Of a stretch of 64,000 nt of DNA, positions 1 to 64,000 are shown in pieces. The DNA is from Microbacterium telephonicum (GTDB lineage: Bacteria; Actinomycetota; Actinomycetes; Actinomycetales; Microbacteriaceae). The DNA is taken from the NCBI RefSeq assembly GCF_003651225.1, contig NZ_RCDB01000001.1, positions 868,001 to 932,000 on the forward strand, written 5' to 3'. Every line of letters starts with the position of its first letter. Position 1 is the stretch's first letter. The position numbers were made by a program, and so were the translations under genes. The notes below the pieces were generated by a model that saw only the letters and a program-made list of their open reading frames with translations, had not been told where the DNA came from and did not search any database.

Positions 1-276
1 GATCTCGCGCGGGACGTGGTCCCCGACGCGACGCAGGGACTCGGGTACGGGATGCCGGCCCTCGTGCACCGTGGCAAGTCGCTGCTGTCGGTCATGCGCG
101 CCAAGAAGCACTTCGGCGTCTACCCGTTCTCGCCCCGCGCGATCGTCGAGGTGGCGCCGCTGCTGGAAGGCGTCGACCATGCCAAGGGCACCATCCGCTT
201 CACGGCCGACGCGCCGCTCGGCGACGAGCTGGTGCGGTCGCTGGTCGCGGCGCGGAAGGCGCAGATCGAGGGCTGA
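1..276 (+). CDS. DUF1801 (YdhG-like) protein, 5' truncated
   Basis: The frame is open from base 1 and ends in TGA, so the start lies outside the window; 91 codons are visible. The visible part matches the small DUF1801 family (frataxin-like fold, sometimes called iron chaperone): a YGMPAL step, a basic segment ending in KKHFGVYP, then KGTIRF and a final DELV helix. These are cytosolic single-domain proteins whose physiological role is unsettled. The gene converges on the lysE-like gene with only 3 bases between stop codons. Family assignment is firm; function is not. Confidence 0.82.
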   Translation, partial: DLARDVVPDATQGLGYGMPALVHRGKSLLSVMRAKKHFGVYPFSPRAIVEVAPLLEGVDHAKGTIRFTADAPLGDELVRSLVAARKAQIEG

Positions 277-279
277 GCC

Positions 280-990
280 TCACTGCGGCAGCACGAGGGA
301 GATCCCGAGGGCGATCATCACGACGGCGATGATCCCGTCGAGGATCCGCCACGCGCGCGGGGTCCGCAGCAGGCGGCCCAGGTGGCGCGCGCCGAACGCG
401 AGAGTCGAGAACCACAGGCAGCTCGCGGCGACCGCCCCCAGCGCGAACCACCAGCGCTGGTCACCGTACGTGCTCGCGACGCCGCCGAGGAGGAAGACGG
501 TGTCGAGGTAGACGTGGGGGTTGAGCCACGTCAGCGCGAGGCAGGTGAGCACGACGGGCGCGAGCGGGGGAGTCGTGCGCGTCGGCGTCGTGCGCGCCGC
601 GCCGAGAAACTCCGTGCGGTGCGAGACACGCGTCGCGCGACGGTTTCTCGCGTCTCGGGTGGTTTCTCGCGCGCTCGCCGCGTCGCCGCCGTCGAGCACC
701 GCGCCGCTCGGGCGCAGGGCGCGCCGTGCGGCCAGCAGTCCGTAGCCGACCAGGAAGGCACACCCGGCCCACCGCACCGCCACGAGCAGCCAGGGCACGC
801 TCTGCACGGCCAGGCCGACGCCGGAGACGCCCAACACGATGAGCACCGCATCGCTCGTCGCGCACACCAGCGCCACGACCGCGACGTGCTCCCGTCGCAG
901 CCCTTGGCGCAACACGAAGAGGTTCTGGGCGCCGATGGCGACGATGAGCGAGAGGCCGAGTCCGAGTCCGGCGAGCACAGCGGAGATCAC
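280..990 (-). CDS. lysE: LysE/ArgO family amino acid exporter
   Basis: A 236-residue inner-membrane exporter of basic amino acids by family. The first helix carries the family signature GLGLGLSLIVAIGAQN, followed by FVLRQGLRREH; the second half has TWLNPHVYLDT and a last helix near GIIAVVMIALG. About six membrane segments can be read. The cytoplasmic loop after the third helix (residues about 93-135) is long and arginine-rich, and its DNA (603-669) carries inverted copies of CGAGAAAC. The gene is divergent from an ArgP/LysG-type regulator 68 bases away, the classical arrangement in which the regulator activates export when lysine or arginine accumulates. Exact substrate is inferred from this pairing. 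Confidence 0.88.
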   Translation of the reverse strand: MISAVLAGLGLGLSLIVAIGAQNLFVLRQGLRREHVAVVALVCATSDAVLIVLGVSGVGLAVQSVPWLLVAVRWAGCAFLVGYGLLAARRALRPSGAVLDGGDAASARETTRDARNRRATRVSHRTEFLGAARTTPTRTTPPLAPVVLTCLALTWLNPHVYLDTVFLLGGVASTYGDQRWWFALGAVAASCLWFSTLAFGARHLGRLLRTPRAWRILDGIIAVVMIALGISLVLPQ

Positions 991-1058
991 GATGCGAGGC
1001 TAGGGACAATAAACCATGCACTCCAGTTCATGATTCTTCCGGTGCGTAAGCTGTGCTC
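991..1058. promoter_or_regulatory. Divergent lysE/argP control region
   Basis: This 68-base gap is AT-richer than its surroundings (ACAATAAACCATG, then TTCATGATTC) and is the only place where both genes can be controlled. LysR-type activators bind such gaps. I could not assign a single convincing operator or -35/-10 pair. Confidence 0.5.
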
Positions 1059-1967
1059 ATGTCAGAGCTTCCCGCCGATCTCGTGCGCACGCTCGCCGCC
1101 GTCGTCGACGAGGGCAGCCTCGATGCCGCGTCGCGCCTTCTGCACATCACCCCGTCCGCGGTCAGTCAGCGCATCCGCGCGCTCGAGACCGCGGTGGGTC
1201 GGGTGCTGCTCGTGCGCTCGAAACCCGTCGCGCCGACGGATGCCGCCGGGCCCGTGCTCCGCTATGCCCGACAGCTCAGCCTGCTCGAGCACGACGCGCT
1301 CGCCGCGCTCGACGGCGGCGACGGCCGGACTCCGGCGATCCCGCTCGCCGTCAACGCCGATTCGCTGGCCACCTGGTTCCTCGCCCCGCTCGCGCGCATC
1401 GCACAGCGGCAGACGGTCGTGTACGACCTGCACCGCGATGACCAGGACTTCACCGCCGGGCTGCTCGAGTCCGGCACGGTGATGGGCGCCGTCACCTCCC
1501 GCGCCGAGCCGGTGGCCGGATGCCGCGTGCGCACGCTGGGCTCGCTGCGCTACGAGGCGGTCGCCACGCCCGCCTTCGCGGCGCGGTGGTTCCCGGGAGG
1601 TGTCGACGGGCCGGCGCTGGAGACGGCGCCCCTCATCGACTTCGACCGCCGTGACGACCTGCAGACCCGTTGGCTGCGCGCCCGCGGCGCCGATCCGGCG
1701 CTGCCGCCGCGCCACCGGGTGCCCGCCTCACACGACTTCGCCGTGGCCGCGGGGCTCGGCCTCGGATGGGCGCTGCTGCCGCGGTTCCAGGCCGCACAAC
1801 CCCTTTCCGACGGCGCGCTCGTGGCCCTCGGCGGTCCCGTCGTGGACGTGCCGCTGTACTGGCAGCAGTGGAACCTGCGCTCGCCGCTGCTGGACGCCGT
1901 GGCCGACGAGATCGTCGCGGAGGGGCGCCGTGTGCTGAGCCCCGCCGGGAGCGACGCGCCGGCCTAG
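1059..1967 (+). CDS. argP: LysR-type regulator, ArgP/LysG-like
   Basis: A 302-residue LysR-family transcription factor. The N-terminal winged helix covers residues about 1-60, with the recognition stretch AASRLLHITPSAVSQRIRAL. The rest is the two-lobed effector domain. Pairing with a divergent LysE-type exporter and the short LEHDALAALDG linker fit the ArgP/LysG/IciA subfamily, which senses lysine or arginine. I chose the ATG at 1059 over a GTG two codons upstream because the protein then begins MSELPADLVRT, close to family members. Its stop overlaps the stop of the convergent oxidoreductase gene by three bases, leaving no room for a separate terminator. Confidence 0.88.
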   Translation: MSELPADLVRTLAAVVDEGSLDAASRLLHITPSAVSQRIRALETAVGRVLLVRSKPVAPTDAAGPVLRYARQLSLLEHDALAALDGGDGRTPAIPLAVNADSLATWFLAPLARIAQRQTVVYDLHRDDQDFTAGLLESGTVMGAVTSRAEPVAGCRVRTLGSLRYEAVATPAFAARWFPGGVDGPALETAPLIDFDRRDDLQTRWLRARGADPALPPRHRVPASHDFAVAAGLGLGWALLPRFQAAQPLSDGALVALGGPVVDVPLYWQQWNLRSPLLDAVADEIVAEGRRVLSPAGSDAPA

Positions 1968-2995
1968 CCCTCCGAGACGCGCAGCACGATCTTGCCGCGC
2001 GCGTGGCCGCGTTCGAGCTCGCGATGGGCCTCGGCCGCTTCACCGAGGTCGAAGACCCGGTCGATGAACACCTGCACGGCGCCGGAGTCGAGCAGGCGCG
2101 TCAGGGTGGCCAGGACGCTGCCGTCCGGGACCACCTTGTACGAGGTCGCGCGCACGCCCGCCGCCGCGGCGGCATCCGCGTAGTCCGGCCACGCGCCGGA
2201 GGGCACCATGACGTAGAGCCCGCCGGGACGCAGCACGCCCAGCGAGCGCGTGCCGGTGTCGTCGTGCACGTTGCCGACGAGGTCGATGACGACGTCGACG
2301 TCGCTGACCACGTCCTCGAAGCGCGTGGTCGCGTAGTCGATGACCACTTCGGCGCCGAGCTCGCGCAGCCACGGGAGGTTGCGCTCCGAGCCGGTGGCGA
2401 TCACGTGCGCGCCGAAGTAGGCGGCCAGCTGTACGGCGAAGTGCCCGACGCCGCCGGAGCCGGCGTGGATGAGCACGCGCTGGCCCTCGTGGGCGTGCGC
2501 GGTCTCCACCACGAGTCCCCAGGCGGTCAGCGCCGCCAGTGGCACCCCCGCGGCCTCGACGTGCGAGAGCGCGGCGGGCTTGCGTGCCACCGACAGCGAG
2601 GGCACGACCGCGTACTCGGCGTACGATCCGCCCGTGCGCGGGTAGGGCAGCATCCCGTAGACCTCGGTGCCGGGCGCGAGCGGATGCGCCTCGTACGGGG
2701 CCTGCACCACGACGCCGCTGAAGTCGAAGCCGAGCGTGCTCGGGTACGCGGCGATCGCGCCGGAGACCCCGCGACCGGCCCGCGTCTTCGCGTCGATCGG
2801 GTTGGTCCCGGCCGCGATGACGCGTACGAGCAGCTCGCTCATGACGGGGGTCGGGACGGGGACGGTCTGTTCGTGCAGCGCCTCGGCGGTGCCCGGCGCG
2901 TCGAAGACGACGGCGCGCATGGTCTCGGGCGGTGCGGAGACGGGGACGAGAGTGGCATCCTCGCGGGAGGCGGTGCGCAGCGGCCGGAATCTCAT
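1964..2995 (-). CDS. NADP-dependent quinone oxidoreductase-like MDR protein
   Basis: A 343-residue medium-chain dehydrogenase/reductase of the zinc-free quinone oxidoreductase group. The GroES-like half has GTNPIDAKTRAGRG and GFDFSGVV; the Rossmann half has the nucleotide loop HAGSGGVGHFAVQLA and an AYFGAHVIATGS strand. No structural-zinc cysteine cluster is present, as expected for this group. Two upstream in-frame starts exist, but the ATG at 2995 has a GGGAG site about 7 bases upstream and is preferred; the conserved MRAVVFD core starts 25 residues later. The substrate is unknown. The adjacent MarR regulator is on the same strand upstream, with a strong inverted repeat between them. Confidence 0.85.
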   Translation of the reverse strand: MRFRPLRTASREDATLVPVSAPPETMRAVVFDAPGTAEALHEQTVPVPTPVMSELLVRVIAAGTNPIDAKTRAGRGVSGAIAAYPSTLGFDFSGVVVQAPYEAHPLAPGTEVYGMLPYPRTGGSYAEYAVVPSLSVARKPAALSHVEAAGVPLAALTAWGLVVETAHAHEGQRVLIHAGSGGVGHFAVQLAAYFGAHVIATGSERNLPWLRELGAEVVIDYATTRFEDVVSDVDVVIDLVGNVHDDTGTRSLGVLRPGGLYVMVPSGAWPDYADAAAAAGVRATSYKVVPDGSVLATLTRLLDSGAVQVFIDRVFDLGEAAEAHRELERGHARGKIVLRVSEG

Positions 2996-3017
2996 CGGTC
3001 GCTCCCTTCGCGTGCGT

Positions 3018-3051
3018 GTCGACATCGGCAGCACTCGTTGCTGATGTCGAC
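3018..3051. promoter_or_regulatory. 34-bp inverted repeat, candidate MarR operator
   Basis: Arms GTCGACATCGGCA and TGCTGATGTCGAC match at 12 of 13 positions around an 8-base centre. The site lies just upstream of the oxidoreductase ribosome-binding site and 90 bases downstream of the MarR gene, so it could be an operator for the oxidoreductase. A terminator is less likely because no T-run follows. Confidence 0.55.
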
Positions 3052-3142
3052 CAGTCAACCGCGCGATTGTCTCGTCCGTGTTACGCGGTGGTCACCGGAC
3101 CGCTAAGCATGCGTCCCGAGCACATGGACACGCCGTGCAGGA

Positions 3143-3601
3143 TCAGGTCGGGACGTCGCCCGTGGTGAGGGCGTGCAGCAGCCGCGTGAGGCTGTGGATG
3201 TCGTCGACCGGCCAGCCCTCGAGCGCGTTCAGCAGCGTGCTCTCCTGCGGCGCCCGCGCTTCGGCGAGCCGCTCCAGGCCGAACGCGGTGGGGGAGAGGA
3301 TGCTGGCGCGCTTGTCGGCCGGGTCGGGCGCGCGCTGGATGAGGCCCAGCTGTTCGAGCTCGCGGACCGTGCGGCTGAGCTGCCCCTTGTCGACCACGAG
3401 GGCTTCGGCGAGCGCCGACTGCGAGATCGACTCGCGCCGGACGATGGTCGTGAACACCTTGTATGCGCCGGGGAGCATGCCGGGGCTCACGCGCTGCGCG
3501 TTCTCGGTGAGGATGCGCCGCATCCGGGTGATCAGCTCGCTGAACTCGGCCTCGAGCGCGCGCACGGCGTCGGTGCGCGTCTCACGGGTGTCGGCGGGCA
3601 T
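3143..3601 (-). CDS. MarR-family transcriptional regulator
   Basis: A 152-residue winged-helix protein. Residues about 40-110 form the MarR DNA-binding domain: RRESISQSALAEALVVDKGQ is the helix-turn-helix, and LIQRAPDPADKRASILSPT is the wing, including the conserved DxR of the family. Flanking helices would form the dimer interface. No cysteine or obvious ligand pocket was identified, so the signal it senses is unknown. The oxidoreductase gene lies next downstream on the same strand, separated by a gap that holds the 3018-3051 inverted repeat, which makes that gene the most likely target. Confidence 0.88.
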   Translation of the reverse strand: MPADTRETRTDAVRALEAEFSELITRMRRILTENAQRVSPGMLPGAYKVFTTIVRRESISQSALAEALVVDKGQLSRTVRELEQLGLIQRAPDPADKRASILSPTAFGLERLAEARAPQESTLLNALEGWPVDDIHSLTRLLHALTTGDVPT

Positions 3602-3627
3602 GATCCGAGCCTAACGCGGGCGGATGG

Positions 3628-4308
3628 TCAGTCGCTGAGGGCCAGCGCGCGGTACGGCTCGCGGGCGCGGGGCGGCGCGACGGGCGCCGGGCGCTTGCCG
3701 CGCTGGGTGCGCAGGTACAGCTCGTCGATGAGTTCGGTCGCGAGGTTCACGAGATGGCGGATCTCGCGCTCGTCGCGGTCGACCCACGCGCATCGGGGCT
3801 CGTCGCCGACGGGCACGAAGCCGTCGTGCTCCTCCCAGACGACGAGGGTCCGCTCGGCGCCGAGCACGTGCTGCTGCCACCACACCTGGCGCAGGTAGGT
3901 GCGCGGGATGGAGCGCCACGTCTTGTTCGTCGTCTTGATCTCGGCGAGCGTGACCCGTCCGTCGACGTCGACGGCGATGCCGTCGGGGGTCGCGAGGTGG
4001 CGACGCTCGACGACGGCGTGGAAGAGGGCCGACGACGGCTGGATGCCGTGGGTCGCGGCGACCCACGCGGCGATCTCGGGTTCGCGGCGGCGCCCGTGGT
4101 CGGTGTATGCATTGCCCGAGAAGCCCGATCCGCCGCCGAGCTTCGCGTCGGCGGCGCGTGCGATGGCGGCCGGGCTCGTCAGCTGGGCGACGTCGGTCGC
4201 GGTGATCCCGCGGGAGCGGGCGCGCAGCCAGCCGACGCGATCGCGGGAATCGGCGACGATGCGGGTGGCCAGGTCCGGGGCGATGCGCGCGAAAGCCTCC
4301 GGAGTCAT
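3628..4308 (-). CDS. YqaJ-type PD-(D/E)XK nuclease, orphan
   Basis: A 226-residue protein with the YqaJ/lambda-exonuclease core. Visible motifs are GITATDV (residues 34-40), the helix HGRRREPEIAAW with E77, TPDG with D109, EIK with E123 and K125, and the terminal Q141 in LRQVWWQQHV. These are the metal and catalytic residues of the fold, so it is probably active as a DNA nuclease. YqaJ enzymes usually come with a recombinase or phage genes; none lies nearby, so this is a chromosomal stand-alone copy. It follows the MarR gene by 26 bases on the same strand but need not be co-regulated. Confidence 0.82.
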   Translation of the reverse strand: MTPEAFARIAPDLATRIVADSRDRVGWLRARSRGITATDVAQLTSPAAIARAADAKLGGGSGFSGNAYTDHGRRREPEIAAWVAATHGIQPSSALFHAVVERRHLATPDGIAVDVDGRVTLAEIKTTNKTWRSIPRTYLRQVWWQQHVLGAERTLVVWEEHDGFVPVGDEPRCAWVDRDEREIRHLVNLATELIDELYLRTQRGKRPAPVAPPRAREPYRALALSD

Positions 4309-4329
4309 GCCTTCGAGGCTAACCCGATC

Positions 4330-4995
4330 TCAGCGGCCCCGAGTGAGGCTCGCGGGGTCGCGCGGCAGGTAGCCGTTCTGGATGCGCTGCACGCCGCCGA
4401 ACTGGCCGGCGCAGACCGACGCGAACACGACCGACCAGCTCGCCCAGAGCACGAGTGCGTCGACGCCCTGGCCGATCACGACGCCGCGGATCAGGACGCT
4501 GATCGTGAAGACCGCGGCGAGGCCGGCGAGGGCCGAGGTGATCAGGCGCAGGAACAGGTCCGACGAGAATCCGAGGAAGCGCACCGCGAACCAGTCGCCC
4601 TTCGTCGGCCGGCGTCGCCCCTGGCGGTAGGGGAGGCCCGCCCAGAAGCCGGCGGCGCGCGCGAGGCGGCGACCGGAACGGTGGAGGGCGATCAGCAGCC
4701 ACACCGACGGGACCGCGAAGACCGCGGCGACCAGCACCATGAAGCCCGCGAACAGCAGGTCGCCGAGCGGGTCGACGCCCGAGGCCGTCACCGACGCCGC
4801 GAAGCTCAACAGCGCTCCCGCGACGAGAGCGCCCGCCGTGCCGAGCAGGCCCAGGCCCCACCGCGACACCCGGCCGTAGTCGGCGCGGGTGCGCGCGGCG
4901 GCGGCGTCGGCATCAGCGGGACGGGTCTCGGCCGCGGCGGGGGCCTCGGCGGCGGCGATGTCGGCGCGCGAGCTCGGCAGGATCATGCGGAACAT
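4330..4995 (-). CDS. Four-TM membrane protein of the WXG cassette
   Basis: 221 residues. After an acidic, alanine-rich N-terminus (residues 1-50), four hydrophobic segments follow: two near residues 52-115, then a basic cytoplasmic stretch (YRQGRRRPTKGDW), then two more. I do not recognise a named family. The ATG at 4995 sits two bases after the stop of the upstream gene (TGAGC then ATG read on the minus strand), so it is translated as the last gene of the WXG cassette. By position it may help anchor or export the WXG-like proteins, but this is inference. Confidence 0.75.
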   Translation of the reverse strand: MFRMILPSSRADIAAAEAPAAAETRPADADAAAARTRADYGRVSRWGLGLLGTAGALVAGALLSFAASVTASGVDPLGDLLFAGFMVLVAAVFAVPSVWLLIALHRSGRRLARAAGFWAGLPYRQGRRRPTKGDWFAVRFLGFSSDLFLRLITSALAGLAAVFTISVLIRGVVIGQGVDALVLWASWSVVFASVCAGQFGGVQRIQNGYLPRDPASLTRGR

Positions 4996-4997
4996 GC

Positions 4998-5636
4998 TCA
5001 GGCCCCGCCCTCGGATGCGGCGGCGAGCCACTCGGCGGGCGGGTAGGACGGGGGCTCCTCGTCGGCGCCGAGCAGGCGCGTGGAGTCGAGCGCGAGCGCC
5101 GCGTACGGGGCGAGCTCGTCGAGGCGGTCGACATCGAGGCTGAGAGCCACGACGAAGACCGTGCCCTCGTTCGCCGGGAGGGGGACCTCGCCGATGACGG
5201 CGCCGACCTCGCCGCCGTCGGGCATCGTCGCGCGACCGAGCGACGCCGAGCCGGTGCGGCCGTCGAGCGCGACGAACGACTCGGTGCGCATGTCGTCGTC
5301 GAAGCGCACCAGGCCGGTGAGGCTCGAGGCGGTGCGGGCGGCGGCCGCATCCGACGGTGCCGGGAGCACGGTGGTGCCGAGGAAGAACACGGTCGGCTCG
5401 TCGACGAGGTAGGGGAAGATCCCCGCGACCGAGTACGGCGCGTCCTGCAGCACTCGGCGCGCCTCGTGGAAGCCTGCGGTCATCGTCGCCAGCGCGTCGG
5501 CGTCGACGGCGCCGCGTGCCGGGGCGAGGTAGGCCTCCCACCAGCGGCGTGCGATCTCGTCGTCGGAGAAGGCGACCAGTTCGATCCAGCCCTGCGGCAC
5601 CCGCTGCCAGACGACGGGAGCCTCGGTGTCAGTCAC
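4998..5636 (-). CDS. Hypothetical protein of the WXG cassette
   Basis: 212 residues, no signal peptide and no membrane segment. It reads as a soluble alpha/beta protein with alternating hydrophobic strands (VVWQRVPQGWIELVAF, TVFFLGTTVL, GTVFVVALSLDVD). It overlaps the preceding WXG-like gene by 8 bases, so the two are translationally coupled. Its position is reminiscent of soluble partner proteins in ESX loci, such as EspG-like chaperones, but I see no diagnostic motif and do not claim homology. Confidence 0.75.
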   Translation of the reverse strand: MTDTEAPVVWQRVPQGWIELVAFSDDEIARRWWEAYLAPARGAVDADALATMTAGFHEARRVLQDAPYSVAGIFPYLVDEPTVFFLGTTVLPAPSDAAAARTASSLTGLVRFDDDMRTESFVALDGRTGSASLGRATMPDGGEVGAVIGEVPLPANEGTVFVVALSLDVDRLDELAPYAALALDSTRLLGADEEPPSYPPAEWLAAASEGGA

Positions 5637-6798
5637 GGTCGGAGAGCTCCTGGTCGGTGCGCGGGCCGTTGCCCTGGATGAGGTTGCGGCCGCGCTCCAC
5701 GAGGTTCACGGCGGGCTGTGCCATGGCCGACACGAGGTCGTTGCCCGCGACGTGCGCCTCGGTCATGCGCGTCGCCATCCACATCGTATTGGCCTGTAGT
5801 GCCTGCGGGCTGAAGCGCAGGGCCATCGTCAGCGTGCCCGCGGCCGCCGCCGTGCCGCCGCCGGCGGTCGCGAGGGCTCCGCCGCCCCCGTTGATCACCG
5901 GGACGAGCACCTGTCGGGTGCCGTCGCCGAGGGCCTTGCCGAGCTTGCCGAGCGCGCCTCCGAGGGCGAGGCCGGCCAGGCCCATGAAGAACTCCTCCGC
6001 CGCGCCCTCTTCGCCGCGCAGCGCCTGCAGGCCGTCGATGGCGACGGACGCGATCGCGAGTCCGAGCGCGAGGGGGCCGAGAGCCGGGACGAACAGTGCG
6101 ACGACCGCCACGATCGGGCCGATGGTGTCGATGATGTCCTCGAGGATGGGCATCACGTTGTCCATGAACCACTCGTAGCCGTCGGCGATCGCCGCGCCGA
6201 CGTCGCCGACCCACGAGGTGAACTGGTCCCAGCGGCTGCCCTGGTAGGCGGCGATCAGCGCGACGCCCGCCTCGAGCAGGCCGGCGCAGGCGAGGGCGCG
6301 CGCATTCGCCTCGGATTCGAGGGCGCGGGCGCGGCGGCGGACGTCCTCGAGCGTCGCCTGCGCATTGCGCACGCGACGATCGGCGTCGGCGAGCTCGGTG
6401 GTGCCCGCTGCGGCGATGGGATCGGCCATCGCCTCGGTGCGCGCCTGGGTGCGCTCCCGGGTGCGGCGCTCCACGGCGCCGGCGGCCAGGGCGGCCTCGG
6501 TCTCGAGGTCGCGGGCGCGGGACTGGAATCCGGTGAGCTCGTCGGCCCACGTCGAGAGCGCGTCGCGGGAGGAGGCGAACGCGTCGTGGACGTCGTTCAG
6601 CTGCGGCCGGAAGTCGGAGTCGAGCGAGTCGCGGAAGGCGGCGGCCGCTTCCCCTTCCCAGCTGTCACCGCCGGTGTCGAGCAGGCTCAGCGCCTCGGAG
6701 GTGCTGCGCGCGCCCTTGTCGAGCTGCGAGACGAAGCCGCGGATGGCGGAGACGTCGCCGCGCGTGGGATCGAAGCCGAGGGCGGGATAGGCGCTCAT
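5629..6798 (-). CDS. Large WXG-type protein, putative T7SS substrate
   Basis: 389 residues. The N-terminal helical hairpin has the W-x-G turn in DSWEGEAAAAFRD (W47, G49), followed by long alanine/arginine-rich helices to about residue 200. A hydrophobic region at residues about 220-260 (IVAVVALFVPALGPLALGLA) and a glycine-rich segment near 300 follow. This is the layout of putative type VII secretion substrates in actinobacteria. The C-terminus lacks an obvious polymorphic toxin domain, and no immunity gene is evident. It overlaps the small WXG gene by 4 bases upstream and the hypothetical gene by 8 downstream. Function as an exported scaffold or effector is inference. Confidence 0.78.
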   Translation of the reverse strand: MSAYPALGFDPTRGDVSAIRGFVSQLDKGARSTSEALSLLDTGGDSWEGEAAAAFRDSLDSDFRPQLNDVHDAFASSRDALSTWADELTGFQSRARDLETEAALAAGAVERRTRERTQARTEAMADPIAAAGTTELADADRRVRNAQATLEDVRRRARALESEANARALACAGLLEAGVALIAAYQGSRWDQFTSWVGDVGAAIADGYEWFMDNVMPILEDIIDTIGPIVAVVALFVPALGPLALGLAIASVAIDGLQALRGEEGAAEEFFMGLAGLALGGALGKLGKALGDGTRQVLVPVINGGGGALATAGGGTAAAAGTLTMALRFSPQALQANTMWMATRMTEAHVAGNDLVSAMAQPAVNLVERGRNLIQGNGPRTDQELSDRD

Positions 6799-7136
6799 AC
6801 GGCGGCCGGTCCGTTCTGCGCGTGCGGACCCGGGGCGCTCTCGGAGGTGGGACGCTCCTCGAGGGCGAGGGCCAGTTCATCGTCGACGGAGTCGAACGCG
6901 TCCGCGATGCCGCTCAGTGCGCCGGCGGCCGCCTCGGCGAACTCGCCGAGCTTCTTGATGCCGACGCCCCACGACGAGCCGAGCTCGTCGAGACGCTGCC
7001 GCAGCTGCTCCTGGGCGACGGTGCCCCCCGACACCGAATCGAACCCCGCCACGGCGGCCTCCAGGCGATCGCGGATGTCGCCGAACGTCGCCTGGCTGCG
7101 CCGGATCGCGCCCGTGTCCACCCTGAGATCGACCAT
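6795..7136 (-). CDS. Small WXG100-like ESX protein
   Basis: 113 residues, almost entirely helical, with a central SSWG turn (W56) between two amphipathic helices, the layout of ESX/WXG100 proteins. It is first in a minus-strand operon; its stop overlaps the start of the large WXG protein by 4 bases. The TM protein, hypothetical gene and two WXG-like genes form a compact cassette with no EccC ATPase or EccD channel gene in reach, so export would depend on a core machine elsewhere in the genome. The C-terminal tail after residue 95 is low complexity. Confidence 0.75.
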   Translation of the reverse strand: MVDLRVDTGAIRRSQATFGDIRDRLEAAVAGFDSVSGGTVAQEQLRQRLDELGSSWGVGIKKLGEFAEAAAGALSGIADAFDSVDDELALALEERPTSESAPGPHAQNGPAAV

Positions 7137-7249
7137 GTCTGCTCCTCGTCCCGATCCACCGTCGTCCCGACCACCCTAGAGTTTTCGACGTACCCGCGCG
7201 GTGGGGAGAACTCCCCATACGGTGCGCGGCATCCGCTGCCTGCCGTGAT

Positions 7250-7278
7250 TTGGCGGGTCGCCCGCGGTGACGTACACT
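7250..7278 (+). promoter_or_regulatory. rplJ-rplL promoter
   Basis: TTGGCG at 7250-7255 and TACACT at 7273-7278 are separated by 17 bases, a good housekeeping sigma-factor match. It lies immediately before the L10 leader. Confidence 0.75.
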
Positions 7279-7282
7279 TATC

Positions 7283-7420
7283 GGAGCCAAAGACCGCCGG
7301 TCTCGGTGTGCGCGCGAGCGGACGCCGACGAAGAACTGCACTGCAGGGGCCCGCGCAGGTGACACGAACTCCCGGGAATCCGGAATCCAGCTCCGTGCGC
7401 TTGCGCCGGAGCTTTTGTCA
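7283..7420 (+). ncRNA. Ribosomal protein L10 leader
   Basis: The transcript start is followed by CCAAAGACCGCCGGTC, then GCGCAGGTGACACGAA near 7354, both typical of the actinobacterial L10 leader. The family binds the L10(L12)4 complex and represses its own operon. The leader ends in a hairpin with a short T-run, so control here may include premature termination. Confidence 0.75.
7389..7416 (+). terminator. Attenuator hairpin in L10 leader
   Basis: AGCTCCG (7389-7395) pairs with CGGAGCT (7407-7413), with inner GCG/CGC pairing and a TTTT run. It lies 70 bases before rplJ and therefore acts as an attenuator, not an operon end. Confidence 0.65.
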
Positions 7421-7486
7421 TGTGTGGGGCGGACGAGGCCGTCGCTCCGCCACCGCGGGGCGGCTCGTACCCACCAAGGAGTGACC

Positions 7487-7975
7487 ATGGCGCAGAAGGA
7501 TGCATCGGTTGCCGAGCTCACGAAGAACTTCGAGAACTCGAACGCCGTTCTGCTGACCGAGTACCGCGGTCTGACGGTCGCCCAGCTCAAGCAGCTGCGC
7601 AACAGCATTCGTCAGGACGCGGATTACGCCGTGGTGAAGAACACGCTGACCAAGATCGCCGCCAACAACGCGGGGATCACGGCGCTGGACGACGAGCTCA
7701 AGGGCCCGTCGGCCGTCGCATTCGTGCACGGCGACTTCGTCGCCACCGCCAAGGCCCTGCGTGACTTCGCCAAGGCCAACCCGCTTCTCGTGATCAAGGG
7801 CGGCATCTTCGAGGGCAACGCCCTCGACGCCGACCAGGTCAACAAGTACGCCTCGCTCGAGAGCCGTGAGGTTCTGCTGGCGAAGGCCGCCGGAATGATG
7901 AAGGCGACGATGGGCAAGGCTGCGGCCACCATCGACGCTCTTCGCGAGAAGCTCGAGACCGCCGACGCCGCGTAA
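7487..7975 (+). CDS. rplJ: 50S ribosomal protein L10
   Basis: 162 residues, normal family length. The N-terminal rRNA-binding half contains [20 protein letters not shown] and [11 protein letters not shown]; the C-terminal helix ([20 protein letters not shown]) is the platform for L7/L12 dimers of the ribosomal stalk. An AAGGAG site lies about 6 bases before the ATG at 7487. Longer in-frame starts reach into the leader and are not credible. It is followed after 50 bases by rplL, with the L10 leader upstream giving autogenous control. Confidence 0.97.
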
Positions 7976-8025
7976 GCGCGTAGCGACTCTCTCACCACAA
8001 ACCCCATCTATCTAGGAGATACATC

Positions 8026-8409
8026 ATGGCGAAGCTCACCACTGAGGAGCTGCTGGAGCAGTTCGCTGGCCTGACTCTCGTCGAGCTCAGCGACTTCGTG
8101 AAGGCGTTCGAGGAGAAGTTCGACGTCACCGCTGCCGCCCCCGTCGCCGTTGCCGGTGCCGCCGGTGGCGCGGGTGCCGCTGAGGCCGAGGAGGAGAAGG
8201 ACTCGTTCGACGTCATCCTCGAGGCTGCCGGCGACAAGAAGATCCAGGTCATCAAGGTCGTCCGCGAGCTCACCTCGCTCGGCCTCGGCGAGGCCAAGGC
8301 CGTCGTCGACGGTGCCCCCAAGGCCGTGCTCGAGGGCGCGAACAAGGAGACCGCCGAGAAGGCCAAGGCTTCCCTCGAGGAGGCCGGCGCGACGGTGACC
8401 CTGAAGTAA
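8026..8409 (+). CDS. rplL: 50S ribosomal protein L7/L12
   Basis: 127 residues. The N-terminal dimerisation helices ([19 protein letters not shown]) are joined by a flexible alanine/glycine hinge (residues about 38-55) to the factor-binding domain, recognisable by [20 protein letters not shown] and the [11 protein letters not shown] loop. It forms the stalk that recruits elongation factors. An AGGAGA site precedes the ATG. The hinge and stalk composition are normal for actinobacteria. A strong terminator follows within 20 bases. Confidence 0.97.
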
Positions 8410-8427
8410 TTCAGGCTCCACGCCTCG

Positions 8428-8455
8428 AAGGCCCCCGGGTTCTCCCGGGGGCCTT
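8428..8455 (+). terminator. rplJ-rplL terminator
   Basis: AAGGCCCCCGGG (8428-8439) pairs perfectly with CCCGGGGGCCTT (8444-8455) across TTCT. The 12-bp stem ends the ribosomal operon. Confidence 0.85.
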
Positions 8456-8490
8456 CTTCGTGCGTGGGCGCCCGCATCCCTGCCGGTGCA

Positions 8491-8630
8491 TTCGCGTGAC
8501 ATGATGCGGGCCGATGTCACGCGAGTTGTCACTGCGGCCGCAGCGGAGGCGCACGTTGCGTGACATGGCCTGATGCGATGTCACGTGAATGGCGGGTTCA
8601 GGTGACGGGTGGGAGCCGTTCGCGTGACAT
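8491..8630. repeat. Array A of 53-bp inverted-repeat units
   Basis: The 415-base gap between rplL and the ABC operon begins with the terminator and then carries this array. Two complete units, 8514-8566 and 8578-8630, each start with ATGTCACG and end with CGTGACAT and are exactly 53 bp. The linker is 11 bp. A further right half (TTCGCGTGACAT, 8491-8502) lies 11 bp upstream of the first unit, its left half lost toward the terminator. Period is 64 bp, identical to the arrays near 36.5 and 56.5 kb. Confidence 0.8.
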
Positions 8631-8697
8631 GGGTTATCGCGAGAAGGCGTCATGGGGCGGCTTCCGAGACTGCGCATTCTCGGCATCCTGACGCCGA

Positions 8698-8716
8698 ATC
8701 GGACCGAATTTCCGAT
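8698..8716. promoter_or_regulatory. Inverted repeat upstream of ABC operon
   Basis: ATCGGA and TCCGAT flank a 7-base centre just upstream of the -35 element. Three copies of GCGCATTC (8672, 8758, 8772) also lie in this stretch, two of them 14 bases apart. Either could be a site for the LacI-type regulator encoded downstream at 12244; neither is an ideal CG-centred LacI operator. Confidence 0.35.
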
Positions 8717-8721
8717 CGTGC

Positions 8722-8750
8722 TTGCGCAATCCCCACGCCCCGTGTAGACA
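8722..8750 (+). promoter_or_regulatory. Promoter of first sugar ABC operon
   Basis: TTGCGC (8722-8727) and TAGACA (8745-8750) are 17 bases apart, upstream of the 8825 permease gene. The leader would be roughly 70 bases. Confidence 0.6.
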
Positions 8751-8824
8751 TGGGGAAGCGCATTCCAGAAAGCGCATTCTCACACCATCGATGTAGATGA
8801 CGGAGGGTCGAAGGTGACCACCCA

Positions 8825-9751
8825 ATGAGCGCGCTCAGCGAGCTCGGCAAGCTCAAGTCCCAGGGCGCAGCCGGCAAGAAGCAGAACAAGGTCGCGTACC
8901 TGTTCCTGCTGCCGTGGTTCGTGGGACTCCTGCTCGTGACGATCGGTCCGATGATCGCGTCGTTCGTCCTGTCGTTCACGAAGTACAACCTGCTGAGCCC
9001 CCCGAAGTTCACCGGTCTCACCAACTGGGAGCGGATGCTGGAGGACGAGCGCCTGCACAAGGCGCTGGAGGTCACGTTCCAATACGTGTTCATCTCGCTG
9101 CCGATCCAGCTCGCCGTCGCGCTGCTGCTCGCGATCGTGCTCGACCGCGGGATGCGCGGCCTGTCGTTCTACCGGTCGGCCTTCTACCTGCCGTCGCTGC
9201 TCGGGGCGAGTGTCGCGATCGCGATGCTCTGGCGCCAGCTGTTCGGCGTCGACGGCCTCGTCAACCAGGTGCTCGCGGTGTTCGGCATCGACGGTCAGGG
9301 CTGGATCTCGAGCCCCGACACGGCGCTGGGGACCCTCATGATCCTCAACGTCTGGACGTTCGGCTCGCCGATGGTGATCTTCCTCGCGGGGCTCCGCCAG
9401 ATCCCGACGATGTACTACGAGGCGGCATCCGTCGACGGCGCCTCCCGGTTCCAGCAGCTGTGGAAGATCACCCTCCCGCTGCTGACCCCGATCATCTTCT
9501 TCAACGCCGTCCTGCAGCTGATCGGCACGTTCCAGTCGTTCACGCAGGCCTACATCGTCTCGGGCGGCTCCGGCGGCCCGGTCGATTCGACGCTGTTCTA
9601 CACGCTGTACCTGTATCAGCAGGGCTTCGGCAACCTCAACATGGGGTACGCCTCGGCCATGGCCTGGCTCCTGCTGATCATCGTGGCGGCTCTGACCGCC
9701 CTCGCCTTCTGGACCTCGAAGCTGTGGGTTTTCTACGATGACGAAGATTGA
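8825..9751 (+). CDS. Carbohydrate ABC transporter permease, MalF type
   Basis: 308 residues with six membrane segments, the first at about residues 25-47 (VAYLFLLPWFVGLLLV). The cytoplasmic EAA loop reads EAASVDGASRFQQLWKITLP, which contacts the ATPase. The gene heads a plus-strand operon with a second permease (14-base overlap), a binding protein, a LacI-type regulator and a dehydrogenase. No ATPase gene is included, so a shared MsiK-type ATPase elsewhere probably energises it, as in many actinobacteria. A tiny GTG-led frame (8814-8828) overlaps the start codon. The sugar is not identifiable from sequence. Confidence 0.9.
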   Translation: MSALSELGKLKSQGAAGKKQNKVAYLFLLPWFVGLLLVTIGPMIASFVLSFTKYNLLSPPKFTGLTNWERMLEDERLHKALEVTFQYVFISLPIQLAVALLLAIVLDRGMRGLSFYRSAFYLPSLLGASVAIAMLWRQLFGVDGLVNQVLAVFGIDGQGWISSPDTALGTLMILNVWTFGSPMVIFLAGLRQIPTMYYEAASVDGASRFQQLWKITLPLLTPIIFFNAVLQLIGTFQSFTQAYIVSGGSGGPVDSTLFYTLYLYQQGFGNLNMGYASAMAWLLLIIVAALTALAFWTSKLWVFYDDED

Positions 9752-10658
9752 GTACACCGAGGCCCCGGCCTCGCTCGCCACCGAAGCGATCATCACCGGT
9801 CGCCCCGCCCGACGCCGGCGCGACCCGTTCCGCAAGCCGGTCACGAGCATCGTGCGCCACGCGCTGCTGATCGCGATGGCCGTGCTGATGCTCTACCCGA
9901 TCATCTGGATGGTCGTGAGCTCCCTGCGACCCAACGACGTGATCTTCCGCGAGCCGGGGATCGTGCTCGACAGCTTCGAGTTCTCCAACTACACCGACGG
10001 ATGGAACGCCCTGGCGAACCCCTTCGGCCTGTACATCTGGAACTCCGCCGTCATCGTGCTCGGCAGCATCGTGGGCAACCTCGTGTCGTGCTCGATGGCC
10101 GCCTACGCCTTCGCCCGGCTGGAGTTCACCGGGAAGCGGGTCTTCTTCGGGCTGATGCTGCTGAGCATCATGCTCCCGATCCACGTGATCATCGTCCCGC
10201 AGTACGTGCTGTTCTCGCAGATCGGCTGGGTCAACACGTTCCTGCCGCTCATCGTGCCGAAGCTGCTCGCGACCGACGCGTTCTTCGTCTTCTTGATGGT
10301 GCAGTTCATCCGCGGTGTCCCGCGCGAGCTCGACGAGGCGGCGCGCATCGACGGCGCCGGACACCCCCGCATCTTCCTGCAGATCATCCTGCCGCTCATG
10401 GTGCCGGCCCTCGCGACGACGGCGATCTTCACCTTCATCTGGACGTGGAACGACTTCTTCGCCCAACTCATCTACCTCACGCGGCCGGAGCTGTACACCG
10501 TGCCGCTGGGCCTGCGTTCCTTCGAGGACGCGCAGTCGGCCACCAACTACGCGCAGATGTTCGCGATGAGCGTCGTCTCGCTGATCCCCATCTTCCTCGT
10601 CTTCCTGTTCGGGCAGAAGTTCCTCATCAAGGGCATCGCCACGACCGGGATCAAGTGA
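9738..10658 (+). CDS. Carbohydrate ABC transporter permease, MalG type
   Basis: 306 residues, partner of the preceding permease and overlapping it by 14 bases. Six membrane segments follow a basic N-terminus (RPARRRRDPF). The EAA loop is ELDEAARIDGAGHPRIFLQI, followed by LPLMVPALATTAIF, and the C-terminus ends with FLIKGIATTGIK, typical of MalG-like proteins. Together the pair forms the membrane channel of a CUT1-type sugar importer. A 107-base gap then precedes the binding protein. Confidence 0.9.
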   Translation: MTKIEYTEAPASLATEAIITGRPARRRRDPFRKPVTSIVRHALLIAMAVLMLYPIIWMVVSSLRPNDVIFREPGIVLDSFEFSNYTDGWNALANPFGLYIWNSAVIVLGSIVGNLVSCSMAAYAFARLEFTGKRVFFGLMLLSIMLPIHVIIVPQYVLFSQIGWVNTFLPLIVPKLLATDAFFVFLMVQFIRGVPRELDEAARIDGAGHPRIFLQIILPLMVPALATTAIFTFIWTWNDFFAQLIYLTRPELYTVPLGLRSFEDAQSATNYAQMFAMSVVSLIPIFLVFLFGQKFLIKGIATTGIK

Positions 10659-10765
10659 GTCCCCGAGCACCGCGGACCCACGTCCCCTTCACGGACCCAC
10701 CGTCGGGTCCGCCCTCATCACACGCACCACACCGAAACCCGACTCCGGTCGAAAGGATGCAAGAC

Positions 10766-12100
10766 ATGCGAACCACACCCGCACGACGCTGGTTGACGTT
10801 CACGGCCGCCGGCGCAGCGACGATGCTCGCGCTGACGGCGTGCGGCGGCTCGTCGACGCCCGAGAGCACCGGCCCGACGCTGTCCACCGAGCCCGTGACA
10901 CTGAGCTTCACCTGGTGGGGCAACGACGTGCGCCACGAGATCACCCAGCAGCTCATCGACGCCTTCGAGGCCGAACACGAGAACATCACCATCGAGCCGC
11001 AGTTCACCGACTGGGCCGGCTACTGGGACAAGCTGTCGACCACCGTGGCGGCGGGGGACACCCCCGACATCATCCAGATGGACGAGAAGCAGCTGTCGAC
11101 CTACGCCGCCAACGGTGTGCTGCTCGACCTCGGCAGCCTCGGCGAGGCGCTCCCGACGGGAGACTTCCCGGAGGGCACGCTCGGCACCGGTGCCCTCGAC
11201 GGCACGCAGTACGGCATCCCGGTCGGCATCAACACGTACACGATCATGGCCAACCTCGACCTGCTCGAGAGTCTCGGCATCGAGGCGCCCGACGACGAGA
11301 CCTGGTCGTGGGACGACTTCGCGAAGCTGTCGGAGGAGATCACGACGGCCTCAGGCGGTGCGACGATCGGCTCGCAGTCGTGGGGCTTCGAAGACGGCGG
11401 ACTCAACAACTGGCTCCGCCAGCACGGCGAGTCGCTCTACGCCGCCGACGGGTCGCCGGAGGTCGCGGCGACCGAGGACACGCTCGCGGGCTTCTGGCAG
11501 TTCCTGCTCGACACGACCGAGGCCGGCGGCACCCCCGACCCCTCGGCGACGATCGAGCGCGAGTCGGCGGGCCTCGCGGAGTCGTTCACGGCCACCAACC
11601 AGTCGGCCTTCGGCCCGTGGTGGTCCAACCAGGTCGCCGCGCTCCGCTCGGCGAGCGGTCAGAACCTCGTCCCGCTGCGGATCCCCACGCCCGACGAGGG
11701 CGCCGACGCGTCCGCGTACTACAAGCCCTCGATGTTCTGGTCGGCCTCGGCCAAGACCGAGCACCCCGGCGAGGTCGCGCTGTTCCTCGACTTCCTCGCC
11801 AACAGCGAGGAAGCCGCCGACCTGCTGCTCGCCGAGCGCGGTGTGCCCGCCAACGACAAGATCCGCGAGTACATCACGCCCAAGCTCGACGAGACCAACC
11901 AGGAGGTCGTGGCCTTCCTCGACTCGATCAGCGAGCGCGTCGGCGACGCCCCGCCGGCCACGCCCCCGGGCGGCGGCGCGATCGAGACGATCATCGACCA
12001 GCACACGCAGCAGGTGCTGTTCGGCGAACTGACCCCGGAGGAGGCCGCGGCCAGCTTCATCGAGGAGCTGCAGCGCGCCCTCGACGACGCGGCCATCTAG
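10766..12100 (+). CDS. Sugar ABC transporter lipoprotein binding protein
   Basis: 444 residues. The N-terminus is a lipoprotein signal peptide: MRTTPARR, a hydrophobic stretch, then the lipobox LTAC with the acylated cysteine at residue 25 or so. The mature protein has the type 1 solute-binding fold, with LSFTWWGNDVRHEITQQLID and FEAEHENITIEPQF at the start. Start choice: AAAGG lies 9 bases before the ATG at 10766, whereas the ATG at 10757 directly abuts it. The protein would be tethered to the outer face of the membrane and deliver carbohydrate to the two upstream permeases. Confidence 0.92.
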   Translation: MRTTPARRWLTFTAAGAATMLALTACGGSSTPESTGPTLSTEPVTLSFTWWGNDVRHEITQQLIDAFEAEHENITIEPQFTDWAGYWDKLSTTVAAGDTPDIIQMDEKQLSTYAANGVLLDLGSLGEALPTGDFPEGTLGTGALDGTQYGIPVGINTYTIMANLDLLESLGIEAPDDETWSWDDFAKLSEEITTASGGATIGSQSWGFEDGGLNNWLRQHGESLYAADGSPEVAATEDTLAGFWQFLLDTTEAGGTPDPSATIERESAGLAESFTATNQSAFGPWWSNQVAALRSASGQNLVPLRIPTPDEGADASAYYKPSMFWSASAKTEHPGEVALFLDFLANSEEAADLLLAERGVPANDKIREYITPKLDETNQEVVAFLDSISERVGDAPPATPPGGGAIETIIDQHTQQVLFGELTPEEAAASFIEELQRALDDAAI

Positions 12101-12151
12101 CCGGACGCGGGGTGGCGGAACCCGACCGCCGCCCGCAGCGTCCCCACGACC

Positions 12152-12191
12152 CGCGGGACCGGGCCGAAGTGATGAGGGGTCCGGTCCCGCG
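12152..12191 (+). terminator. Intercistronic hairpin after binding-protein gene
   Basis: CGCGGGACCGG (12152-12162) pairs perfectly with CCGGTCCCGCG (12181-12191). No T-run follows, so it probably protects the binding-protein message or attenuates read-through into the regulator gene. Confidence 0.55.
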
Positions 12192-12243
12192 CGGCACACC
12201 CGCCGCGAGCCCCACCCATCCCTCCCGCGAAAGGAGAACACCG

Positions 12244-14100
12244 TTGGCACTGACCACGTCCCGCCCCATCACGATGGCGCAGGTCGCCCGGCACGCCGGC
12301 GTGTCGCAGGCCTCCGTGTCGCGCGTGCTCAACGGCGTCTCGACGGTCGACCCCGCGATCGTCGCGAAGGTCAACCGCGCCGTCGCCGAGCTCGACTACT
12401 CGCCGAGCGAGACCGCCCGCAGCCTCGTGCGCGGACGCAGCCAGACCATCGCGCTGATCGTCCCCGACCTCGAGAACCCGATGTTCCAGGGCGTGCTCAA
12501 GGGGCTCACGGTCGCCGCCGCCCGCGACGGCTACCGGGTGCTCGTGGCCGACACCGCCGAGACGGTCGACGTCGAGGCCGACGTCGCCCTCGAGGCGCGC
12601 ACGAAGGGTGACGCGCTCGTGCTGGTCTCCCCGCGCATGCCGGATGCCGAGCTCGAAGACATCGTGCGCCGCGCCGCTCCGGTGGTCGTGGTCAACCGCG
12701 CCGTGCTCCCCTCGGGCACCGGCCAGCTCGCCGTCGACTACGCCGCGGCGGCGCGCGAGCTCGGCGAGCACCTCGTGGGCTTCGGGCACACGCGCATCGT
12801 CTACATCGGGGGACCGGCCGGCAGCTACGCCAACCAGTTGCGTCTGCAGGGGCTCGCCGAGTTCACCCGCGCCCACCCCGACGTCGAGCTGCTCACCATC
12901 ACGGCGGGCTCGTCGATGGAGGCCGGCTACGACGCCGCCGACACCGTCGTCGAGACCGGGGCGACGGCGGCGATCGCCTTCAACGACCTCGTCGCGCTGG
13001 GGGTCATGTCGCGGCTGCGCGAAGTCGGCGTCGCCGTGCCCGACCAGCTCTCGCTCGCCGGCATCGACGACATCCCGCAGGCGCGCTTCGCGGCGCCGCC
13101 GCTCACATCGATGGCGGTGCCGCGCACCGAGATCGGACGGCAGGCGTGGCTGCGGCTGCGCGACCTGCTCGACGGGCACGATCCGGCATCCGGACTCTTC
13201 TACCGGCCCACCATCATCGCGCGCGACAGCACCGGACCGTCGCCGGTGGCCAGCGGCTGGCTCGGCCCTGCACGCCCCGTGCTGCGCCTGGGCTCGACCG
13301 TCGTCGCCCACTACCAGGACGGCACGGCCGTCGACTCCGTGCTCTCGCCGCGTCCCTACCTGGATGCCGTCGTCTCGCGCGCCGGCACGCCGCTGACGAC
13401 GACCGGTCCCACCGACCATCCGCACCACCTCGGGGTCAGCCTCGCGATCGCCGACGTCAACGGCACGTCGTACTGGGGCGGGCGCACGTTCGTCCGCGGC
13501 GAGGGGTCGATCATGGTGCCCAACCACGGCCGCCAGCGGCGCGACGACCTGCGCATCGACGATCACACGCTGCACGAGCGGCTCAGCTGGGTCGACCACC
13601 ACGGCACGACCCAGCTCGTGGAGGTGCGCGAGATCCGCACCGCCGCCTTCGAGGGCGGATGGGCGCTGAGCTGGCGCAGCCACCTCAAGGCGACCCTCGA
13701 TGCCATCACGTTCGGATCGCCGGCCAGCAACGGACGCCCCGGCGCGGGCTACGGCGGCATTTTCTGGCGGTTCGCGCCCGACATCGCGCGGGTGTTCAGC
13801 CCGGCAGGCGACACCGAGAAGGCCGTGCACGGCGCGGCGACACCCTGGGTCGCGTTCGCCTTCCCCGAACGGGAGACGACGGTCATCCTGCACCAGGCGC
13901 GGGAGCCGCTGCCCTGGTTCGTCCGCTTCGCGGAATACCTCGGCGCCGGTCCCGCGATCGCGTGGGACAGTCCGCGCCGTCTTCCCGAGGGCGGATCGCT
14001 GGACCTCGAGCTCGGCGCGTTCGTGCTGGACCGTCCCCTCGCCGATGCGGCGGCGGTCGAGGCCGTGCTGCCCGACCTGCGCGCGCGGACGGGCCTGTGA
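12244..14100 (+). CDS. LacI-family regulator fused to DUF6807 (PmoA-like) domain
   Basis: 618 residues in one uninterrupted frame. Residues about 8-60 are a LacI helix-turn-helix (MAQVARHAGVSQASVSRVLN), and 60-333 the periplasmic-binding-protein-like sensor (IALIVPDLENPMFQGVL, SLAGIDDIPQARFAAPPLTS). From about residue 340 a second domain follows with TGPTDHPHHLG and SYWGGRTFVRGEG, the histidine-rich signature of the DUF6807/PmoA family, found in glycan-catabolic operons. The start is taken as TTG at 12244, spaced 7 bases from AAAGGAGA; an ATG ten codons later is the alternative. It overlaps the Gfo/Idh/MocA gene by 4 bases. Probable role: operon regulator with an added sugar-related domain. 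Confidence 0.85.
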   Translation: MALTTSRPITMAQVARHAGVSQASVSRVLNGVSTVDPAIVAKVNRAVAELDYSPSETARSLVRGRSQTIALIVPDLENPMFQGVLKGLTVAAARDGYRVLVADTAETVDVEADVALEARTKGDALVLVSPRMPDAELEDIVRRAAPVVVVNRAVLPSGTGQLAVDYAAAARELGEHLVGFGHTRIVYIGGPAGSYANQLRLQGLAEFTRAHPDVELLTITAGSSMEAGYDAADTVVETGATAAIAFNDLVALGVMSRLREVGVAVPDQLSLAGIDDIPQARFAAPPLTSMAVPRTEIGRQAWLRLRDLLDGHDPASGLFYRPTIIARDSTGPSPVASGWLGPARPVLRLGSTVVAHYQDGTAVDSVLSPRPYLDAVVSRAGTPLTTTGPTDHPHHLGVSLAIADVNGTSYWGGRTFVRGEGSIMVPNHGRQRRDDLRIDDHTLHERLSWVDHHGTTQLVEVREIRTAAFEGGWALSWRSHLKATLDAITFGSPASNGRPGAGYGGIFWRFAPDIARVFSPAGDTEKAVHGAATPWVAFAFPERETTVILHQAREPLPWFVRFAEYLGAGPAIAWDSPRRLPEGGSLDLELGAFVLDRPLADAAAVEAVLPDLRARTGL

Positions 14101-15212
14101 GCGGCGCCGATCCGGTGCGCATCGGCCTCGCCGGCGTGCACGGTCACGGTCGCAGCCATGTCGAGGCCGCCCTCGCCCTGCAGGCGCAGGGGCGCGCACG
14201 CGTCGTGGCCGTCGCCGACCCGCGCGGGCCGGGGGAGGTGCCGCCCGACGTGCGCAGCCACGCCGCGGCCGAGGAGATGATCGCCGCCGGCGGCCTCGAC
14301 GTCGTCGTGCTCTGCACCCCCATCCCGACCCATGCCGGCCTCGCCGAGGCGGCGCTCGCCGCCGGTGCCCATGTGCTGCTCGAGAAGCCCCCGGTGGTCT
14401 CCGTCGTCGACCACGACCGCCTCCTGGCTGCGTCGGCGCGCGTCGGCCGTGCCGTGCAGGTCGGCTTCCAGTCGCTGGCCGGCGACGGGGTCGACGCCGC
14501 GATCGAGGCGGCCGCGTCGCTCGGCGGCATCCGCCACATCGCGGCCGTGGGCGTGTGGACGCGCTCGGAGGAGTATTGGCGCCGTGCCCGCTGGTCGGGG
14601 CGACGCGAGCTCGACGGGCAGGTGGTGGCCGACGGGGTCGCCACCAATCCGCTCGCGCACGCGATCGCGACCGCCCTCGCGATCGCCGGTGCCGCCGCCC
14701 CGGGCGACGTCGTCGACGTCGAGACCGATCTGCGGCGTGTCAACGACATCGAGACCGACGACACGTCGTCGCTGCGCATCCGTCTGGCGGACGGGCCCGA
14801 CGTGGTCGCGGCCCTCACGACCTCGGGGGAGGCGCGACACGAGCCGTACGTGCTCGTCCGCGGTGAGCGCGGCCACCTCGTCTACCACTACACGCTCGAT
14901 GTGCTGCAGGTCTTCGCCGCCGGCGCCGCCCTGCCGCGCACGTTCCACTTCGCGCGCATCGGTGTGCTCGACGACCTCGTGGCGCATGTCGCCGACGGCA
15001 CGCCGCTGCGGGTGCCGCTCACGCGCACCGGCGCCTTCACGCGGGTGCTCGAGGCGATCGTCTCCTCGCCCGCGCCCACCCGGATCACGGGATACACCGC
15101 GGTGGAGCGCGCCGGCGAGCGGTTCCGTGTGGTCCCGGGTGTCGCGGACGCCGTCGAGCGTGCCGCCTGGGACGGGATGCTGTTCCGTGAGTTCGGCTCC
15201 GGGCTGAGCTGA
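14097..15212 (+). CDS. Gfo/Idh/MocA family oxidoreductase
   Basis: 371 residues beginning with GTG that overlaps the preceding stop (GTGA). The N-terminal Rossmann fold reads PVRIGLAGVHGHGRSHVEAA, followed by the family hallmark EKPP in GAHVLLEKPPVVSV. The C-terminal half is the alpha/beta substrate domain. The enzyme probably oxidises or reduces a sugar hydroxyl with NAD(P). Tight coupling to the LacI-DUF6807 gene and the ABC importer indicates a catabolic operon in which an imported carbohydrate is processed by these proteins; the substrate is not determined. Confidence 0.88.
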   Translation: MSGADPVRIGLAGVHGHGRSHVEAALALQAQGRARVVAVADPRGPGEVPPDVRSHAAAEEMIAAGGLDVVVLCTPIPTHAGLAEAALAAGAHVLLEKPPVVSVVDHDRLLAASARVGRAVQVGFQSLAGDGVDAAIEAAASLGGIRHIAAVGVWTRSEEYWRRARWSGRRELDGQVVADGVATNPLAHAIATALAIAGAAAPGDVVDVETDLRRVNDIETDDTSSLRIRLADGPDVVAALTTSGEARHEPYVLVRGERGHLVYHYTLDVLQVFAAGAALPRTFHFARIGVLDDLVAHVADGTPLRVPLTRTGAFTRVLEAIVSSPAPTRITGYTAVERAGERFRVVPGVADAVERAAWDGMLFREFGSGLS

Positions 15213-15224
15213 CGACGCCCGCGC

Positions 15225-15259
15225 CCGTGCCCGCCCCGTGTGTCAGCGGTCGGGCACGG
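15225..15259. terminator. Hairpin between convergent genes
   Basis: CCGTGCCCG (15225-15233) and CGGGCACGG (15251-15259) are perfect arms around 17 bases, reaching into the 3' end of the LacI gene. It can serve as a terminator in both directions. Confidence 0.55.
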
Positions 15260-16244
15260 CGGTGGAGGTGCGCACGATCAGCCGCGCGCGGGTGTGCAGG
15301 AAGGTGCGCGGCCGCTCCGGGTCGTCGATCTCGGCCAGCAGCGTCGCGACGGCGGCCGCGCCCTGCTCGCGCGGCACCTGCCGCAGCGTCGTGAGCGAGA
15401 ACATCTCGGCGTATTCGTGGTCGTCGATGCCGACGACGCTCAGCGTGCCGGGCACCTGGATGCCCTGGCGCCTGGCGGCGATGATGGCGCCGACGGCCAC
15501 CTCGTCGCACACGCCGACGATGGCGGTGGGGCGGGCCTGCGCGTCTCCGAGCAGATCGGATGCCGCCGCATAACCGCCGGGCAGGCTCACGTCCGCCGCG
15601 ACGTGCCGGATCTCCGCCGCCAGCCCCGCCGCCGTCATCGCCGACCGGTAGCCGTCGAGCCGCTGCCGGTCGACGAACGCCCAGTGCGGACCGGCGCCGC
15701 CGATGAACGCGATGCGCGTGTGGCCGAGCCCGATGAGGTGCTCGGTGGCGCGGCGGGCGGCGTGGTCGTCGTCGATCGCGACGACGCTCGTCGATTCCCC
15801 TGTGCCCACGACGCTGACGATCGGGCGACCGATGCGGGTGAGCTGCTCGAGCTCGTGGTCTTCGGGCTCGAGGCCCACCGCGATGAGGCCGTCGAACCTC
15901 TTGCGTGCGAGGAAGTCGTCGAAGATCCGCCGGCGTCCCACGGTGCCCGGTCGCGCGTCGTAGAGCGTCAGGTCGAGCCCCTTCGCGAGCAGCGACTCCT
16001 GGATACCCTCGAGCACTTCGGCGAAGAACCACCGGTTGAGGTAGGGCATGACGACGCCGACGTTCTTGGTGCGGCCGGTCGCAAGGCTGACGGCGCTCGT
16101 GGAGGGGACGTAGCCGAGCTCCTCGGCGGCTTCGCGCACGCGCGAACGGGTGGCATCCGAGACGTATCCCGTGCCGGTCAGCGCGCGGCTGGCGGTCGCC
16201 TTCGAGACACCCGCACGCGCGGCGACATCTGCGATGCCCGCCAT
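15243..16244 (-). CDS. LacI-family regulator of second sugar operon
   Basis: 333 residues. The HTH is at the very N-terminus (MAGIADVAARAGVSKATASR), followed by the sensor domain (VGVVMPYLNRWFFAEVLEGI, VVGIDDHEYAEMFSLTTLRQ). The ATG at 16244 is chosen because AGGAGG lies about 5 bases upstream; longer frames lack such a site. The gene is divergent from a complete sugar ABC operon, and two near-identical GGAAYCGRTTCC-type palindromes lie in the gap. It is therefore very likely the local repressor, responding to the imported sugar. Confidence 0.92.
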   Translation of the reverse strand: MAGIADVAARAGVSKATASRALTGTGYVSDATRSRVREAAEELGYVPSTSAVSLATGRTKNVGVVMPYLNRWFFAEVLEGIQESLLAKGLDLTLYDARPGTVGRRRIFDDFLARKRFDGLIAVGLEPEDHELEQLTRIGRPIVSVVGTGESTSVVAIDDDHAARRATEHLIGLGHTRIAFIGGAGPHWAFVDRQRLDGYRSAMTAAGLAAEIRHVAADVSLPGGYAAASDLLGDAQARPTAIVGVCDEVAVGAIIAARRQGIQVPGTLSVVGIDDHEYAEMFSLTTLRQVPREQGAAAVATLLAEIDDPERPRTFLHTRARLIVRTSTAVPDR

Positions 16245-16295
16245 GCTCCTCCTCTTCGAGTGCACCACAGGATACCCGAGCGGGCCGCTGAATGT

Positions 16296-16307
16296 GGAAC
16301 CGCTTCC
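16296..16307. promoter_or_regulatory. LacI operator 1
   Basis: TGTGGAACCGCTTCCGGG contains a CG-centred palindrome with GGAA/TTCC arms, 52 bases upstream of the LacI gene start. It matches operator 2 and suggests autoregulation or looping. Confidence 0.75.
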
Positions 16308-16369
16308 GGGGTCGTGGGTGCGCTCTCATGGCCGCTGAAGGCCGTTATCCCGTCGTGACAGGCCGGATC

Positions 16370-16398
16370 TTGTGTGTTTTCCGAGAGTCCCCTACCGT
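16370..16398 (+). promoter_or_regulatory. Promoter of second sugar ABC operon
   Basis: TTGTGT (16370-16375) and TACCGT (16393-16398) are spaced by 17 bases. Operator 2 lies immediately downstream, over the expected transcription start, so bound repressor would block initiation. Confidence 0.55.
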
Positions 16399-16404
16399 GG
16401 GTGT

Positions 16405-16416
16405 GGAATCGGTTCC
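16405..16416. promoter_or_regulatory. LacI operator 2
   Basis: GTGTGGAATCGGTTCCC carries the same CG-centred GGAA/TTCC palindrome as operator 1. The centres are 109 bp apart, so both can be contacted by one looped repressor. Confidence 0.8.
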
Positions 16417-16473
16417 CTACCCGGGGAGCCACGTGCATCAGGAACGCCCGAGCACTCAACGAGGAGGATTCAC

Positions 16474-17808
16474 ATGCGGATGTCCACGCGGCGCGTCATC
16501 GCGCCCATCGCCCTGATCGGCGCAGCCGGGATCGCGCTGGCCGGATGCAGCGGCGGACCGGGGTCGACCGGTGGCGGCGGCGCCAGCGGCGGATCCGACG
16601 ACAACGTCGTCACCGTCTACGGCACGATCGCCGACACCGAGGCCGAACTCCTCGAGCAGTCCTGGAAGGACTGGGAGGACGAGAACGGCATCGACATCCA
16701 GTACGAGTCGTCGAAGGAGTTCGAGGCGCAGATCTCGGTGCGGGCGCAGGGAGGCAACGCGCCCGACCTCGCGATCTTCCCGCAGCCCGGACTCATGGCC
16801 GACATCGCCAACCGCGGCTACCTCAAGCCCGCCCCGGAAGCCGTCCAGAAGAACGTCGAGGAGGGCTGGACCGAGGACTGGGCCAACTACGCGACGGTCG
16901 ACGGCACCCTCTACGGTGCGCCGCTGATGGCCAGCGTCAAGGGATGGATCTGGTACTCGCCGTCGATGTTCGCCGAGAAGGGCTACGAGGTCCCCACCGA
17001 CTGGCAGGGCCTGCTCGACCTCTCCGCGAAGATGCAGGCCGACGCCGGCACTGCTCCGTGGTGCATCGGCTTCGGCTCGGATGCGGCCACCGGCTGGCCG
17101 GGCACCGACTGGATCGAAGACATCGTGCTGCGCCAGTCCGGCACCGAGGTCTACGACCAGTGGGTCGCCAACGAGGTGCCCTTCACCGACCCGGCCATCA
17201 AGAGCGCGTTCGACGAGTTCGGCAAGATCGCCCTCGACCCGGCGATGGTCAACGCCGGCTTCGGTGACGTCGCCTCGATCGTGACCACGCCGTTCGGCGA
17301 CCCGGCCACGGCACTCGTCAACGGCCAGTGCTCGCTGCACCACCAGGCCTCGTTCTACGACGGCTTCATCACGGATGCCGGCGGCGACGTCGCCGAAGAT
17401 GGCGACATCTGGGCCTTCCTCATGCCCCCCTACGAGGCGGGCGGTGAGAGCAGCGGCGACGTCGTCACCGGTGGTGGCGAGATCGTGGCGGCCTTCGACG
17501 ACTCCGAGTCGACGCAGAAGGTGCAGGAGTACCTCTCCAGCGCCGACTGGGCCAACTCCCGCGTCGCCCTCGGCGGCGTCATCAGCGCCAACAAGGGCCT
17601 CGACCCCGAGAACGCGTCGAGCAACATCCTGAAGGAAGCCATCCGCATCCTGCAGGCCGACACCACGACGTTCCGCTTCGACGCCTCCGACCTCATGCCG
17701 GGCGCCGTGGGTGCGGGATCGTTCTTCAAGGGCATGATCGACTGGGTCAACGGCACACCGACCGACACCGTGCTCAGCCAGATCGAAGCCGGCTGGCCTT
17801 CCAGCTGA
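16474..17808 (+). CDS. Sugar ABC transporter lipoprotein binding protein
   Basis: 444 residues with a lipoprotein signal peptide: MRMSTRR, a hydrophobic core, then LAGC as lipobox, and a serine/glycine linker (GGASGGSDDN). The mature fold starts VVTVYGTIADTEAELLEQ. Long aromatic, acidic surfaces (KGWIWYSPSMFAEKGYEVP) fit alpha-glucoside-type (AglE-like) binding proteins. A GAGGAGG site precedes the ATG. It is the first gene of the operon; a strong intercistronic hairpin follows, which would favour its expression over the permeases. Confidence 0.92.
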   Translation: MRMSTRRVIAPIALIGAAGIALAGCSGGPGSTGGGGASGGSDDNVVTVYGTIADTEAELLEQSWKDWEDENGIDIQYESSKEFEAQISVRAQGGNAPDLAIFPQPGLMADIANRGYLKPAPEAVQKNVEEGWTEDWANYATVDGTLYGAPLMASVKGWIWYSPSMFAEKGYEVPTDWQGLLDLSAKMQADAGTAPWCIGFGSDAATGWPGTDWIEDIVLRQSGTEVYDQWVANEVPFTDPAIKSAFDEFGKIALDPAMVNAGFGDVASIVTTPFGDPATALVNGQCSLHHQASFYDGFITDAGGDVAEDGDIWAFLMPPYEAGGESSGDVVTGGGEIVAAFDDSESTQKVQEYLSSADWANSRVALGGVISANKGLDPENASSNILKEAIRILQADTTTFRFDASDLMPGAVGAGSFFKGMIDWVNGTPTDTVLSQIEAGWPSS

Positions 17809-17817
17809 CCTCGTCGT

Positions 17818-17852
17818 GAAGCGGGGCCGTCCGATCCGGACGGCCCCGCTTC
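17818..17852 (+). terminator. Intercistronic hairpin
   Basis: GAAGCGGGGCCGTCC (17818-17832) pairs perfectly with GGACGGCCCCGCTTC (17838-17852). The stem is 15-16 bp, with only a short pyrimidine tail. It probably causes partial termination or 3' protection between binding protein and permeases. Confidence 0.7.
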
Positions 17853-17907
17853 CCCCACTGCGGCCGCGCCGCATCCGAGTCCACCGCAGCACTCGAAAGG
17901 CCCGTGC

Positions 17908-19047
17908 ATGACCATCCAGAGCTTCTTCGTCTGGCTGGCGACCCTCAACCCGTTCCTGGAGATCGTCGTCATCGTCGCTCTCTTCCTCGCGGTCGTCGGC
18001 CTCATCCTCTTCTTCATCGAGATCGCGCCCCGCGAGGGCAAGGTCTACACGTGGATCCGACTCGCGGCCTGCGTCGTCGGGCCCGCGCTCGTGTTCATCG
18101 TGCTGGGTTCGTGGCTCGAGGCGGCCATCGCCGCCGGTGTGCTCGGCCTGCTGTTCTTCTTCCTCGACAAGCGCGCCAAGGGCGGCGCCGGGTCGATGTT
18201 CCAGCTCATCGGGTTCCTCACCCCGGCCCTGGCGCTCCTGCTGATCGGTCTGGTCGTGCCGACGATCCAGACGATCTTCCAGGCGTTCATGAACTCCCGC
18301 GGCACCGAGTTCGTCGGCTTCGACAACTTCGCGTGGATCTTCACGCAGCCCTCCAACGTGCGCGTCATCGTCAACACGATCATCTGGGTGCTCGTGGCCC
18401 CCATCGTCTCGACGATCGCCGGTCTCGCGTACGCCTACTTCATCGACAAGACCCGCGGCGAGAAGTACTACAAGATCCTGGTGTTCATGCCGATGGCGAT
18501 CTCGTTCGTCGGCGCCTCGATCATCTGGCGCTTCATGTACACGGCCCGCCCCGAGGAGGTCGGCCAGATCGGCTTCCTCAACCAGGTGATCGTGTGGTTC
18601 GGCGGCGACCCGTACAACTTCCTCGCCGACGACCCGTGGAACACGCTGTGGCTCATCGTCGTGTTCATCTGGATCCAGACCGGTTTCGCGATGGTCGTGC
18701 TGTCGGCGGCGATCAAGGGCGTGCCGACCGAGCAGCTCGAGGCCGCGGAGCTCGACGGGACCAACGCGTGGCAGCGGTTCATGAACGTCGTCGTCCCCGG
18801 TATCCGCCCCGCACTCATCGTCGTGCTCACGACGATCTCGATCGGATCGCTCAAGGTGTTCGACATCGTGCGCACGATGACCGCCGGTGCGAACAACTCG
18901 TCGGTTCTCGCCAACGAGATGTACACGCAGTTCCGCAGCTTCGAGGCGGGGCGCTCGGCGGCGTTCGCCCTGATCCTGTTCGTGCTGGTCATGCCGATCG
19001 TCATCTACAACGCCGTGCAGCTGAAGAAGCAGAGGGAGGTCCGCTGA
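17908..19047 (+). CDS. Sugar ABC permease with N-terminal extension, AglF type
   Basis: 379 residues, about 70 longer than the MalF-like permease upstream. The extra N-terminus supplies three hydrophobic segments (IVVIVALFLAVVGLILFF and two more) before the standard six-segment core beginning near residue 100. The EAA loop is LEAAELDGTNAWQRFMNVV. This extended form is characteristic of the alpha-glucoside AglF/GtsB branch. An AAAGG site precedes the ATG. The stop overlaps the next start by one base. No ATPase gene is in the operon. Confidence 0.9.
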   Translation: MTIQSFFVWLATLNPFLEIVVIVALFLAVVGLILFFIEIAPREGKVYTWIRLAACVVGPALVFIVLGSWLEAAIAAGVLGLLFFFLDKRAKGGAGSMFQLIGFLTPALALLLIGLVVPTIQTIFQAFMNSRGTEFVGFDNFAWIFTQPSNVRVIVNTIIWVLVAPIVSTIAGLAYAYFIDKTRGEKYYKILVFMPMAISFVGASIIWRFMYTARPEEVGQIGFLNQVIVWFGGDPYNFLADDPWNTLWLIVVFIWIQTGFAMVVLSAAIKGVPTEQLEAAELDGTNAWQRFMNVVVPGIRPALIVVLTTISIGSLKVFDIVRTMTAGANNSSVLANEMYTQFRSFEAGRSAAFALILFVLVMPIVIYNAVQLKKQREVR

Positions 19048-20003
19048 TGACCGTCGCACCCGCAGCACTCGCCGTCGACGACCAGTCGGCCCGCCGCAGC
19101 AAGCGCGGCGAGAAGAAGATGATGGCGAACACGAAGAAGCGCCTCACCTCGCGGTGGGCCACCGCCGCCGCCCTCGTCATCGCCGCCGTCTGGACCGTGC
19201 CGACCTTCGGTCTGTTCCTCACGTCGTTCCGCCCGCCGGACCTGATCAACACCACGGGCTGGTGGACGATCTTCCAGAACTGGGGCTTCACGCTCGACAA
19301 CTACGCGACGGCCCTGCAGACCGGCAACAGCCAGCTCGACATGGCGGGCGCCTTCATCAACTCGATCACCATCACGATCCCGGCCGTCGTGCTGCCGATC
19401 TCGGTCGCGCTGCTGGCCGCCTACGCGTTCGCCTGGATCGACTTCAAGGGCAAGAACATACTCTTCATCGGGGTGTTCGCGCTGCAGATCGTTCCGATCC
19501 AGATGGCGCTCATCCCACTGCTGCAGCTGTTTTCGCAGGGGACGATCTTCGGCTTCCCCGTCGTCGAGCCGTTCGGTTCGGCGGGGTACGCGCAGGTGTG
19601 GATCGCGCACACGATCTTCGGCCTGCCGCTGGTGATCTACCTGCTGCACAACTTCGTCTCCGAGATCCCCGCCGACGTCATCGAGGCGGCGCGGGTGGAC
19701 GGCGCGGGCCATGGTCAGATCTTCTTCCGGATCATCCTGCCGCTGACCGCCCCGGCGATCGCCTCGGTCGCGATCTTCCAGTTCCTGTGGGTGTGGAACG
19801 ACCTGCTCGTCGCGCTCATCTTCGCCGACGGCAACGTCGCGCCGATCACGAAGCTGCTCGCCGAGATGACGGGAAGCCGAGGCCAGGACTGGTACCTGCT
19901 CACCGCCGGAGCGTTCATCGCGCTCATCGTGCCGCTGATCGTGTTCCTGTCGCTGCAGCGCTTCTTCGTCCGAGGCCTGCTGGCGGGATCGACGAAGGGG
20001 TGA
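19047..20003 (+). CDS. Sugar ABC permease, AglG type
   Basis: 318 residues. A 30-residue basic N-terminus (RSKRGEKKMMANTKKRL) precedes six membrane segments. The EAA loop reads IEAARVDGAGHGQIFFRIIL, and the C-terminus ends RFFVRGLLAGSTKG, as in AglG/MalG permeases. It pairs with the preceding extended permease. AGGGAGG lies before the start, inside the end of the upstream gene, giving translational coupling. Confidence 0.91.
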   Translation: MTVAPAALAVDDQSARRSKRGEKKMMANTKKRLTSRWATAAALVIAAVWTVPTFGLFLTSFRPPDLINTTGWWTIFQNWGFTLDNYATALQTGNSQLDMAGAFINSITITIPAVVLPISVALLAAYAFAWIDFKGKNILFIGVFALQIVPIQMALIPLLQLFSQGTIFGFPVVEPFGSAGYAQVWIAHTIFGLPLVIYLLHNFVSEIPADVIEAARVDGAGHGQIFFRIILPLTAPAIASVAIFQFLWVWNDLLVALIFADGNVAPITKLLAEMTGSRGQDWYLLTAGAFIALIVPLIVFLSLQRFFVRGLLAGSTKG

Positions 20004-20030
20004 CCCGCGCGGGCTGACCGACGATGCCGG

Positions 20031-20061
20031 CGGCGGGTGGGGTGTGACGCCCCGCCCGCCG
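20031..20061 (+). terminator. Terminator-like hairpin after second ABC operon
   Basis: CGGCGGGTGGGG (20031-20042) pairs with CCCCGCCCGCCG (20050-20061) with one T-G wobble across a 7-base loop. No T-run follows. Confidence 0.55.
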
Positions 20062-20085
20062 TCGCCGTGCCCCTAGTCTGAGCGC

Positions 20086-20244
20086 ATGGAGCAGACGGAT
20101 GCCGCCCCGTCGGCGCAGACCGACCCCGATACGGGTCTGACCTCGGCGGAGGTCGCCGAGCGCGTCGCGGCCGGCGAGGTCGGCGCCTATCGCGGCGACA
20201 CGAGCGGCGAACCGGTCTTCCGGCCCGTCCACCACGTCGGCTGA
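20086..20244 (+). CDS. Small hypothetical protein, 52 aa
   Basis: A short frame with ATG at 20086 and TGA at 20242-20244. The centre, GLTSAEVAERVAAGEVG, closely resembles the N-terminal segment of P-type cation ATPases, where the last residue is usually asparagine, but the protein then diverges (YRGDTSGEPVFRP) and stops. It could be a remnant of an ATPase gene or a genuine small protein that reuses the motif. Codon third positions are GC-rich as in neighbours, which supports coding. No ribosome-binding site is convincing. Confidence 0.5.
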   Translation: MEQTDAAPSAQTDPDTGLTSAEVAERVAAGEVGAYRGDTSGEPVFRPVHHVG

Positions 20245-20252
20245 CCGCATCC

Positions 20253-20328
20253 GCGTCGAGACCCGCTCTGCGCGCCGAGACCCGCGTCCACAACGGCGGT
20301 CTCGACGCGCGGGGCGGGGTCTCGACGA
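20253..20328. repeat. Paired inverted motifs (GTCGAGACC family)
   Basis: Two forward copies of a GAGACCCGC-containing motif (20253 and 20272) are followed by two inverted copies (GGTCTCGACGC at 20299, GGGTCTCGACG at 20318). First-to-first and second-to-second spans are about 56-57 bp. The element fills the gap between convergent genes. Confidence 0.65.
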
Positions 20329-20341
20329 CTCGACGCGCGGG

Positions 20342-21019
20342 TCAGGGGGTGCAGGAGAGCTGCGTCTGCAGCGAGCGCATGAGGTCGATCTCGGCGGACT
20401 GGGTCGCGATGACGCCGCTTGCCACGGCCAGGGCGCGCGGCTCGGAGCCGAGGTCGAGTAGCGCCTGCGCCATCGGGATCGCGCCCTCGTGGTGGCGGAT
20501 CATGAGACCGAGGAACAGGCAGTCGCCGGGCGTCCCGGTCGTGCTCGCGAGTTCGGCGAGCTCGGCCGACGACGCCATGCCCATCTCGGTCATCAGCTCG
20601 TCCTCGGACGGCGTCGTCCCGGCGCCGCCATGGGCATGCTCGGTTCCGCTCATCCACGACATCAGCGGGCCACCGGCCTGCGGCAGCCCCCACTTCACGA
20701 GCCAGTCGTAGAACTCGCCCTTCTGGGCGGACTGGGTCGTGGCGATGTCGTAGGCGAGCACCCGGATGCGGGGGTCGTCGGTCGTGCGGTACACCTGCAT
20801 CGCCATCTCGACCGCCTGCGCGTGGTGCACCTGCATGTCGCGGGCGAACCCGGCCTCCGCCGACGTGCTGAGCGGGGTCGCGGGGGTCTGCGCGAACGTC
20901 GAGAACCGGCCGATCGCGAACGCGACCCCCACCACCCCGACGGCCACCAGCAGCACCGCCCACCACGGGGGCAGTGCGCGGCCACGGGGCTGCGCGGGGG
21001 CCTCGTCCGCGGCGGTCAC
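20342..21019 (-). CDS. DUF305 domain membrane-anchored protein
   Basis: 225 residues. One N-terminal membrane anchor (PWWAVLLVAVGVVGVAFAIG), then a ferritin-like DUF305 domain facing outside. Two histidine-rich family motifs are clear: MQVHHAQAVEMA and MIRHHEGAIPMAQ. DUF305 proteins often accompany copper or other metal-stress genes, and the histidine pairs would suit metal binding, though this is not proven. Its start overlaps the stop of the DUF3105 gene by 4 bases, so the two are made together. Confidence 0.88.
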   Translation of the reverse strand: MTAADEAPAQPRGRALPPWWAVLLVAVGVVGVAFAIGRFSTFAQTPATPLSTSAEAGFARDMQVHHAQAVEMAMQVYRTTDDPRIRVLAYDIATTQSAQKGEFYDWLVKWGLPQAGGPLMSWMSGTEHAHGGAGTTPSEDELMTEMGMASSAELAELASTTGTPGDCLFLGLMIRHHEGAIPMAQALLDLGSEPRALAVASGVIATQSAEIDLMRSLQTQLSCTP

Positions 21020-21726
21020 GACTGCTTGCCGGGCCCGTCGATCGCGCCGCTGCAGGTCGCGTTCGGCTCGGGCACGTTCTGGCTGCGCCAGTATTCCTCG
21101 AAGAACTCGGGGATGCGGGTGTCGGAGGCGTCGTCGAGCTGCAGCTGCGCGTTCCAGCCGCTCAGCACGATCGGGCTCGGCAGGCCCTCGTAGGGCGAGA
21201 GGACGACGTACGAGCTCGGCAGATGCGTCTTCAGCTCGGCGAGCTCATCGGCGGAGACGGCATCCGCGTCGTACGTGACCCAGATCGCGCCGTGCTCGAG
21301 GGAGTGGACGGCGTTCTCGTTCGTCTGCGGCTGGTCATACACGCCGCAGTTGAGCCAGTACTGGTTGTGCGGGCCGCCCGCGGGCGGGGTCTGGGCGTAG
21401 TCGACGGTGCCCTCGACGTGGGTCGTCTCGTTCGTGAACGTCTCGACCCCCTCGATCTCGGCTCCCGTGCTGTTCTGCGCCGTGTAACTCGCCGCGCGCG
21501 GCGTCAGCACGATCGAGGCGACCACGAGGCCGATGACGACGATCGCGGCGGTGGAGCCGACGATCCACCACATGAGCTTGCCGCGGCGGCGCTTGGCGAG
21601 CTGGCGTTGGTACTCGGCGAGCTTCTCCTGCTTCTGACGCTCGCGCTGCTGCTTGACGGTGAGGGTGATCTCGGCCTGCGTCGCGGGATTCCCGCTCGTG
21701 CGCTTGCCGGGGGAAGTCGGGGTCAT
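21016..21726 (-). CDS. DUF3105 membrane-anchored protein
   Basis: 236 residues. A highly charged cytoplasmic N-terminus (KQQRERQKQEKLAEYQRQL) precedes a single membrane segment (VVIGLVVASIVL), then the extracytoplasmic DUF3105 domain with GGPHNQYWLNCGVY and the HSLEHGAIWVTY core. Two cysteines (in LNCGVY and NATCSG) may pair. The function of DUF3105 is unknown; it commonly sits beside DUF305, as here, which suggests a shared envelope role. Confidence 0.88.
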   Translation of the reverse strand: MTPTSPGKRTSGNPATQAEITLTVKQQRERQKQEKLAEYQRQLAKRRRGKLMWWIVGSTAAIVVIGLVVASIVLTPRAASYTAQNSTGAEIEGVETFTNETTHVEGTVDYAQTPPAGGPHNQYWLNCGVYDQPQTNENAVHSLEHGAIWVTYDADAVSADELAELKTHLPSSYVVLSPYEGLPSPIVLSGWNAQLQLDDASDTRIPEFFEEYWRSQNVPEPNATCSGAIDGPGKQS

Positions 21727-21909
21727 GGTGAGTGATCTCGGCTCTCGGTGCGGGCCGCGTGAAGGGATGCGGCCTTTCCAGGGTAGGTGCGCGCATGCAT
21801 CTGAATGGGTCCGCCGGCTGGGAGGACGCTATGATCTTGGTGGCCCTCGAATCGTTTCGGGCCCCTCTCGCCGGCTCTCTCGGCACCCTCCCCACCACGT
21901 CTGGACATC

Positions 21910-23235
21910 GTGCGCGACACTGCCTCCATCCGTCTTCCCGACACTTCCCGCACCGCCACGGGCGCCATCCGCACCCTCGGTGGGAACCCGGCCACAGCGC
22001 CGATCGTGCTGCACCCGGGCGACGCGATCCCCGCCCGCCGGCGCGTGCTGTACATCATCCTGCTCGGCGCGCTCACGGCGCTCGGACCGTTCACGATCGA
22101 CCTGTACCTGCCCGCGTTCCCGCTGCTGCAGGAGGACTTCCAGACCACCGCCGCCGCGATCCAGCTGACCCTCACGGGCACGATGATCGGCTTCGCCCTC
22201 GGGCAGCTGATCGTCGGCCCGCTCAGCGACAAGGTCGGCCGTCGCGTGCCGCTGCTGGCGGTCACGGCGCTGCACGTCGCCGCGAGCATCGGCGCGGCCC
22301 TCGCCCCCGACCTGCTGCTGCTGAGCATCGCCCGCGTGCTCATGGGCATCGGTGCCGCGGCCGGTGGCGTCGTGGCGATGGCGATCGTCCGCGACCTCTT
22401 CGGCGGACGTCGCCTCGTCGTCATGCTCAGCCGGCTGGCGCTCGTGTCGGGCGTCGCCCCCGTGCTCGCCCCGCTCGTCGGCTCGGCGCTGCTTGTGGTC
22501 ATGCCGTGGCGCGGCATCTTCGTCGTGCTCGCCGTCTACGGCGCGGTCATGCTCGTCTCGGCGATCGTGTTCGTGCCCGAGACGCTGCCGCGCGAGCGCC
22601 GGCAGGAGAAGGGCACCACGACGGTGCTGCAGCGCTACAAGAACGTGCTGTCGGACCGTGTCTTCATCGGTGTGCTCATCATCGGGGGCATGACGTTCTC
22701 GGGATTGTTCTCGTACCTGTCGAGCTCGTCGTTCCTGTTCCAGGAGTCGTACGGGTTCAGCGCGCAGGAGTACGGCGTGCTGTTCGCGGTCAACTCGCTC
22801 GGCGTCGTGCTCGGCGTGCAGACCGCCTCGCGGCTGGCCGCACGTTTCGGTCCGCAGTGGGTCATGGCGTTCTCGACCGCGACGCTCGTCGTCGCGGCCA
22901 CCGCGATCGTCGTCACCGACCAGCTGGGACTGGGCCTGTGGGGCACGATCGTGCCGCTGTTCGTGTTCATCACGGCGTGCGGGTTCACGTTCCCGTGCGT
23001 GCAGGTGCTCGCCCTCGACCGTCACGGCAAGGCGGCCGGCACGGCGGCCTCCCTCATCGGCGCGTGCAACTTCGGCGTCGCCGGCATCGTCAACCCCGTC
23101 GTCGGCTGGGTCTCGCAGGAATCCGGCATCACGGCGACCACGATGGCCGCCGTCATGGCCGGCTGCGCGGTGATCGCGGTGCTGTCCCTGTGGTTCGTCG
23201 TGCGCCCGCGCACGGTGGAGCGCCTCGCCCCGTGA
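21910..23235 (+). CDS. Bcr/CflA-type MFS multidrug exporter
   Basis: 441 residues, about twelve membrane segments. The family markers are GPFTIDLYLPAFP in helix 1 and the MFS loop motif GPLSDKVGRRVPL between helices 2 and 3; GIGAAAGGVVAMAIVRDLF follows in helix 4. Bcr/CflA proteins are drug/proton antiporters of the inner membrane; the real substrate is unknown. Start is a GTG at 21910 without a clear ribosome-binding site, so the first 35 residues are uncertain. A possible -10 (TATGAT, 21830-21835) lies upstream. Confidence 0.9.
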   Translation: MRDTASIRLPDTSRTATGAIRTLGGNPATAPIVLHPGDAIPARRRVLYIILLGALTALGPFTIDLYLPAFPLLQEDFQTTAAAIQLTLTGTMIGFALGQLIVGPLSDKVGRRVPLLAVTALHVAASIGAALAPDLLLLSIARVLMGIGAAAGGVVAMAIVRDLFGGRRLVVMLSRLALVSGVAPVLAPLVGSALLVVMPWRGIFVVLAVYGAVMLVSAIVFVPETLPRERRQEKGTTTVLQRYKNVLSDRVFIGVLIIGGMTFSGLFSYLSSSSFLFQESYGFSAQEYGVLFAVNSLGVVLGVQTASRLAARFGPQWVMAFSTATLVVAATAIVVTDQLGLGLWGTIVPLFVFITACGFTFPCVQVLALDRHGKAAGTAASLIGACNFGVAGIVNPVVGWVSQESGITATTMAAVMAGCAVIAVLSLWFVVRPRTVERLAP

Positions 23236-23316
23236 TCGCTCCCGGAGCCGCGCGGTACGGATGCGGTGGACTGTTGCGCTCCCGCGGCGTCGGGGCGGAT
23301 CGGGCAGAATGACCGG

Positions 23317-23991
23317 ATGACGTCCGCCCCGCGCCACACCGACCTCGAAGTCACCGTCGCGCTGCGGTGGGCCGTGGTCGGCGCGGTGCTGCTTCTCGTG
23401 GGCGTCGTGCTGGGCGTCGTGCTCGAGGCGGGCGACACCGACCTGCTCGACGCCGACCAGGTGTGGAACACGTTCGTCGGCTCGTTCGCCCCCGGTCTGC
23501 TGCCGCTGTCGATGGTCATGAACGTCGTGGGCGCGGGGGTGATCGCGACCTACCTCGTGCCGCTCGGCGGGGCGCTGCTGCTCGTGCTCGTACGACGTCC
23601 GTGGGGTGCGCTGTACTTCCTCACCGCGACCGCGGTCAGCGCCGGCACGGTGCAGGTGCTCAAGGCGATCTTCGGGCGGGTACGGCCGGAGGAGATGCTC
23701 GTCATCTCGGACCACGGGTCGTTCCCGTCGGGGCACACCGCCAACGCGGCCACTCTCGCGGTCGTGGCCGTCATCGTGTTCCCGCGCCTGTGGGTGGCGA
23801 TCGTCGGCTTCGGCTGGGTCTTGCTCATGGGGTTCAGCCGCACGCAGGTGCACGCCCACTGGTTGACCGACACCGTCGGCGGCGCGATCATCGGCGCGGG
23901 CGTCGCACTTCTCGTCGCCGCCGCCTACGGTCTCCCGCTGCAACGCGAGTGGACGCGCCCGCTGGGGTTCGCGGCAGCATCCGCGAGATGA
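23317..23991 (+). CDS. PAP2-family membrane phosphatase
   Basis: 224 residues with five or six membrane segments. The three catalytic signatures of the type 2 phosphatidic acid phosphatase superfamily are present: KAIFGRVRP, PSGHTAN and SRTQVHAHWLTD, giving the active-site lysine/arginine, first histidine, and second arginine/histidine/aspartate. It probably dephosphorylates a lipid phosphate such as undecaprenyl diphosphate or phosphatidate. The ATG at 23317 is preferred over an upstream frame that starts within the preceding gene's 3' flank. It is a single gene behind the MFS exporter. Confidence 0.88.
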   Translation: MTSAPRHTDLEVTVALRWAVVGAVLLLVGVVLGVVLEAGDTDLLDADQVWNTFVGSFAPGLLPLSMVMNVVGAGVIATYLVPLGGALLLVLVRRPWGALYFLTATAVSAGTVQVLKAIFGRVRPEEMLVISDHGSFPSGHTANAATLAVVAVIVFPRLWVAIVGFGWVLLMGFSRTQVHAHWLTDTVGGAIIGAGVALLVAAAYGLPLQREWTRPLGFAAASAR

Positions 23992-24065
23992 CGCAGAACG
24001 CTGCCGGGATGCCGTCCGGGCAGCATCTCGTGTGATCTCGGCGACGGCTGGCTAGGCTGACGCGC

Positions 24066-25922
24066 ATGAGCGCCGGAGAGCCGACCGATCCTGCTGTTGC
24101 CGAAGCGGAGCTCGCCCGCCTGCGCGCCGAGGCGGAGGCCGCCGAGGCTGCTCTGAAGCTCGTGCAGGCCAAGGCCGCGCTCGCCGCAGCCGAGGCGGCC
24201 GCGGCGACGGCGCGGGCGGCGGACGCCCCTGCGGTGCCGGCATCCACCCCGGCGGCACCGGTGGTCGACGCCCCCACCGCTTCGGCCGCGCCCCCCGCGC
24301 CGCTGGACGCCGACGAGGTCGCGGCCGTCCGCGCGGGCTACACGTTCGAGGGCGCCACCCTCGACCTCGGGGCGCTCATGAACGGCGAGCCCGACGCCTC
24401 CGCGCAGGTGCGGATCCCGCTCGGGATGCTGAACCGCCACGGCCTGGTCGCCGGCGCGACGGGAACGGGCAAGACCCGCACTCTGCAGGGACTCGCCGAG
24501 CAGATCGCCGCCGCCGGCGTCCCCGTGTTCGCGGCCGACATCAAGGGCGACCTGTCGGGGATGGCGACTCCCGGCGCCTCGAGCGAAAAGCTGCTCGCCC
24601 GCACCGCGGCGATCGGACAGGACTGGATGCCGGCGGCATCCGCGGTCGAGTACTTCGCGCTCGGCGGCATCGGCAAGGGCGTGCCGGTGCGGGCGACCGT
24701 GTCGGGGTTCGGGCCGCTGCTGCTGAGCAAGGTGCTGGGGCTGAACGCGACGCAGGAATCCAGCCTCGGCCTCGTGTTCCACTACGCCGACGCGCATGGC
24801 CTCGCCCTCGTCGACCTGTCGGATCTGCGCGCCGTGCTCACCTACCTCACGAGCGACGACGGGAAGGCGGAACTGAAAGAGCTCGGCGGCCTGTCGGCGG
24901 CCACCGCCGGGGTGATCCTGCGCGAGCTCATCACGTTCGCCGACGGCGGCGCCGACGTGTTCTTCGGTGAACCCGAGTTCGAGGTCGCCGACTTCCTGCG
25001 GACGGCATCCGACGGTCGGGGCATCGTGAGTCTGCTGGAGGTGCCGGGCATCGCCGACAAGCCGGCCCTGTTCTCGACCTTCCTCATGTACCTGCTCGCG
25101 GAGCTTTTCGAGATGCTCCCCGAGGTGGGCGACCCCGACAAGCCGAAGCTCGTGTTCTTCTTCGACGAGGCGCACCTGCTGTTCCGCGACGCGTCGAAGG
25201 ACTTCCTCGCCGCGATCGTGCAGACCGTCCGCCTCATCCGCTCGAAGGGCGTCGGCGTGTTCTTCGTCACGCAGACGCCGAAGGACGTGCCCTCCGACGT
25301 TCTCGCGCAGCTCGGCTCGCGGGTGCAGCACGCGCTCCGTGCGTTCACGCCCGACGACGCGAAGGCGCTGCGCGCCACGGTCGGCACCTACCCGAAGAGC
25401 GGGTACGACCTCGAGCGCACCCTGCAGGAGCTCGGCACCGGCGAGGCGATCGTCACCGTCATGAGCGAACGCGGCTCGCCGACGCCCGTCGCCTGGACGC
25501 GCCTGCGCGCGCCGCAGGGTCTCATGTCGCCGACCCCGGATGCGGCCATCGACGCCGCCGTGGCGGCATCCGCCCTGCTGCCCCGCTACGGCACCCCGGT
25601 CGATCGGGAGTCGGCGCGGGAGATCCTCACCGCCAAAATGAACGCGGCCGCCGCGGCGGAGGAAGCGGCGGATGCGGCTGCCGAGCAGGCGAAGGTCGAC
25701 GCGGAGTACGCGAAGCAGCAGGCCGCGGTGCGCACGCAGGCCGAGGCAGCCGAGAAGGCACGGCAGAAGGAGTACGACCGGCTGATGAAGGCGACCTCGG
25801 GACGCACCCGCACGAGCCGGGCGAGCACGAAGAGCCCGCTCGAGCAGGTGCTGAACTCGAAGGCGACGCAGTCGATCCTGACGTCCGTCATCCGCGGGGT
25901 CTTCGGCACCGGCCGCCGCTGA
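24066..25922 (+). CDS. HerA-like ATPase (DUF853)
   Basis: 618 residues. An alanine-rich coiled N-terminus (residues 1-75) leads into a HerA/FtsK-fold ATPase with Walker A GATGTGKTRT (130-139) and Walker B KLVFFFDEAHLLF near residue 360. A second coiled, alanine/glutamate-rich stretch and a basic SGRTRTSRAS tail close the protein. This is the YjgR/DUF853 family, present in many bacteria with unknown function; the relatives HerA and FtsK move DNA. There is no NurA nuclease gene next to it, so a HerA-NurA pair is not indicated. Confidence 0.88.
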   Translation: MSAGEPTDPAVAEAELARLRAEAEAAEAALKLVQAKAALAAAEAAAATARAADAPAVPASTPAAPVVDAPTASAAPPAPLDADEVAAVRAGYTFEGATLDLGALMNGEPDASAQVRIPLGMLNRHGLVAGATGTGKTRTLQGLAEQIAAAGVPVFAADIKGDLSGMATPGASSEKLLARTAAIGQDWMPAASAVEYFALGGIGKGVPVRATVSGFGPLLLSKVLGLNATQESSLGLVFHYADAHGLALVDLSDLRAVLTYLTSDDGKAELKELGGLSAATAGVILRELITFADGGADVFFGEPEFEVADFLRTASDGRGIVSLLEVPGIADKPALFSTFLMYLLAELFEMLPEVGDPDKPKLVFFFDEAHLLFRDASKDFLAAIVQTVRLIRSKGVGVFFVTQTPKDVPSDVLAQLGSRVQHALRAFTPDDAKALRATVGTYPKSGYDLERTLQELGTGEAIVTVMSERGSPTPVAWTRLRAPQGLMSPTPDAAIDAAVAASALLPRYGTPVDRESAREILTAKMNAAAAAEEAADAAAEQAKVDAEYAKQQAAVRTQAEAAEKARQKEYDRLMKATSGRTRTSRASTKSPLEQVLNSKATQSILTSVIRGVFGTGRR

Positions 25923-26011
25923 CCCGCGCGTTCGGCGGGAGCCCGTAGCCGCGCCGGGGCTCGGATGCAACCACCTGGGCGCGGGCGGGCGCGCGGCGTA
26001 GCGTTGCGGGC

Positions 26012-27556
26012 ATGACCGACACGTCACCGCTGTCCGCCCCCACCGGGCGGGAGCCCGCGCTGCGGGCCTCCCCGCGCGCCGACGGCACGGCGCCGCGCGC
26101 CCTCGTGCTCGGCGGCACGGGCTACGTCGGCGGACGCCTGGTGCCGCGCCTGCTCGCCGCCGGCTACCGCGTGCGCGTGCTCGTGCGCGACCCGACACGA
26201 CTGGGCGCATTCACGTGGGGCGACGACGTCGAGGTCGTCGCGGGGTCGGCGACCGACACCGCCGCGCTCGCCGACGCCGTCCCGGACGTCGACGTGCTGT
26301 ACTACCTCATCCACTCGATGGGCGGCGGCAGGGACTTCGAGGACGCCGACCTCGCCGCCGCGCGCGCCGTCGCCGGTGCGGCGGCCGCGGCATCCGTCGG
26401 CCGGGTCGTGTACCTGTCGGGCCTGCATCCGGAGGGGGAGGAGCTCAGCCCCCACTTGCGCTCGCGGGTCGCCGTGGGTGAGGAGTTCCTGCGCAGCGGC
26501 GTGCCGACGACCGTGCTGCAGGCGGGCGTCGTGATCGGGTCGGGGTCGGCGTCGTTCGAGATGATCCGCCACCTCACCGACGTGCTGCCGTACATGCCCG
26601 CGCCGAAATGGGTGCGCAACCGCATCCAGCCGATCGCCGTGCGCGACGTGCTGCACTACCTGCTCGGCGCGGCGCGGATCGAGCCGGCACCGAACCGCAC
26701 GTTCGACATCGGCGGACCCGACGTGCTGCGCTACGGACAGATGATGAACGGCTACGCCGTCGAGGCGGGGCTGCCGCAGCGTGCGATCGCGGCGCTGCCG
26801 GTGCTGACACCGGGCCTCGCGTCGCACTGGGTGAATCTCGTCACCCCGGTGCCGCGGTCGATCGCCCGGCCGCTCATCGCCTCGCTGCAGCACGAGTGCG
26901 TCGCCCACGAGCACGACATCGACGCGCTCGTGCCGCCGCCCGAGGGCGGACTGACGCCGTACCGACGCGCGGTCGCCCTCGCCCTCGGCCGCGTGCGCGC
27001 CGACGAGGTCGAGACGAGCTGGCTCGATGCCGAGGTCAGCGGTGTGCCGTCCGACCCGCTCCCGAGCGACCCGGACTGGGCGGGCCGCACCGTGTTCACC
27101 GACCTGCGCACGGCGCAGACGACCGCATCCGCGGACCGGCTGTGGGAGGTCATCGCGGGAATCGGCGGCGAGAACGGCTGGTACTCGTCGCCGCTGCTGT
27201 GGGCGGCGCGCGGCTGGATGGACCGGCTCGTCGGCGGTGTGGGCCTGCGTCGCGGCCGCCGCAGCCGCACGCGCATCGCGCCCGGCGACGCGATCGACTT
27301 CTGGCGGGTCGAGAGCGTCGAGCCGGGGTCGCTGCTGCGGCTGCGCGCCGAGATGAAGGTGCCGGGACTGGCCTGGCTCGACCTGCGCTGCGCCCCTGAG
27401 GGCGCTGGTGCCCGCTACGAGCAGCGGGCCGTGTTCTTCCCGAGCGGGCTCGCCGGGCGGCTGTACTGGCTCGCCGTGCTGCCCTTCCACGGCTTCATCT
27501 TCCGCGGCATGGCCAACCGGATCACCGCCGCCGCCGAGGCCGACCCGGCCGCCTGA
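26012..27556 (+). CDS. NAD(P)-binding protein with DUF2867 domain
   Basis: 514 residues in two parts. Residues about 30-280 are an atypical short-chain dehydrogenase fold with LVLGGTGYVGGRLVPRLL as nucleotide loop, and YLIHSMGGGRDFEDADLAAA. From about residue 360 a DUF2867 domain follows (GENGWYSSPLLWAARGWMDR, then GLAWLDLRC). This two-domain architecture is common in actinobacteria, and its substrate is unknown. It stands alone between a HerA-like ATPase and a GNAT gene. Confidence 0.87.
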   Translation: MTDTSPLSAPTGREPALRASPRADGTAPRALVLGGTGYVGGRLVPRLLAAGYRVRVLVRDPTRLGAFTWGDDVEVVAGSATDTAALADAVPDVDVLYYLIHSMGGGRDFEDADLAAARAVAGAAAAASVGRVVYLSGLHPEGEELSPHLRSRVAVGEEFLRSGVPTTVLQAGVVIGSGSASFEMIRHLTDVLPYMPAPKWVRNRIQPIAVRDVLHYLLGAARIEPAPNRTFDIGGPDVLRYGQMMNGYAVEAGLPQRAIAALPVLTPGLASHWVNLVTPVPRSIARPLIASLQHECVAHEHDIDALVPPPEGGLTPYRRAVALALGRVRADEVETSWLDAEVSGVPSDPLPSDPDWAGRTVFTDLRTAQTTASADRLWEVIAGIGGENGWYSSPLLWAARGWMDRLVGGVGLRRGRRSRTRIAPGDAIDFWRVESVEPGSLLRLRAEMKVPGLAWLDLRCAPEGAGARYEQRAVFFPSGLAGRLYWLAVLPFHGFIFRGMANRITAAAEADPAA

Positions 27557-27566
27557 GGGTCGCTCG

Positions 27567-27652
27567 CCGCCGAACCCTCGGCTTCGGGCCGAACCCTCGG
27601 TCCTGGGTCGCCCTGAAGCGAAGGGTTCGGCTCAGGACCGAGGGTTCGGCGG
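27567..27652. repeat. Inverted motif cluster (CCGAACCCTCGG family)
   Basis: CCGAACCCTCGG occurs forward at 27570 and 27589 and inverted as CCGAGGGTTCGG at 27638, with a shorter inverted copy AGGGTTCGG at 27622. The outer pair GCCGAACCCTCGGTCCTG / CAGGACCGAGGGTTCGGC is a perfect 18-bp inverted repeat (27588-27605, 27633-27650). Confidence 0.7.
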
Positions 27653-27703
27653 CGGCCGCTATGCGGGCGCGGCGCGGGGCGCGCGGACGCGAGAGAATGG
27701 GGC

Positions 27704-28321
27704 GTGCCTGAGATCCGCCCCTTCCGTCCTGGCGACGAGCCCGCGCTCGCCGACATCTGCCTGCGCACCGCCGACGCCGGCGCCGACGCGACGGGAGTGC
27801 TCGCCGACGACGACCTGTGGGCCGAGCTGTTCGCCCTGCCGTACGCGGCGCGCCATCCGGAGTACGCGTTCGTGGTCGCGGGCGACGACGACGTGCCGCT
27901 CGGCTACGTGCTCGGCGTGCCCGACACCGACGCCTTCAACGCCTGGTTCGCGGCGCAGTGGTGGCCGCGCTTCGACGCGCGCTGGCCGCGTCCGGATGCC
28001 GGCTCCACGCAGCGGCAGGACGTCATCGTCGGCATCGGCCACGGTCGCGGTGAGACCCCCGACCCGTACGCCGCGACACACCCGGCGCACCTGCACATCG
28101 ATCTGCTGCCGCAGCTGCAGGGACAGGGGTGGGGGCGTCGCCTCATCGACACGCTCACCGACGCGCTGCGCCGTGACGGGGTGCCCGGCGTGCACCTCGT
28201 CGCCGACGCCCGCAACACCGCCGCGGTCGCGTTCTACGAGCGCCTCGGCTTCACCCGGCTGCCCTCCGACGACGGCGTCGTCGCCCTGGGGATAACCCTC
28301 GACGACGGCGCGCCGACGTGA
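27704..28321 (+). CDS. GNAT-family N-acetyltransferase
   Basis: 205 residues starting with GTG. The acetyl-CoA loop is visible in LPQLQGQGWGRRLIDTL, with the last strands HLVADARNTAAVAFYERLGF, so the GNAT fold is complete. The acceptor is unknown. Its stop overlaps the GTG start of mogA by 3 bases, so it is probably co-transcribed with the molybdenum-cofactor genes even though it has no known role there. Confidence 0.87.
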   Translation: MPEIRPFRPGDEPALADICLRTADAGADATGVLADDDLWAELFALPYAARHPEYAFVVAGDDDVPLGYVLGVPDTDAFNAWFAAQWWPRFDARWPRPDAGSTQRQDVIVGIGHGRGETPDPYAATHPAHLHIDLLPQLQGQGWGRRLIDTLTDALRRDGVPGVHLVADARNTAAVAFYERLGFTRLPSDDGVVALGITLDDGAPT

Positions 28322-28803
28322 GCACCGCATCGGTGCGCGCCGCGGTCGTCACCGTGTCCGATCGCAGCGCCGCGGGCCTGCGCGAGGACCGCAGCGGACC
28401 CCTCGCCGTCGCCGCGCTCCGCGGGGCCGGATTCGCCTGCGCGGATGCCGCGATCGTCGCCGACGGCGCGGATGCGGTCGAGTCGGCGCTGCGGGAGGCG
28501 CTCGCCTCCGGCGCGCGCGTGATCGTCACGACCGGCGGCACCGGGGTGGCGCCCCGTGACCGCACCCCGGAGGGGACCCGGCGGGTGCTCGAGCGGGAGC
28601 TGCCCGGCATCGCCGAGGAGCTGCGCCGCCGCGGAGCCGCGGCCAAACCCGTGGCGCTGCTGTCGCGGGGGATCGCCGGCGTCGCCGGGGCCGCGCTGAT
28701 CGTCAACCTGCCCGGCTCGACCGGCGGGGTCACCGACGGGATGCCGCTGGTCGTCGCCGTCGCCGGCCACGTGCTCGACCAGCTCGACGGTGCAGACCAC
28801 TGA
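28318..28803 (+). CDS. mogA: Molybdopterin adenylyltransferase, MogA/MoaB type
   Basis: 161 residues. The family signature TTGGTGVAPRDRTPEGT (glycine-rich loop and conserved acidic residue for molybdopterin binding) and LPGSTGGVTDG are present. The enzyme adenylylates molybdopterin with ATP and prepares it for molybdate insertion by MoeA. GTG start overlaps the stop of the GNAT gene. moaE follows after 13 bases, and the other cofactor genes continue on the opposite strand. Confidence 0.92.
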   Translation: MSTASVRAAVVTVSDRSAAGLREDRSGPLAVAALRGAGFACADAAIVADGADAVESALREALASGARVIVTTGGTGVAPRDRTPEGTRRVLERELPGIAEELRRRGAAAKPVALLSRGIAGVAGAALIVNLPGSTGGVTDGMPLVVAVAGHVLDQLDGADH

Positions 28804-28816
28804 TGGGAGGCCACTG

Positions 28817-29245
28817 ATGCGCGAGGTGCGGATCGCCCGGATCAGCGCGGAGCCACTCGATGTCGCCGCCCACCTCGCCGCCGTGGAGGGGCCCGGCGTC
28901 GGCGCGGTGACGAGCTTCGTCGGCACCGTGCGCGACCACGACCCGGATGCCGCGGCATCCGTCGTCGCGCTGGAGTACTCCGCGCATCCCGACGCCGAGG
29001 CGACCCTGCACGACATCGCCCTGTCCACGATCGGCGAGGCGGCGGCCGTCGTGGCGATCAGCCACCGCGTGGGCCGTCTCGAGGTGGGGGAGGCGGCCGT
29101 CGTCATCGCGGTCGGCACGGCCCACCGCGACGAGGCGTTCACCATCTGCCGCGACCTCATCGAGACGGTCAAGCGCGAGCTGCCGGTGTGGAAGCGTCAG
29201 CACGCCGCCGACGGTACGGCCGCGTGGAAGGGCATCGGCGGCTGA
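28817..29245 (+). CDS. moaE: Molybdopterin synthase catalytic subunit
   Basis: 142 residues. Family motifs are GAVTSFVGTVRDHD near the N-terminus, the central SHRVGRLEVGEAAVVIAV strand pair, and the catalytic lysine region ETVKRELPVWKRQ. With MoaD it converts cyclic pyranopterin monophosphate into molybdopterin. The ATG at 28817 follows GGGAGG by 6 bases; an earlier GTG-type start in the same frame would overlap mogA. It converges with moaD, its partner, across a 46-base gap. Confidence 0.93.
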   Translation: MREVRIARISAEPLDVAAHLAAVEGPGVGAVTSFVGTVRDHDPDAAASVVALEYSAHPDAEATLHDIALSTIGEAAAVVAISHRVGRLEVGEAAVVIAVGTAHRDEAFTICRDLIETVKRELPVWKRQHAADGTAAWKGIGG

Positions 29246-29291
29246 TCCCGGTCCGCACCGTCGCGGGCGGGGCCCTGCCGGGCCGGGTGCG

Positions 29292-29525
29292 TCAGCCCCC
29301 GGCGAACGGCGGCAGCACGTCGACGAGCGTGTCGGATGCGAGCGGGGCGGCGTCGGCGGTGCGTCGCCCGTCGACGAGCACGGCGCAGCGGGGCAGGATG
29401 TCGCCGAGCGATGGGTACTCCGCGGCCAGCGCCGTGCGGAGCGCGCCGAGGTCGGGCTCGACGCGCTGCTCCTCGGCGCGGCCGGCAAACTCCTCCGCGG
29501 CGGCGAAGTAGCGAACCCGGGCCAT
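29292..29525 (-). CDS. moaD: Molybdopterin synthase sulfur carrier subunit
   Basis: 77 residues with the ubiquitin-like fold of MoaD (MARVRYFAAAEEFAG) and the essential C-terminal diglycine in VLPPFAGG, which becomes thiocarboxylated. It receives sulfur from the MoeZ-type protein and passes it to MoaE. The start overlaps the stop of the DUF6457 gene (TGATG). It is the last gene of the minus-strand moeZ-moeA-moaC-mobA-DUF6457-moaD run. Confidence 0.93.
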   Translation of the reverse strand: MARVRYFAAAEEFAGRAEEQRVEPDLGALRTALAAEYPSLGDILPRCAVLVDGRRTADAAPLASDTLVDVLPPFAGG

Positions 29526-29791
29526 CAGGGCGCGCCCTCCCACGACGCGGCGCGGGCCGTGATCGCCGCGACGGCTGCGGCGACGTCGTCGGCGGAGCCG
29601 CCCGCGCGTCCGGCGGCGAGGCCGGCCGCGAACGCGCTCAGCGGTGCCGCGGGACGGGCCACGCCGGTCGCGACGTCGCGCGCGAGATCGAGGATGAGGG
29701 CGACCGGCAGGTCGTCGGGCAGCCCCAACTCCGCCTTCAGGGCGGCTGCCCACTCGTCCAGGGCCTCGGGGGGCAGGGTGCGCTCGCTCAT
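29525..29791 (-). CDS. DUF6457 protein
   Basis: 88 residues, all helical: LPPEALDEWAAALKAELG, then LILDLARDVATGVARPAAPL and a terminal alanine-rich helix. This is the small DUF6457 family, which in actinobacteria occurs next to, or fused to, MobA-type nucleotidyltransferases. Here it sits between mobA and moaD with 4- and 3-base overlaps, so it is translated in step with them. A helper role in cofactor maturation is likely from context only. Confidence 0.82.
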   Translation of the reverse strand: MSERTLPPEALDEWAAALKAELGLPDDLPVALILDLARDVATGVARPAAPLSAFAAGLAAGRAGGSADDVAAAVAAITARAASWEGAP

Positions 29792-30378
29792 GATGCCGGT
29801 TCCTCCGTTCGGCGCGCTCGCGCCAGATCGTCCCACGTGTCGATGTCGGCGGTCTCGTCGTCGGGTGCGGCGATGACGGCCACGGCGAGGTCGTCGAGCA
29901 GGGTCCGCATCGCGGCGTCGCGCCCGGCGTCCGGCAGCGCGGCCGCCGCGCGCCGCAGCGCCGCGGTGCGGTACGCCCCGATGAGCCACTGCGGCCGCGA
30001 CGAGCCGGTGCCCAGGCACACGCCCTCGGTGTCGGCGGGGAAGAGCGGCACGTCGTTCTCGAGGCGGGTGACGGCGGCGGCGACCCCGGGCAGGTCGCAC
30101 GCGAGCACGTAGGTCCACTCCGGATCGCCGGCGGGATCGGTGGCCGCGAGGGCGGCGACGACCGCGGCGGCCGGGCCCGTGAAGGGCGGATCCTCGCGCG
30201 TCCAGATGACGCCGGTGACGGCATCCGTCGGCTCGCCCACCGCGACGACGGGGAAACAGCCCGACACCGCTTCCCGCGCGCGCTGCAGCAGCGTGCCGCC
30301 GCCGAGGTCGATCCCCGGCTTGTCGGCGCCGTCCATCCGCGACCCGCGGCCGCCGGCGAGCAGGATCGCCCCGGTCAC
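29788..30378 (-). CDS. mobA: Molybdenum cofactor guanylyltransferase, MobA type
   Basis: 196 residues with the nucleotidyltransferase loop [19 protein letters not shown] and the metal-binding YVLACDLPG. It joins GMP to molybdopterin for enzymes that use the dinucleotide form. GTG at 30378 overlaps the moaC stop (GTGA), and I prefer it to a TTG five codons upstream. Some residues of the classical MobA core vary, so the nucleotide (GMP or CMP) is not certain. The stop overlaps the DUF6457 start by 4 bases. Confidence 0.85.
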
Positions 30379-30845
30379 TCGGGGCGCGTCCAATCGCCCG
30401 ACTTGCCGCCGGTCTTCGCGGTGATGCGCACGTTCTCGATCGACGTCGCCTTGTCGAGCGCCTTGACCATGTCGACGATCGCGAGCGCCGCGACCGACAC
30501 GGCGGTGAGGGCCTCCATCTCGACGCCGGTGCGATCGGCGGTGCGCACGGTCGCGGTGATCTCCACCCCGTCGTCGGTGACGGCCAGGTCGACGACGGCG
30601 CCGTGGACGCCGATGACATGGGCGAGAGGGAGCAGCTCGGGGGTGCGCTTGGCCGCCTGGATGCCCGCGATCCGCGCGACGGCGAGCACGTCACCCTTGG
30701 GCACCGCGCCGTCACGCAGGGCCGCGACGACCGCGGGGGCGCACCGCACGAAGCCGGCGGCCGTCGCGGCGCGCACGGTGGGCTGCTTCTCGGTCACGTC
30801 GACCATGCGGGCGTGTCCGGCGGCGTCGAGGTGGGTGAAGCTCAT
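30375..30845 (-). CDS. moaC: Cyclic pyranopterin monophosphate synthase
   Basis: 156 residues, usual length. [18 protein letters not shown] at the N-terminus, then [16 protein letters not shown] and the conserved [19 protein letters not shown] are diagnostic. MoaC rearranges the MoaA product 3',8-cyclo-GTP into cyclic pyranopterin monophosphate. The ATG at 30845 overlaps the moeA stop by 4 bases and is taken over a frame three codons longer. Confidence 0.95.
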
Positions 30846-32095
30846 GCGCCCCATCCTTCCAGCAGCACGACGTCCACGAGGTCGCCGGGCGCGACCGCCT
30901 CCGTCTCGGCGGGGACGATCGCGAGGGCGTGCGCGCGGCCGAGGCCGCCGGCCAGATGCGATCCCGAGCCGCCGGCGGTGGCGGGGCGCACCGTCAGCGC
31001 GTCGTCGACGACGGCGGGGAGGTACTGGCGGCGCCCCGGCGGGGTGCGCCAGCCGACCGCGGCGGGTACCCGCAGCACCGGGCGCTGCACGCGCGCGCGT
31101 CCCTGCATGCGCAGCAGGGCGGGGCGCACGAACACCTCGAACGAGACCGCCGCGCTCACCGGGTTGCCCGGCAATCCGAACAGCAGCGTGCCGTCGGGCA
31201 GCACCCCGAAGCCCTGGGGTTTGCCGGGCTGCATGGCGACGCGGCTGAACGTCATCGTGCCGGCCAGTTCGATGCGGACGACCTCGAACGCGCCCGCGCT
31301 CACCCCGCCGGAGAACACGACCATGTCGGGCCGCCGTTCGGGCGCGCCGCCGGTGAGGCCCGCGAGCGCGTCGCGCAGGGCGCCGCCCTCGTCGTCGACG
31401 CTGAGGCGGGCGACGACCTCGCCCCCGGCGTCGGCGACGAGCCCGGCCAGCAGGATGCCGTTGGACTCCGGGATCTGGCCGCGCCGCAGCGGGGCGCCCG
31501 CGGCGACGAGTTCACTGCCCGTGGAGATGACGGCCACCCGCGGTCGGCGCGCGACGACGACGTCGGCGACGCCGGCCGCCGCGACGGCGGCGACCTGGAA
31601 CGCGTCCAGCCGGACGCCGGGCGCGAGCACGACGTCGCCGGCACGCAGGTCGTCGCCCGCCCGCCGGATGTGCGCCCCCACGCCGTTCGGCGCCTCCCGC
31701 ACGGTCACCGTGGTCAGCGAATCGGCGAGACCGCCGACCGTCGCCTCGAACGGCACGATGGCGTCGGCGTCGGCGGGGACCGGCGCGCCGGTCATGATCC
31801 GCGCCGCCTCCCCGGGCCGCAGAGGGGGGTCGTCCGCGCTGCCGGCGGGGAGGTCGGCGACCACGCGGAGTGCGACCGGTGCGTCGGGGCGGGCGCCGGC
31901 GACGTCGGCGTGACGCACGGCGAACCCGTCCATCGCGGAGTTGTCGAACACCGGGATGTCGACGGCGGCGCGCACCGGCTCGCGCAGCGTGGCGCCGAGG
32001 GCGTCGGCCGCCGGCATCCGCACCGCGTCGAGGGGACGGACGGCGGCGAGCACGTCGGCCAGTTGCTCCTCGACCGTGCGGAGGTCGCCGGGCAC
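30842..32095 (-). CDS. moeA: Molybdopterin molybdenumtransferase
   Basis: 417 residues. The typical MoeA blocks are visible: [37 protein letters not shown], the STGSELV loop, and QPGKPQGFG followed by [11 protein letters not shown]. The enzyme inserts molybdate into adenylylated molybdopterin. A GTG start at 32095 lies two bases after the stop of the MoeZ-type gene. It precedes moaC in the same minus-strand operon. Confidence 0.95.
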
Positions 32096-32097
32096 GC

Positions 32098-33252
32098 TCA
32101 GCCCTGCGTCCAGGCGGCGAGACCGCCCGCGAGGATCGATGCGTCGACGCCGCGGGCGCGCAGCGCCATGGCGGCGTGACGGGCGCGTACGCCGTGGGCG
32201 CAGATCACGACGACGGGCTCGTCGTCACCGAGCTGCCCCGGGTCGGCGAGGAACTCCTGCAGCGGCACGACGACCGACCCCGCGACGATGCCGGACTGCG
32301 TCTCCCACGGCTCGCGCACGTCGAGCAGGGTCGCACCCGCCTCCTGCGCTTCGAGCATCTGGGCCACCGTCAGCTCGGCGATGAGCGTCGGGCGGGGTGC
32401 GGATGCGGCGGCGGGCGGCGCGGAGGGCGGTGAAGTGGGCGCAGCGGTCACGGCGTGCGGGGCGGGCGCGGCGGGCACCGCATCCGCGGCGCCGCGCAGC
32501 GGAACCTCGCGCTGGGTCCCGCGCAGGGCGTCGATGACGAGGACACGTCCGAGCAGGGACTCGCCGATGCCGGCGATGAGCTTGATCGCCTCGACCGCGA
32601 GAAGGCCCCCCACCTGCAGGCACAGCGCGCCGAGCACCCCGACGGCGGCGCACGAGGGTGGCTCGCCGGCGGTCGCCGGGTCGTGCAGATCGGCCAGGCG
32701 CACGGGGGCGTGACCGGTCGGAGGCGCCGACCAGAACACCGTCACCTGGGCGTGGAACTCCTGGACGACGCCCCACACGACCGGCAGGCCGAGCTCCTCG
32801 GCGGCCGCCGCGACGTCGGCGCGGGTGGCAAGGGTGTCGCTCGTGTCGACGACGAGATCGGCGCCGGTGAGAATGCGTGCGGCGGATGCCGCATCCAGCC
32901 GCTCCCGCACGGTGACGACGCGGGTCTCGGGGGACAGGTCCGCCGAGGCGCGGACGGCCGAGTCGACTTTGTCGGCGCCGATGTCGGCGTGACGGTGCAG
33001 CACCTGGCGCTGCAGGTTGGCGGCCTCCACGACGTCGTCGTCGATGACCGTGAGCGTGCCGACACCTGCGGCCGCGAGGGCGAGCACGACGGGGGAGCCG
33101 AGTCCGCCCGCACCGACGATCGCGACGTGCGCCGCAGCGAGACGGCGCTGGCCGACCTCACCCAATCCGGACAGGGACGCGTGACGCGCGGTGCGCCGGA
33201 GCTCGGCGTCGCTGAGCGTGGCGACGGGGTCGACGAGGGGAGGCAGGGGCAC
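32098..33252 (-). CDS. moeZ: MoeB/ThiF adenylyltransferase with rhodanese domain (MoeZ type)
   Basis: 384 residues. Residues 30-270 are an E1-like adenylyltransferase with the nucleotide loop VGAGGLGSP (47-54) and the SCAAVGVLGALCLQVG helix. Residues about 285-384 are a rhodanese domain with an active-site loop ICAHGVRA (Cys351). It activates the MoaD C-terminus and transfers sulfur to it. The two CxxC zinc motifs of E. coli MoeB are not seen, as in other actinobacterial MoeZ proteins. First gene of the minus-strand cofactor operon, divergent from the TOBE regulator and modABC. Confidence 0.92.
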   Translation of the reverse strand: MPLPPLVDPVATLSDAELRRTARHASLSGLGEVGQRRLAAAHVAIVGAGGLGSPVVLALAAAGVGTLTVIDDDVVEAANLQRQVLHRHADIGADKVDSAVRASADLSPETRVVTVRERLDAASAARILTGADLVVDTSDTLATRADVAAAAEELGLPVVWGVVQEFHAQVTVFWSAPPTGHAPVRLADLHDPATAGEPPSCAAVGVLGALCLQVGGLLAVEAIKLIAGIGESLLGRVLVIDALRGTQREVPLRGAADAVPAAPAPHAVTAAPTSPPSAPPAAASAPRPTLIAELTVAQMLEAQEAGATLLDVREPWETQSGIVAGSVVVPLQEFLADPGQLGDDEPVVVICAHGVRARHAAMALRARGVDASILAGGLAAWTQG

Positions 33253-33353
33253 GCCGCCAGGCTACCCCGGCTCCGGGGAGCGAGGTCCGGCCGCGGCGCC
33301 CAGGGCCGCGTGCCGAGGCGAGGGTGATTCCGCAGATGCGGTGTATTCGGGAC

Positions 33354-33369
33354 CCTTCTGCCGAGAAGG
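33354..33369. promoter_or_regulatory. 16-bp perfect palindrome upstream of mod operon
   Basis: CCTTCTGCCGAGAAGG has 6-bp arms around GCCG. It lies 19 bases upstream of the TOBE regulator and just upstream of a possible -10 (TAGATT, 33376-33381), in the gap shared with the divergent cofactor operon. Confidence 0.5.
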
Positions 33370-33387
33370 CGGTGATAGATTCGCCGA

Positions 33388-33774
33388 ATGACCGCATTCC
33401 GTATCGCTGAGGCCGCCCGGCTGCTCGGCGTCAGTGACGACACGGTACGGCGCTGGGTCGACCAGGGGGTGCTGCCGGTCACGGGAGCGAGCCCCGCCGA
33501 GATCGCGGGACCCGACCTCGCCGCGCACGCCGTGCGCCTCGCGGAGTCGCCGGCATCCGACGGGCGCACGAGCGCCCGCAACCGGTTCGCCGGCCTCGTC
33601 ACGCGCGTACAGGTCGACGGTGTGATGGCGCAGGTCGACATCCAGGCCGGCCCCCACCGTGTCGTCTCCCTGCTGTCGGCCGAGGCCGTCGCCGAGCTCG
33701 GACTCGAGGTCGGCTCGCGGGCCACGGCGATCGTCAAGGCCACGAACGTCATCGTCGAGACCTCGAAGGAGTGA
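33388..33774 (+). CDS. HTH-TOBE molybdate-responsive regulator
   Basis: 128 residues. The N-terminus is a MerR/excisionase-type HTH (RIAEAARLLGVSDDTVRRWV). Residues about 62-125 are a TOBE/Mop domain (NRFAGLVTRVQVDGVMAQV, VGSRATAIVKATNVIV), which binds molybdate or tungstate oxyanions. This compact HTH-Mop form replaces the longer ModE in many actinobacteria. It lies 3 bases upstream of modA and is divergent from moeZ, so it can monitor molybdate and control both uptake and cofactor synthesis. Confidence 0.88.
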   Translation: MTAFRIAEAARLLGVSDDTVRRWVDQGVLPVTGASPAEIAGPDLAAHAVRLAESPASDGRTSARNRFAGLVTRVQVDGVMAQVDIQAGPHRVVSLLSAEAVAELGLEVGSRATAIVKATNVIVETSKE

Positions 33775-33777
33775 GTC

Positions 33778-34575
33778 ATGCGCACCCTCCGTCTCGCGGC
33801 GCTCTCAGCTGCTGCCCTGCTCCTGCTGACCTCGTGCGCGTCGGGGGCCGCCGACTCTTCCGGGTCGTCCGCAGCGCCGTCTCCGGAGGCCTCGGCGGAG
33901 CTGAACGGTGAGCTCACCGTGTACGCTGCGGCGTCGCTGAAGTCCGCGTTCGACGAACTCGCCACGCAGTTCGAGGCGCAGCATCCGCAACTCGACGTGC
34001 GGCCCGTCACGTACGACGGATCGTCGACGCTCGCGACCCAGCTCATCGAGGGCGCGCCCGCCGACGTCTTCGCCTCGGCCGACGAGAAGAACATGCAGAA
34101 GGTGACCGACGCCGGCCTCGCCCCGGACCCCGCGCTGTTCGCGACGAACACCCTCACCCTCGTCGTGCCTGCCGGAAACCCCGCCGGGATCACGGGTCTC
34201 GACGACCTCGCCGACCCCGACCGCACGATCGTGCTCTGCGCGCCCGAGGTGCCCTGCGGTGCGGCGTCGGCGACGCTGCTGCAGAACGCCGGGATCTCCG
34301 CGAGCGTGGACAGCCTCGAACAGAACGTCACCGCAGTGCTCGCGAAGGTGGCCGCCGGCGAGGCGGATGCCGGCCTCGTCTACGTGACGGATGCCGCCAC
34401 GACCGACGACGTCGAGACCGTGCCGACGGAGGGAGCAGGCGCCGTGGTCAACCGCTACCCGATCGCGGCGCTCGCCGGCGCCGCGAACCCCGCCGCCGCG
34501 GCGGCTTTCGTCGCGTTCGTGCGCTCCGACGACGGGCGCAGCGTGCTGTCCGCGCTCGGATTCGGCGCGCCGTGA
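33778..34575 (+). CDS. modA: Molybdate ABC transporter binding lipoprotein
   Basis: 265 residues, with a lipoprotein signal peptide ending in lipobox LTSC and a serine-rich linker. The mature part starts LTVYAAASLKSAFDELATQF, a ModA signature, and includes VRPVTYDGSSTLATQLIEG and ADVFASADEKNMQ, which form the oxyanion pocket. It captures molybdate outside the membrane and hands it to ModB. It overlaps modB by 4 bases. Confidence 0.94.
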   Translation: MRTLRLAALSAAALLLLTSCASGAADSSGSSAAPSPEASAELNGELTVYAAASLKSAFDELATQFEAQHPQLDVRPVTYDGSSTLATQLIEGAPADVFASADEKNMQKVTDAGLAPDPALFATNTLTLVVPAGNPAGITGLDDLADPDRTIVLCAPEVPCGAASATLLQNAGISASVDSLEQNVTAVLAKVAAGEADAGLVYVTDAATTDDVETVPTEGAGAVVNRYPIAALAGAANPAAAAAFVAFVRSDDGRSVLSALGFGAP

Positions 34576-35390
34576 TCAGCGGACGGCGCGGCGATCGCGG
34601 CTTCGTGCCGCAGATCCTGCTCGTGCCCGCCGTCCTCGCCCTCGCGCTGTTGGTCGTGCCGCTGGCCGCCCTCGTCGGGCGGGTGGAATGGGCGACGCTG
34701 TGGCGAGACGTCACCTCACCCGACGCGCTGTCGGCGCTGGGGCTCTCGCTGCTCACCGGGCTCAGCGCCACCGTGGTGTGCCTCCTGCTCGGCGTTCCGC
34801 TGGCCCTGGCGATCGCGCGCGCGGGTGCCCGCACCGCCGCCGTCCTGCGCGCCGCGGTCACCGTCCCGCTCGTGCTGCCGCCGATGGTCGGCGGCGTCGC
34901 GCTGCTGTTCCTGTTCGGGCGCACCGGGTGGCTCGGGCCCGCACTCGCCGAGATCGGCATCCGTGTGCCGTTCACGACCGCCGCCGTCGTGCTGGCCCAG
35001 ACCTTCGTCGCCCTCCCGTTCCTCGTGCTGGCGCTCGAGGGGGCGCTGCGCACCACCGGGGTCGGGTACGAGCAGGCCGCGGCCGCGCTCGGCGCCGGCC
35101 GCTGGCGCATTCTGTGGCGCGTCACCCTGCCGCTCGCGACGCCCGGACTCATCGCCGGGACCGTGCTGTGCTTCGCCCGTGCGGTCGGGGAGTTCGGGGC
35201 GACCGCCCTGTTCGCCGGCAACGCACCCGGCGTCACCCAGACGATGCCGCTCGCGATCTACACCGCCTTCAACGGCGCCGGGGTCTCGCAGGGCACCGCC
35301 GTGGGGCTGTCGCTGCTGCTGCTGATAACGGCAGTCGCGGTGCTGCTGCTCGTGCGGGCGTGGCGACCCGGCGTGGCGGGGGTGCGATGA
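34572..35390 (+). CDS. modB: Molybdate ABC transporter permease
   Basis: 272 residues, about six membrane segments. Family motifs include PLVLPPMVGGVALLFLFGR and the ATPase-contact loop YEQAAAALGAGRWRILWRVT, followed by LPLATPGLIAGTVLCFARA and GEFGATALFAGN. GTG start overlaps modA; the modC start overlaps this stop by 4 bases. The three genes therefore form a tightly coupled uptake system. Confidence 0.93.
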   Translation: MISGRRGDRGFVPQILLVPAVLALALLVVPLAALVGRVEWATLWRDVTSPDALSALGLSLLTGLSATVVCLLLGVPLALAIARAGARTAAVLRAAVTVPLVLPPMVGGVALLFLFGRTGWLGPALAEIGIRVPFTTAAVVLAQTFVALPFLVLALEGALRTTGVGYEQAAAALGAGRWRILWRVTLPLATPGLIAGTVLCFARAVGEFGATALFAGNAPGVTQTMPLAIYTAFNGAGVSQGTAVGLSLLLLITAVAVLLLVRAWRPGVAGVR

Positions 35391-36460
35391 GCGGGCTCGA
35401 CGTGCACGCTGTGCTGCGGCGCGGCGCGCTGGCGATCGACGTCGCCGTGTCGGCCGCGCGGGGGGAGACCGTCGCGATCATGGGTCCCAGCGGCGCGGGC
35501 AAGTCGTCGCTGCTGGCGGCGATCGCCGGCCTCGTGCCGCTGCGGGACGGGTACGTCCGCCTCGATGGCCGCGAGCTGTCGGCGCGGCGTCGGACGGTGC
35601 CTCCGCAGCGGCGCGGAGTCGTGCTGCTCGGGCAGGATCCGCACCTGTTCCCGCATCTCACGGCGCGGGAGAACATCGCCTTCGGGCCGCGGGCGCAGGG
35701 GAGCGCACGCGCGGTCGCGCTCGGCGAGGCCGACGAGTGGTTGTGGCGCATCGGGCTTCCGGGCGCCGGCGACCACCGCCCGCGGGAGCTGTCGGGAGGT
35801 CAGCAGCAGCGCATCGCCCTGGCTCGCGCGCTCGCGACCCGGCCGTCGGTGCTGCTGCTCGACGAGCCGCTCACCGCACTCGACCCCGAGACCGCCTCTG
35901 ACGTGCGCACCGTGCTGGCCGCGCAACTCGGCACGACCCACACCACCACGCTGCTCGTGACCCACGACGCCGTCGACGCCGCCGGACTCGCGAGCCGCCT
36001 GGTGCTCGTCGAGCACGGCCGCGTCGGCCAGGAAGGCTCCGTGCGCGACGTGCTCGAGCGTCCCCGCACCCGCTTCGGCGCCGCCGCCGCCGGGATCGGG
36101 AGGGTCGAGGGACAGGTGGCCGCGGGCATCTGGACGGGCGGGGCACTGTCGGTGCCGGCATCCGGCGTGCCCGAGGGAAGCGCCGTCGCGCTCGTGCGGC
36201 CCGACGCGATCACGGTGGAACCCGTCGCCGAGTCGTCGTGGACGGCCGCGCTGCGCCTCGCGCCGCAGCCGGCGGCGGGGGAGTGGCTCACCCGCATCGT
36301 GCGGATCGAGCCGACCCCGTCGGGCGCACGACTGCACACCAGCGAACCCGACCTCGCCGCCGACGTCTCGCTCGACGACATCGCCGCGCACGCGTTCGCG
36401 GTGGGCCGCCCGGTGCGGCTGCGCGTCGACCCGCGCGCCGTGCGCCTGCTGGTGACCTGA
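35387..36460 (+). CDS. modC: Molybdate ABC transporter ATPase
   Basis: 357 residues. Walker A GPSGAGKSSL, Q-loop region LGQDPHLFPHLTARENIAFG, signature LSGGQQQRIALARAL, Walker B VLLLDEPLTALD and the switch histidine in LVTHDA are all intact. The C-terminal 120 residues form the Mop-like TOBE region, which can bind molybdate and inhibit transport. It ends the mod operon; array B of inverted-repeat units begins 22 bases later. Confidence 0.93.
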   Translation: MSGLDVHAVLRRGALAIDVAVSAARGETVAIMGPSGAGKSSLLAAIAGLVPLRDGYVRLDGRELSARRRTVPPQRRGVVLLGQDPHLFPHLTARENIAFGPRAQGSARAVALGEADEWLWRIGLPGAGDHRPRELSGGQQQRIALARALATRPSVLLLDEPLTALDPETASDVRTVLAAQLGTTHTTTLLVTHDAVDAAGLASRLVLVEHGRVGQEGSVRDVLERPRTRFGAAAAGIGRVEGQVAAGIWTGGALSVPASGVPEGSAVALVRPDAITVEPVAESSWTAALRLAPQPAAGEWLTRIVRIEPTPSGARLHTSEPDLAADVSLDDIAAHAFAVGRPVRLRVDPRAVRLLVT

Positions 36461-36481
36461 GTCGCGGCGCCGTCGCGGCGC

Positions 36482-36918
36482 ATGTCACACGAATGGTGGG
36501 CTGCGGCGGCTGGGGGCGGCCGTTCGTGTGACACCTGCCGTGGGCATGTCACACGAATGGCGGGTTGCGGTGGCTGGGGGTGGCCGTTCGTGTGACATGC
36601 CCACGGGGTGTGTCACGCGATGTGCTCTTCAGCGCGTGGAGAGGCCGCCGTTCGTGGGACATGGGCCGTAAAGGCGGCTGTGGATGCGGGTGTCGGCATC
36701 CGTGGTGCGGTTCGCTGTCGAGGCGGCTGTCGCGGTCGCGTGTCACACGAACGGCCGTCTCTCCGGGGTTCGCGCGGCAATCCATGGGACACCCGCGCGG
36801 TCGTGTCACACGAATGGCGCGTCGCGGCGGCTGGGGCGGCCGTTCGTGTGACATGCCCCGGGCGCGCGTCACACGAACGGCACGATGCGGTGGTCGCAGG
36901 TGGCCACTCGCGTAACAC
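36482..36918. repeat. Array B of 53-bp inverted-repeat units
   Basis: This fills the 479-base gap between the convergent ends of modC and cydC. Units run 36482-36534, 36546-36598, 36610-36662, a decayed copy near 36674-36726, then 36740-36792, 36803-36854 and 36866-36918. Clean units are 52-53 bp with 10-11 bp linkers, giving a 63-64 bp period. Ends are ATGTCACACGAATGG and CCGTTCGTGTGACAT; the core is G-rich (GGCGGCTGGGGGCGG). The second unit has inverted arms extending to 23 bp into its linkers. Confidence 0.85.
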
Positions 36919-36939
36919 GCCGCGACAGGCGGCGCGGCG

Positions 36940-38655
36940 TCACACCAGCGCGCCGTGCTCCAGCCGGACCACCCGGTCGACCAGCGCCGGGGGCACCTGC
37001 ACGTGCGAGATGAGCACGACGGCCTGGTCGGGGCCGACGGCGGAGAGCAGGTCGGTGAGCAGGGCATCGGAGGCGTCGGCGTCGACGCCGGCGGTCGGCT
37101 CGTCGAGCACGAGCACCGGGAAGCCGTGCAGGATGCCGCGGGCCAGCGCGATGCGCTGCGCCTGACCGCCCGAGACCAGCGCGCCGCGTTCGCCGACGCG
37201 CGCGGACAGTCCGCCGCGCTCGCGCAGCCACGGGCCGAGGCCGACGCGCTCGAGCACTGCGGACAGTTCGTCGTCGGCCGCGGTGTCGCGGGCGAAGAGC
37301 AGGTTCTGGCGGATGTCCTCGTCGAAGAGCATCGGATGCTGCTCGCACAGGCCCACGGTGAGTCGCACGTCGTCGGCGGCCAGCGACGCGACCGGCACCC
37401 CGCCGATCGTGTACTCGCCGTCGGCCGCGAGGAACCGCACGAGCACGTGCGCGAGCGTGGTCTTGCCGGCGCCGCTCGTGCCGACGACCAGCAGGCGCTC
37501 GCCGGGCCGCACGTCGAGGTCGATGCCGTGCAGTGAGGCGTGCTCGCCCCCGGGCCAGCTCGCCGTCAGGCCACGCAGGCGGAGGCCGTCGCCGAGAGCC
37601 GGTGCGACGCCGGTCGCGGCGCGCAGCTCGCCGGTGGGATCGGAGGAGTCGTGGGCCGGCACGGCGTCGGCGATCCGCTCCGCGGCGGCGCGCACCTGTC
37701 GCCACGACGAGGCGGCCAGCGGCACGGCCGCGAACACCTCGAACACCGCCATCGGCACCAGCACGACGACGGCGAGGGCAGGCCCGTCGAGAGCGCCGCC
37801 GACGACGCCGGGCGCCGCGACGAGCACCGCCAACAGTGTCGCCGCTCCGGCCAGCAGCGAGACGACGGCCGAGGTGGCCGCCTGCGCGGTGGCGCGGCGG
37901 GTGACGGCGCGGCGCAGCTGCTCGTCGGCGGCGCGGATGCGGCCCGCGCTGGTCTCGACGGCGCCGCACGCGACGAGCACGTCGAGGCTGCCCAGGTGGT
38001 CGAGCACGGCATCCGCGAGTCGGCCCCGCAGCGGCGCGATCGCCCGTTCGGCCCGGGCGCCCGAGACCCAGCCCCACGCGGTCGCGGCGACGGCCGCGAC
38101 GACCAGGCACGCGAGCAGGGTGAGAGCCGCGGGCCACCAGACGAACGCGACGAACACGACGGCGCCCAGCGCCACGGCCGCCGACGACACGAGCGGCAGC
38201 ACGACGCGCAGCGGCAGGTTCTGCAGCTCGTCGACGTCGTCGACGAGCGAGCCGAGCACCGATCCGCCGCGGGTGCGAGCGAGACCGTCGGGCGCCGGCG
38301 GGATGAGGCGTCGCACCATGTCGGTGCGGCTGGTCGCGAGCTGACGCAGCGCCGCATCGTGGCTCGTCAGCCGTTCGAGGTAGCGGAACACCGCACGCGA
38401 CAGCGCGAACGCGCGGACCCCGACGACGGCGGCCGTGATGTACATCACGGCCGGCTGCTCAGACGCGCGCACGATGAGCCAGGCGCTGACGGCGAGGAGG
38501 GCGACCGCGGACGCCTCCGACAGGAACGCGGATGCCGCCCCCGGCCAGAAGCGACGCCACGAGGGCATGGCGCCCCGCAGCACGTCGCGTGCGCTCACGG
38601 CGCCGGGCGCGACACGGCGGTCGGCGACCCCCGACGGGGACGAGACGGCGCTCAT
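36940..38655 (-). CDS. cydC: Cytochrome bd assembly ABC transporter CydC
   Basis: 571 residues: six membrane helices (to about 330), then an ATPase domain. Walker A is GTSGAGKTT, signature SGGQAQRIALARG, Walker B VLVLDEPTAGVD. With CydD it forms the heterodimeric exporter of glutathione/cysteine or heme-related thiols needed for cytochrome bd assembly. The ATG at 38655 overlaps the cydD stop by 4 bases. Longer starts in this frame run antisense through cydD and are not credible. Confidence 0.92.
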   Translation of the reverse strand: MSAVSSPSGVADRRVAPGAVSARDVLRGAMPSWRRFWPGAASAFLSEASAVALLAVSAWLIVRASEQPAVMYITAAVVGVRAFALSRAVFRYLERLTSHDAALRQLATSRTDMVRRLIPPAPDGLARTRGGSVLGSLVDDVDELQNLPLRVVLPLVSSAAVALGAVVFVAFVWWPAALTLLACLVVAAVAATAWGWVSGARAERAIAPLRGRLADAVLDHLGSLDVLVACGAVETSAGRIRAADEQLRRAVTRRATAQAATSAVVSLLAGAATLLAVLVAAPGVVGGALDGPALAVVVLVPMAVFEVFAAVPLAASSWRQVRAAAERIADAVPAHDSSDPTGELRAATGVAPALGDGLRLRGLTASWPGGEHASLHGIDLDVRPGERLLVVGTSGAGKTTLAHVLVRFLAADGEYTIGGVPVASLAADDVRLTVGLCEQHPMLFDEDIRQNLLFARDTAADDELSAVLERVGLGPWLRERGGLSARVGERGALVSGGQAQRIALARGILHGFPVLVLDEPTAGVDADASDALLTDLLSAVGPDQAVVLISHVQVPPALVDRVVRLEHGALV

Positions 38656-40304
38656 GCGGTCACCTCCACGGGGACGATCTCGACGACGCGATCGGCGATC
38701 TGCGCGGCGCTGACACGGTGCGAGACGAGCACGACGGCCGCGCCGCCGTCGGCGAGGGTGCGTACCGACCGCCACAGCGTGGACTCCGTCTCGGCGTCGA
38801 GCGCGGCACTGGGCTCGTCGAGCGCGATCACCGGTCCGAGCCCCCGCAGGTGCCGGTAGAACGCGCGGGCCACCGCGACGCGCTGCGCCTGCCCGCCGCT
38901 GAGCCCCGCGCCGAGCACCCCGAGCTCCCGGTGCGCGTCGATGCCGTCGGCTTCGGCGAGGTCGAGGGCACGAGCGACGAGCGCGGCATCCGGTTCGGCG
39001 TCGCCCATCGTGACGTTGTCGGCGACCGTCCCCGACACGAGTCCGGGCTGCTGCCCCGCCCACGCGAGCCAGCGCGACGGGTCGAGGGTGGCGACGGGCG
39101 TGCCGCCGTAGGTCGCCGAACCGTCGTGGTCGGCCGCGCCGCGGAGCGCGGCGAGCAGGCTCGTCTTTCCGGCGCCGCTCGGTCCCCGCACGAGCACGAC
39201 CTCGCCCGGTGCCGCCGTGAACGACACGGGCGGCAGCACGCGCTCGCCGCGGTGCACGCGCAGCCCGCTCACGACGAGCTCGCCGGATGCGGGGGCCGGC
39301 GCGGTGCGGCGCTCGGGCGCGGTGCGCGCGGCATCGAGCACCGCGAACACGTCGTCGGTCGCGGCCACGCCCTCGGCGGCCGCGTGGAACTGCACGCCGA
39401 CCTGACGCACCGGGAGGTAGGCCTCCGGGGCGAGGAGCAGCACGAACAGGCCGACCGCGAGGCCCAGCGACCCGTCGATGAGGCGGAAGCCGATGGTCAC
39501 GGCGACGATCGCGACCGAGATCGAGGCGAGGAACTCCAGGGCGAAGCCCGACAGGAACGACACGCGCAGCACCCGCATGGTCTCGCGGCGGTAGGTGTCG
39601 GTGACGCGCTGGATCGAGGCGACGGCGCGGTGCTGACGTCCGAAGACCTTGAGGGTCGACAGGCCGCGCACGGTGTCGGCGAAGCGGGCGGCGAGGTGGC
39701 GGAGCGTCTCCCACTGCTTCTGCTGCACGGTGCGCGTCGCGAGGCCGATCAGCACCATGAACAGGGGGATGAGTGGCAGGGTCACGAGCACCGTGACGCC
39801 CGAGATCCAGTCCATCCACCACATGACGAGCACGAGGATCGGTGTCGCGATCGCCGTCTGCGCGAGCTGCGGCAGGTAGCGCCCGAAGTAGGCGTCGAGC
39901 GCGCCGAGCCCGCGCCCGGCGGTCACGGCGAGCTGGGCGGTGTTGCCGCCGGCGAGCCAGCCCGGGCCGAGGCGGTCGACCGCGGCGACGAGCTGCGCAC
40001 GCAGCTGTCCCTGCACGCGTGCGGCGGCGCGGGCGGCGACGAGTTCGCGCAGCCAGATGAGCGCGGCCCGCAGGGCCACGACCCCGGCCAGCGGCAGCAC
40101 GATCGGCATGAGGTCGCCGCCGGCGATCGCGGTCACGACCGCCTGGGTGACCAGCCACGCGAACGCGACGATGACACAGGTCTGCAGGAACCCGATCCCG
40201 GCGATCGCCACGAAGAACCCGCGCGAGGCCGCGGCGTAGCGCAGCAGTCTCGGATCGACCGGGCCGGAGAACCGGCGCGCAGGGGGCGGATCCGTCGAGG
40301 CCAT
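38652..40304 (-). CDS. cydD: Cytochrome bd assembly ABC transporter CydD
   Basis: 550 residues. Six helices precede an ATPase domain with Walker A GPSGAGKTS, signature LSGGQAQRVAVARAF and Walker B VIALDEPSAALD. It pairs with CydC. The ATG at 40304 begins MASTDPPPARR; an ATG-type start 39 residues upstream lies in the gap toward moaA and lacks conservation-like sequence. The gene is divergent from moaA, which separates it from cydAB. Confidence 0.92.
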   Translation of the reverse strand: MASTDPPPARRFSGPVDPRLLRYAAASRGFFVAIAGIGFLQTCVIVAFAWLVTQAVVTAIAGGDLMPIVLPLAGVVALRAALIWLRELVAARAAARVQGQLRAQLVAAVDRLGPGWLAGGNTAQLAVTAGRGLGALDAYFGRYLPQLAQTAIATPILVLVMWWMDWISGVTVLVTLPLIPLFMVLIGLATRTVQQKQWETLRHLAARFADTVRGLSTLKVFGRQHRAVASIQRVTDTYRRETMRVLRVSFLSGFALEFLASISVAIVAVTIGFRLIDGSLGLAVGLFVLLLAPEAYLPVRQVGVQFHAAAEGVAATDDVFAVLDAARTAPERRTAPAPASGELVVSGLRVHRGERVLPPVSFTAAPGEVVLVRGPSGAGKTSLLAALRGAADHDGSATYGGTPVATLDPSRWLAWAGQQPGLVSGTVADNVTMGDAEPDAALVARALDLAEADGIDAHRELGVLGAGLSGGQAQRVAVARAFYRHLRGLGPVIALDEPSAALDAETESTLWRSVRTLADGGAAVVLVSHRVSAAQIADRVVEIVPVEVTA

Positions 40305-40459
40305 GCTTCGATCTTGCCATCCGGGCGCTCGGGGGTCGGGTCCGCGGGCCGTGACTTTCAGCGTCACTGCAGGTGGGCGGCGGCTCCGGGAGCGGAGCGG
40401 CGGCGACCCGGAACGACGCATCCGGCCCCGCCCGACCGGGGCGCGGGTAGCCTCGGACC

Positions 40460-41563
40460 ATGCCGGCGCAGAACATCACGCTCACGCGGCGCCCCGGCGC
40501 GTCCGCGGCGGGTGCCGCTGCGCCTTCGCCGCGGGTGCGGGGGGCGGATGCCGGTGCCCTCGTCGACCGGTTCGGCCGCGTGCACCGCGACCTGCGCATC
40601 TCGCTCACCGACCGGTGCTCGCTGCGCTGCACCTACTGCATGCCCGAGCAGGGCAACGAGTGGCTCGCGAAGAGCAGCATCCTCTCGACCGACGAGATCG
40701 TGCGGATCGCGCAGGTCGCGGCATCCGCGGGCATCACCACCTTCCGGCTCACCGGCGGCGAGCCGCTGCTGCGCGCCGACATCGTCGACGTCGTGCGCCG
40801 ACTCGCAGCACTCGACGGACCGGGCGGTCCCGTCGAGGTCGCCCTCACCACCAACGGCATCCGCCTGGGGGAGTTCCTGCCCGCGCTGCAGGACGCCGGC
40901 CTGTCGCGCTTGAACATTTCGATCGACACGCTCGACCGCGAGCGGTTCCGGGCGCTCACCCGCCGCGACCGCCTCGACGACGTGCGTGCCGGGATCGCCG
41001 CGGCCGCCGCATCGGACCTGCGCCCGCTAAAGCTCAACGCCGTCGCCATGCGCGGGGTCAACGACGACGAGCTCGCCGACCTCGTCGCGTTCGCGCTCGA
41101 CCACGGCGCGCAGATGCGCTTCATCGAGCAGATGCCCCTGGATGCCGGACACACGTGGGACCGGCAGTCGATGGTCACCCGCGAAGAGATCCTCGATGCG
41201 CTCGCGGCACGGTGGACGCTCAACCCGATCCCCGGCCGGGGTGGTGCGCCGGCCGAGCGGTTCGAGCTCGCCGGGGTGACCACGGCCGACGGGACGCCGG
41301 CATCCGTCGGCGTGATCGCCTCGGTCACCGCGCCCTTCTGCGGTGCCTGCGACCGGCTGCGCCTCACCGCCGACGGTCAGCTGCGCAACTGCCTGTTCTC
41401 GCTCGACGAGTACGACGTGCTGCCGCTGCTGCGCTCCGGCGCGGCGGATGCCGACCTCGACGCGGCCCTGCGCGACTGCGTCGCCGGCAAGCTGCCGGGC
41501 CACGCGATCGACGACCCGGGCTTCCTGCAGCCGCCCCGCGGCATGAACGCGATCGGCGGCTGA
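40460..41563 (+). CDS. moaA: GTP 3',8-cyclase
   Basis: 367 residues. The radical SAM cluster C-x3-C-x2-C is at C53, C57 and C60 (DRCSLRCTYCMPEQG). The second iron-sulfur site is the C-terminal CGACDRLRLTADGQLRNC, and the protein ends with the essential GG dipeptide (NAIGG). MoaA makes 3',8-cyclo-7,8-dihydro-GTP, the substrate of MoaC. It is set apart from the other cofactor genes, antisense between cydAB and cydDC, and ends inside a long hairpin. Confidence 0.95.
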   Translation: MPAQNITLTRRPGASAAGAAAPSPRVRGADAGALVDRFGRVHRDLRISLTDRCSLRCTYCMPEQGNEWLAKSSILSTDEIVRIAQVAASAGITTFRLTGGEPLLRADIVDVVRRLAALDGPGGPVEVALTTNGIRLGEFLPALQDAGLSRLNISIDTLDRERFRALTRRDRLDDVRAGIAAAAASDLRPLKLNAVAMRGVNDDELADLVAFALDHGAQMRFIEQMPLDAGHTWDRQSMVTREEILDALAARWTLNPIPGRGGAPAERFELAGVTTADGTPASVGVIASVTAPFCGACDRLRLTADGQLRNCLFSLDEYDVLPLLRSGAADADLDAALRDCVAGKLPGHAIDDPGFLQPPRGMNAIGG

Positions 41564-41591
41564 CACGCGCAGCGCGTGCCGCCGCCGATCG
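41550..41591. terminator. Bidirectional terminator between moaA and cydB
   Basis: CGATCGGCGGC (41550-41560) pairs with GCCGCCGATCG (41581-41591), enclosing a second palindrome CACGCGCAGCGCGTG (41564-41578). The outer arm overlaps the last codons of moaA. Confidence 0.7.
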
Positions 41592-41602
41592 GCGTGTACG
41601 GG

Positions 41603-42634
41603 TCAGTGGGCGACGGCCGAGGCCTTCTCGATGTACGAGCGGGTGACGCGCTTGCGGAAAACCCAGTACGTCCACGCCTGGTAGGCCAGCACGAGCGGCA
41701 GGAAGATCAGCGCCGCCCAGCTCATGATCGTCAGGGTGTAGTCGGTGCTCGACGCGTTCTCGATCGTGAGGCTGTTCGCCATGTCGTTGGAGGCCGGCAT
41801 CACATACGGGAAGAGGGCCAGCCACAGCGTCAGCACCGCGAAGACGATCGTGATCGCACCGGCGGCGAACGCCTTGCCGTCCTTGTCGATCCAGTTGAAC
41901 GCGACCGATGCCAGCAGCGCGACGGCCGCGATGACGCCGCAGGCGATGACGGCCCACAGCAGCGGTGCCTCGCGGCCCGCGGCGATGACGATCGTCCACA
42001 CGACGCAGCCCGCCGCGAAGATCACCGTCGGGATGGCCAGCTGCTTGCCGAGCTTCTGCGCCCCGTCGTGCACCTCGCCGTCGGTCTTCAGACCGATGAA
42101 GTACACGCCGTGCAGGAAGAACAGCAGCAGCGTCGTCACGCCGACCCAGAGGCCGTACGGGTTCAGCAGGGTCAGGAGCGACCCGGTGAACTCGTGGTCG
42201 GCATCCAGCGGCACACCCTGCACGATGTTGCCGACGGCGACGCCCCACAGCAGCGCCGGCACGGCCGATCCGATGACGATCATCCAGTCGAAGCGGCCGC
42301 GGGCGGCGTCGTCCTCGGCGCGATGACGGTACTCGAACGAGACGCCGCGGAGGATGAGCGCGAGCAGGATCAGCAGCAGCGGCAGGTAGAACCCGCTGAA
42401 GAGGGTCGCGTACCACTCCGGGAACGCGGCGAACAGGCACGCGCCGGCGACGATGACCCACGTCTCGTTGAGATCCCACACAGGGCCGATCGTGTTGATG
42501 ATCTGCCGGCGGGCGAGGTCGGTCTTGCCGAGGAAGGGCAGCGACATGCCCACGCCGAAGTCGAAGCCGTCGAGGACGAAGTAGCCGACGAACAGCACGC
42601 CGACGATGAAGAACCAGAGGTACGCGAGATCCAT
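41603..42634 (-). CDS. cydB: Cytochrome bd ubiquinol oxidase subunit II
   Basis: 343 residues, about nine membrane helices. The N-terminal helix with GYFVLDGFDFGVGMSL and the block TIGPVWDLNETWVI / FAAFPEWYATLFSG are diagnostic of CydB. It partners CydA in the membrane and supports heme and quinone binding. It is 9 bases downstream of cydA and converges with moaA. Confidence 0.95.
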   Translation of the reverse strand: MDLAYLWFFIVGVLFVGYFVLDGFDFGVGMSLPFLGKTDLARRQIINTIGPVWDLNETWVIVAGACLFAAFPEWYATLFSGFYLPLLLILLALILRGVSFEYRHRAEDDAARGRFDWMIVIGSAVPALLWGVAVGNIVQGVPLDADHEFTGSLLTLLNPYGLWVGVTTLLLFFLHGVYFIGLKTDGEVHDGAQKLGKQLAIPTVIFAAGCVVWTIVIAAGREAPLLWAVIACGVIAAVALLASVAFNWIDKDGKAFAAGAITIVFAVLTLWLALFPYVMPASNDMANSLTIENASSTDYTLTIMSWAALIFLPLVLAYQAWTYWVFRKRVTRSYIEKASAVAH

Positions 42635-42643
42635 CGTGTGCTC

Positions 42644-44086
42644 CTAGTAGACCGTGGCCAGGGCGTCGTGGTCGTCATCCGATCTCTCGCCCGGCGGGGC
42701 GATCTCCTCGGGCCCCTTCTGGGCGGCCTTGACGATGAGTTTGAACTCGACCACGGCGAGCACCGCGTAGATCGCGGTGAAGGCGATGAGGGAGATGAGG
42801 ACGTTCCAGCCGGGCACACTCGGCGAGACGCCGTCTTCGGTGAGCATGAGGCCGAACACGATCCAGGGCTGTCGGCCCATCTCGGTGAACACCCATCCGA
42901 CGAGGCTGCCGAGCATCGGCAGCGGCGCCGACCAGATCGCGACGCGCCACGCCCACTGCGGGACCTCACGCTTGGCGTTCTTGCGGGTCAGCCACAGGCC
43001 GACGATCGCGATGAGCACCGCGACGCCGCCGAAGGCCATCATCCAGCGGAACGACCAGTAGGTGATCCAGATGGTGGGGGCGAAGCTGAGGCCCTCGCCG
43101 CCGAGCTGCTGCGCCCACTCCGGCCATTGCGCCGCGTACTGGGCGTTGAGGTCGTTGATGCCCTCGACGCAGCCGTCGAGCGTGTGCGTCGACAGGAACG
43201 AGAGCAGGTAGGGGACGCGCAACGACCAGATCTCGCTCGAGCCGTCGGGCGTGCCGATCGAGAACAGCGAGAACGAGGCGTCGGCGCCGCACGCCGTGTT
43301 GTAGAGCGCCTCGGCGGCGGCCATCTTCATGGGCTGGGTTGCGACCATCTGCAGGCCCAGCAGGTCACCCGAGATGGCGACGCCCGCGAAGGAGACCACC
43401 ATGAACCAGAGGCCGAACTTCAGCGCCTTGCGCATGCTCTCGACGTGCTGTGCGCGGCGCAGATGCCAGGCGGCGGTGGCGATGACGACGGCCGCGGCGA
43501 ACATGAACGCGGCGAACATCGTGTGCGGGAAGGTCGCGAGTACGACGCGGTTGGTCAGCACGGCGAAGAAGTCGGTGAGCTCCGCGCGTCCGCCGTCGTC
43601 CGCCATCCGATAGCCCACCGGATTCTGCATGAACGAGTTGGCGGCGAGGATGAAGTACGCCGACAGGGTCGCACCGATCCAGGCGACCCAGATCGTCGCG
43701 AGGTGCAGTCCACGGGGGAGTCGGTTCCAGCCGAAGATCCACAGGCCCAGGAACGTCGCCTCGAGGAAGAAGGCGAGCAGCCCCTCGAAGGCGAGCGGGG
43801 CGCCGAACACGTCGCCGACGAAGCGCGAGTACGCCGACCAGTTCATTCCGAACTGGAATTCCTGCACGATGCCGGTGACGACGCCCATCGCGAAGTTGAT
43901 GAGGAACATGCCGCCGAACAGGCGCGTGAGCTGGAACCACTTCACGTCCCCGGTGCGGTGCCACACCGTCTGGAAGATCGCGACGACCAGGCCCATTCCG
44001 AGCGTCAGCGGCACGAAGATGTAGTGGTAGAGCGTCGTCAGGCCGAACTGCCAGCGGGCGAGGATCAGCGGATCCAGGAACTCCAT
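42644..44086 (-). CDS. cydA: Cytochrome bd ubiquinol oxidase subunit I
   Basis: 480 residues. Heme ligands are recognisable: the histidine in TTLYHYIFVPLTLG near the N-terminus, and the late GWVFTEMGRQPW block that contacts the quinone site and heme b558. It reduces oxygen to water with high affinity and resists low oxygen and cyanide. A 99-base leader separates it from the cysteine-rich regulator upstream on the same strand; an imperfect inverted repeat lies there. Confidence 0.95.
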   Translation of the reverse strand: MEFLDPLILARWQFGLTTLYHYIFVPLTLGMGLVVAIFQTVWHRTGDVKWFQLTRLFGGMFLINFAMGVVTGIVQEFQFGMNWSAYSRFVGDVFGAPLAFEGLLAFFLEATFLGLWIFGWNRLPRGLHLATIWVAWIGATLSAYFILAANSFMQNPVGYRMADDGGRAELTDFFAVLTNRVVLATFPHTMFAAFMFAAAVVIATAAWHLRRAQHVESMRKALKFGLWFMVVSFAGVAISGDLLGLQMVATQPMKMAAAEALYNTACGADASFSLFSIGTPDGSSEIWSLRVPYLLSFLSTHTLDGCVEGINDLNAQYAAQWPEWAQQLGGEGLSFAPTIWITYWSFRWMMAFGGVAVLIAIVGLWLTRKNAKREVPQWAWRVAIWSAPLPMLGSLVGWVFTEMGRQPWIVFGLMLTEDGVSPSVPGWNVLISLIAFTAIYAVLAVVEFKLIVKAAQKGPEEIAPPGERSDDDHDALATVY

Positions 44087-44122
44087 GCTTTCTTACCCCT
44101 CAGTCGCGCGGGTCTTCCTTGT

Positions 44123-44151
44123 GACTGAAGGTACACAGGACGCTTCCAGTC
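44123..44151. promoter_or_regulatory. Inverted repeat upstream of cydA
   Basis: GACTGAAG (44123-44130) and CTTCCAGTC (44143-44151) are inverted with one inserted base, about 40-65 bases upstream of cydA. On the minus strand TGTGTACCTTCAGTCACA also carries TGTG-N10-CACA. Candidate site for the adjacent regulator or a Crp/FNR-type factor. Confidence 0.4.
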
Positions 44152-44185
44152 TTCGAGGCCCCGCGGGCCGTGTTTAATCGGTCGT

Positions 44186-44818
44186 TCAGCCGCGCTGAGA
44201 GGCGAACATCAGCTGAATGACGCAGTCCCGCGGATCGCAGCTCGTGCGCATCCCGTCGAGTGCGAGCGGGCCGCCCGCCTGGGCGAGAACCGCCTGCATG
44301 AGCCCGAGGTGCACGGCGCAGAGCACGTCGCGGTGCTCGGCCTGCGCCTCGGCCTGCGCGCACGGGGTCAGGTCGACGGTCAGGTTCGTCTCGTCGACGA
44401 TCGGATCGAAGCCCGCGTCGATGAGGTCCTCGACGAGCGCGTCCACCTGGTGCAGGGCGTCGGGTTCGAGCTCGGGGGGAGCGCCGGGCAGAACACGCCG
44501 CATGAGGTCGCCGCGCTGCGCGGCATCCTTCACCTTGCGCTGCTGCACCGCGCTGAAGGTCGACTGGCCGTCGGCCGCGCTGTAGAGCACGCGGGGGCGA
44601 CCGCGGGTGGTGCGGTGCTCGGTCTCGGCGACGACGTACCCGTCGTCGATCAGGCGCTGCAGATGCTCGCGCACCGTGTTGGGGTGCAAGGCCGTCGCGG
44701 TGACGATGTCGGCGACCGTGCGCTGGGGCTTTCGCTGGATGCGATTGAGGATCTCGACGCGTGAGTAGCTGGAAATGGCGCTGTATGTCAGCGGTCGCCC
44801 TGAGGTCATACCACTCAT
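44186..44818 (-). CDS. HTH regulator with SufR-like cysteine cluster
   Basis: 210 residues. Residues 17-85 form an ArsR/SufR-type winged helix (RKPQRTVADIVTATALHPNT, wing HRTTRGRPRVLYS). The C-terminal half has C153, C167, H170, C194 and C199; the spacing C-x13-C-x2-H followed by two late cysteines resembles the iron-sulfur-binding region of SufR-like regulators. It lies directly upstream of cydAB in the same direction, so a redox or oxygen sensor of cytochrome bd expression is the natural reading. Start is uncertain: Met1 at 44818 and Met4 both lack a clear ribosome-binding site, so the message may be leaderless. Confidence 0.8.
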   Translation of the reverse strand: MSGMTSGRPLTYSAISSYSRVEILNRIQRKPQRTVADIVTATALHPNTVREHLQRLIDDGYVVAETEHRTTRGRPRVLYSAADGQSTFSAVQQRKVKDAAQRGDLMRRVLPGAPPELEPDALHQVDALVEDLIDAGFDPIVDETNLTVDLTPCAQAEAQAEHRDVLCAVHLGLMQAVLAQAGGPLALDGMRTSCDPRDCVIQLMFASQRG

Positions 44819-44955
44819 TATTCACGTTTTTCACGGTGCGTCCAGTGGTCTGAACACAGGGGATCTTCCGCACCCCCGGCACAGTGCTCCCAGAGCGGCC
44901 GGATGCCGGATTCCCAGGCGTGCGAGCCGTAAGGTTCTCAGCGGAGGGGGGCCTG

Positions 44956-46269
44956 ATGAACATCTGGCGGCTGCAGGTCATCGACGGACCGGTGCCGTGG
45001 ATCGTGTACGGCGTGGCGCTCGCGCTGCTGCTCGTCATCGTCATCCGCCACTGGACCCGCCGGCCGCTGGTGTGGGCGATCGTCGGCGCACTCGTGGGCT
45101 TCGCGATCGCGGCGTCAGTGTGGGTCTACGTCAACGTGTCGCTCGTGTTCGGCGATCCGCTGCCGCTCGCGGTGCTGGTGTGGGCCGGGTCGGCGCTGGC
45201 GGCATCCGGATTCGCGCTCGGCGGGCTGTTCGGGGCGCGCGTCTGGCGCAAGATCGTCTCGATCCTCGCCGTTCCCGTCTTCCTGCTCGGCGCAGGGGTC
45301 GGCATCAACGACTGGTACGACCTCACTCCGACGCTCGGCAGCATCTTCGGCATTTCCGGACTGAACGAACTGGACCTCCCCGACGGCGGTGCGATGACGG
45401 CGGCGCCGACCCCCGACGTGCCGCTCTACCAGTCGTGGCAGGCTCCGGCCGGAATGCCCGCGAAGGGTACGGTCGGCACGCAGAAGATCCCGGGCACCGT
45501 CTCGGGCTTCGACGCACGCGACGCCGGCATTTACCTGCCGCCGGCCGCGCAGGTCGCGGACGCCCCCGCCCTGCCGCTCGTGATCATGATGATGGGGCAG
45601 CCCGGCAGCCCCGACCCCAGCTACATCGCCGGCGTACTCGACGAGTTCGCGGCGAAGAACAACGGGCTCGCCCCGATCGCGATCGTCGCCGACCAGCTCG
45701 GGCAGGACGGCGCCGACCCCGGCGCGAACGACCCCGCATGCGCGGACTCTGTCGGGTTCGGCAACGCCCGCACATACATCACCACCGACGTCGTGGCCTG
45801 GGCCAAGAAGAACCTGCACATCATCGACGACCCGCGCTACTGGGTCATCGCGGGCTACTCCAACGGCGGCGGGTGCGCCATCACCTACGGCGCCACCTTC
45901 CCCGAGAAGTGGAAGAACATCATCGACGTCTCCGGCGAGGAGTACCCCGGCTCGGAGCGCGTCGATCAGACCGTCGCGACCGTGTACGGCGGGAGCCAGT
46001 CGGCGTTCGAGGCGTCCAAGCCCGTCAACATCATGGCGAAGGCGCCGAAGGGCACGTATGACGGGATGACCGGCGTGTTCACCGCCGGCTCGGAGGACCC
46101 GGGCTTCTCGGCGGCCTCCGTCACGGTCTCGAACGCGGCGAAGTCCGCCGGGATGACGGTCACCCAGTACGAGGTCCCCGGCGCCGGTCACACCGGAGAC
46201 GCCCTCCCCAAGGGCCTCGAGGAGGGCTTCACCGTGCTCTACCCCGTCCTGGGGCTGTCGGCGCGCTGA
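44956..46269 (+). CDS. Membrane-anchored esterase-like alpha/beta hydrolase
   Basis: 437 residues. Four N-terminal membrane segments (residues about 12-120) are followed by an extracytoplasmic hydrolase domain. The nucleophile elbow is GYSNGGG, with the catalytic histidine in PGAGHTGD near the end and an acidic residue before it. The organisation resembles actinobacterial esterase-D/mycolyltransferase-like envelope proteins with an added membrane domain. A GGAGGGGG site lies close to the ATG at 44956. The substrate is unknown. It is divergent from the cyd regulator and ends in a long hairpin shared with the next gene. Confidence 0.82.
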   Translation: MNIWRLQVIDGPVPWIVYGVALALLLVIVIRHWTRRPLVWAIVGALVGFAIAASVWVYVNVSLVFGDPLPLAVLVWAGSALAASGFALGGLFGARVWRKIVSILAVPVFLLGAGVGINDWYDLTPTLGSIFGISGLNELDLPDGGAMTAAPTPDVPLYQSWQAPAGMPAKGTVGTQKIPGTVSGFDARDAGIYLPPAAQVADAPALPLVIMMMGQPGSPDPSYIAGVLDEFAAKNNGLAPIAIVADQLGQDGADPGANDPACADSVGFGNARTYITTDVVAWAKKNLHIIDDPRYWVIAGYSNGGGCAITYGATFPEKWKNIIDVSGEEYPGSERVDQTVATVYGGSQSAFEASKPVNIMAKAPKGTYDGMTGVFTAGSEDPGFSAASVTVSNAAKSAGMTVTQYEVPGAGHTGDALPKGLEEGFTVLYPVLGLSAR

Positions 46270-46305
46270 GCGGATGCCGGTGGCGCCGGCATCTGGCTCA
46301 GCGCG
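46262..46305. terminator. Bidirectional terminator
   Basis: Nested stems: CGCGCTGAG (46262-46270) with CTCAGCGCG (46297-46305) outside, and GATGCCGG (46273-46280) with CCGGCATC (46286-46293) inside. It spans the 3' ends of two convergent genes. Confidence 0.75.
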
Positions 46306-47320
46306 TGGGCTTCCAGCCCAGCGCGGGCGCCACGTGCTCGGCGAAGGACTGCACGACCCGCAGATTGAAGGCGACGCCCAGCTGCGACGGGATCGTGAGC
46401 ATGAGCGTGTCGGCTGCGGCGATCGCGGCATCCTGCTTCAGCTGGTCCACGAGCACGTCGGGTGCCGCCGCATAGGTCTTGCCGAATGTGGAGCGGAACC
46501 CGTCGATGTAGCCGATGCCGTCGCCCTCCTGGCTGTGACCGAAGTACATCTCGTCTTCGGCGGTCGTGATCGGGAAGATCGAGCGGCTCACCGAGACACG
46601 CGGGGTGCCGGGGTGTCCCGCCTCGGCCCACGCGGCGCGGAACGCCGCGATCTGCTCGGCCTGCAGCACGTCGAACGGACGGCCGTCGGCTTCGGTGACG
46701 AGTGTGGACGACATCAGGTTCAGTCCCTCGCGGCCCGCCCACTCCGCCGTGCCGCGGGTGCCGGAGCCCCACCACACGCGCGAGGGGAGTCCCGGCGACT
46801 GCGGCTCGATCTGCTGCAGGCCGCTGCCGGCGCCGAACGGGCTGTCGGCGTCGCGCTCGGCGAGCCCTTCGCCGTGGATGGCGCGCCAGAACAGGTCGAA
46901 GTGGTCACGGGCGAGGTCGGCGCCGCGCGGGTCTTCGGCGGTGTAGCCGAACGCCTCGTAGCCGCGCACGACCGTCTCGGGTGAGCCGCGGCTCACACCG
47001 AGGGCGAGTCGGCCGCCCGAGATGAGGTCGACCGCGGCTGCCTCCTCGGCGAGGTACAGCGGGTTCTCGTAGCGCATGTCGATGACGCCGGTGCCCATCT
47101 CGATCCGCTCGGTCTTCGCCGCGATCGCCGCCAGCAGCGGCATGGGCGAGGCCTGCTGCCGGGCGAAGTGGTGCACCCGGAACGCGATGCCGTTCACGCC
47201 GAGGTCGTCCATGCCCTGCGCGAGGTCGATGGCCTGCAGCATCGAATCGGCGGCGGTGAGCTGACGCCCGCCGCCGAGTGGGCCGTAGTGGCCGAAGGAG
47301 AGGGTTCCGAAGCGTTCCAT
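46298..47320 (-). CDS. LLM-class flavin-dependent oxidoreductase
   Basis: 340 residues, luciferase-like TIM barrel. RFGTLSFGHYGPLGG begins the barrel, and ERIEMGTGVIDMRYENP with DLISGGRLALGVSRG form the flavin-binding strands common to the group. These enzymes use FMN or F420; which one is not evident. It stands alone, convergent with the esterase and divergent from an aldo-keto reductase. Confidence 0.87.
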   Translation of the reverse strand: MERFGTLSFGHYGPLGGGRQLTAADSMLQAIDLAQGMDDLGVNGIAFRVHHFARQQASPMPLLAAIAAKTERIEMGTGVIDMRYENPLYLAEEAAAVDLISGGRLALGVSRGSPETVVRGYEAFGYTAEDPRGADLARDHFDLFWRAIHGEGLAERDADSPFGAGSGLQQIEPQSPGLPSRVWWGSGTRGTAEWAGREGLNLMSSTLVTEADGRPFDVLQAEQIAAFRAAWAEAGHPGTPRVSVSRSIFPITTAEDEMYFGHSQEGDGIGYIDGFRSTFGKTYAAAPDVLVDQLKQDAAIAAADTLMLTIPSQLGVAFNLRVVQSFAEHVAPALGWKPTR

Positions 47321-47373
47321 GTCGGGGGCAACGGTACGCGCGTTCGTTTCATTCCGCTGAATGGATGCCGAGG

Positions 47374-47457
47374 CGGCGAGTTCGTCGCCCGGAGCGCGAG
47401 CTCGCCGGTTCCGCCGCGAGTTCGCCGGCGAACTCGGCGCGGACCCGGCGAACTCGC
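47374..47457. repeat. Inverted motif cluster (GCGAGTTCG family)
   Basis: CGAGTTCGCCGGCGAACTCG (47417-47436) is a perfect 20-bp palindrome. Related copies flank it: GGCGAGTTCGTCGCC at 47374 and the inverted CCGGCGAACTCGC at 47445. The cluster lies in the divergent gap between two oxidoreductase genes. Confidence 0.65.
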
Positions 47458-47529
47458 GGGGCGGCTGCTCGGGCCCCGAACGGATGCCGGGGCGGGAATA
47501 CGAGAGCGGGCGCGAGGCTTGAGACCAGC

Positions 47530-48480
47530 ATGACCCGCATCGGCAACAGCGACCTCGACGTCTTCCCCCTGTCCCTCGGCGGCAACGTGTTCGGCTGGAC
47601 GGCCGACCGCGACGCCTCGTTCGCCATCCTCGACGCGTTCGTGGCCGGCGGCGGGAACTTCATCGACACCGCCGACTCGTACAGCGCCTGGGTGCCGGGC
47701 AACACCGGCGGTGACAGCGAGCGGATCATCGGCGCGTGGCTCGCCGACCGCAAGCCGCAGGGCGTCACCGTGGCGACGAAGGTCAGTCAGCATCCCGACT
47801 TCAAGGGGCTGTCGGCCGCCAACGTGCGTGCCGCCGCGGAAGCGTCGATCGAGCGCCTCGGGGTCGACGCGATCGACCTCTACTACGCGCACTTCGACGA
47901 CGCCGAGACCCCACTCGAGGAGACCGTCGCCGCATTCGGCGCGCTCGTCGCCGACGGTCTCGTGCGCCACACGGCGGTCTCCAACTACTCGGCCGAGCGC
48001 ATCCGCGAGTGGATCCGCATCGCCCGCGAGCTCGGGGTCGCAGAGCCGGTCGCCGTGCAGCCGCACTACAACCTCGTGCACCGCGAGACCGAAGATGACA
48101 TCATCCCCGTCGCCGAGGAGTTCGGCCTCGGCGTGGTGCCGTACTTCTCGCTCGCGAAGGGGTTCCTCACCGGCAAGTACCGCTCCACCGACACCGAGGG
48201 CCAGTCCTCGCCGCGCGCCGCCGGGGCCGCCCAGTACGCGACGCCGCAGGGGCTGCAGATCATCGACACCCTCGAGCGGATCGGCAGCGCGCACGGCGTC
48301 TCGATCGCCGCGACCGCGATCGCGTGGCTGCACGCCAAGCCGGCCGTCGTCGCGCCCCTTGCCTCGGCGTCGAAGCTCGAGCAGCTGCCCGACCTGCTCG
48401 CCGGAGCGACGACGCAGCTCACCGCCGACGAGGTCGCCGAGCTCGACACCGTCTCGGAGTGGACGCCCGTCGACATGTGA
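47530..48480 (+). CDS. Aldo-keto reductase
   Basis: 316 residues. The catalytic tetrad is visible as the aspartate and tyrosine in FIDTADSYSAW, lysine in TVATKVS and histidine in LYYAHFDD. The C-terminal NADPH-binding residues lie in VVAPLASASKLEQL. The barrel is complete and of normal length. The substrate cannot be inferred. The start lies close to ACCAGC without a strong ribosome-binding site. It is followed after 35 bases by a methyltransferase on the same strand. Confidence 0.9.
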   Translation: MTRIGNSDLDVFPLSLGGNVFGWTADRDASFAILDAFVAGGGNFIDTADSYSAWVPGNTGGDSERIIGAWLADRKPQGVTVATKVSQHPDFKGLSAANVRAAAEASIERLGVDAIDLYYAHFDDAETPLEETVAAFGALVADGLVRHTAVSNYSAERIREWIRIARELGVAEPVAVQPHYNLVHRETEDDIIPVAEEFGLGVVPYFSLAKGFLTGKYRSTDTEGQSSPRAAGAAQYATPQGLQIIDTLERIGSAHGVSIAATAIAWLHAKPAVVAPLASASKLEQLPDLLAGATTQLTADEVAELDTVSEWTPVDM

Positions 48481-48515
48481 CGACGGGTGGTCGCCGTCCG
48501 CGCCAGGATGAAGGC

Positions 48516-49316
48516 ATGGCCGACGACTACACCCACGGACATCACGAGAGCGTGCTGCGCTCGCACCGCTGGCGCACCGCCGAGAACTCCGCCGCGCATC
48601 TGCTGCCGCATCTGCGCCCCGGTCTCGATCTGCTCGACGTCGGCTCCGGACCCGGCACGATCACGCTCGACCTCGCGGCGCGCGTCGCGCCGGGGCGGGT
48701 GCGCGGCGTCGACGCGTCGGCCGAGGTGGTCGCCGAGGCGGAAGCCGCGCGCGCGGCCGCCGGCGTCGTGGGTGTGGAGTTCGCCGTCGACGACGCCTAC
48801 GCGCTGTCCGATCCGGATGCCGCCTGGGACGTCGTGCACGCCCACCAGGTGCTGCAGCACCTCACCCGTCCCGTCGACGCGCTCCGCGAGTTCCGTCGCG
48901 TCGTGCGTCCCGGCGGCATCGTCGCGGTCCGCGACGTCGACTACGAGGGCACGATCTGGTGGCCGCGTCCGCCCGGGCTCGACGAGTGGCGCGAGGTCTA
49001 CCTCGCCGTGCACCGCGGCACGAGCGGCGAGCCGGCGGCGGGGCGGCGTCTGAAGGCGTGGGCGCGCGAGGCCGGTTTCGCCGACGTCTCGGCCACCGCG
49101 TCGCTGTGGCTGTTCGAATCGCCGGCCGACCGGGAATGGTGGGGCGGCGCGTGGGCCGACCGGGCGCTGCACTCGTCGTTCGCCGACAACGCGCGCCGGC
49201 TCGGGCTCGCCGACGATGCCGCGCTGCAGCGCATCAGCGACGCCTGGCGGGAGTGGGCGGCATCCGAGGACGGCTGGCTGCTCATGCCCCACGGCGAGAT
49301 CATCGCCCGGGGCTGA
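48516..49316 (+). CDS. Class I SAM-dependent methyltransferase
   Basis: 266 residues. The SAM-binding loop is LDLLDVGSGPGTITLDLA, followed by the acidic end of strand 2 (VRGVDASAEVV) and the post-motif IVAVRDVDYEG. It belongs to the UbiE-like methyltransferase group by overall layout; the acceptor is unknown. AGGATGAAGG precedes the ATG at 48516. It converges with a TetR gene across a 24-base gap containing the palindrome CGGCGCGCGCCG. Confidence 0.88.
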   Translation: MADDYTHGHHESVLRSHRWRTAENSAAHLLPHLRPGLDLLDVGSGPGTITLDLAARVAPGRVRGVDASAEVVAEAEAARAAAGVVGVEFAVDDAYALSDPDAAWDVVHAHQVLQHLTRPVDALREFRRVVRPGGIVAVRDVDYEGTIWWPRPPGLDEWREVYLAVHRGTSGEPAAGRRLKAWAREAGFADVSATASLWLFESPADREWWGGAWADRALHSSFADNARRLGLADDAALQRISDAWREWAASEDGWLLMPHGEIIARG

Positions 49317-49340
49317 CGGCCGGGTCGGCGCGCGCCGCAG

Positions 49341-50000
49341 TCAGGTCAGCAGCCGCTCGATCCCCGCGACGTAGGCGTCGAGGTCGAACGCGAGCTGGTC
49401 TTCGCCGAAGTTGTCGACGCGCGCGTCGACGAGGCGTCTCAGCGCAGGGTAGCCGCCCTCGGTCTGTGCGAAGGTGCTCCGCAGCGCCTCGATCTGCGGA
49501 TGCCCGCCTTCGCGGGAGCCGATGACGGCGTCGCGCGCGAACCCGGTGCACGTCGTCACGAGCAGGTGCATGGCGCGGCTGGTGGCCACCTCGTCGAGGC
49601 CGGCGGCGAGCAGGCGCTCGGCGACGATCTCCGAGCCGTCGGCGACGGCGAGGTCGCGCGGGCTCGTGAAGCGGAAGTACGCGACCCATTCGCCCGTCGC
49701 GATCGTCGTGCGCCAGATGGCGCGGCCGTGGGCGCGGCAGGCGTCCTGCCAGGTCGTCCCGAGGTCGAGTGGCTCCTCGGCGAGCCGTGACCGGTAGGCG
49801 TCGATCGCGAGCAGCTCGAGCAGACTCTCGCGGTCGGTCACGTGGTGGTTGAGCGCTTTGCGATCGACGCCGAGGGCGTCGGCCACGCGCTGCATCGTGA
49901 CCTCGGCGGGTGGGATGCCGCGGGCCGCCGCGACGATCGTGTCAAGGTCGATGCCGGCGCGGATGCCGCGCCCGCGGCGCTCGGACGGCTGATGTGCCAT
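49341..50000 (-). CDS. TetR-family transcriptional regulator
   Basis: 219 residues. The HTH is TMQRVADALGVDRKALNHHV, followed by the TetR_C-type helical ligand domain. An ATG at 50000, nine bases after GAGGAAGG, is preferred over an upstream start eight codons earlier. Two palindromes lie between it and the divergent SDR gene, a layout of direct repression. The inducer is unknown but is likely to be the SDR substrate or product. Confidence 0.88.
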   Translation of the reverse strand: MAHQPSERRGRGIRAGIDLDTIVAAARGIPPAEVTMQRVADALGVDRKALNHHVTDRESLLELLAIDAYRSRLAEEPLDLGTTWQDACRAHGRAIWRTTIATGEWVAYFRFTSPRDLAVADGSEIVAERLLAAGLDEVATSRAMHLLVTTCTGFARDAVIGSREGGHPQIEALRSTFAQTEGGYPALRRLVDARVDNFGEDQLAFDLDAYVAGIERLLT

Positions 50001-50046
50001 GCAGAACGGCCTTCCTCTTGGCATCGGGACACTCGAAGCCTATTCT

Positions 50047-50060
50047 TTCCCGCGCGGGAA
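50047..50060. promoter_or_regulatory. TetR operator 1
   Basis: TTCCCGCGCGGGAA is a perfect 14-bp palindrome in the divergent gap. Confidence 0.75.
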
Positions 50061-50067
50061 TTAGTTT

Positions 50068-50081
50068 TTCCCGGTCGGGAT
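50068..50081. promoter_or_regulatory. TetR operator 2
   Basis: TTCCCGGTCGGGAT matches operator 1 except at the centre and the last base. The centres are 21 bp apart, two helical turns, so both dimers would bind the same face. Confidence 0.75.
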
Positions 50082-50127
50082 TTGTACCCAGTGCGGGCCG
50101 CCCGAGGCCCACAGGAAGCGAAGAACC

Positions 50128-51141
50128 ATGTCAGCGAAGAAGCTCACCGCGACCAGCACCATCGGCGAATGGCTCGACAGCGAGGTCGGCGGCCCCCTCA
50201 TCGGCGGCCTGCTCGCCGCCTCGGGGGCGACGGCCGAGACGCTCGCGCCGCTGCGCAGCCTGCCCCTCCAGCAGCTCGTGGCAATGAGTCAGGGCCAGAT
50301 GCCGCAGTCCGTCGTCGACGACCTCGTGCGTGCCGCCAACGGTGGCGAGATCCCCGAGGACGACGACGCGCCCAGCGGCTGGGTCGAGGCCATCACTGCA
50401 GGCCGGTTCGCCGGCAAGACGGTCGTCGTCACCGGCGCCGCCAGCGGCATCGGCCGCGCCACCGCCTCACGCGTCGCCCGCGAGGGAGGCCGCGTCATCG
50501 CGGTCGACGTCTCGGCCGACAAGCTCGCCGAGTTCGCGGCGTCGCTCCCGGCATCCGACATCGTCACGGTCGCCGGCGACATCACGAAGCAGGAGTCGAT
50601 CGACGAGATCGTCGCGGCCGCGGGGGAGCGCATCGACGCGCTCGCCAACGTCGCCGGCATCAACGACGACTTCTCGCCGCTGCACGAGACCACCGACGCC
50701 ATGTGGGACCGCGTCATGGGCGTCAACGTGACCGGCGCGTTCAAGCTCACCCGCGGCGTGCTGCCCGCCATGATCGCGGCCGGCCGTGGCTCGGTCGTGA
50801 ACATCGCCTCCGAGGCGGGACTGCGCGGCAGCGCGTCGGGCAACGCCTACACGACGAGCAAGCACGCCGTCATCGGCCTCACCCGCTCCGCCGCGTTCAT
50901 GTACGGCCCGACCGGTATCCGCGTCAACGCCGTCGCGCCCGGCGGCGTCGCCACCGGCATCCCGTTCCCCCCGCACGTGTCCGAGGCCGGCCAGGCCCGG
51001 CTACAGCCGTTCCAGTCTGCGATCCCGACGCTCGCGACCGCCGAGCAGCTGGCCGCCTCGATCACGTTCCTGCTGTCGGACGACGCCGTGAACCTCAACG
51101 GCGTGATCCTGCCCAGCGACGGCGGGTGGTCGGTGCAGTAA
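50128..51141 (+). CDS. SDR oxidoreductase with N-terminal helical extension
   Basis: 337 residues. Residues about 95-337 are a classical short-chain dehydrogenase: TGAASGIG nucleotide loop (102-109), the NIAS strand and the catalytic YTTSK. The first 90 residues are an additional helical domain (STIGEWLDSEVGGPLIGGLL and SLPLQQLVAMSQGQMPQSVV) not present in ordinary SDRs. It is divergent from a TetR repressor with two operators, so it is likely inducible. A long hairpin follows 10 bases after the stop. Confidence 0.88.
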   Translation: MSAKKLTATSTIGEWLDSEVGGPLIGGLLAASGATAETLAPLRSLPLQQLVAMSQGQMPQSVVDDLVRAANGGEIPEDDDAPSGWVEAITAGRFAGKTVVVTGAASGIGRATASRVAREGGRVIAVDVSADKLAEFAASLPASDIVTVAGDITKQESIDEIVAAAGERIDALANVAGINDDFSPLHETTDAMWDRVMGVNVTGAFKLTRGVLPAMIAAGRGSVVNIASEAGLRGSASGNAYTTSKHAVIGLTRSAAFMYGPTGIRVNAVAPGGVATGIPFPPHVSEAGQARLQPFQSAIPTLATAEQLAASITFLLSDDAVNLNGVILPSDGGWSVQ

Positions 51142-51151
51142 GCACGGCACC

Positions 51152-51206
51152 GAGATCACACGGAACGTCGCCCGCCACCCCGGTGGGCGACGTTCCGTGT
51201 GATCTC
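51152..51206. terminator. Perfect 22-bp stem-loop after SDR gene
   Basis: Arms 51152-51173 and 51185-51206 are perfectly complementary over 22 bp, beginning GAGATCACACGGAACG, with an 11-base loop. It can act as a strong terminator. The 55-bp length and ATCACACGGAACG end also resemble the 53-bp repeat units found elsewhere in the window. Confidence 0.7.
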
Positions 51207-51226
51207 GCCGCCGATACGCTCGGACG

Positions 51227-51727
51227 ATGACCCCCCGAACGCTGCCCTTCGGCGCCGTGCTGCGCGAGGCGCGCCCCGGCGACGAGCCCGGCATCCTCGC
51301 GATGATCCAGGCCCTCGCCGACTACGAGCGCGAGCCGGATGCCGTGCACAACACCGTCGGGATGCTCACCGACACGCTCTTCGGCGACATGCCTCAGGCG
51401 TTCGCGCACGTCGTCGAGCGGGACGACCGCATCGTGGGCATCGCGATCTGGTTCCTCACCTATTCGACGTGGACGGGGCGACACGGCATCTGGCTCGAAG
51501 ACCTCATCGTCGACGAGGGCGAACGCGGTCACGGCTACGGCAAAGCGCTGATCGCGAGCCTCGCAGCGGTCTGCGTCGCCCGCGGATATTCGCGCCTGGA
51601 GTGGACGGTGCTCGACTGGAACGCGCCGTCGATCGCGTTCTACCGCGCGCTGGGCGCCGCGCCCCAGGACGAGTGGACGACGCAGCGCCTCACCGGCGAA
51701 GAGCTGCAGGCCCTCGCGCGCGCCTGA
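51227..51727 (+). CDS. GNAT-family N-acetyltransferase
   Basis: 166 residues, complete GNAT fold. GIWLEDLIVDEGERGHGYGK contains the acetyl-CoA loop, and LEWTVLDWNAPSIAFYRALG the last conserved strand and helix. The LEDLIV and WTVLDWN features place it near diamine (spermidine-type) acetyltransferases, but substrate specificity is not established. It is the only gene between the SDR hairpin and the YcaQ-family gene. Confidence 0.88.
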   Translation: MTPRTLPFGAVLREARPGDEPGILAMIQALADYEREPDAVHNTVGMLTDTLFGDMPQAFAHVVERDDRIVGIAIWFLTYSTWTGRHGIWLEDLIVDEGERGHGYGKALIASLAAVCVARGYSRLEWTVLDWNAPSIAFYRALGAAPQDEWTTQRLTGEELQALARA

Positions 51728-51815
51728 GCGGCCGCGCCGCATCCGTCGGCCTCGCCGCCCGTCGCCGCGTCGCACGTGCCGCATCCGTGTCGGCGGTGCC
51801 CGCTACGCTCGCCCC

Positions 51816-52904
51816 ATGCACCGCCTCACCCGTGACGAGGCGCGCCGCATCGCCGTGCGCGCGCAGCTGCTCGACGCCGACCGTCCCGGTGACATCGTGG
51901 AGGTGGCCGAGCAGCTCGGTGCGATCAAGATCGACCCGACCGCGACGATCGCCCCGGCCGAGCAGACGATCCCGTGGAGCCGCATCGGCTGGGCGTATGA
52001 ACCGGGTCAGCTGACGAAGGCCGTCGAGACCGACCGGCTGCTGTTCGAGCATCAGGGGCAGTTCCGTCCGACGAGCCTGCTGCCGATGATGGCCGCGCGG
52101 ATGCGGGGCCGCACGCTTCCGGCGGCGACGCGCGAGTACCTCGATGCCAACGCCCCGTTCCGCCGCGACGTGCTGCGCCGGCTGCGTGAAGAGGGGCCAC
52201 TGCTGGCCTCCGACATCCCCGACACGAGCATCGTGCAGGGAAAGCGCGAGGGCGGTTGGTACGGCGCGAACGAGGTGCCGCGCATGCTCGAGCTGCTCGA
52301 GGCCACCGGCGAGGTCGCGATCGTGGGCCGCGAGGGGCGGATGCGGCGGTGGGACGTCACCGAGCGAGCCTGGCCGACCGGGATGCCCGTCCACGACTAC
52401 GACGAGGCGGAGCGGATGCTCGAGATGCGGCGCTTGCAGGCCCTCGGCATCGCGCGCCGCAAGACCTCCTGGTCCGGGGTCGGCGATGCTGGGGAACCGG
52501 CCGAGGTCGAGGGGAGCGAGTGGAAGTGGCGCGTCGATCCCGAAGCCCTCGCCGCACTCGACGACGACCCCGGCGGGCGCGTCGCGATCCTCAACCCGTA
52601 CGACCGGATGCTGTTCGACCGGCCGCGGTTGATCGAGCTGTTCGAGTTCGAGTTCGTGCTCGAGCAGTTCAAGCCGAAGGCGCAGCGGAGGTTCGGGTAC
52701 TTCGCCCACCCGATCCTCATCGGCGACCGGTTCGTGGGCCAGCTCGACGCCGAGCTCGACAAGAAGAAGGAGAACCTCGTCGTCACCGCCGTGCACGAGA
52801 CGCTGCCGCTCGAGCCCGAGGAGCGGGAGATGGTCGACGGCGAGATCCGCGACCTCGCCGAGTGGCTCGGCGTTCCCGTCGTCTTCGGCGCGGGCGGGCG
52901 CTGA
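51816..52904 (+). CDS. YcaQ-family winged-helix protein (AlkX/AlkZ DNA glycosylase type)
   Basis: 362 residues. HTH_42/YcaQ proteins are built from winged-helix repeats, some of which unhook DNA interstrand crosslinks. Family features are LTRDEARRIAVRAQLLDA at the N-terminus, QGQFRPTSLLPMM, and the C-terminal RLIELFEFEFVLEQFKP and YFAHPILIGDRFVGQLDAEL. A QLLD stretch stands where the catalytic glutamine/acid motif of this family is expected, but whether this paralogue is active is uncertain. The next gene encodes a NYN-domain protein 27 bases away. Confidence 0.83.
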   Translation: MHRLTRDEARRIAVRAQLLDADRPGDIVEVAEQLGAIKIDPTATIAPAEQTIPWSRIGWAYEPGQLTKAVETDRLLFEHQGQFRPTSLLPMMAARMRGRTLPAATREYLDANAPFRRDVLRRLREEGPLLASDIPDTSIVQGKREGGWYGANEVPRMLELLEATGEVAIVGREGRMRRWDVTERAWPTGMPVHDYDEAERMLEMRRLQALGIARRKTSWSGVGDAGEPAEVEGSEWKWRVDPEALAALDDDPGGRVAILNPYDRMLFDRPRLIELFEFEFVLEQFKPKAQRRFGYFAHPILIGDRFVGQLDAELDKKKENLVVTAVHETLPLEPEEREMVDGEIRDLAEWLGVPVVFGAGGR

Positions 52905-52931
52905 CCGGGCGCGCACTGCCAGACTGAGGGC

Positions 52932-53708
52932 ATGCCGCAGCCGACGCCGTTCGCCCCCACCGACCTGCTCGCCGTGCTCATCGACGCCGACAACGTCTCG
53001 CCGTCGCGCATCGGCGCGGTCCTCGCCGAGATCGCGCAGTTCGGCACGGCCTCGGTCAAGCGGGTCTACGGCGACTGGACGTCGAACCAGCTGGCCAAGT
53101 GGAAGACGGCGGCCGCCGAGCACGTCATCCAGCCCATCCAGCAGTTCGCCAACACGACCGGCAAGAACGCCACCGACTCGGCGCTCATCATCGACGCGAT
53201 GGACCTGCTCTACACCGAGCGGTTCCGCGGGTTCTGCATCGTCTCCAGCGACAGCGACTTCACACGCCTCGCCTCCCGCATCCGCGAGGACGGCGTGACG
53301 GTCTACGGATTCGGGGAGCGCAAGACGCCGCAGTCGTTCCGCAATGCGTGCGACCAGTTCACCTACCTCGAAGTGCTCGACGCGCCCGCCGAACCCGACA
53401 CCGTCGTCGAGGGCGCCGCCCCTGCCGCGCGACAGGAGCGCATCCCCGCGGCGAAGCTCAAGCAGGACGCCGGACTCGTCAAGCTCCTGCGCGAAAGCGT
53501 CGAGTCGGCCGCGAACGACGAGGGCTGGGCGGGGCTCGGCGCGGTCGGGCAGCTCGCCCGCAAGAAGCAGCCCGACTTCGACTCCCGCAACTGGGGGTAC
53601 GCGAAGCTGTCGGACCTCGTGAAGACCATCGGGCTGTTCACCGTCGAGGTGCAGCCGGTCGGCATCCGCCTGCGCAACAAGCGCACGCGCGGCGCCGCGG
53701 GGTCCTGA
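52932..53708 (+). CDS. NYN domain / OST-HTH (LOTUS) protein
   Basis: 258 residues. The N-terminal NYN nuclease-like domain has three acidic clusters in place: LIDADNVSPS, TDSALIIDAMDLLY and SSDSDFTRLASRI. The C-terminal 85 residues (AGLVKLLRESVESAANDEGW, then SDLVKTIGLFTVEV) form an OST-HTH/LOTUS-like domain, a putative RNA-binding module. This pairing suggests an RNA-processing or tRNA-directed nuclease, as proposed for bacterial NYN-LOTUS proteins. Cellular target unknown. Confidence 0.87.
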   Translation: MPQPTPFAPTDLLAVLIDADNVSPSRIGAVLAEIAQFGTASVKRVYGDWTSNQLAKWKTAAAEHVIQPIQQFANTTGKNATDSALIIDAMDLLYTERFRGFCIVSSDSDFTRLASRIREDGVTVYGFGERKTPQSFRNACDQFTYLEVLDAPAEPDTVVEGAAPAARQERIPAAKLKQDAGLVKLLRESVESAANDEGWAGLGAVGQLARKKQPDFDSRNWGYAKLSDLVKTIGLFTVEVQPVGIRLRNKRTRGAAGS

Positions 53709-53842
53709 GCGCGGCCTCTCCCGGCGCGCCGACCCCGTTCCGGCGGCCCGCGGATGCCGCCCGCCCGTAACAGGGCGACACCGATCCGGGGATCCCGCAT
53801 CCGCCGGTGCACGATGGACCGACGAGATCTGGGAGGTCCGGC

Positions 53843-55180
53843 ATGGGGCGGGGATTCACGACGCGACAAGTGCACGACCGTGCTCGGCTGCACGGGGCGA
53901 CCCCGCGCGCGACGCCGATCCACCTGACCGCCGGGTTCGAGTTCGACGAATACGGCGCGGCGGCCGCGCACTTCGGCGCGGGCGAGGGCTACGCCTACAC
54001 CCGCATCGGGAACCCCACCGTCGAGACCGTCGAGTCGTCGCTGGCCGCCCTCGAAGGCGGGTCGCAGGCGCTGCTGCTGGCCAGCGGCCAGGCGGCGACC
54101 ACGGTCGCTCTGCTCAGTCTCGCGGCCGCCGGCGAGCACATCGTCGTCTCCACGCACATCTACGAGGGCACCCGCGGGCTCATCCGCGACAACCTCAGCC
54201 GCTTCGGCATCACGGCGACCTTCGTCGACGAGATCGGCGACCCGGCCGCGTGGGAGGCAGCCATCCGTCCCGAGACGCGCGCGCTGTTCGCCGAGTCGAT
54301 TTCCAACGCGTCCAACCGCATCCTCGACATCCCCGCCGTCGCCGCCGTCGCGCACCGCCACGGCCTGCCGCTGGTGATCGACAACACGTTCGCGACGCCG
54401 TACCTGCTGCGTCCGATCGAGCACGGCGCCGACGTCGTCGTGCACTCCGCCAGCAAGTTCCTCGCCGGACACGGCAATGTGCTCGGCGGCGCGATCGTCG
54501 ACAGCGGCACGTTCGACGCGGCACGCTCCGGCGCCCTCTTCCCGCACCTCGTCGAGCCCGGCCGCGGCGGCGCGCCCTCGATCGCCGAGCGCGTCGGCGG
54601 TGACGCGCGCATCGCCTACGCGCGCGAATCGGTCGCGCCGCGCCTGGGTCCCACGCCGTCGCCGCTCAACGCGTTCTTCATCGGGCAGGGGATCGAGACG
54701 CTGAGCCTGCGTGTCGACCGGCAGTCGCGCGGTGCGCTCGCCGTCGCCCAGTGGTTGCAGACCCGTCCCGAGGTGGCGTCCGTCGATTACGCCGGGCTCG
54801 CCTCGCACCCCGATCACACCCTGGCGGCCGACCTGCTGCCGGACGGCTTCGGCTCGGTATTCACCTTCACGCTGCGCGGCGACGCCGAGACCGCTCGGCG
54901 GGTCGTCGAGGCGCTCGAGACGTTCACGCACATGACGCACCTCGGCGACGTGCGCTCGCTCGTGCTGCACCCCGCCACGACGAGCCACGTCGCGCTGAAC
55001 GCGGAGGAGCGTGCGGCGCTCGGCGTCTTCGACGGCACCCTGCGCGTCTCGATCGGCATCGAAGACGTCGTCGACCTCATCGACGACCTCGAGCAGGCGT
55101 TCGTCGCCGCCGGCATCCGCCGAGCGGCCGACGTCGCCCTGGTGCCGCTCGTGACGGATGCGGCGGTCCTCGGCGCATGA
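53843..55180 (+). CDS. metY: O-acetylhomoserine aminocarboxypropyltransferase
   Basis: 445 residues, PLP-dependent trans-sulfuration fold. The lysine that binds PLP lies in VVHSASKFLAGHGNVLGG; GYAYTRIGNPTVETVE and the EAGxG-like GQAATTVALLSLAAAGEH are typical. It forms homocysteine (or methionine) from O-acetylhomoserine and sulfide. ATG at 53843 follows GGGAGG by 8 bases; an in-frame start 12 codons earlier is less likely. It overlaps the LLM monooxygenase gene by 4 bases, suggesting a sulfur-scavenging unit. Confidence 0.93.
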   Translation: MGRGFTTRQVHDRARLHGATPRATPIHLTAGFEFDEYGAAAAHFGAGEGYAYTRIGNPTVETVESSLAALEGGSQALLLASGQAATTVALLSLAAAGEHIVVSTHIYEGTRGLIRDNLSRFGITATFVDEIGDPAAWEAAIRPETRALFAESISNASNRILDIPAVAAVAHRHGLPLVIDNTFATPYLLRPIEHGADVVVHSASKFLAGHGNVLGGAIVDSGTFDAARSGALFPHLVEPGRGGAPSIAERVGGDARIAYARESVAPRLGPTPSPLNAFFIGQGIETLSLRVDRQSRGALAVAQWLQTRPEVASVDYAGLASHPDHTLAADLLPDGFGSVFTFTLRGDAETARRVVEALETFTHMTHLGDVRSLVLHPATTSHVALNAEERAALGVFDGTLRVSIGIEDVVDLIDDLEQAFVAAGIRRAADVALVPLVTDAAVLGA

Positions 55181-56589
55181 GCCGGCTGCAGCACTTCGGC
55201 TGGTTCCTGGCGCGCGGATTCGGCCCGCACGGCTGGGGACATCCCTATCTGGACTGGGACTACGACTGGACGCGGCCCGACCTGTACCAGCAGTCGGCGC
55301 GCGAGCTCGAGCAGGCCGGGTTCGATTTCGTGCTCATCGAAGACGCGCCCTCGCTCGGGTCGGAGCGCACGATCGACCTGCGGGTGCGCCACGCGTTCGG
55401 CGGACCCAAGCACGACCCGCTGCTGCTCGCGCCCTACCTGTTCCAGGCGACGCGGACGCTCGGCGTCATCCCGACCGTGAACCCTGCCGCGTACCTGCCG
55501 TACACGGCGGCACGGCAGTTCGCCACGCTGCAGCATCTGAGCGGTCACCGCCTCGGGCTCAACGTCGTCACGGACACCGGCAGCGCCCGCCACTTCTCCG
55601 ACGCCCCACCTCTCGGCCATGACGCCGCGTACGACCGTGCCGAGGAGTGGCTCTCCGGCATCCGTGCGCTCTGGCAGTCGTGGGACGACGGCGCGCTCGC
55701 GGCCGACCCGGCGAGCGGCGTCTACGCCGACGGTTCGCGGATGCGGGCGGTGCGCCATCGCGGGGGGCACTTCGCGTTCGACGGACCGCTGAACGCCCTG
55801 CCGTTCCCGAGCGGCGAGCCCGTGATCGCGTCGCCGGGAGGATCGGGCCGCGGACTCGGGTTCGCGGGCGCCAACTCCGACATCCAGCTCGCCCTCGCAC
55901 CGCTGCACGAGAAGAGCGTGCGCGAGTATCGCGCCCGCATCCACGACGCGGCCGTCGCCGCGGGGCGTGCGCCGTCGGACATCCGGATCATGTTCGCCAT
56001 CCAGCCCGTGCTCGTCTCAAGCGCCGAGGAGGCCGACCGTCTCGTGGCGGCATCCGCGGCGCCCGACGACGCGACCCTCGTGCAGGTGGCGCGCAAGCAG
56101 TCCAGCGACCTCGAGACCGACCTCACCGCGCTCGACCTCGACGCGCCGCTCGACCTCGCCGTGTTCGGCGATCACGTCTCGCACGGGTCGATCCGTCGCC
56201 TCACCGGCGACCGTGACGTCGCCACCACCCCGCTGCGGGTGCACCTCACGGCGCTCGCGAAGCTCGGTCGGATCTCGGACCGCACCGGCTTCGTCGGCAC
56301 CGCGGAGGAGTTCGCCGACCTCGTCGAAGAGCTCGGCGAGTGGGGTAACGACGGCATACTGCTGTGGGGCGACCTGCATCCGGTCACCCTGCATCGCACT
56401 CGACGAGCTCGTGCCGGTGCTGCGTCGCCGCGGCATCCTGCGGCGCGACCAGATCGACGGCGGACTGCACGCCACCCTCCGCGCGTTCTGACCCCGCCGT
56501 GGTGGAGGCGCGTGCGGGTGCGTGCGCACGTGCGCGCGCATGTCACGCAACGTGCCGCCTCCGGATGCGGGCGCCAGCCCTTCGTGTGA
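55177..56589 (+). CDS. LLM-class monooxygenase, C-terminus frameshifted
   Basis: The NtaA/SnaA/DszA-type flavin monooxygenase frame starts at an ATG overlapping the metY stop and reads normally to LLWGDLHPVTLHR. It then continues in an unrelated arginine-rich frame to a stop at 56587-56589, inside array C. The expected C-terminus (ALDELVPVLRRRGILRRDQI to LHATLRAF) lies in the +1 frame and ends at 56491. Loss of two bases near 56395-56398 (CGCGCA to CGCA) explains it. The intact enzyme would oxidise an organosulfur compound with reduced flavin, fitting metY. Mutation or sequence error cannot be told apart here. Confidence 0.8.
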   Translation: MSRLQHFGWFLARGFGPHGWGHPYLDWDYDWTRPDLYQQSARELEQAGFDFVLIEDAPSLGSERTIDLRVRHAFGGPKHDPLLLAPYLFQATRTLGVIPTVNPAAYLPYTAARQFATLQHLSGHRLGLNVVTDTGSARHFSDAPPLGHDAAYDRAEEWLSGIRALWQSWDDGALAADPASGVYADGSRMRAVRHRGGHFAFDGPLNALPFPSGEPVIASPGGSGRGLGFAGANSDIQLALAPLHEKSVREYRARIHDAAVAAGRAPSDIRIMFAIQPVLVSSAEEADRLVAASAAPDDATLVQVARKQSSDLETDLTALDLDAPLDLAVFGDHVSHGSIRRLTGDRDVATTPLRVHLTALAKLGRISDRTGFVGTAEEFADLVEELGEWGNDGILLWGDLHPVTLHRTRRARAGAASPRHPAARPDRRRTARHPPRVLTPPWWRRVRVRAHVRAHVTQRAASGCGRQPFV

Positions 56590-56832
56590 CATGAGCCGCG
56601 TGCGTGTCACGCGATGTGCCGCCTCAGCATCGCGGCACCGGCCGTTCGTGTGACATGCCGCGGGCAGTGGCGGCTCTGCGCCAGTGCGCCCGCGATCCGC
56701 CGCCCCGGGGCGTGCATGTCACGCAAATGGCCGCCTTCGGATGCCGCCACCGGCTGTTCGTGTGACATGCCCGGCGCGCGTGTCACGCGATGTGTCGTCT
56801 CAGCATCCCGGCACCGGCCGTTCGTGTGACAT
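56540..56832. repeat. Array C of 53-bp inverted-repeat units
   Basis: Four clean units lie in the 419-base gap between the LLM and OpuC-type genes, which converge: 56540-56592, 56604-56656, 56716-56768 and 56780-56832. Each begins with A or G followed by TGTCACGC and ends TTCGTGTGACAT. Linkers are 11 bp within each pair. The space between the second and third units, 56657-56715, contains no clean unit. The gap ends in a C-run and then the 3' end of the binding-protein gene. Confidence 0.85.
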
Positions 56833-56910
56833 GCCCCCCCCAAGCCCCCACACACTCGGCAGCCCCGTCCCGGACGGACCGGGACGGGGCTGGCGGCGGA
56901 GCGGGGTGTC

Positions 56911-57828
56911 TCAGCCGAGCAGGCCCTGCTCGGTGAGCCACTCGGTGGCGATCGTGTCGGAGGACTCCTGGTCCTGCGTGGACTTCACGTTGAGGGCGAC
57001 GAGGCCCTCGGGGGTGAGCGCAGCGGAGACCTTGTTGATCACGTCGGCGATCTCGTCGGAGACGTCGGCGCTCACGAGCGGCACGACGTTCGAGGCGAGG
57101 AAGAGGCCCTCGGGGTCTTCGAGGGTCACGAGGTTCTGCGTCTCGATGAGCGGGTCGGCCGAGTACACGTTGGCGATCTGGATGCTGCCCGCGACGAGCT
57201 CGTCGACCGTGGTGTCGGCGGTCGCCTCGAACGTCACGTCGACGCCGTACTTCTCCTTCAGGCCGCTCGGGCCGTAGGGGCGCTGCTCGAGTTCGGGCGC
57301 GCCGCCCAGCACCAGCGGGCTGATGCCGGCGAGGTCGCCGATGCTCGTCAGGTTGTGCTCGGCGGCGAAGGCGGCGGTCACGTTGTACGAGTCCTGGTCG
57401 GTCGCCGGCGACTGGTCGAGCACCGTCAGGCCGTCGGGCAGCGCCTCCTGCAGCGCCGCGTATACGTCGTCGGAGGTCGTCGCCGTCGTCTCGGGGTCGA
57501 AGAACTGCAGCAGGTTGCCGGTGTACTCCGGCGTGAGCTGGATGGTGCCGTCTTCGAGCGACGGGATGATCGCATCGCGCTGACCGATGTTGAACTGGCG
57601 ATCGACCGTGAAGCCGGCGTTCTCGAGGGCCTGGGCGTAGATCTCGGCGATGATCTCGTTCGAGTAGTACGCCTGCGAGCCGATGACGATCGTGTCGGAA
57701 GAACCCGACGGGGCCGCCGAGGCGTCGGGCTCTTCGAGCGATCCGGACGACCCGCAGCCGGCGAGGGCGAGCGTGGTCACCGCGGCGGCGCCGAGGACGA
57801 GGGACAGGCGGGTGCGGATGCGGGACAT
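56911..57828 (-). CDS. Glycine-betaine/choline ABC transporter binding lipoprotein
   Basis: 305 residues with lipobox LAGC after a hydrophobic signal peptide. The mature protein begins TIVIGSQAYYSNEIIAEIYA, an OpuC/OsmX-type substrate-binding start, and contains the PEYTGNLLQFF segment common to this group. It is the last gene of the ATPase-permease-permease-binder operon. AAGAAGG lies near the ATG. It captures quaternary amines such as betaine, carnitine or choline; the exact one is not resolved. Confidence 0.9.
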   Translation of the reverse strand: MSRIRTRLSLVLGAAAVTTLALAGCGSSGSLEEPDASAAPSGSSDTIVIGSQAYYSNEIIAEIYAQALENAGFTVDRQFNIGQRDAIIPSLEDGTIQLTPEYTGNLLQFFDPETTATTSDDVYAALQEALPDGLTVLDQSPATDQDSYNVTAAFAAEHNLTSIGDLAGISPLVLGGAPELEQRPYGPSGLKEKYGVDVTFEATADTTVDELVAGSIQIANVYSADPLIETQNLVTLEDPEGLFLASNVVPLVSADVSDEIADVINKVSAALTPEGLVALNVKSTQDQESSDTIATEWLTEQGLLG

Positions 57829-57890
57829 GGCGGGTGCCTTCTTTCGTGAGGTGCTGCGGACTGTTCGGTGCGGGGAACGGGACGGATGGG

Positions 57891-58607
57891 TCAGGATGCG
57901 GCCACGGCGGGGCGGGCGGCGGGCGCGGCGGCCGCGCGCCGTGCCGTCACGCCGCGGGGGACGACGAAGCGCTGCAAGAGGGCGAAGACGCCGTCGAGCA
58001 CGAGGGCGAGCACGACGATGAGGATCGACGCGCCGAGGATCTGGTCGGTCTGCCGCAGGGCGATGCCCTGGATGATGTAGAAGCCCAGGCCGCCGAGGCC
58101 GATGAACGTCGCGATCGTCACGGTCGCGACCACCTGCAGCGTGGCCGAGCGGAGGCCGCCGATGAGCAGCGGGAGTCCGAGCGGCACCTCCACCTTCCAC
58201 AGGATCTGCCACTCCGTCATCCCGACGGCACGTGCCGCGGCGACCACGGAGCGGTCGATCGCCTCGAAGCCGGCGTAGGCGCCCGCGAGGATCGAGGGGA
58301 TCGCGAGGATGACGAACGCGACGACGGCCGCTTCGGTCTTGTAGACGACGCCGAAGACGAGGTACAGCAGCACGACGAGACCGAGGGTCGGGATCGCACG
58401 TGCCGCTCCCGACAGCGCGACGGCGAACTCGCGGCCACGGCCGGTGTGTCCGATGGCCCATCCGGCCGGAATCGCGATGATCGCCGCGATGAGCACCGAC
58501 ACGAAGGTGTAGGCCAGGTGCTGCGCGAGGGCCTCGGGGAGCGGCAGCGAGCCGGTCAGCCGGTCTGGGCTGAAGATCCAGGCGAACGCGTCGACGAAGA
58601 GGTTCAT
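57891..58607 (-). CDS. OpuC-type ABC transporter permease
   Basis: 238 residues, about six membrane segments, with the permease loop VAAARAVGMTEWQILWKVEV followed by PLGLPLLIGGLRSATLQVVA. This sequence pattern is specific to the glycine-betaine/choline OpuCB/OpuCD group. The ATG at 58607 overlaps the stop of the neighbouring permease by 4 bases. The C-terminal tail is alanine/arginine-rich and probably cytoplasmic. Confidence 0.9.
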   Translation of the reverse strand: MNLFVDAFAWIFSPDRLTGSLPLPEALAQHLAYTFVSVLIAAIIAIPAGWAIGHTGRGREFAVALSGAARAIPTLGLVVLLYLVFGVVYKTEAAVVAFVILAIPSILAGAYAGFEAIDRSVVAAARAVGMTEWQILWKVEVPLGLPLLIGGLRSATLQVVATVTIATFIGLGGLGFYIIQGIALRQTDQILGASILIVVLALVLDGVFALLQRFVVPRGVTARRAAAAPAARPAVAAS

Positions 58608-59296
58608 GCGACCCCCTCGGCGGCCAGCCGCTGCATTGCCCGGCGTTCGCGACGGCTGTTCTCCCGGCGCGGGACCCACGGCAGCGCGACGCGCCCCGCC
58701 CACACCAGCAGCAGATCGACGACCAGGGCGATCACGACGACCAGCAGCACCCCGACGAGCACCTCGGGGATGATGCGCCGCTGCGCACCGTTGGTGAACA
58801 GGTACCCGAGGTTCTGCACGCCGATGAGGATGCCGACCGTTGCGAGCGAGATCGTCGAGGTGGCGGTCACCCGAAGCCCCGCCAGCAGCACCGGCCCCGA
58901 CAGGGGCAGGTCGACGGCCCAGAACCGGCGCCAGCCGCCGTAGCCGACGCCGATCGCCGCGTCGCGGGTGGCGGGCTCGACGGAGTCGAGGCCGTCGGTG
59001 ACCGAGCGCGTCATGATCGCGACGCCGTAGATCGTCAGCGCGATGATGAGGTTCGTCTCCGACAGGTACGGGATGCCGAACACCGCCCACAGCAGGGCGA
59101 ACAGCCCCAGGGAGGGGATCGTGTAGAGCAGGCCGATGGTGGTGAGCACCGAGCCGCGCAGCCGCGTGTACCGCCAGGCGAGCCAGCCCAGCGGCACCGA
59201 GATGACGAAGGCGGCCACGATCGCGATGGCGCTCTGCCGCAGGTGCGCGACGGTGAGTTCGCCGATGAGATCGAGGTTGTTCCAGACCCAGTTCAC
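58604..59296 (-). CDS. OpuC-type ABC transporter permease
   Basis: 230 residues, second channel half. SLGLFALLWAVFGIPYLSETNLIIAL precedes the loop PATRDAAIGVGYGGWRRFWAVDLPLSGPV in two parts; GYGGWRRFWAVDLP is the ATPase contact. It overlaps both neighbours by 4 bases, so ATPase and permeases are made in equal amounts. Confidence 0.9.
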   Translation of the reverse strand: MNWVWNNLDLIGELTVAHLRQSAIAIVAAFVISVPLGWLAWRYTRLRGSVLTTIGLLYTIPSLGLFALLWAVFGIPYLSETNLIIALTIYGVAIMTRSVTDGLDSVEPATRDAAIGVGYGGWRRFWAVDLPLSGPVLLAGLRVTATSTISLATVGILIGVQNLGYLFTNGAQRRIIPEVLVGVLLVVVIALVVDLLLVWAGRVALPWVPRRENSRRERRAMQRLAAEGVA

Positions 59297-60168
59297 GGGC
59301 CGGTCCGCTCCTGTGCGACATCGGCCGCGCGGGCGCCCGCGTCACCCGAAGCACCGTCGACGAGCACGCCCTGCGTGCGTCCCTCGGCGTCGACGAGCAC
59401 CGTGCCGTTCGCGGTCTGTTTGGCGTGCAGCGCCCGCGCACCGCGCTCGGCGCCGATGAAGTCGGCCACGAAGGCGGATGCCGGATTCTCGAGGATTTCG
59501 CTCGGGCTGCCGACCTGCGCGATCTTCGCGCCCTTCTCGAGGATGACGACCTGGTCGCCGAGCAGGAACGCCTCGTCGATGTCGTGCGTGACGAAGACGA
59601 CCGTCTTGTCGAGGTCGCGCTGCAGGCGGATGGTCTCGGCCTGCAGCTCCTTGCGCACGATGGGGTCGACGGCTCCGAACGGTTCGTCCATGAGCAGGAT
59701 GTCGGGGTCGGCGGCGAGCCCACGTGCCACGCCGACGCGCTGCTGCTGACCGCCGGAGAGCTGCCGCGGGTAGCGGGAGGCGAGGGCGCGGTCGAGTCCG
59801 ACGACGTCGAGCAGTTCGAGCGCGCGTTCGCGCGCCTGCCGGCGCGGGACGCCGTCGAGCACCGGCACGGTGGCGACGTTGTCGATGACGGAGAAGTGGG
59901 GGAGCAGTCCCGAGTTCTGCATGACGTACCCGATGCCCCGCCGCAGCTTCACGGGGTCGCGGTCGGTGATCGGCTGGTCGTCGATCGTGATGACGCCCGA
60001 GGTGGGGTCGACGAGACGGTTGATCATGCGCAGCAGCGTCGTCTTGCCGCACCCCGACGAACCGACGAACACCGTCGTGCGGTGCGCCGGGATCACGAGG
60101 CTGAAGTCGTCGACGGCGAGAGTGCCGTCGGGGAACCGCTTCGTGACGGAACGGAATTCGATCGCCAA
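59293..60168 (-). CDS. OpuC-type ABC transporter ATPase
   Basis: 291 residues. Walker A SSGCGKTTLL, signature LSGGQQQRVGVARGL, Walker B ILLMDEPFGAVDP and switch histidine in FVTHDI are intact; the QNSGLLPHFSVIDNV stretch is typical of this group. The full CBS pair found in OpuCA is absent, and only a short C-terminal tail remains. The start is taken as TTG at 60168, spaced about 6 bases from GGAGG, because earlier frames lack a site. It heads the operon. Confidence 0.88.
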   Translation of the reverse strand: MAIEFRSVTKRFPDGTLAVDDFSLVIPAHRTTVFVGSSGCGKTTLLRMINRLVDPTSGVITIDDQPITDRDPVKLRRGIGYVMQNSGLLPHFSVIDNVATVPVLDGVPRRQARERALELLDVVGLDRALASRYPRQLSGGQQQRVGVARGLAADPDILLMDEPFGAVDPIVRKELQAETIRLQRDLDKTVVFVTHDIDEAFLLGDQVVILEKGAKIAQVGSPSEILENPASAFVADFIGAERGARALHAKQTANGTVLVDAEGRTQGVLVDGASGDAGARAADVAQERTGP

Positions 60169-60265
60169 AGGCACCTCCGGTTCGGGAACTCCACCCAACC
60201 ACAGGGCTCCGACACTGTCGCAAGGGGGTGGCATACGGCGTCACAGTCGGATAAGGGTGGGGGGC

Positions 60266-61699
60266 ATGGACACCGCGGAGTACGACCTCATCGTGATCGG
60301 CGCCGGCCCCGTCGGCGAGAACGTCGCCGATCGGGCGGTGAAGGGCGGGCTCACCGCCGTGATCGTCGAAAGCGAGCTCGTCGGCGGGGAATGCTCCTAC
60401 TGGGCCTGCATGCCGTCCAAGGTGCTGCTGCGCGCGGGGGCGGCGCGCACCGCCGCGGCGGACGCCCCCGGCACGGGCGTCACGACCTCGGGGGGCGTCG
60501 ACGTCGCCGCCGTGCTGCGCCGCCGCGACGAGATCGTCCACGAGTGGGACGACTCGGGTCAGGTCGGCTGGTTGCAGTCGGCCGGCATCGACCTCGTCCG
60601 CGGCCACGGCAGGATCACGGGGGAGCGGGAGGTCACCGTCGCCGACGCCGACGGATCGGAATCCGTCCTTCGTGCGCGGCACGCCGTCGCGGTGTGCACG
60701 GGCTCGGCCGCGTTGCACCCCGACATCGAGGGCCTCCGCGATGCCGCGCCGTGGACCAGTCGCGAGGCCACCGCCGTGCAGGAGGTGCCGGCATCGCTCG
60801 TGGTGCTCGGCGGCGGCGTCGTCGCGTGCGAGATGGCGACCGCGTACGCGTCGTTCGGATGCCGGGTGAGCATCATCGCCCGATCCCGCCTGCTGGGGGG
60901 CATGGAGGACTTCGCCGGCGACGCCGTCGCGACGGCGCTGCGGGAGGCCGGCGTCGACGTGCGACTCGGGACCGACGCCGTGCGCGTGCACCGCCTCGGG
61001 TCAGGCGGCGACGGGGGCGTGGCCGTCACCCTCGGCGACGGTGACGTGATCGAGGCCGCCGAGATCCTGGTGGCCACCGGACGGGTGCCGCGGACGGGCC
61101 ACATCGGTCTGGAGAGCGTCGACCTCGAGCCGGGAACGTGGCTCGACGTCGACGACACCCTGCGGGTGCGCGGGACCGAGTGGCTGTACGCCGTCGGCGA
61201 CGTCAACCACCGGGCGCTGCTGACACATCAGGGCAAGTACCAGGCGCGCGCGGCGGGCGACGTCATCGCCGCCCGCGCGACGGGCGCGGCCGTCGACGAC
61301 GCCCCGTGGGGCACTCACGTGGCCACCGCCGACCACGACGCGGTGCCGCAGGTCACCTTCACCGACCCGCAGGTCGCCTCCGTCGGACTCACCGAGGCCG
61401 CGGCGGCGCGCCGGGGGCTCGAGGTGCGCGTTCTCGACATCGACCTCGCCGGCATCGCCGGTGCGTCCACGCAGTCCGCCGACTACCGCGGACGGGCGCG
61501 GGCGGTCGTCGACCCGGCGCGCGACGTGCTCGTCGGCGCGACGTTCGTCGGGCCGGAGATCGCCGAGCTGCTGCACAGCGCGACCGTCGCGATCGTGGGC
61601 GAGGTGCCGCTCGCACGCCTGTGGCACGCGGTGCCGTCCTACCCCACCCTCAGCGAGGTGTGGCTGCGCTGGCTCGAGGCCTACGGCCGCCCCAGCTGA
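60266..61699 (+). CDS. Flavoprotein disulfide reductase-like enzyme
   Basis: 477 residues, FAD/NAD(P) two-domain fold of the lipoamide dehydrogenase/mercuric reductase group. DLIVIGAGPVGENVADRAVK binds FAD, and SLVVLGGGVVACEMATAYAS binds NAD(P). The redox-active pair is C43 and C48 (GGECSYWACMPSK), and the C-terminal HAVPSYPTLSEVW carries the partner histidine-glutamate region. The SYWAC variant differs from the usual GGTCLNVGC, so it may not be a classic lipoamide or mercuric reductase. It is divergent from the OpuC operon by about 100 bases. Confidence 0.87.
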   Translation: MDTAEYDLIVIGAGPVGENVADRAVKGGLTAVIVESELVGGECSYWACMPSKVLLRAGAARTAAADAPGTGVTTSGGVDVAAVLRRRDEIVHEWDDSGQVGWLQSAGIDLVRGHGRITGEREVTVADADGSESVLRARHAVAVCTGSAALHPDIEGLRDAAPWTSREATAVQEVPASLVVLGGGVVACEMATAYASFGCRVSIIARSRLLGGMEDFAGDAVATALREAGVDVRLGTDAVRVHRLGSGGDGGVAVTLGDGDVIEAAEILVATGRVPRTGHIGLESVDLEPGTWLDVDDTLRVRGTEWLYAVGDVNHRALLTHQGKYQARAAGDVIAARATGAAVDDAPWGTHVATADHDAVPQVTFTDPQVASVGLTEAAAARRGLEVRVLDIDLAGIAGASTQSADYRGRARAVVDPARDVLVGATFVGPEIAELLHSATVAIVGEVPLARLWHAVPSYPTLSEVWLRWLEAYGRPS

Positions 61700-61897
61700 C
61701 CACCGTCGGGCACGTATCGCAGCAGGTCGCCGGGCTGGACCAGCCGCAGGCAGACGCCGACAACGGCGCGGAGCAGGAGGATCACAGTCGCAGGCATGGC
61801 GGCGCCGGGTCTTCGAGCGAAACCTATCGATGAACGACGAACGCGCGGATAGCGGGGAACGAGCACGTGAACACCGTCTGAAGGCTCCCGTGGCGGG

Positions 61898-61964
61898 TGG
61901 GTCCTCCGGCGTGGAGGATGCCAGAGTCGCAGGACCGGTGTCGCCAGTCATCCTCGGAGGTCCT
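61898..61964 (+). promoter_or_regulatory. Possible structured leader
   Basis: Within the 322-base gap upstream of the dehydrogenase, three pairings compete: TCCTCC/GGAGGA (61902-61907 with 61913-61918), GAGGATG/CATCCTC (61914-61920 with 61949-61955) and AGGACC/GGTCCT (61931-61936 with 61959-61964). They cannot all form together, which resembles a switch. I see no match to a known riboswitch class. The rest of the gap (61700-61897) shows no gene or motif I can support. Confidence 0.35.
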
Positions 61965-62021
61965 CGTCGTGTTCCGTTCTCCATCCTCGCGCCTTGTCTG
62001 CGCCGTCGCGCGGGACGCCTG

Positions 62022-63155
62022 ATGACCGCGACGACCGCCCTGCGGCCCGGCGCCTACCGCTACCGGTTCGCCCCCGACGCGGCGACGGCCATGGTGTGGA
62101 TGGGACCGGGCCGCCCGTTCGAGGCGGTCGCCGTGCTCGACATCGACTTCGGCCCCCGCGACGTGCTCGTCGAGGTGGAGCTCGCGACCGTGTGCGGCTC
62201 CGACGTGCACACCATCGACGCGCGCCGGCCCTCCCCCCACCCATCGGTGCTCGGCCACGAGTACGTGGGACGCGTCGTCGGCGCCGGTGTCGACGCGCGG
62301 TACGCCGACGGCACCCGGGTGCAGCTGCGCGACCGCGTCGTGTGGTCGGTGACCGTCTCGTGCGGCCTCTGCCCGACCTGCCGGCGCGGCATCCCGCAGA
62401 AGTGCGCCGAGCTGCGCAAGTACGGGCACGAGCGCTTCGACGGCGAGTGGCCGCTGTCGGGCGGGTTCGCCAGCCACGTGCATCTGCGCGAGGGCACCGC
62501 CATCGTCAAGGTGCCCGAGCACGTCGCCGCCGAGGCGCTCGCGCCCGTCGCGTGCGGCGTCGCCACGGCGGCCGCCGCCGTTGCCGCAGCCGAGCAGCTG
62601 CACGACCTCGACGACGCCACCGTGCTCGTCTCGGGTGCGGGACTGATCGGACTGGCGGCCGCGGCGATCGCCTCCGGCGCCGGAGCCCGCGTCGTCGTCG
62701 TCGACCCGGTCGCGGAGCGCCGGGAGCTCGCGCTGCGCTTCGGGGCGGCCGAGACCGTCGACCCCGGTCGCGGCGCGGCGGCGCGCACCGTCGCCGCCGC
62801 CTGCGACGGTGGCGCCCCGGATGTCGTGATCGAGGCCTCCGGCTCGCGTCGCGGCGTCGAGCTGGCCCTCGCCGCGCCCGCCGTCGGCGGCACCGCCGTG
62901 CTCGTCGGCAGCGTCTTCCCCGACGACCCGGTGGGTCTCGACCCGGAGCGGGTCGTGCGCGGACTGCTCATGATCCGCGGCGTCCACAACTACACCGCCG
63001 CCGACCTCGCACGGGCGGTGCGCTTCGTGACGGCATCCGAGCGGCGGATGCCGTGGGCAGAGCTCGTGGGCGCCACGGTGCCGCTGGCCGACCTGCCGCG
63101 CGCGGTGGCTCTCGCTCAGACCGGACGTCACGTGCGAGTGGGCGTCCGGCCCTGA
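62022..63155 (+). CDS. Zinc-dependent dehydrogenase, HpnZ-like
   Basis: 377 residues, medium-chain zinc alcohol dehydrogenase. The catalytic-zinc cysteine is in CGSDVHT, and structural zinc is bound by CGLCPTCRRGIPQKC; GHEYVGRVVGAG and the coenzyme loop VSGAGLIGLAAAAIA follow. The sequence SVTVSCGLCPTCRRG and the LRKYGHERFDGEWPLSGGF block match the phosphonate-catabolism-associated dehydrogenase family (TIGR03366 type). No phosphonatase or phn gene is within the window, so its substrate here is open. ATG at 62022 follows a GC-rich stretch without a strong ribosome-binding site. Confidence 0.87.
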   Translation: MTATTALRPGAYRYRFAPDAATAMVWMGPGRPFEAVAVLDIDFGPRDVLVEVELATVCGSDVHTIDARRPSPHPSVLGHEYVGRVVGAGVDARYADGTRVQLRDRVVWSVTVSCGLCPTCRRGIPQKCAELRKYGHERFDGEWPLSGGFASHVHLREGTAIVKVPEHVAAEALAPVACGVATAAAAVAAAEQLHDLDDATVLVSGAGLIGLAAAAIASGAGARVVVVDPVAERRELALRFGAAETVDPGRGAAARTVAAACDGGAPDVVIEASGSRRGVELALAAPAVGGTAVLVGSVFPDDPVGLDPERVVRGLLMIRGVHNYTAADLARAVRFVTASERRMPWAELVGATVPLADLPRAVALAQTGRHVRVGVRP

Positions 63156-63189
63156 GCCGCGGGCGCCGAGCGGGCGCCGCGTTGCGCAC

Positions 63190-63275
63190 TTCTCAGGACG
63201 GATCGCGCCCGCCGTCGCCCACGGCACCGGGAACGCGCGGGCGGACGCGGCGCGGCGTCCCATCCATCCTGAGAA
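63190..63275. repeat. Inverted repeat pair (TTCTCAGGA family)
   Basis: TTCTCAGGACGGAT (63190-63203) is inverted as ATCCATCCTGAGAA (63262-63275) with one mismatch, separated by 58 bases, in the gap between the dehydrogenase and the aminopeptidase. It may form a hairpin or act as a protein site. Confidence 0.55.
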
Positions 63276-63306
63276 ACGCACACGCCGACGCGCCTACGAT
63301 CGAACG

Positions 63307-64000
63307 GTGACCGACGCCCTCTCGCACGCCGCCGACCTCGCCGACTTCGTCGCCGCCTCGCCCTCGAGCTTCCACGCCGCCGCCGAGGTGGCCGCCCGCC
63401 TCGCGGATGCCGGCTTCACCGCCCTCGACGAGCGCGACGCGTGGCCCTCCGCGCCGGGGTCGAAGCACCTCGTCGTTCGCGACGGGGCCGTCATCGCCTG
63501 GATCGTCCCCGCCGCCGCAGGCCCCGACACCCCGGTCCGGGTGTTCGGCGCGCACAGCGACTCGCCGGCCTTCAAGCTCAAGCCCAAGCCCACGACGGGG
63601 CGGCTGGGCTGGCTGCAGGCGGGCGTGGAGGTCTACGGCGGGCCCCTGCTGAACTCGTGGCTCGACCGCGAACTGCGCCTCGCCGGCCGCCTCGCCCTCG
63701 ACGACGGGTCGACCGTGCTCGCGTCGACAGGGCCCCTGCTGCGCCTGCCGCAGCTCGCGATCCACCTCGACCGCGACGCCAACAACGGGCTCGCCCTCGA
63801 CAAGCAGCGTCAGACGCAGCCGGTATGGGGGCTGGGGGAGGAGGACTCCGCCGACCTGCTCGCCGAGCTCGCCGGTGCCGCCGGCGTCGACGCGACCCGC
63901 ATCCGGGGCTACGACATCGTCACCGCCGACGCCGCGCGCGGCACCGTGTTCGGCCGCGACGACGTGTTCTTCGCCTCGGGCCGTCTCGACGACCTCGCCT
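63307..64000 (+). CDS. M18 family aminopeptidase, 3' truncated
   Basis: 231 codons are visible; the gene runs off the window end. Starts at GTG 63307. The N-terminal zinc-ligand region GAHSDSPAFKLKPKP, the VEVYGGPLLNSWLDREL block and the FGRDDVFFASGRLDDL stretch are characteristic of M18 (aspartyl aminopeptidase, ApeB-like) enzymes. Normal length is about 430 residues, so roughly half is missing. It is a cytosolic metallo-peptidase that trims acidic N-terminal residues by family. Confidence 0.88.
   Translation, partial: MTDALSHAADLADFVAASPSSFHAAAEVAARLADAGFTALDERDAWPSAPGSKHLVVRDGAVIAWIVPAAAGPDTPVRVFGAHSDSPAFKLKPKPTTGRLGWLQAGVEVYGGPLLNSWLDRELRLAGRLALDDGSTVLASTGPLLRLPQLAIHLDRDANNGLALDKQRQTQPVWGLGEEDSADLLAELAGAAGVDATRIRGYDIVTADAARGTVFGRDDVFFASGRLDDLA

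Follow-up and report, generated by a model that had tools for sequence, protein, structure and literature searches.

A LacI-type regulator and a DUF6807 domain share one reading frame in Microbacterium telephonicum and several related actinomycete genera

Repressors of the LacI/GalR family, among them LacI, CcpA and PurR, combine a helix-turn-helix, a hinge and a periplasmic-binding-like core with sugar-contact residues, and go with a palindromic operator with a central CG. The protein described here, encoded in a stretch of 64,000 nucleotides (hereafter the window) from the soil-type bacterium Microbacterium telephonicum, resembles them in all these features, but carries a DUF6807 domain of 270 residues after the core in the place of the short C-terminal tetramer helix of E. 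coli LacI. A study of BzdR describes a helix-turn-helix fused to a shikimate-kinase-like domain, in which the enzyme-like domain is the sensor and is without kinase activity (PMC3602430). The likeness to BzdR lies in the fusion of a DNA-binding part to a domain of enzyme origin; unlike BzdR, the present protein already has a complete sensor, and its added DUF6807 domain retains the conserved residues of its family.

Other proteins with the DUF6807 domain (PF14100) likewise contain the whole domain with its family-wide conserved residues, but there it is free or linked to a Gfo/Idh dehydrogenase, and here it is joined to a transcription factor. In a possible operon reported in one study (PMC5342196), a PF14100 gene, an enolase-superfamily gene and the genes of two new beta-galactosidases lie together, and PF14100 was used as the PmoA model for methane oxidation in a lake metatranscriptome study (PMC10291797). 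The open-licence literature, in the portions accessible, yielded neither an assigned function for DUF6807 nor a reported activity of any of its members. No report of the LacI-DUF6807 architecture was found among the open-licence papers listed; domain databases may well list it. In its accessible text, a study of LacI regulons (PMC4052901) makes no mention of the words fused or fusion.

A first-pass annotation of the window had described one gene as a LacI regulator joined to a DUF6807 domain in a single reading frame, immediately before a Gfo/Idh/MocA dehydrogenase and behind a sugar importer. The genes and domains of the locus are the following.

8825-9751, + strand: ABC sugar permease 1 (PF00528)
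9738-10658, + strand: ABC sugar permease 2 (PF00528)
10766-12100, + strand: ABC solute-binding lipoprotein (PF13416, 97.5 bits; start picked by eye)
12244-14100, + strand: LacI-DUF6807 fusion gene, 618 residues, TTG start, fused in 47 of 50 related loci
12271-12408, + strand: LacI helix-turn-helix, residues 10-55 (PF00356, 47.1 bits)
12442-13233, + strand: LacI effector-binding core, residues 67-330 (PF13377/PF00532; alignment with E. coli LacI)
13282-14064, + strand: DUF6807 domain, residues 347-607 (PF14100, E 2.6e-53; model pLDDT 94.9; structural matches with Z of about 15)
14097-15212, + strand: Gfo/Idh/MocA dehydrogenase (PF01408, 51.3 bits; start overlaps the fusion stop)

The fusion gene is a single open frame from a TTG start, with AAAGGAG ahead of it, to a TGA stop, and contains no inner stop. 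A Pfam scan of the 618 residues matched the LacI-type helix-turn-helix (47.1 bits against a curated cut-off of 27), Peripla_BP_3 (PF13377) at residues 175-330 (102.4 bits against 26.5) and DUF6807 (181.8 bits against 27). The last match covers positions 4-267 of 270, almost the whole profile, and the annotated architecture is thereby borne out in both halves. The neighbourhood was also described correctly: two permeases and the solute-binding protein precede the fusion, and at 14097 its TGA shares bases with the GTG start of the dehydrogenase gene in the sequence GTGA. In the 3.1 Mb, 6-contig genome the fusion gene gave the single DUF6807 match, and the fused protein as query had 23 matches, most of them to the LacI half.

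In Microbacterium, nothing but the importer, the fusion and Gfo/Idh lies at the locus ahead of the next regulator. This second LacI gene (15243-16268, - strand; 34% to the LacI half of the fusion) is convergent with the Gfo/Idh gene and, on its other side, divergent from a further gene for a solute-binding protein at 16372. Of the 18 Microbacterium-type fused loci, 17 retain it, and the last one reaches a contig edge.

A scan of species genomes returned 50 related loci, of which 47 had LacI and DUF6807 in one frame; genes in these relatives were open frames chosen by codon-position G+C, without annotation. The fused loci were found in Microbacterium, Agromyces, Cellulosimicrobium, Isoptericola, Promicromonospora, Antribacter, Demequina, Plantibacter and one unclassified actinomycete bin, and the closest named relative among the loci returned was Microbacterium sp. 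W1N (91%). Gfo/Idh stood directly 3′ of the fusion in 44 of the 47, and two others reach a contig edge. In Microbacterium hibisci (L045), the fusion is present and no Gfo/Idh gene was found behind it. Other arrangements were seen in the remaining three of the 50 loci: in Parafrankia, with LacI, Gfo/Idh and DUF6807 each in its own frame, in Kribbella, where a DUF6807 protein (53% identical) lies behind related permeases (62 and 59%), and in Curtobacterium (L089), where Gfo/Idh and DUF6807 share one frame. DUF6807 scored above its cut-off in 53 of 149 genomes of the genus. Full-length matches to the fusion occurred in at least 12 of these 149 and in at least 22 of 396 genomes of the order (one, G156, with an inner TGA); both counts are lower bounds, at most 8 (genus) or 3 (order) candidates per genome having been scored.

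In each of the 12 pairs compared, dN was well under dS in both halves; both are thus subject to purifying selection, and the DUF6807 half is constrained and not a relic. Nothing was found in favour of chance read-through or an assembly error as the origin of the long frame, which is, by this selection and by the 47 of 50 shared loci, practically ruled out as an artefact, and the fusion is a conserved architecture across several related genera, no oddity of one genome. Counted among the 47 is Cellulosimicrobium sp. CUA-896 (L080:7176-7997), whose DUF6807 half is split over two frames, either by an assembly error or in a decaying copy. For the alignment of fused proteins, 41 of 48 sequences (the window and the 47 loci) were used, six near-copies and this broken one being dropped. 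The linker between LacI and DUF6807 is about 15 residues in Microbacterium and long and variable in Demequina.

The AlphaFold2 model of the DUF6807 domain had a pLDDT of 94.9 and a pTM of 0.92 (87.9 and 0.81 for the whole fusion protein). Its structural matches were galactose-mutarotase-like super-sandwiches, 3mwx (Z 15.7) and 4bze (Z 15.6), at an rmsd of 3.5-3.6 over 218-219 residues, with super-sandwich domains of several glycoside hydrolases scoring just below; the top row was 9grx, one chain of a plant NDH-PSI supercomplex (Z 15.9), and rows differing by less than 1 Z count as tied. Foldseek scores were weak (best E 6e-5; TM mostly 0.3-0.5, 0.46 for 4bze). The domain is predicted with high confidence to be a galactose-mutarotase-like super-sandwich, a fold which by itself shows no function. 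It resembles galactose mutarotase/aldose 1-epimerase proteins (B. subtilis GalM, YeaD, YMR099C) in this predicted fold (4bze, 218 residues, rmsd 3.5), but differs in sequence, with about 10% identity. PF01263 had no match in the fusion at E 0.001 in the Pfam scan, and hhalign against the GalM-like protein of the same genome gave a probability of 1%. Membership of the aldose 1-epimerase family by sequence was rejected on these two results.

The first-pass annotation had further called the C-terminal part PmoA-like. This label is misleading, since the part matches DUF6807 alone and its predicted fold is mutarotase-like. No methane monooxygenase family other than PF14100 matched there in the Pfam scan, and a link to methane oxygenases found no support. 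If the mutarotase-like reading is true, PF14100 as a marker, in the use made of it in the lake study (PMC10291797), would not report methane oxidation.

Across 112 DUF6807 domains (54 LacI-fused, 9 LacI-adjacent, 13 Gfo-fused, 36 other), H392, E460, Y503, R509, W535, W558, F559 and R561 were identical in all, R462 and R498 were kept in 111 and H395 in 108. The four exceptions at 395 all have Q and are fused proteins of family f14 (L098-L101); that histidine is therefore not strictly needed. At some neighbouring positions, fused forms differ from most free ones, e.g. by H394 in the place of W, which is common to LacI-fused and LacI-adjacent forms and absent from Gfo-fused ones. In the alignment, nearly all family-wide conserved residues are retained in the fused forms, and because of this retention it is plausible that the fused half binds or modifies a sugar. 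The first-pass annotation had gone further and suggested that the fused half may act on the sugar sensed by the regulator, as an enzymatic or second sensory input; the findings support this in part.

The unfused relatives suggest how the fusion arose. Thirteen regions of the genus were fetched, chosen because profile and sequence scans put a LacI relative and DUF6807 side by side. LacI was followed directly by a separate DUF6807 gene in nine, with Gfo/Idh next in four of the nine; in the remaining four (L111-L114), LacI and DUF6807 lie apart or LacI is alone. The neighbour pairs are 45-50% identical to the LacI half and 39-45% to the DUF6807 half, and their order of LacI, DUF6807 and Gfo/Idh is that of the fused locus. 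A Gfo/Idh with a DUF6807 tail in one frame was found in 12 of 297 genomes of the order. In a tree of DUF6807 (97 of the 112 domains, near-copies dropped), LacI-fused and LacI-adjacent domains together with two others formed one clade (SH-aLRT 97), the Gfo-fused domains a separate one (95) and 33 free domains a third (99). The LacI tree, likewise made without near-copies, placed the LacI halves in one clade (SH-aLRT 99) with their unfused neighbour counterparts, the LacI proteins from three f6 genomes and six other LacI rows. Both trees were quick ones with long branches flagged, and the LacI fusion took three changes in the first and four in the second, one of them forced in each. Because the unfused gene order matches and the trees group fused proteins with neighbour pairs, the fusion most probably came about by the joining of genes adjacent in an operon, in one event or in several.

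In the LacI half, R200, N247 and D275 are invariant in all 41 aligned fused proteins and correspond in the alignment to R197, N246 and D274, which are sugar-contact residues of E. coli LacI. An operator pattern, GAGAANNCGNNTTCTC, was derived from a palindrome in promoters of Plantibacter, Agromyces and Microbacterium. Sites with at most one mismatch to it number three in the 3.1 Mb genome, and two of these stand in front of the permease operon, on either side of a possible promoter.

8666-8681, no strand: upstream operator-like palindrome GAGACTGCGCATTCTC, at most one mismatch, of a conserved pair
8722-8750, + strand: possible promoter between the operators (TTGCGC, 17 bp, TAGACA), partly conserved in 14 loci
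8766-8781, no strand: downstream operator-like palindrome CAGAAAGCGCATTCTC, 100 bp from the first, at most one mismatch

When two mismatches were allowed, 64 sites were found genome-wide against 17 for the reversed pattern, and within the window two against 2.05 expected, which is not above chance; the case for operators therefore rests on the two one-mismatch sites, their conservation and their spacing. In 14 aligned loci of Microbacterium and Agromyces the sites are 98-101 bp apart and the DNA between them has largely diverged, apart from TTGC in all 14 and TAGAAA or TAGACA 17-18 bp further on in nine. This would fit a possible promoter between two operators; a strict sigma-70 consensus scan gave neither promoter nor terminator.

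With a common matrix, 46 of 47 fused loci had a further site at 25-130 bp from the first, the spacings being 100, 34-35 or 78 bp; among the unfused relatives this was so in 1 of 13. The matrices were built from hand-picked sites of the same loci, and the promoter stretches were set by hand. The fused locus with a single site is L078; not counted is L060, on a contig that starts some 160 bases ahead of the gene. With a less circular matrix from nine unfused sites, 41 of 48 fused loci had a pair and the upstream site of the window itself was missed; with a matrix from fused sites, 1 of 10 unfused loci (L110) had a weak second site, at 83 bp. The association of fusion and paired operators is accordingly a correlation over about three arrangements in few lineages, not 47 independent cases. 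Operator-like sites also precede DUF6807 genes of other forms: three stand before the separate gene in L111, one ahead of a block of binding protein, esterase-like protein and Gfo/Idh-DUF6807 in L131, and, in L130, one at the beginning of the esterase-like gene that precedes Gfo/Idh-DUF6807. From these sites, DUF6807 is likely to belong to the regulon of this LacI type. Three operator-like sites in a regular step of 34-35 bp, upstream of the fusion, were noted near 5790-5920 in L075, L077, L079 and L088, which belong to Demequina and Promicromonospora.

Taken at somewhat better than an even chance, the protein is bifunctional: a LacI repressor that acts on the transport operon it belongs to and a sugar-processing domain of mutarotase fold that works with Gfo/Idh. 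The N-terminal half would be an ordinary LacI-type repressor, bound as a dimer to both palindromic operators, one on each side of the promoter of its operon, and released when the core binds the imported sugar or a derivative. The C-terminal half would be an enzyme in one pathway with the downstream Gfo/Idh, its substrate probably a uronate- or aldarate-type sugar from the plant cell wall, and the fusion would have been born by the joining of two neighbour genes of a LacI, DUF6807 and Gfo/Idh operon. One protein may in that case process a sugar and also control the genes for its utilisation; activity in the fused half would make it a sugar repressor with an enzyme of its own. Against this reading stand the fusion without Gfo/Idh in L045, the Q at position 395 in the four f14 proteins, the negative sequence comparisons with GalM and PF01263, and the finding of no reported activity for a DUF6807 member in the accessible open-licence literature. 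The plainest case within it, which we consider possible but doubtful, is that the halves are joined only for equal dosage and each works alone, without influence on the other. Their occurrence as separate neighbour genes and the linkers, from about 15 residues to long and variable, suit such independence; the operator pairing that accompanies the fusion does not, and an enzyme at repressor dosage would be unusual. A LacI-family trigger enzyme, whose DUF6807 half converts the sugar sensed by the LacI half (or its oxidised product) and ties dimers across the two operators, so that flux, sensing and looping are coupled, is regarded as rather improbable.

The main rival to the bifunctional reading is that the DUF6807 half is no longer an enzyme and serves as a second sugar sensor, or as an assembly module that joins repressor dimers on paired operators, perhaps in a ligand-dependent manner. 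Its position at the C-terminus of LacI, where the domain would do the job of the tetramer helix of E. coli LacI, speaks for assembly, as do the pairs in nearly all fused loci against one of the 13 unfused relatives, and a spacing that stays constant between Microbacterium and Agromyces across mostly diverged DNA; in such a role the domain would give LacI-type proteins a novel means of exploiting paired operators. However, residues conserved in free and Gfo-fused DUF6807 are also retained here, and assembly alone would need none of them; the contrast in pairing stands on about three arrangements (100, 34-35 and 78 bp), with the weak second site of the unfused L110 and the single site of the fused L078 as exceptions. 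We judge this rival unlikely on balance. That the palindromes at 8666 and 8766 belong instead to the second LacI gene is far less probable still. The motif is close to one general in the LacI family, a weaker copy stands beside that gene near 16294 of the window, and the gene accompanies the fusion in nearly all Microbacterium-type loci, but in Promicromonosporaceae, Demequina and Plantibacter no close relative of it was found in the flanks, and yet the sites are there just upstream of the fusion; L067 and L070 carry another LacI about 5 kb off, 36% to the second LacI.

The substrate proposed in the bifunctional reading was approached through the genes that surround the fusion and its relatives. 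The clusters of Plantibacter and L131 (f6) contain a 5-dehydro-4-deoxyglucarate dehydratase (subfamily model NF002958, 385 and 398 bits against a cut-off of 278; below the cut-off of the equivalog TIGR03249, KdgD), a member of the enolase superfamily that comes closest to talarate/galactarate dehydratase while scoring below cut-off, an aldehyde dehydrogenase (models below their cut-offs) and an NAD-epimerase, from the family to which uronate dehydrogenase belongs; a glycerate kinase is additionally present in Plantibacter. Isoptericola has a gene of the galactarate/altronate-dehydratase family (Pfam; NCBIfam below cut-off) in a cluster that recurs in eight loci, the Kribbella locus has pectinesterase and pectate lyase domains, and GH43 was found in the two unfused Microbacterium operons scanned. 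Since enzymes of galactarate, uronate and pectin-breakdown type thus occur in clusters of the fusion, of its LacI relatives or of its DUF6807 relatives, guilt by association points to uronate- or aldarate-type sugars of the plant cell wall as the substrate class. It counts against this that the pathway genes stand near the fusion in other genera only and that several of the assignments are at family level only. DUF6807 nevertheless gains a concrete testable role, because the domain is joined, depending on the lineage, to a sugar repressor or a sugar dehydrogenase, with the operator motif in common and galactarate/uronate-type genes close by. An M24/creatinase-like protein was also observed near the fusion in Plantibacter (L081:9149-10201) and beside Gfo/Idh-DUF6807 in two f6 loci (L129:6358-7743 and L130:6831-8003).
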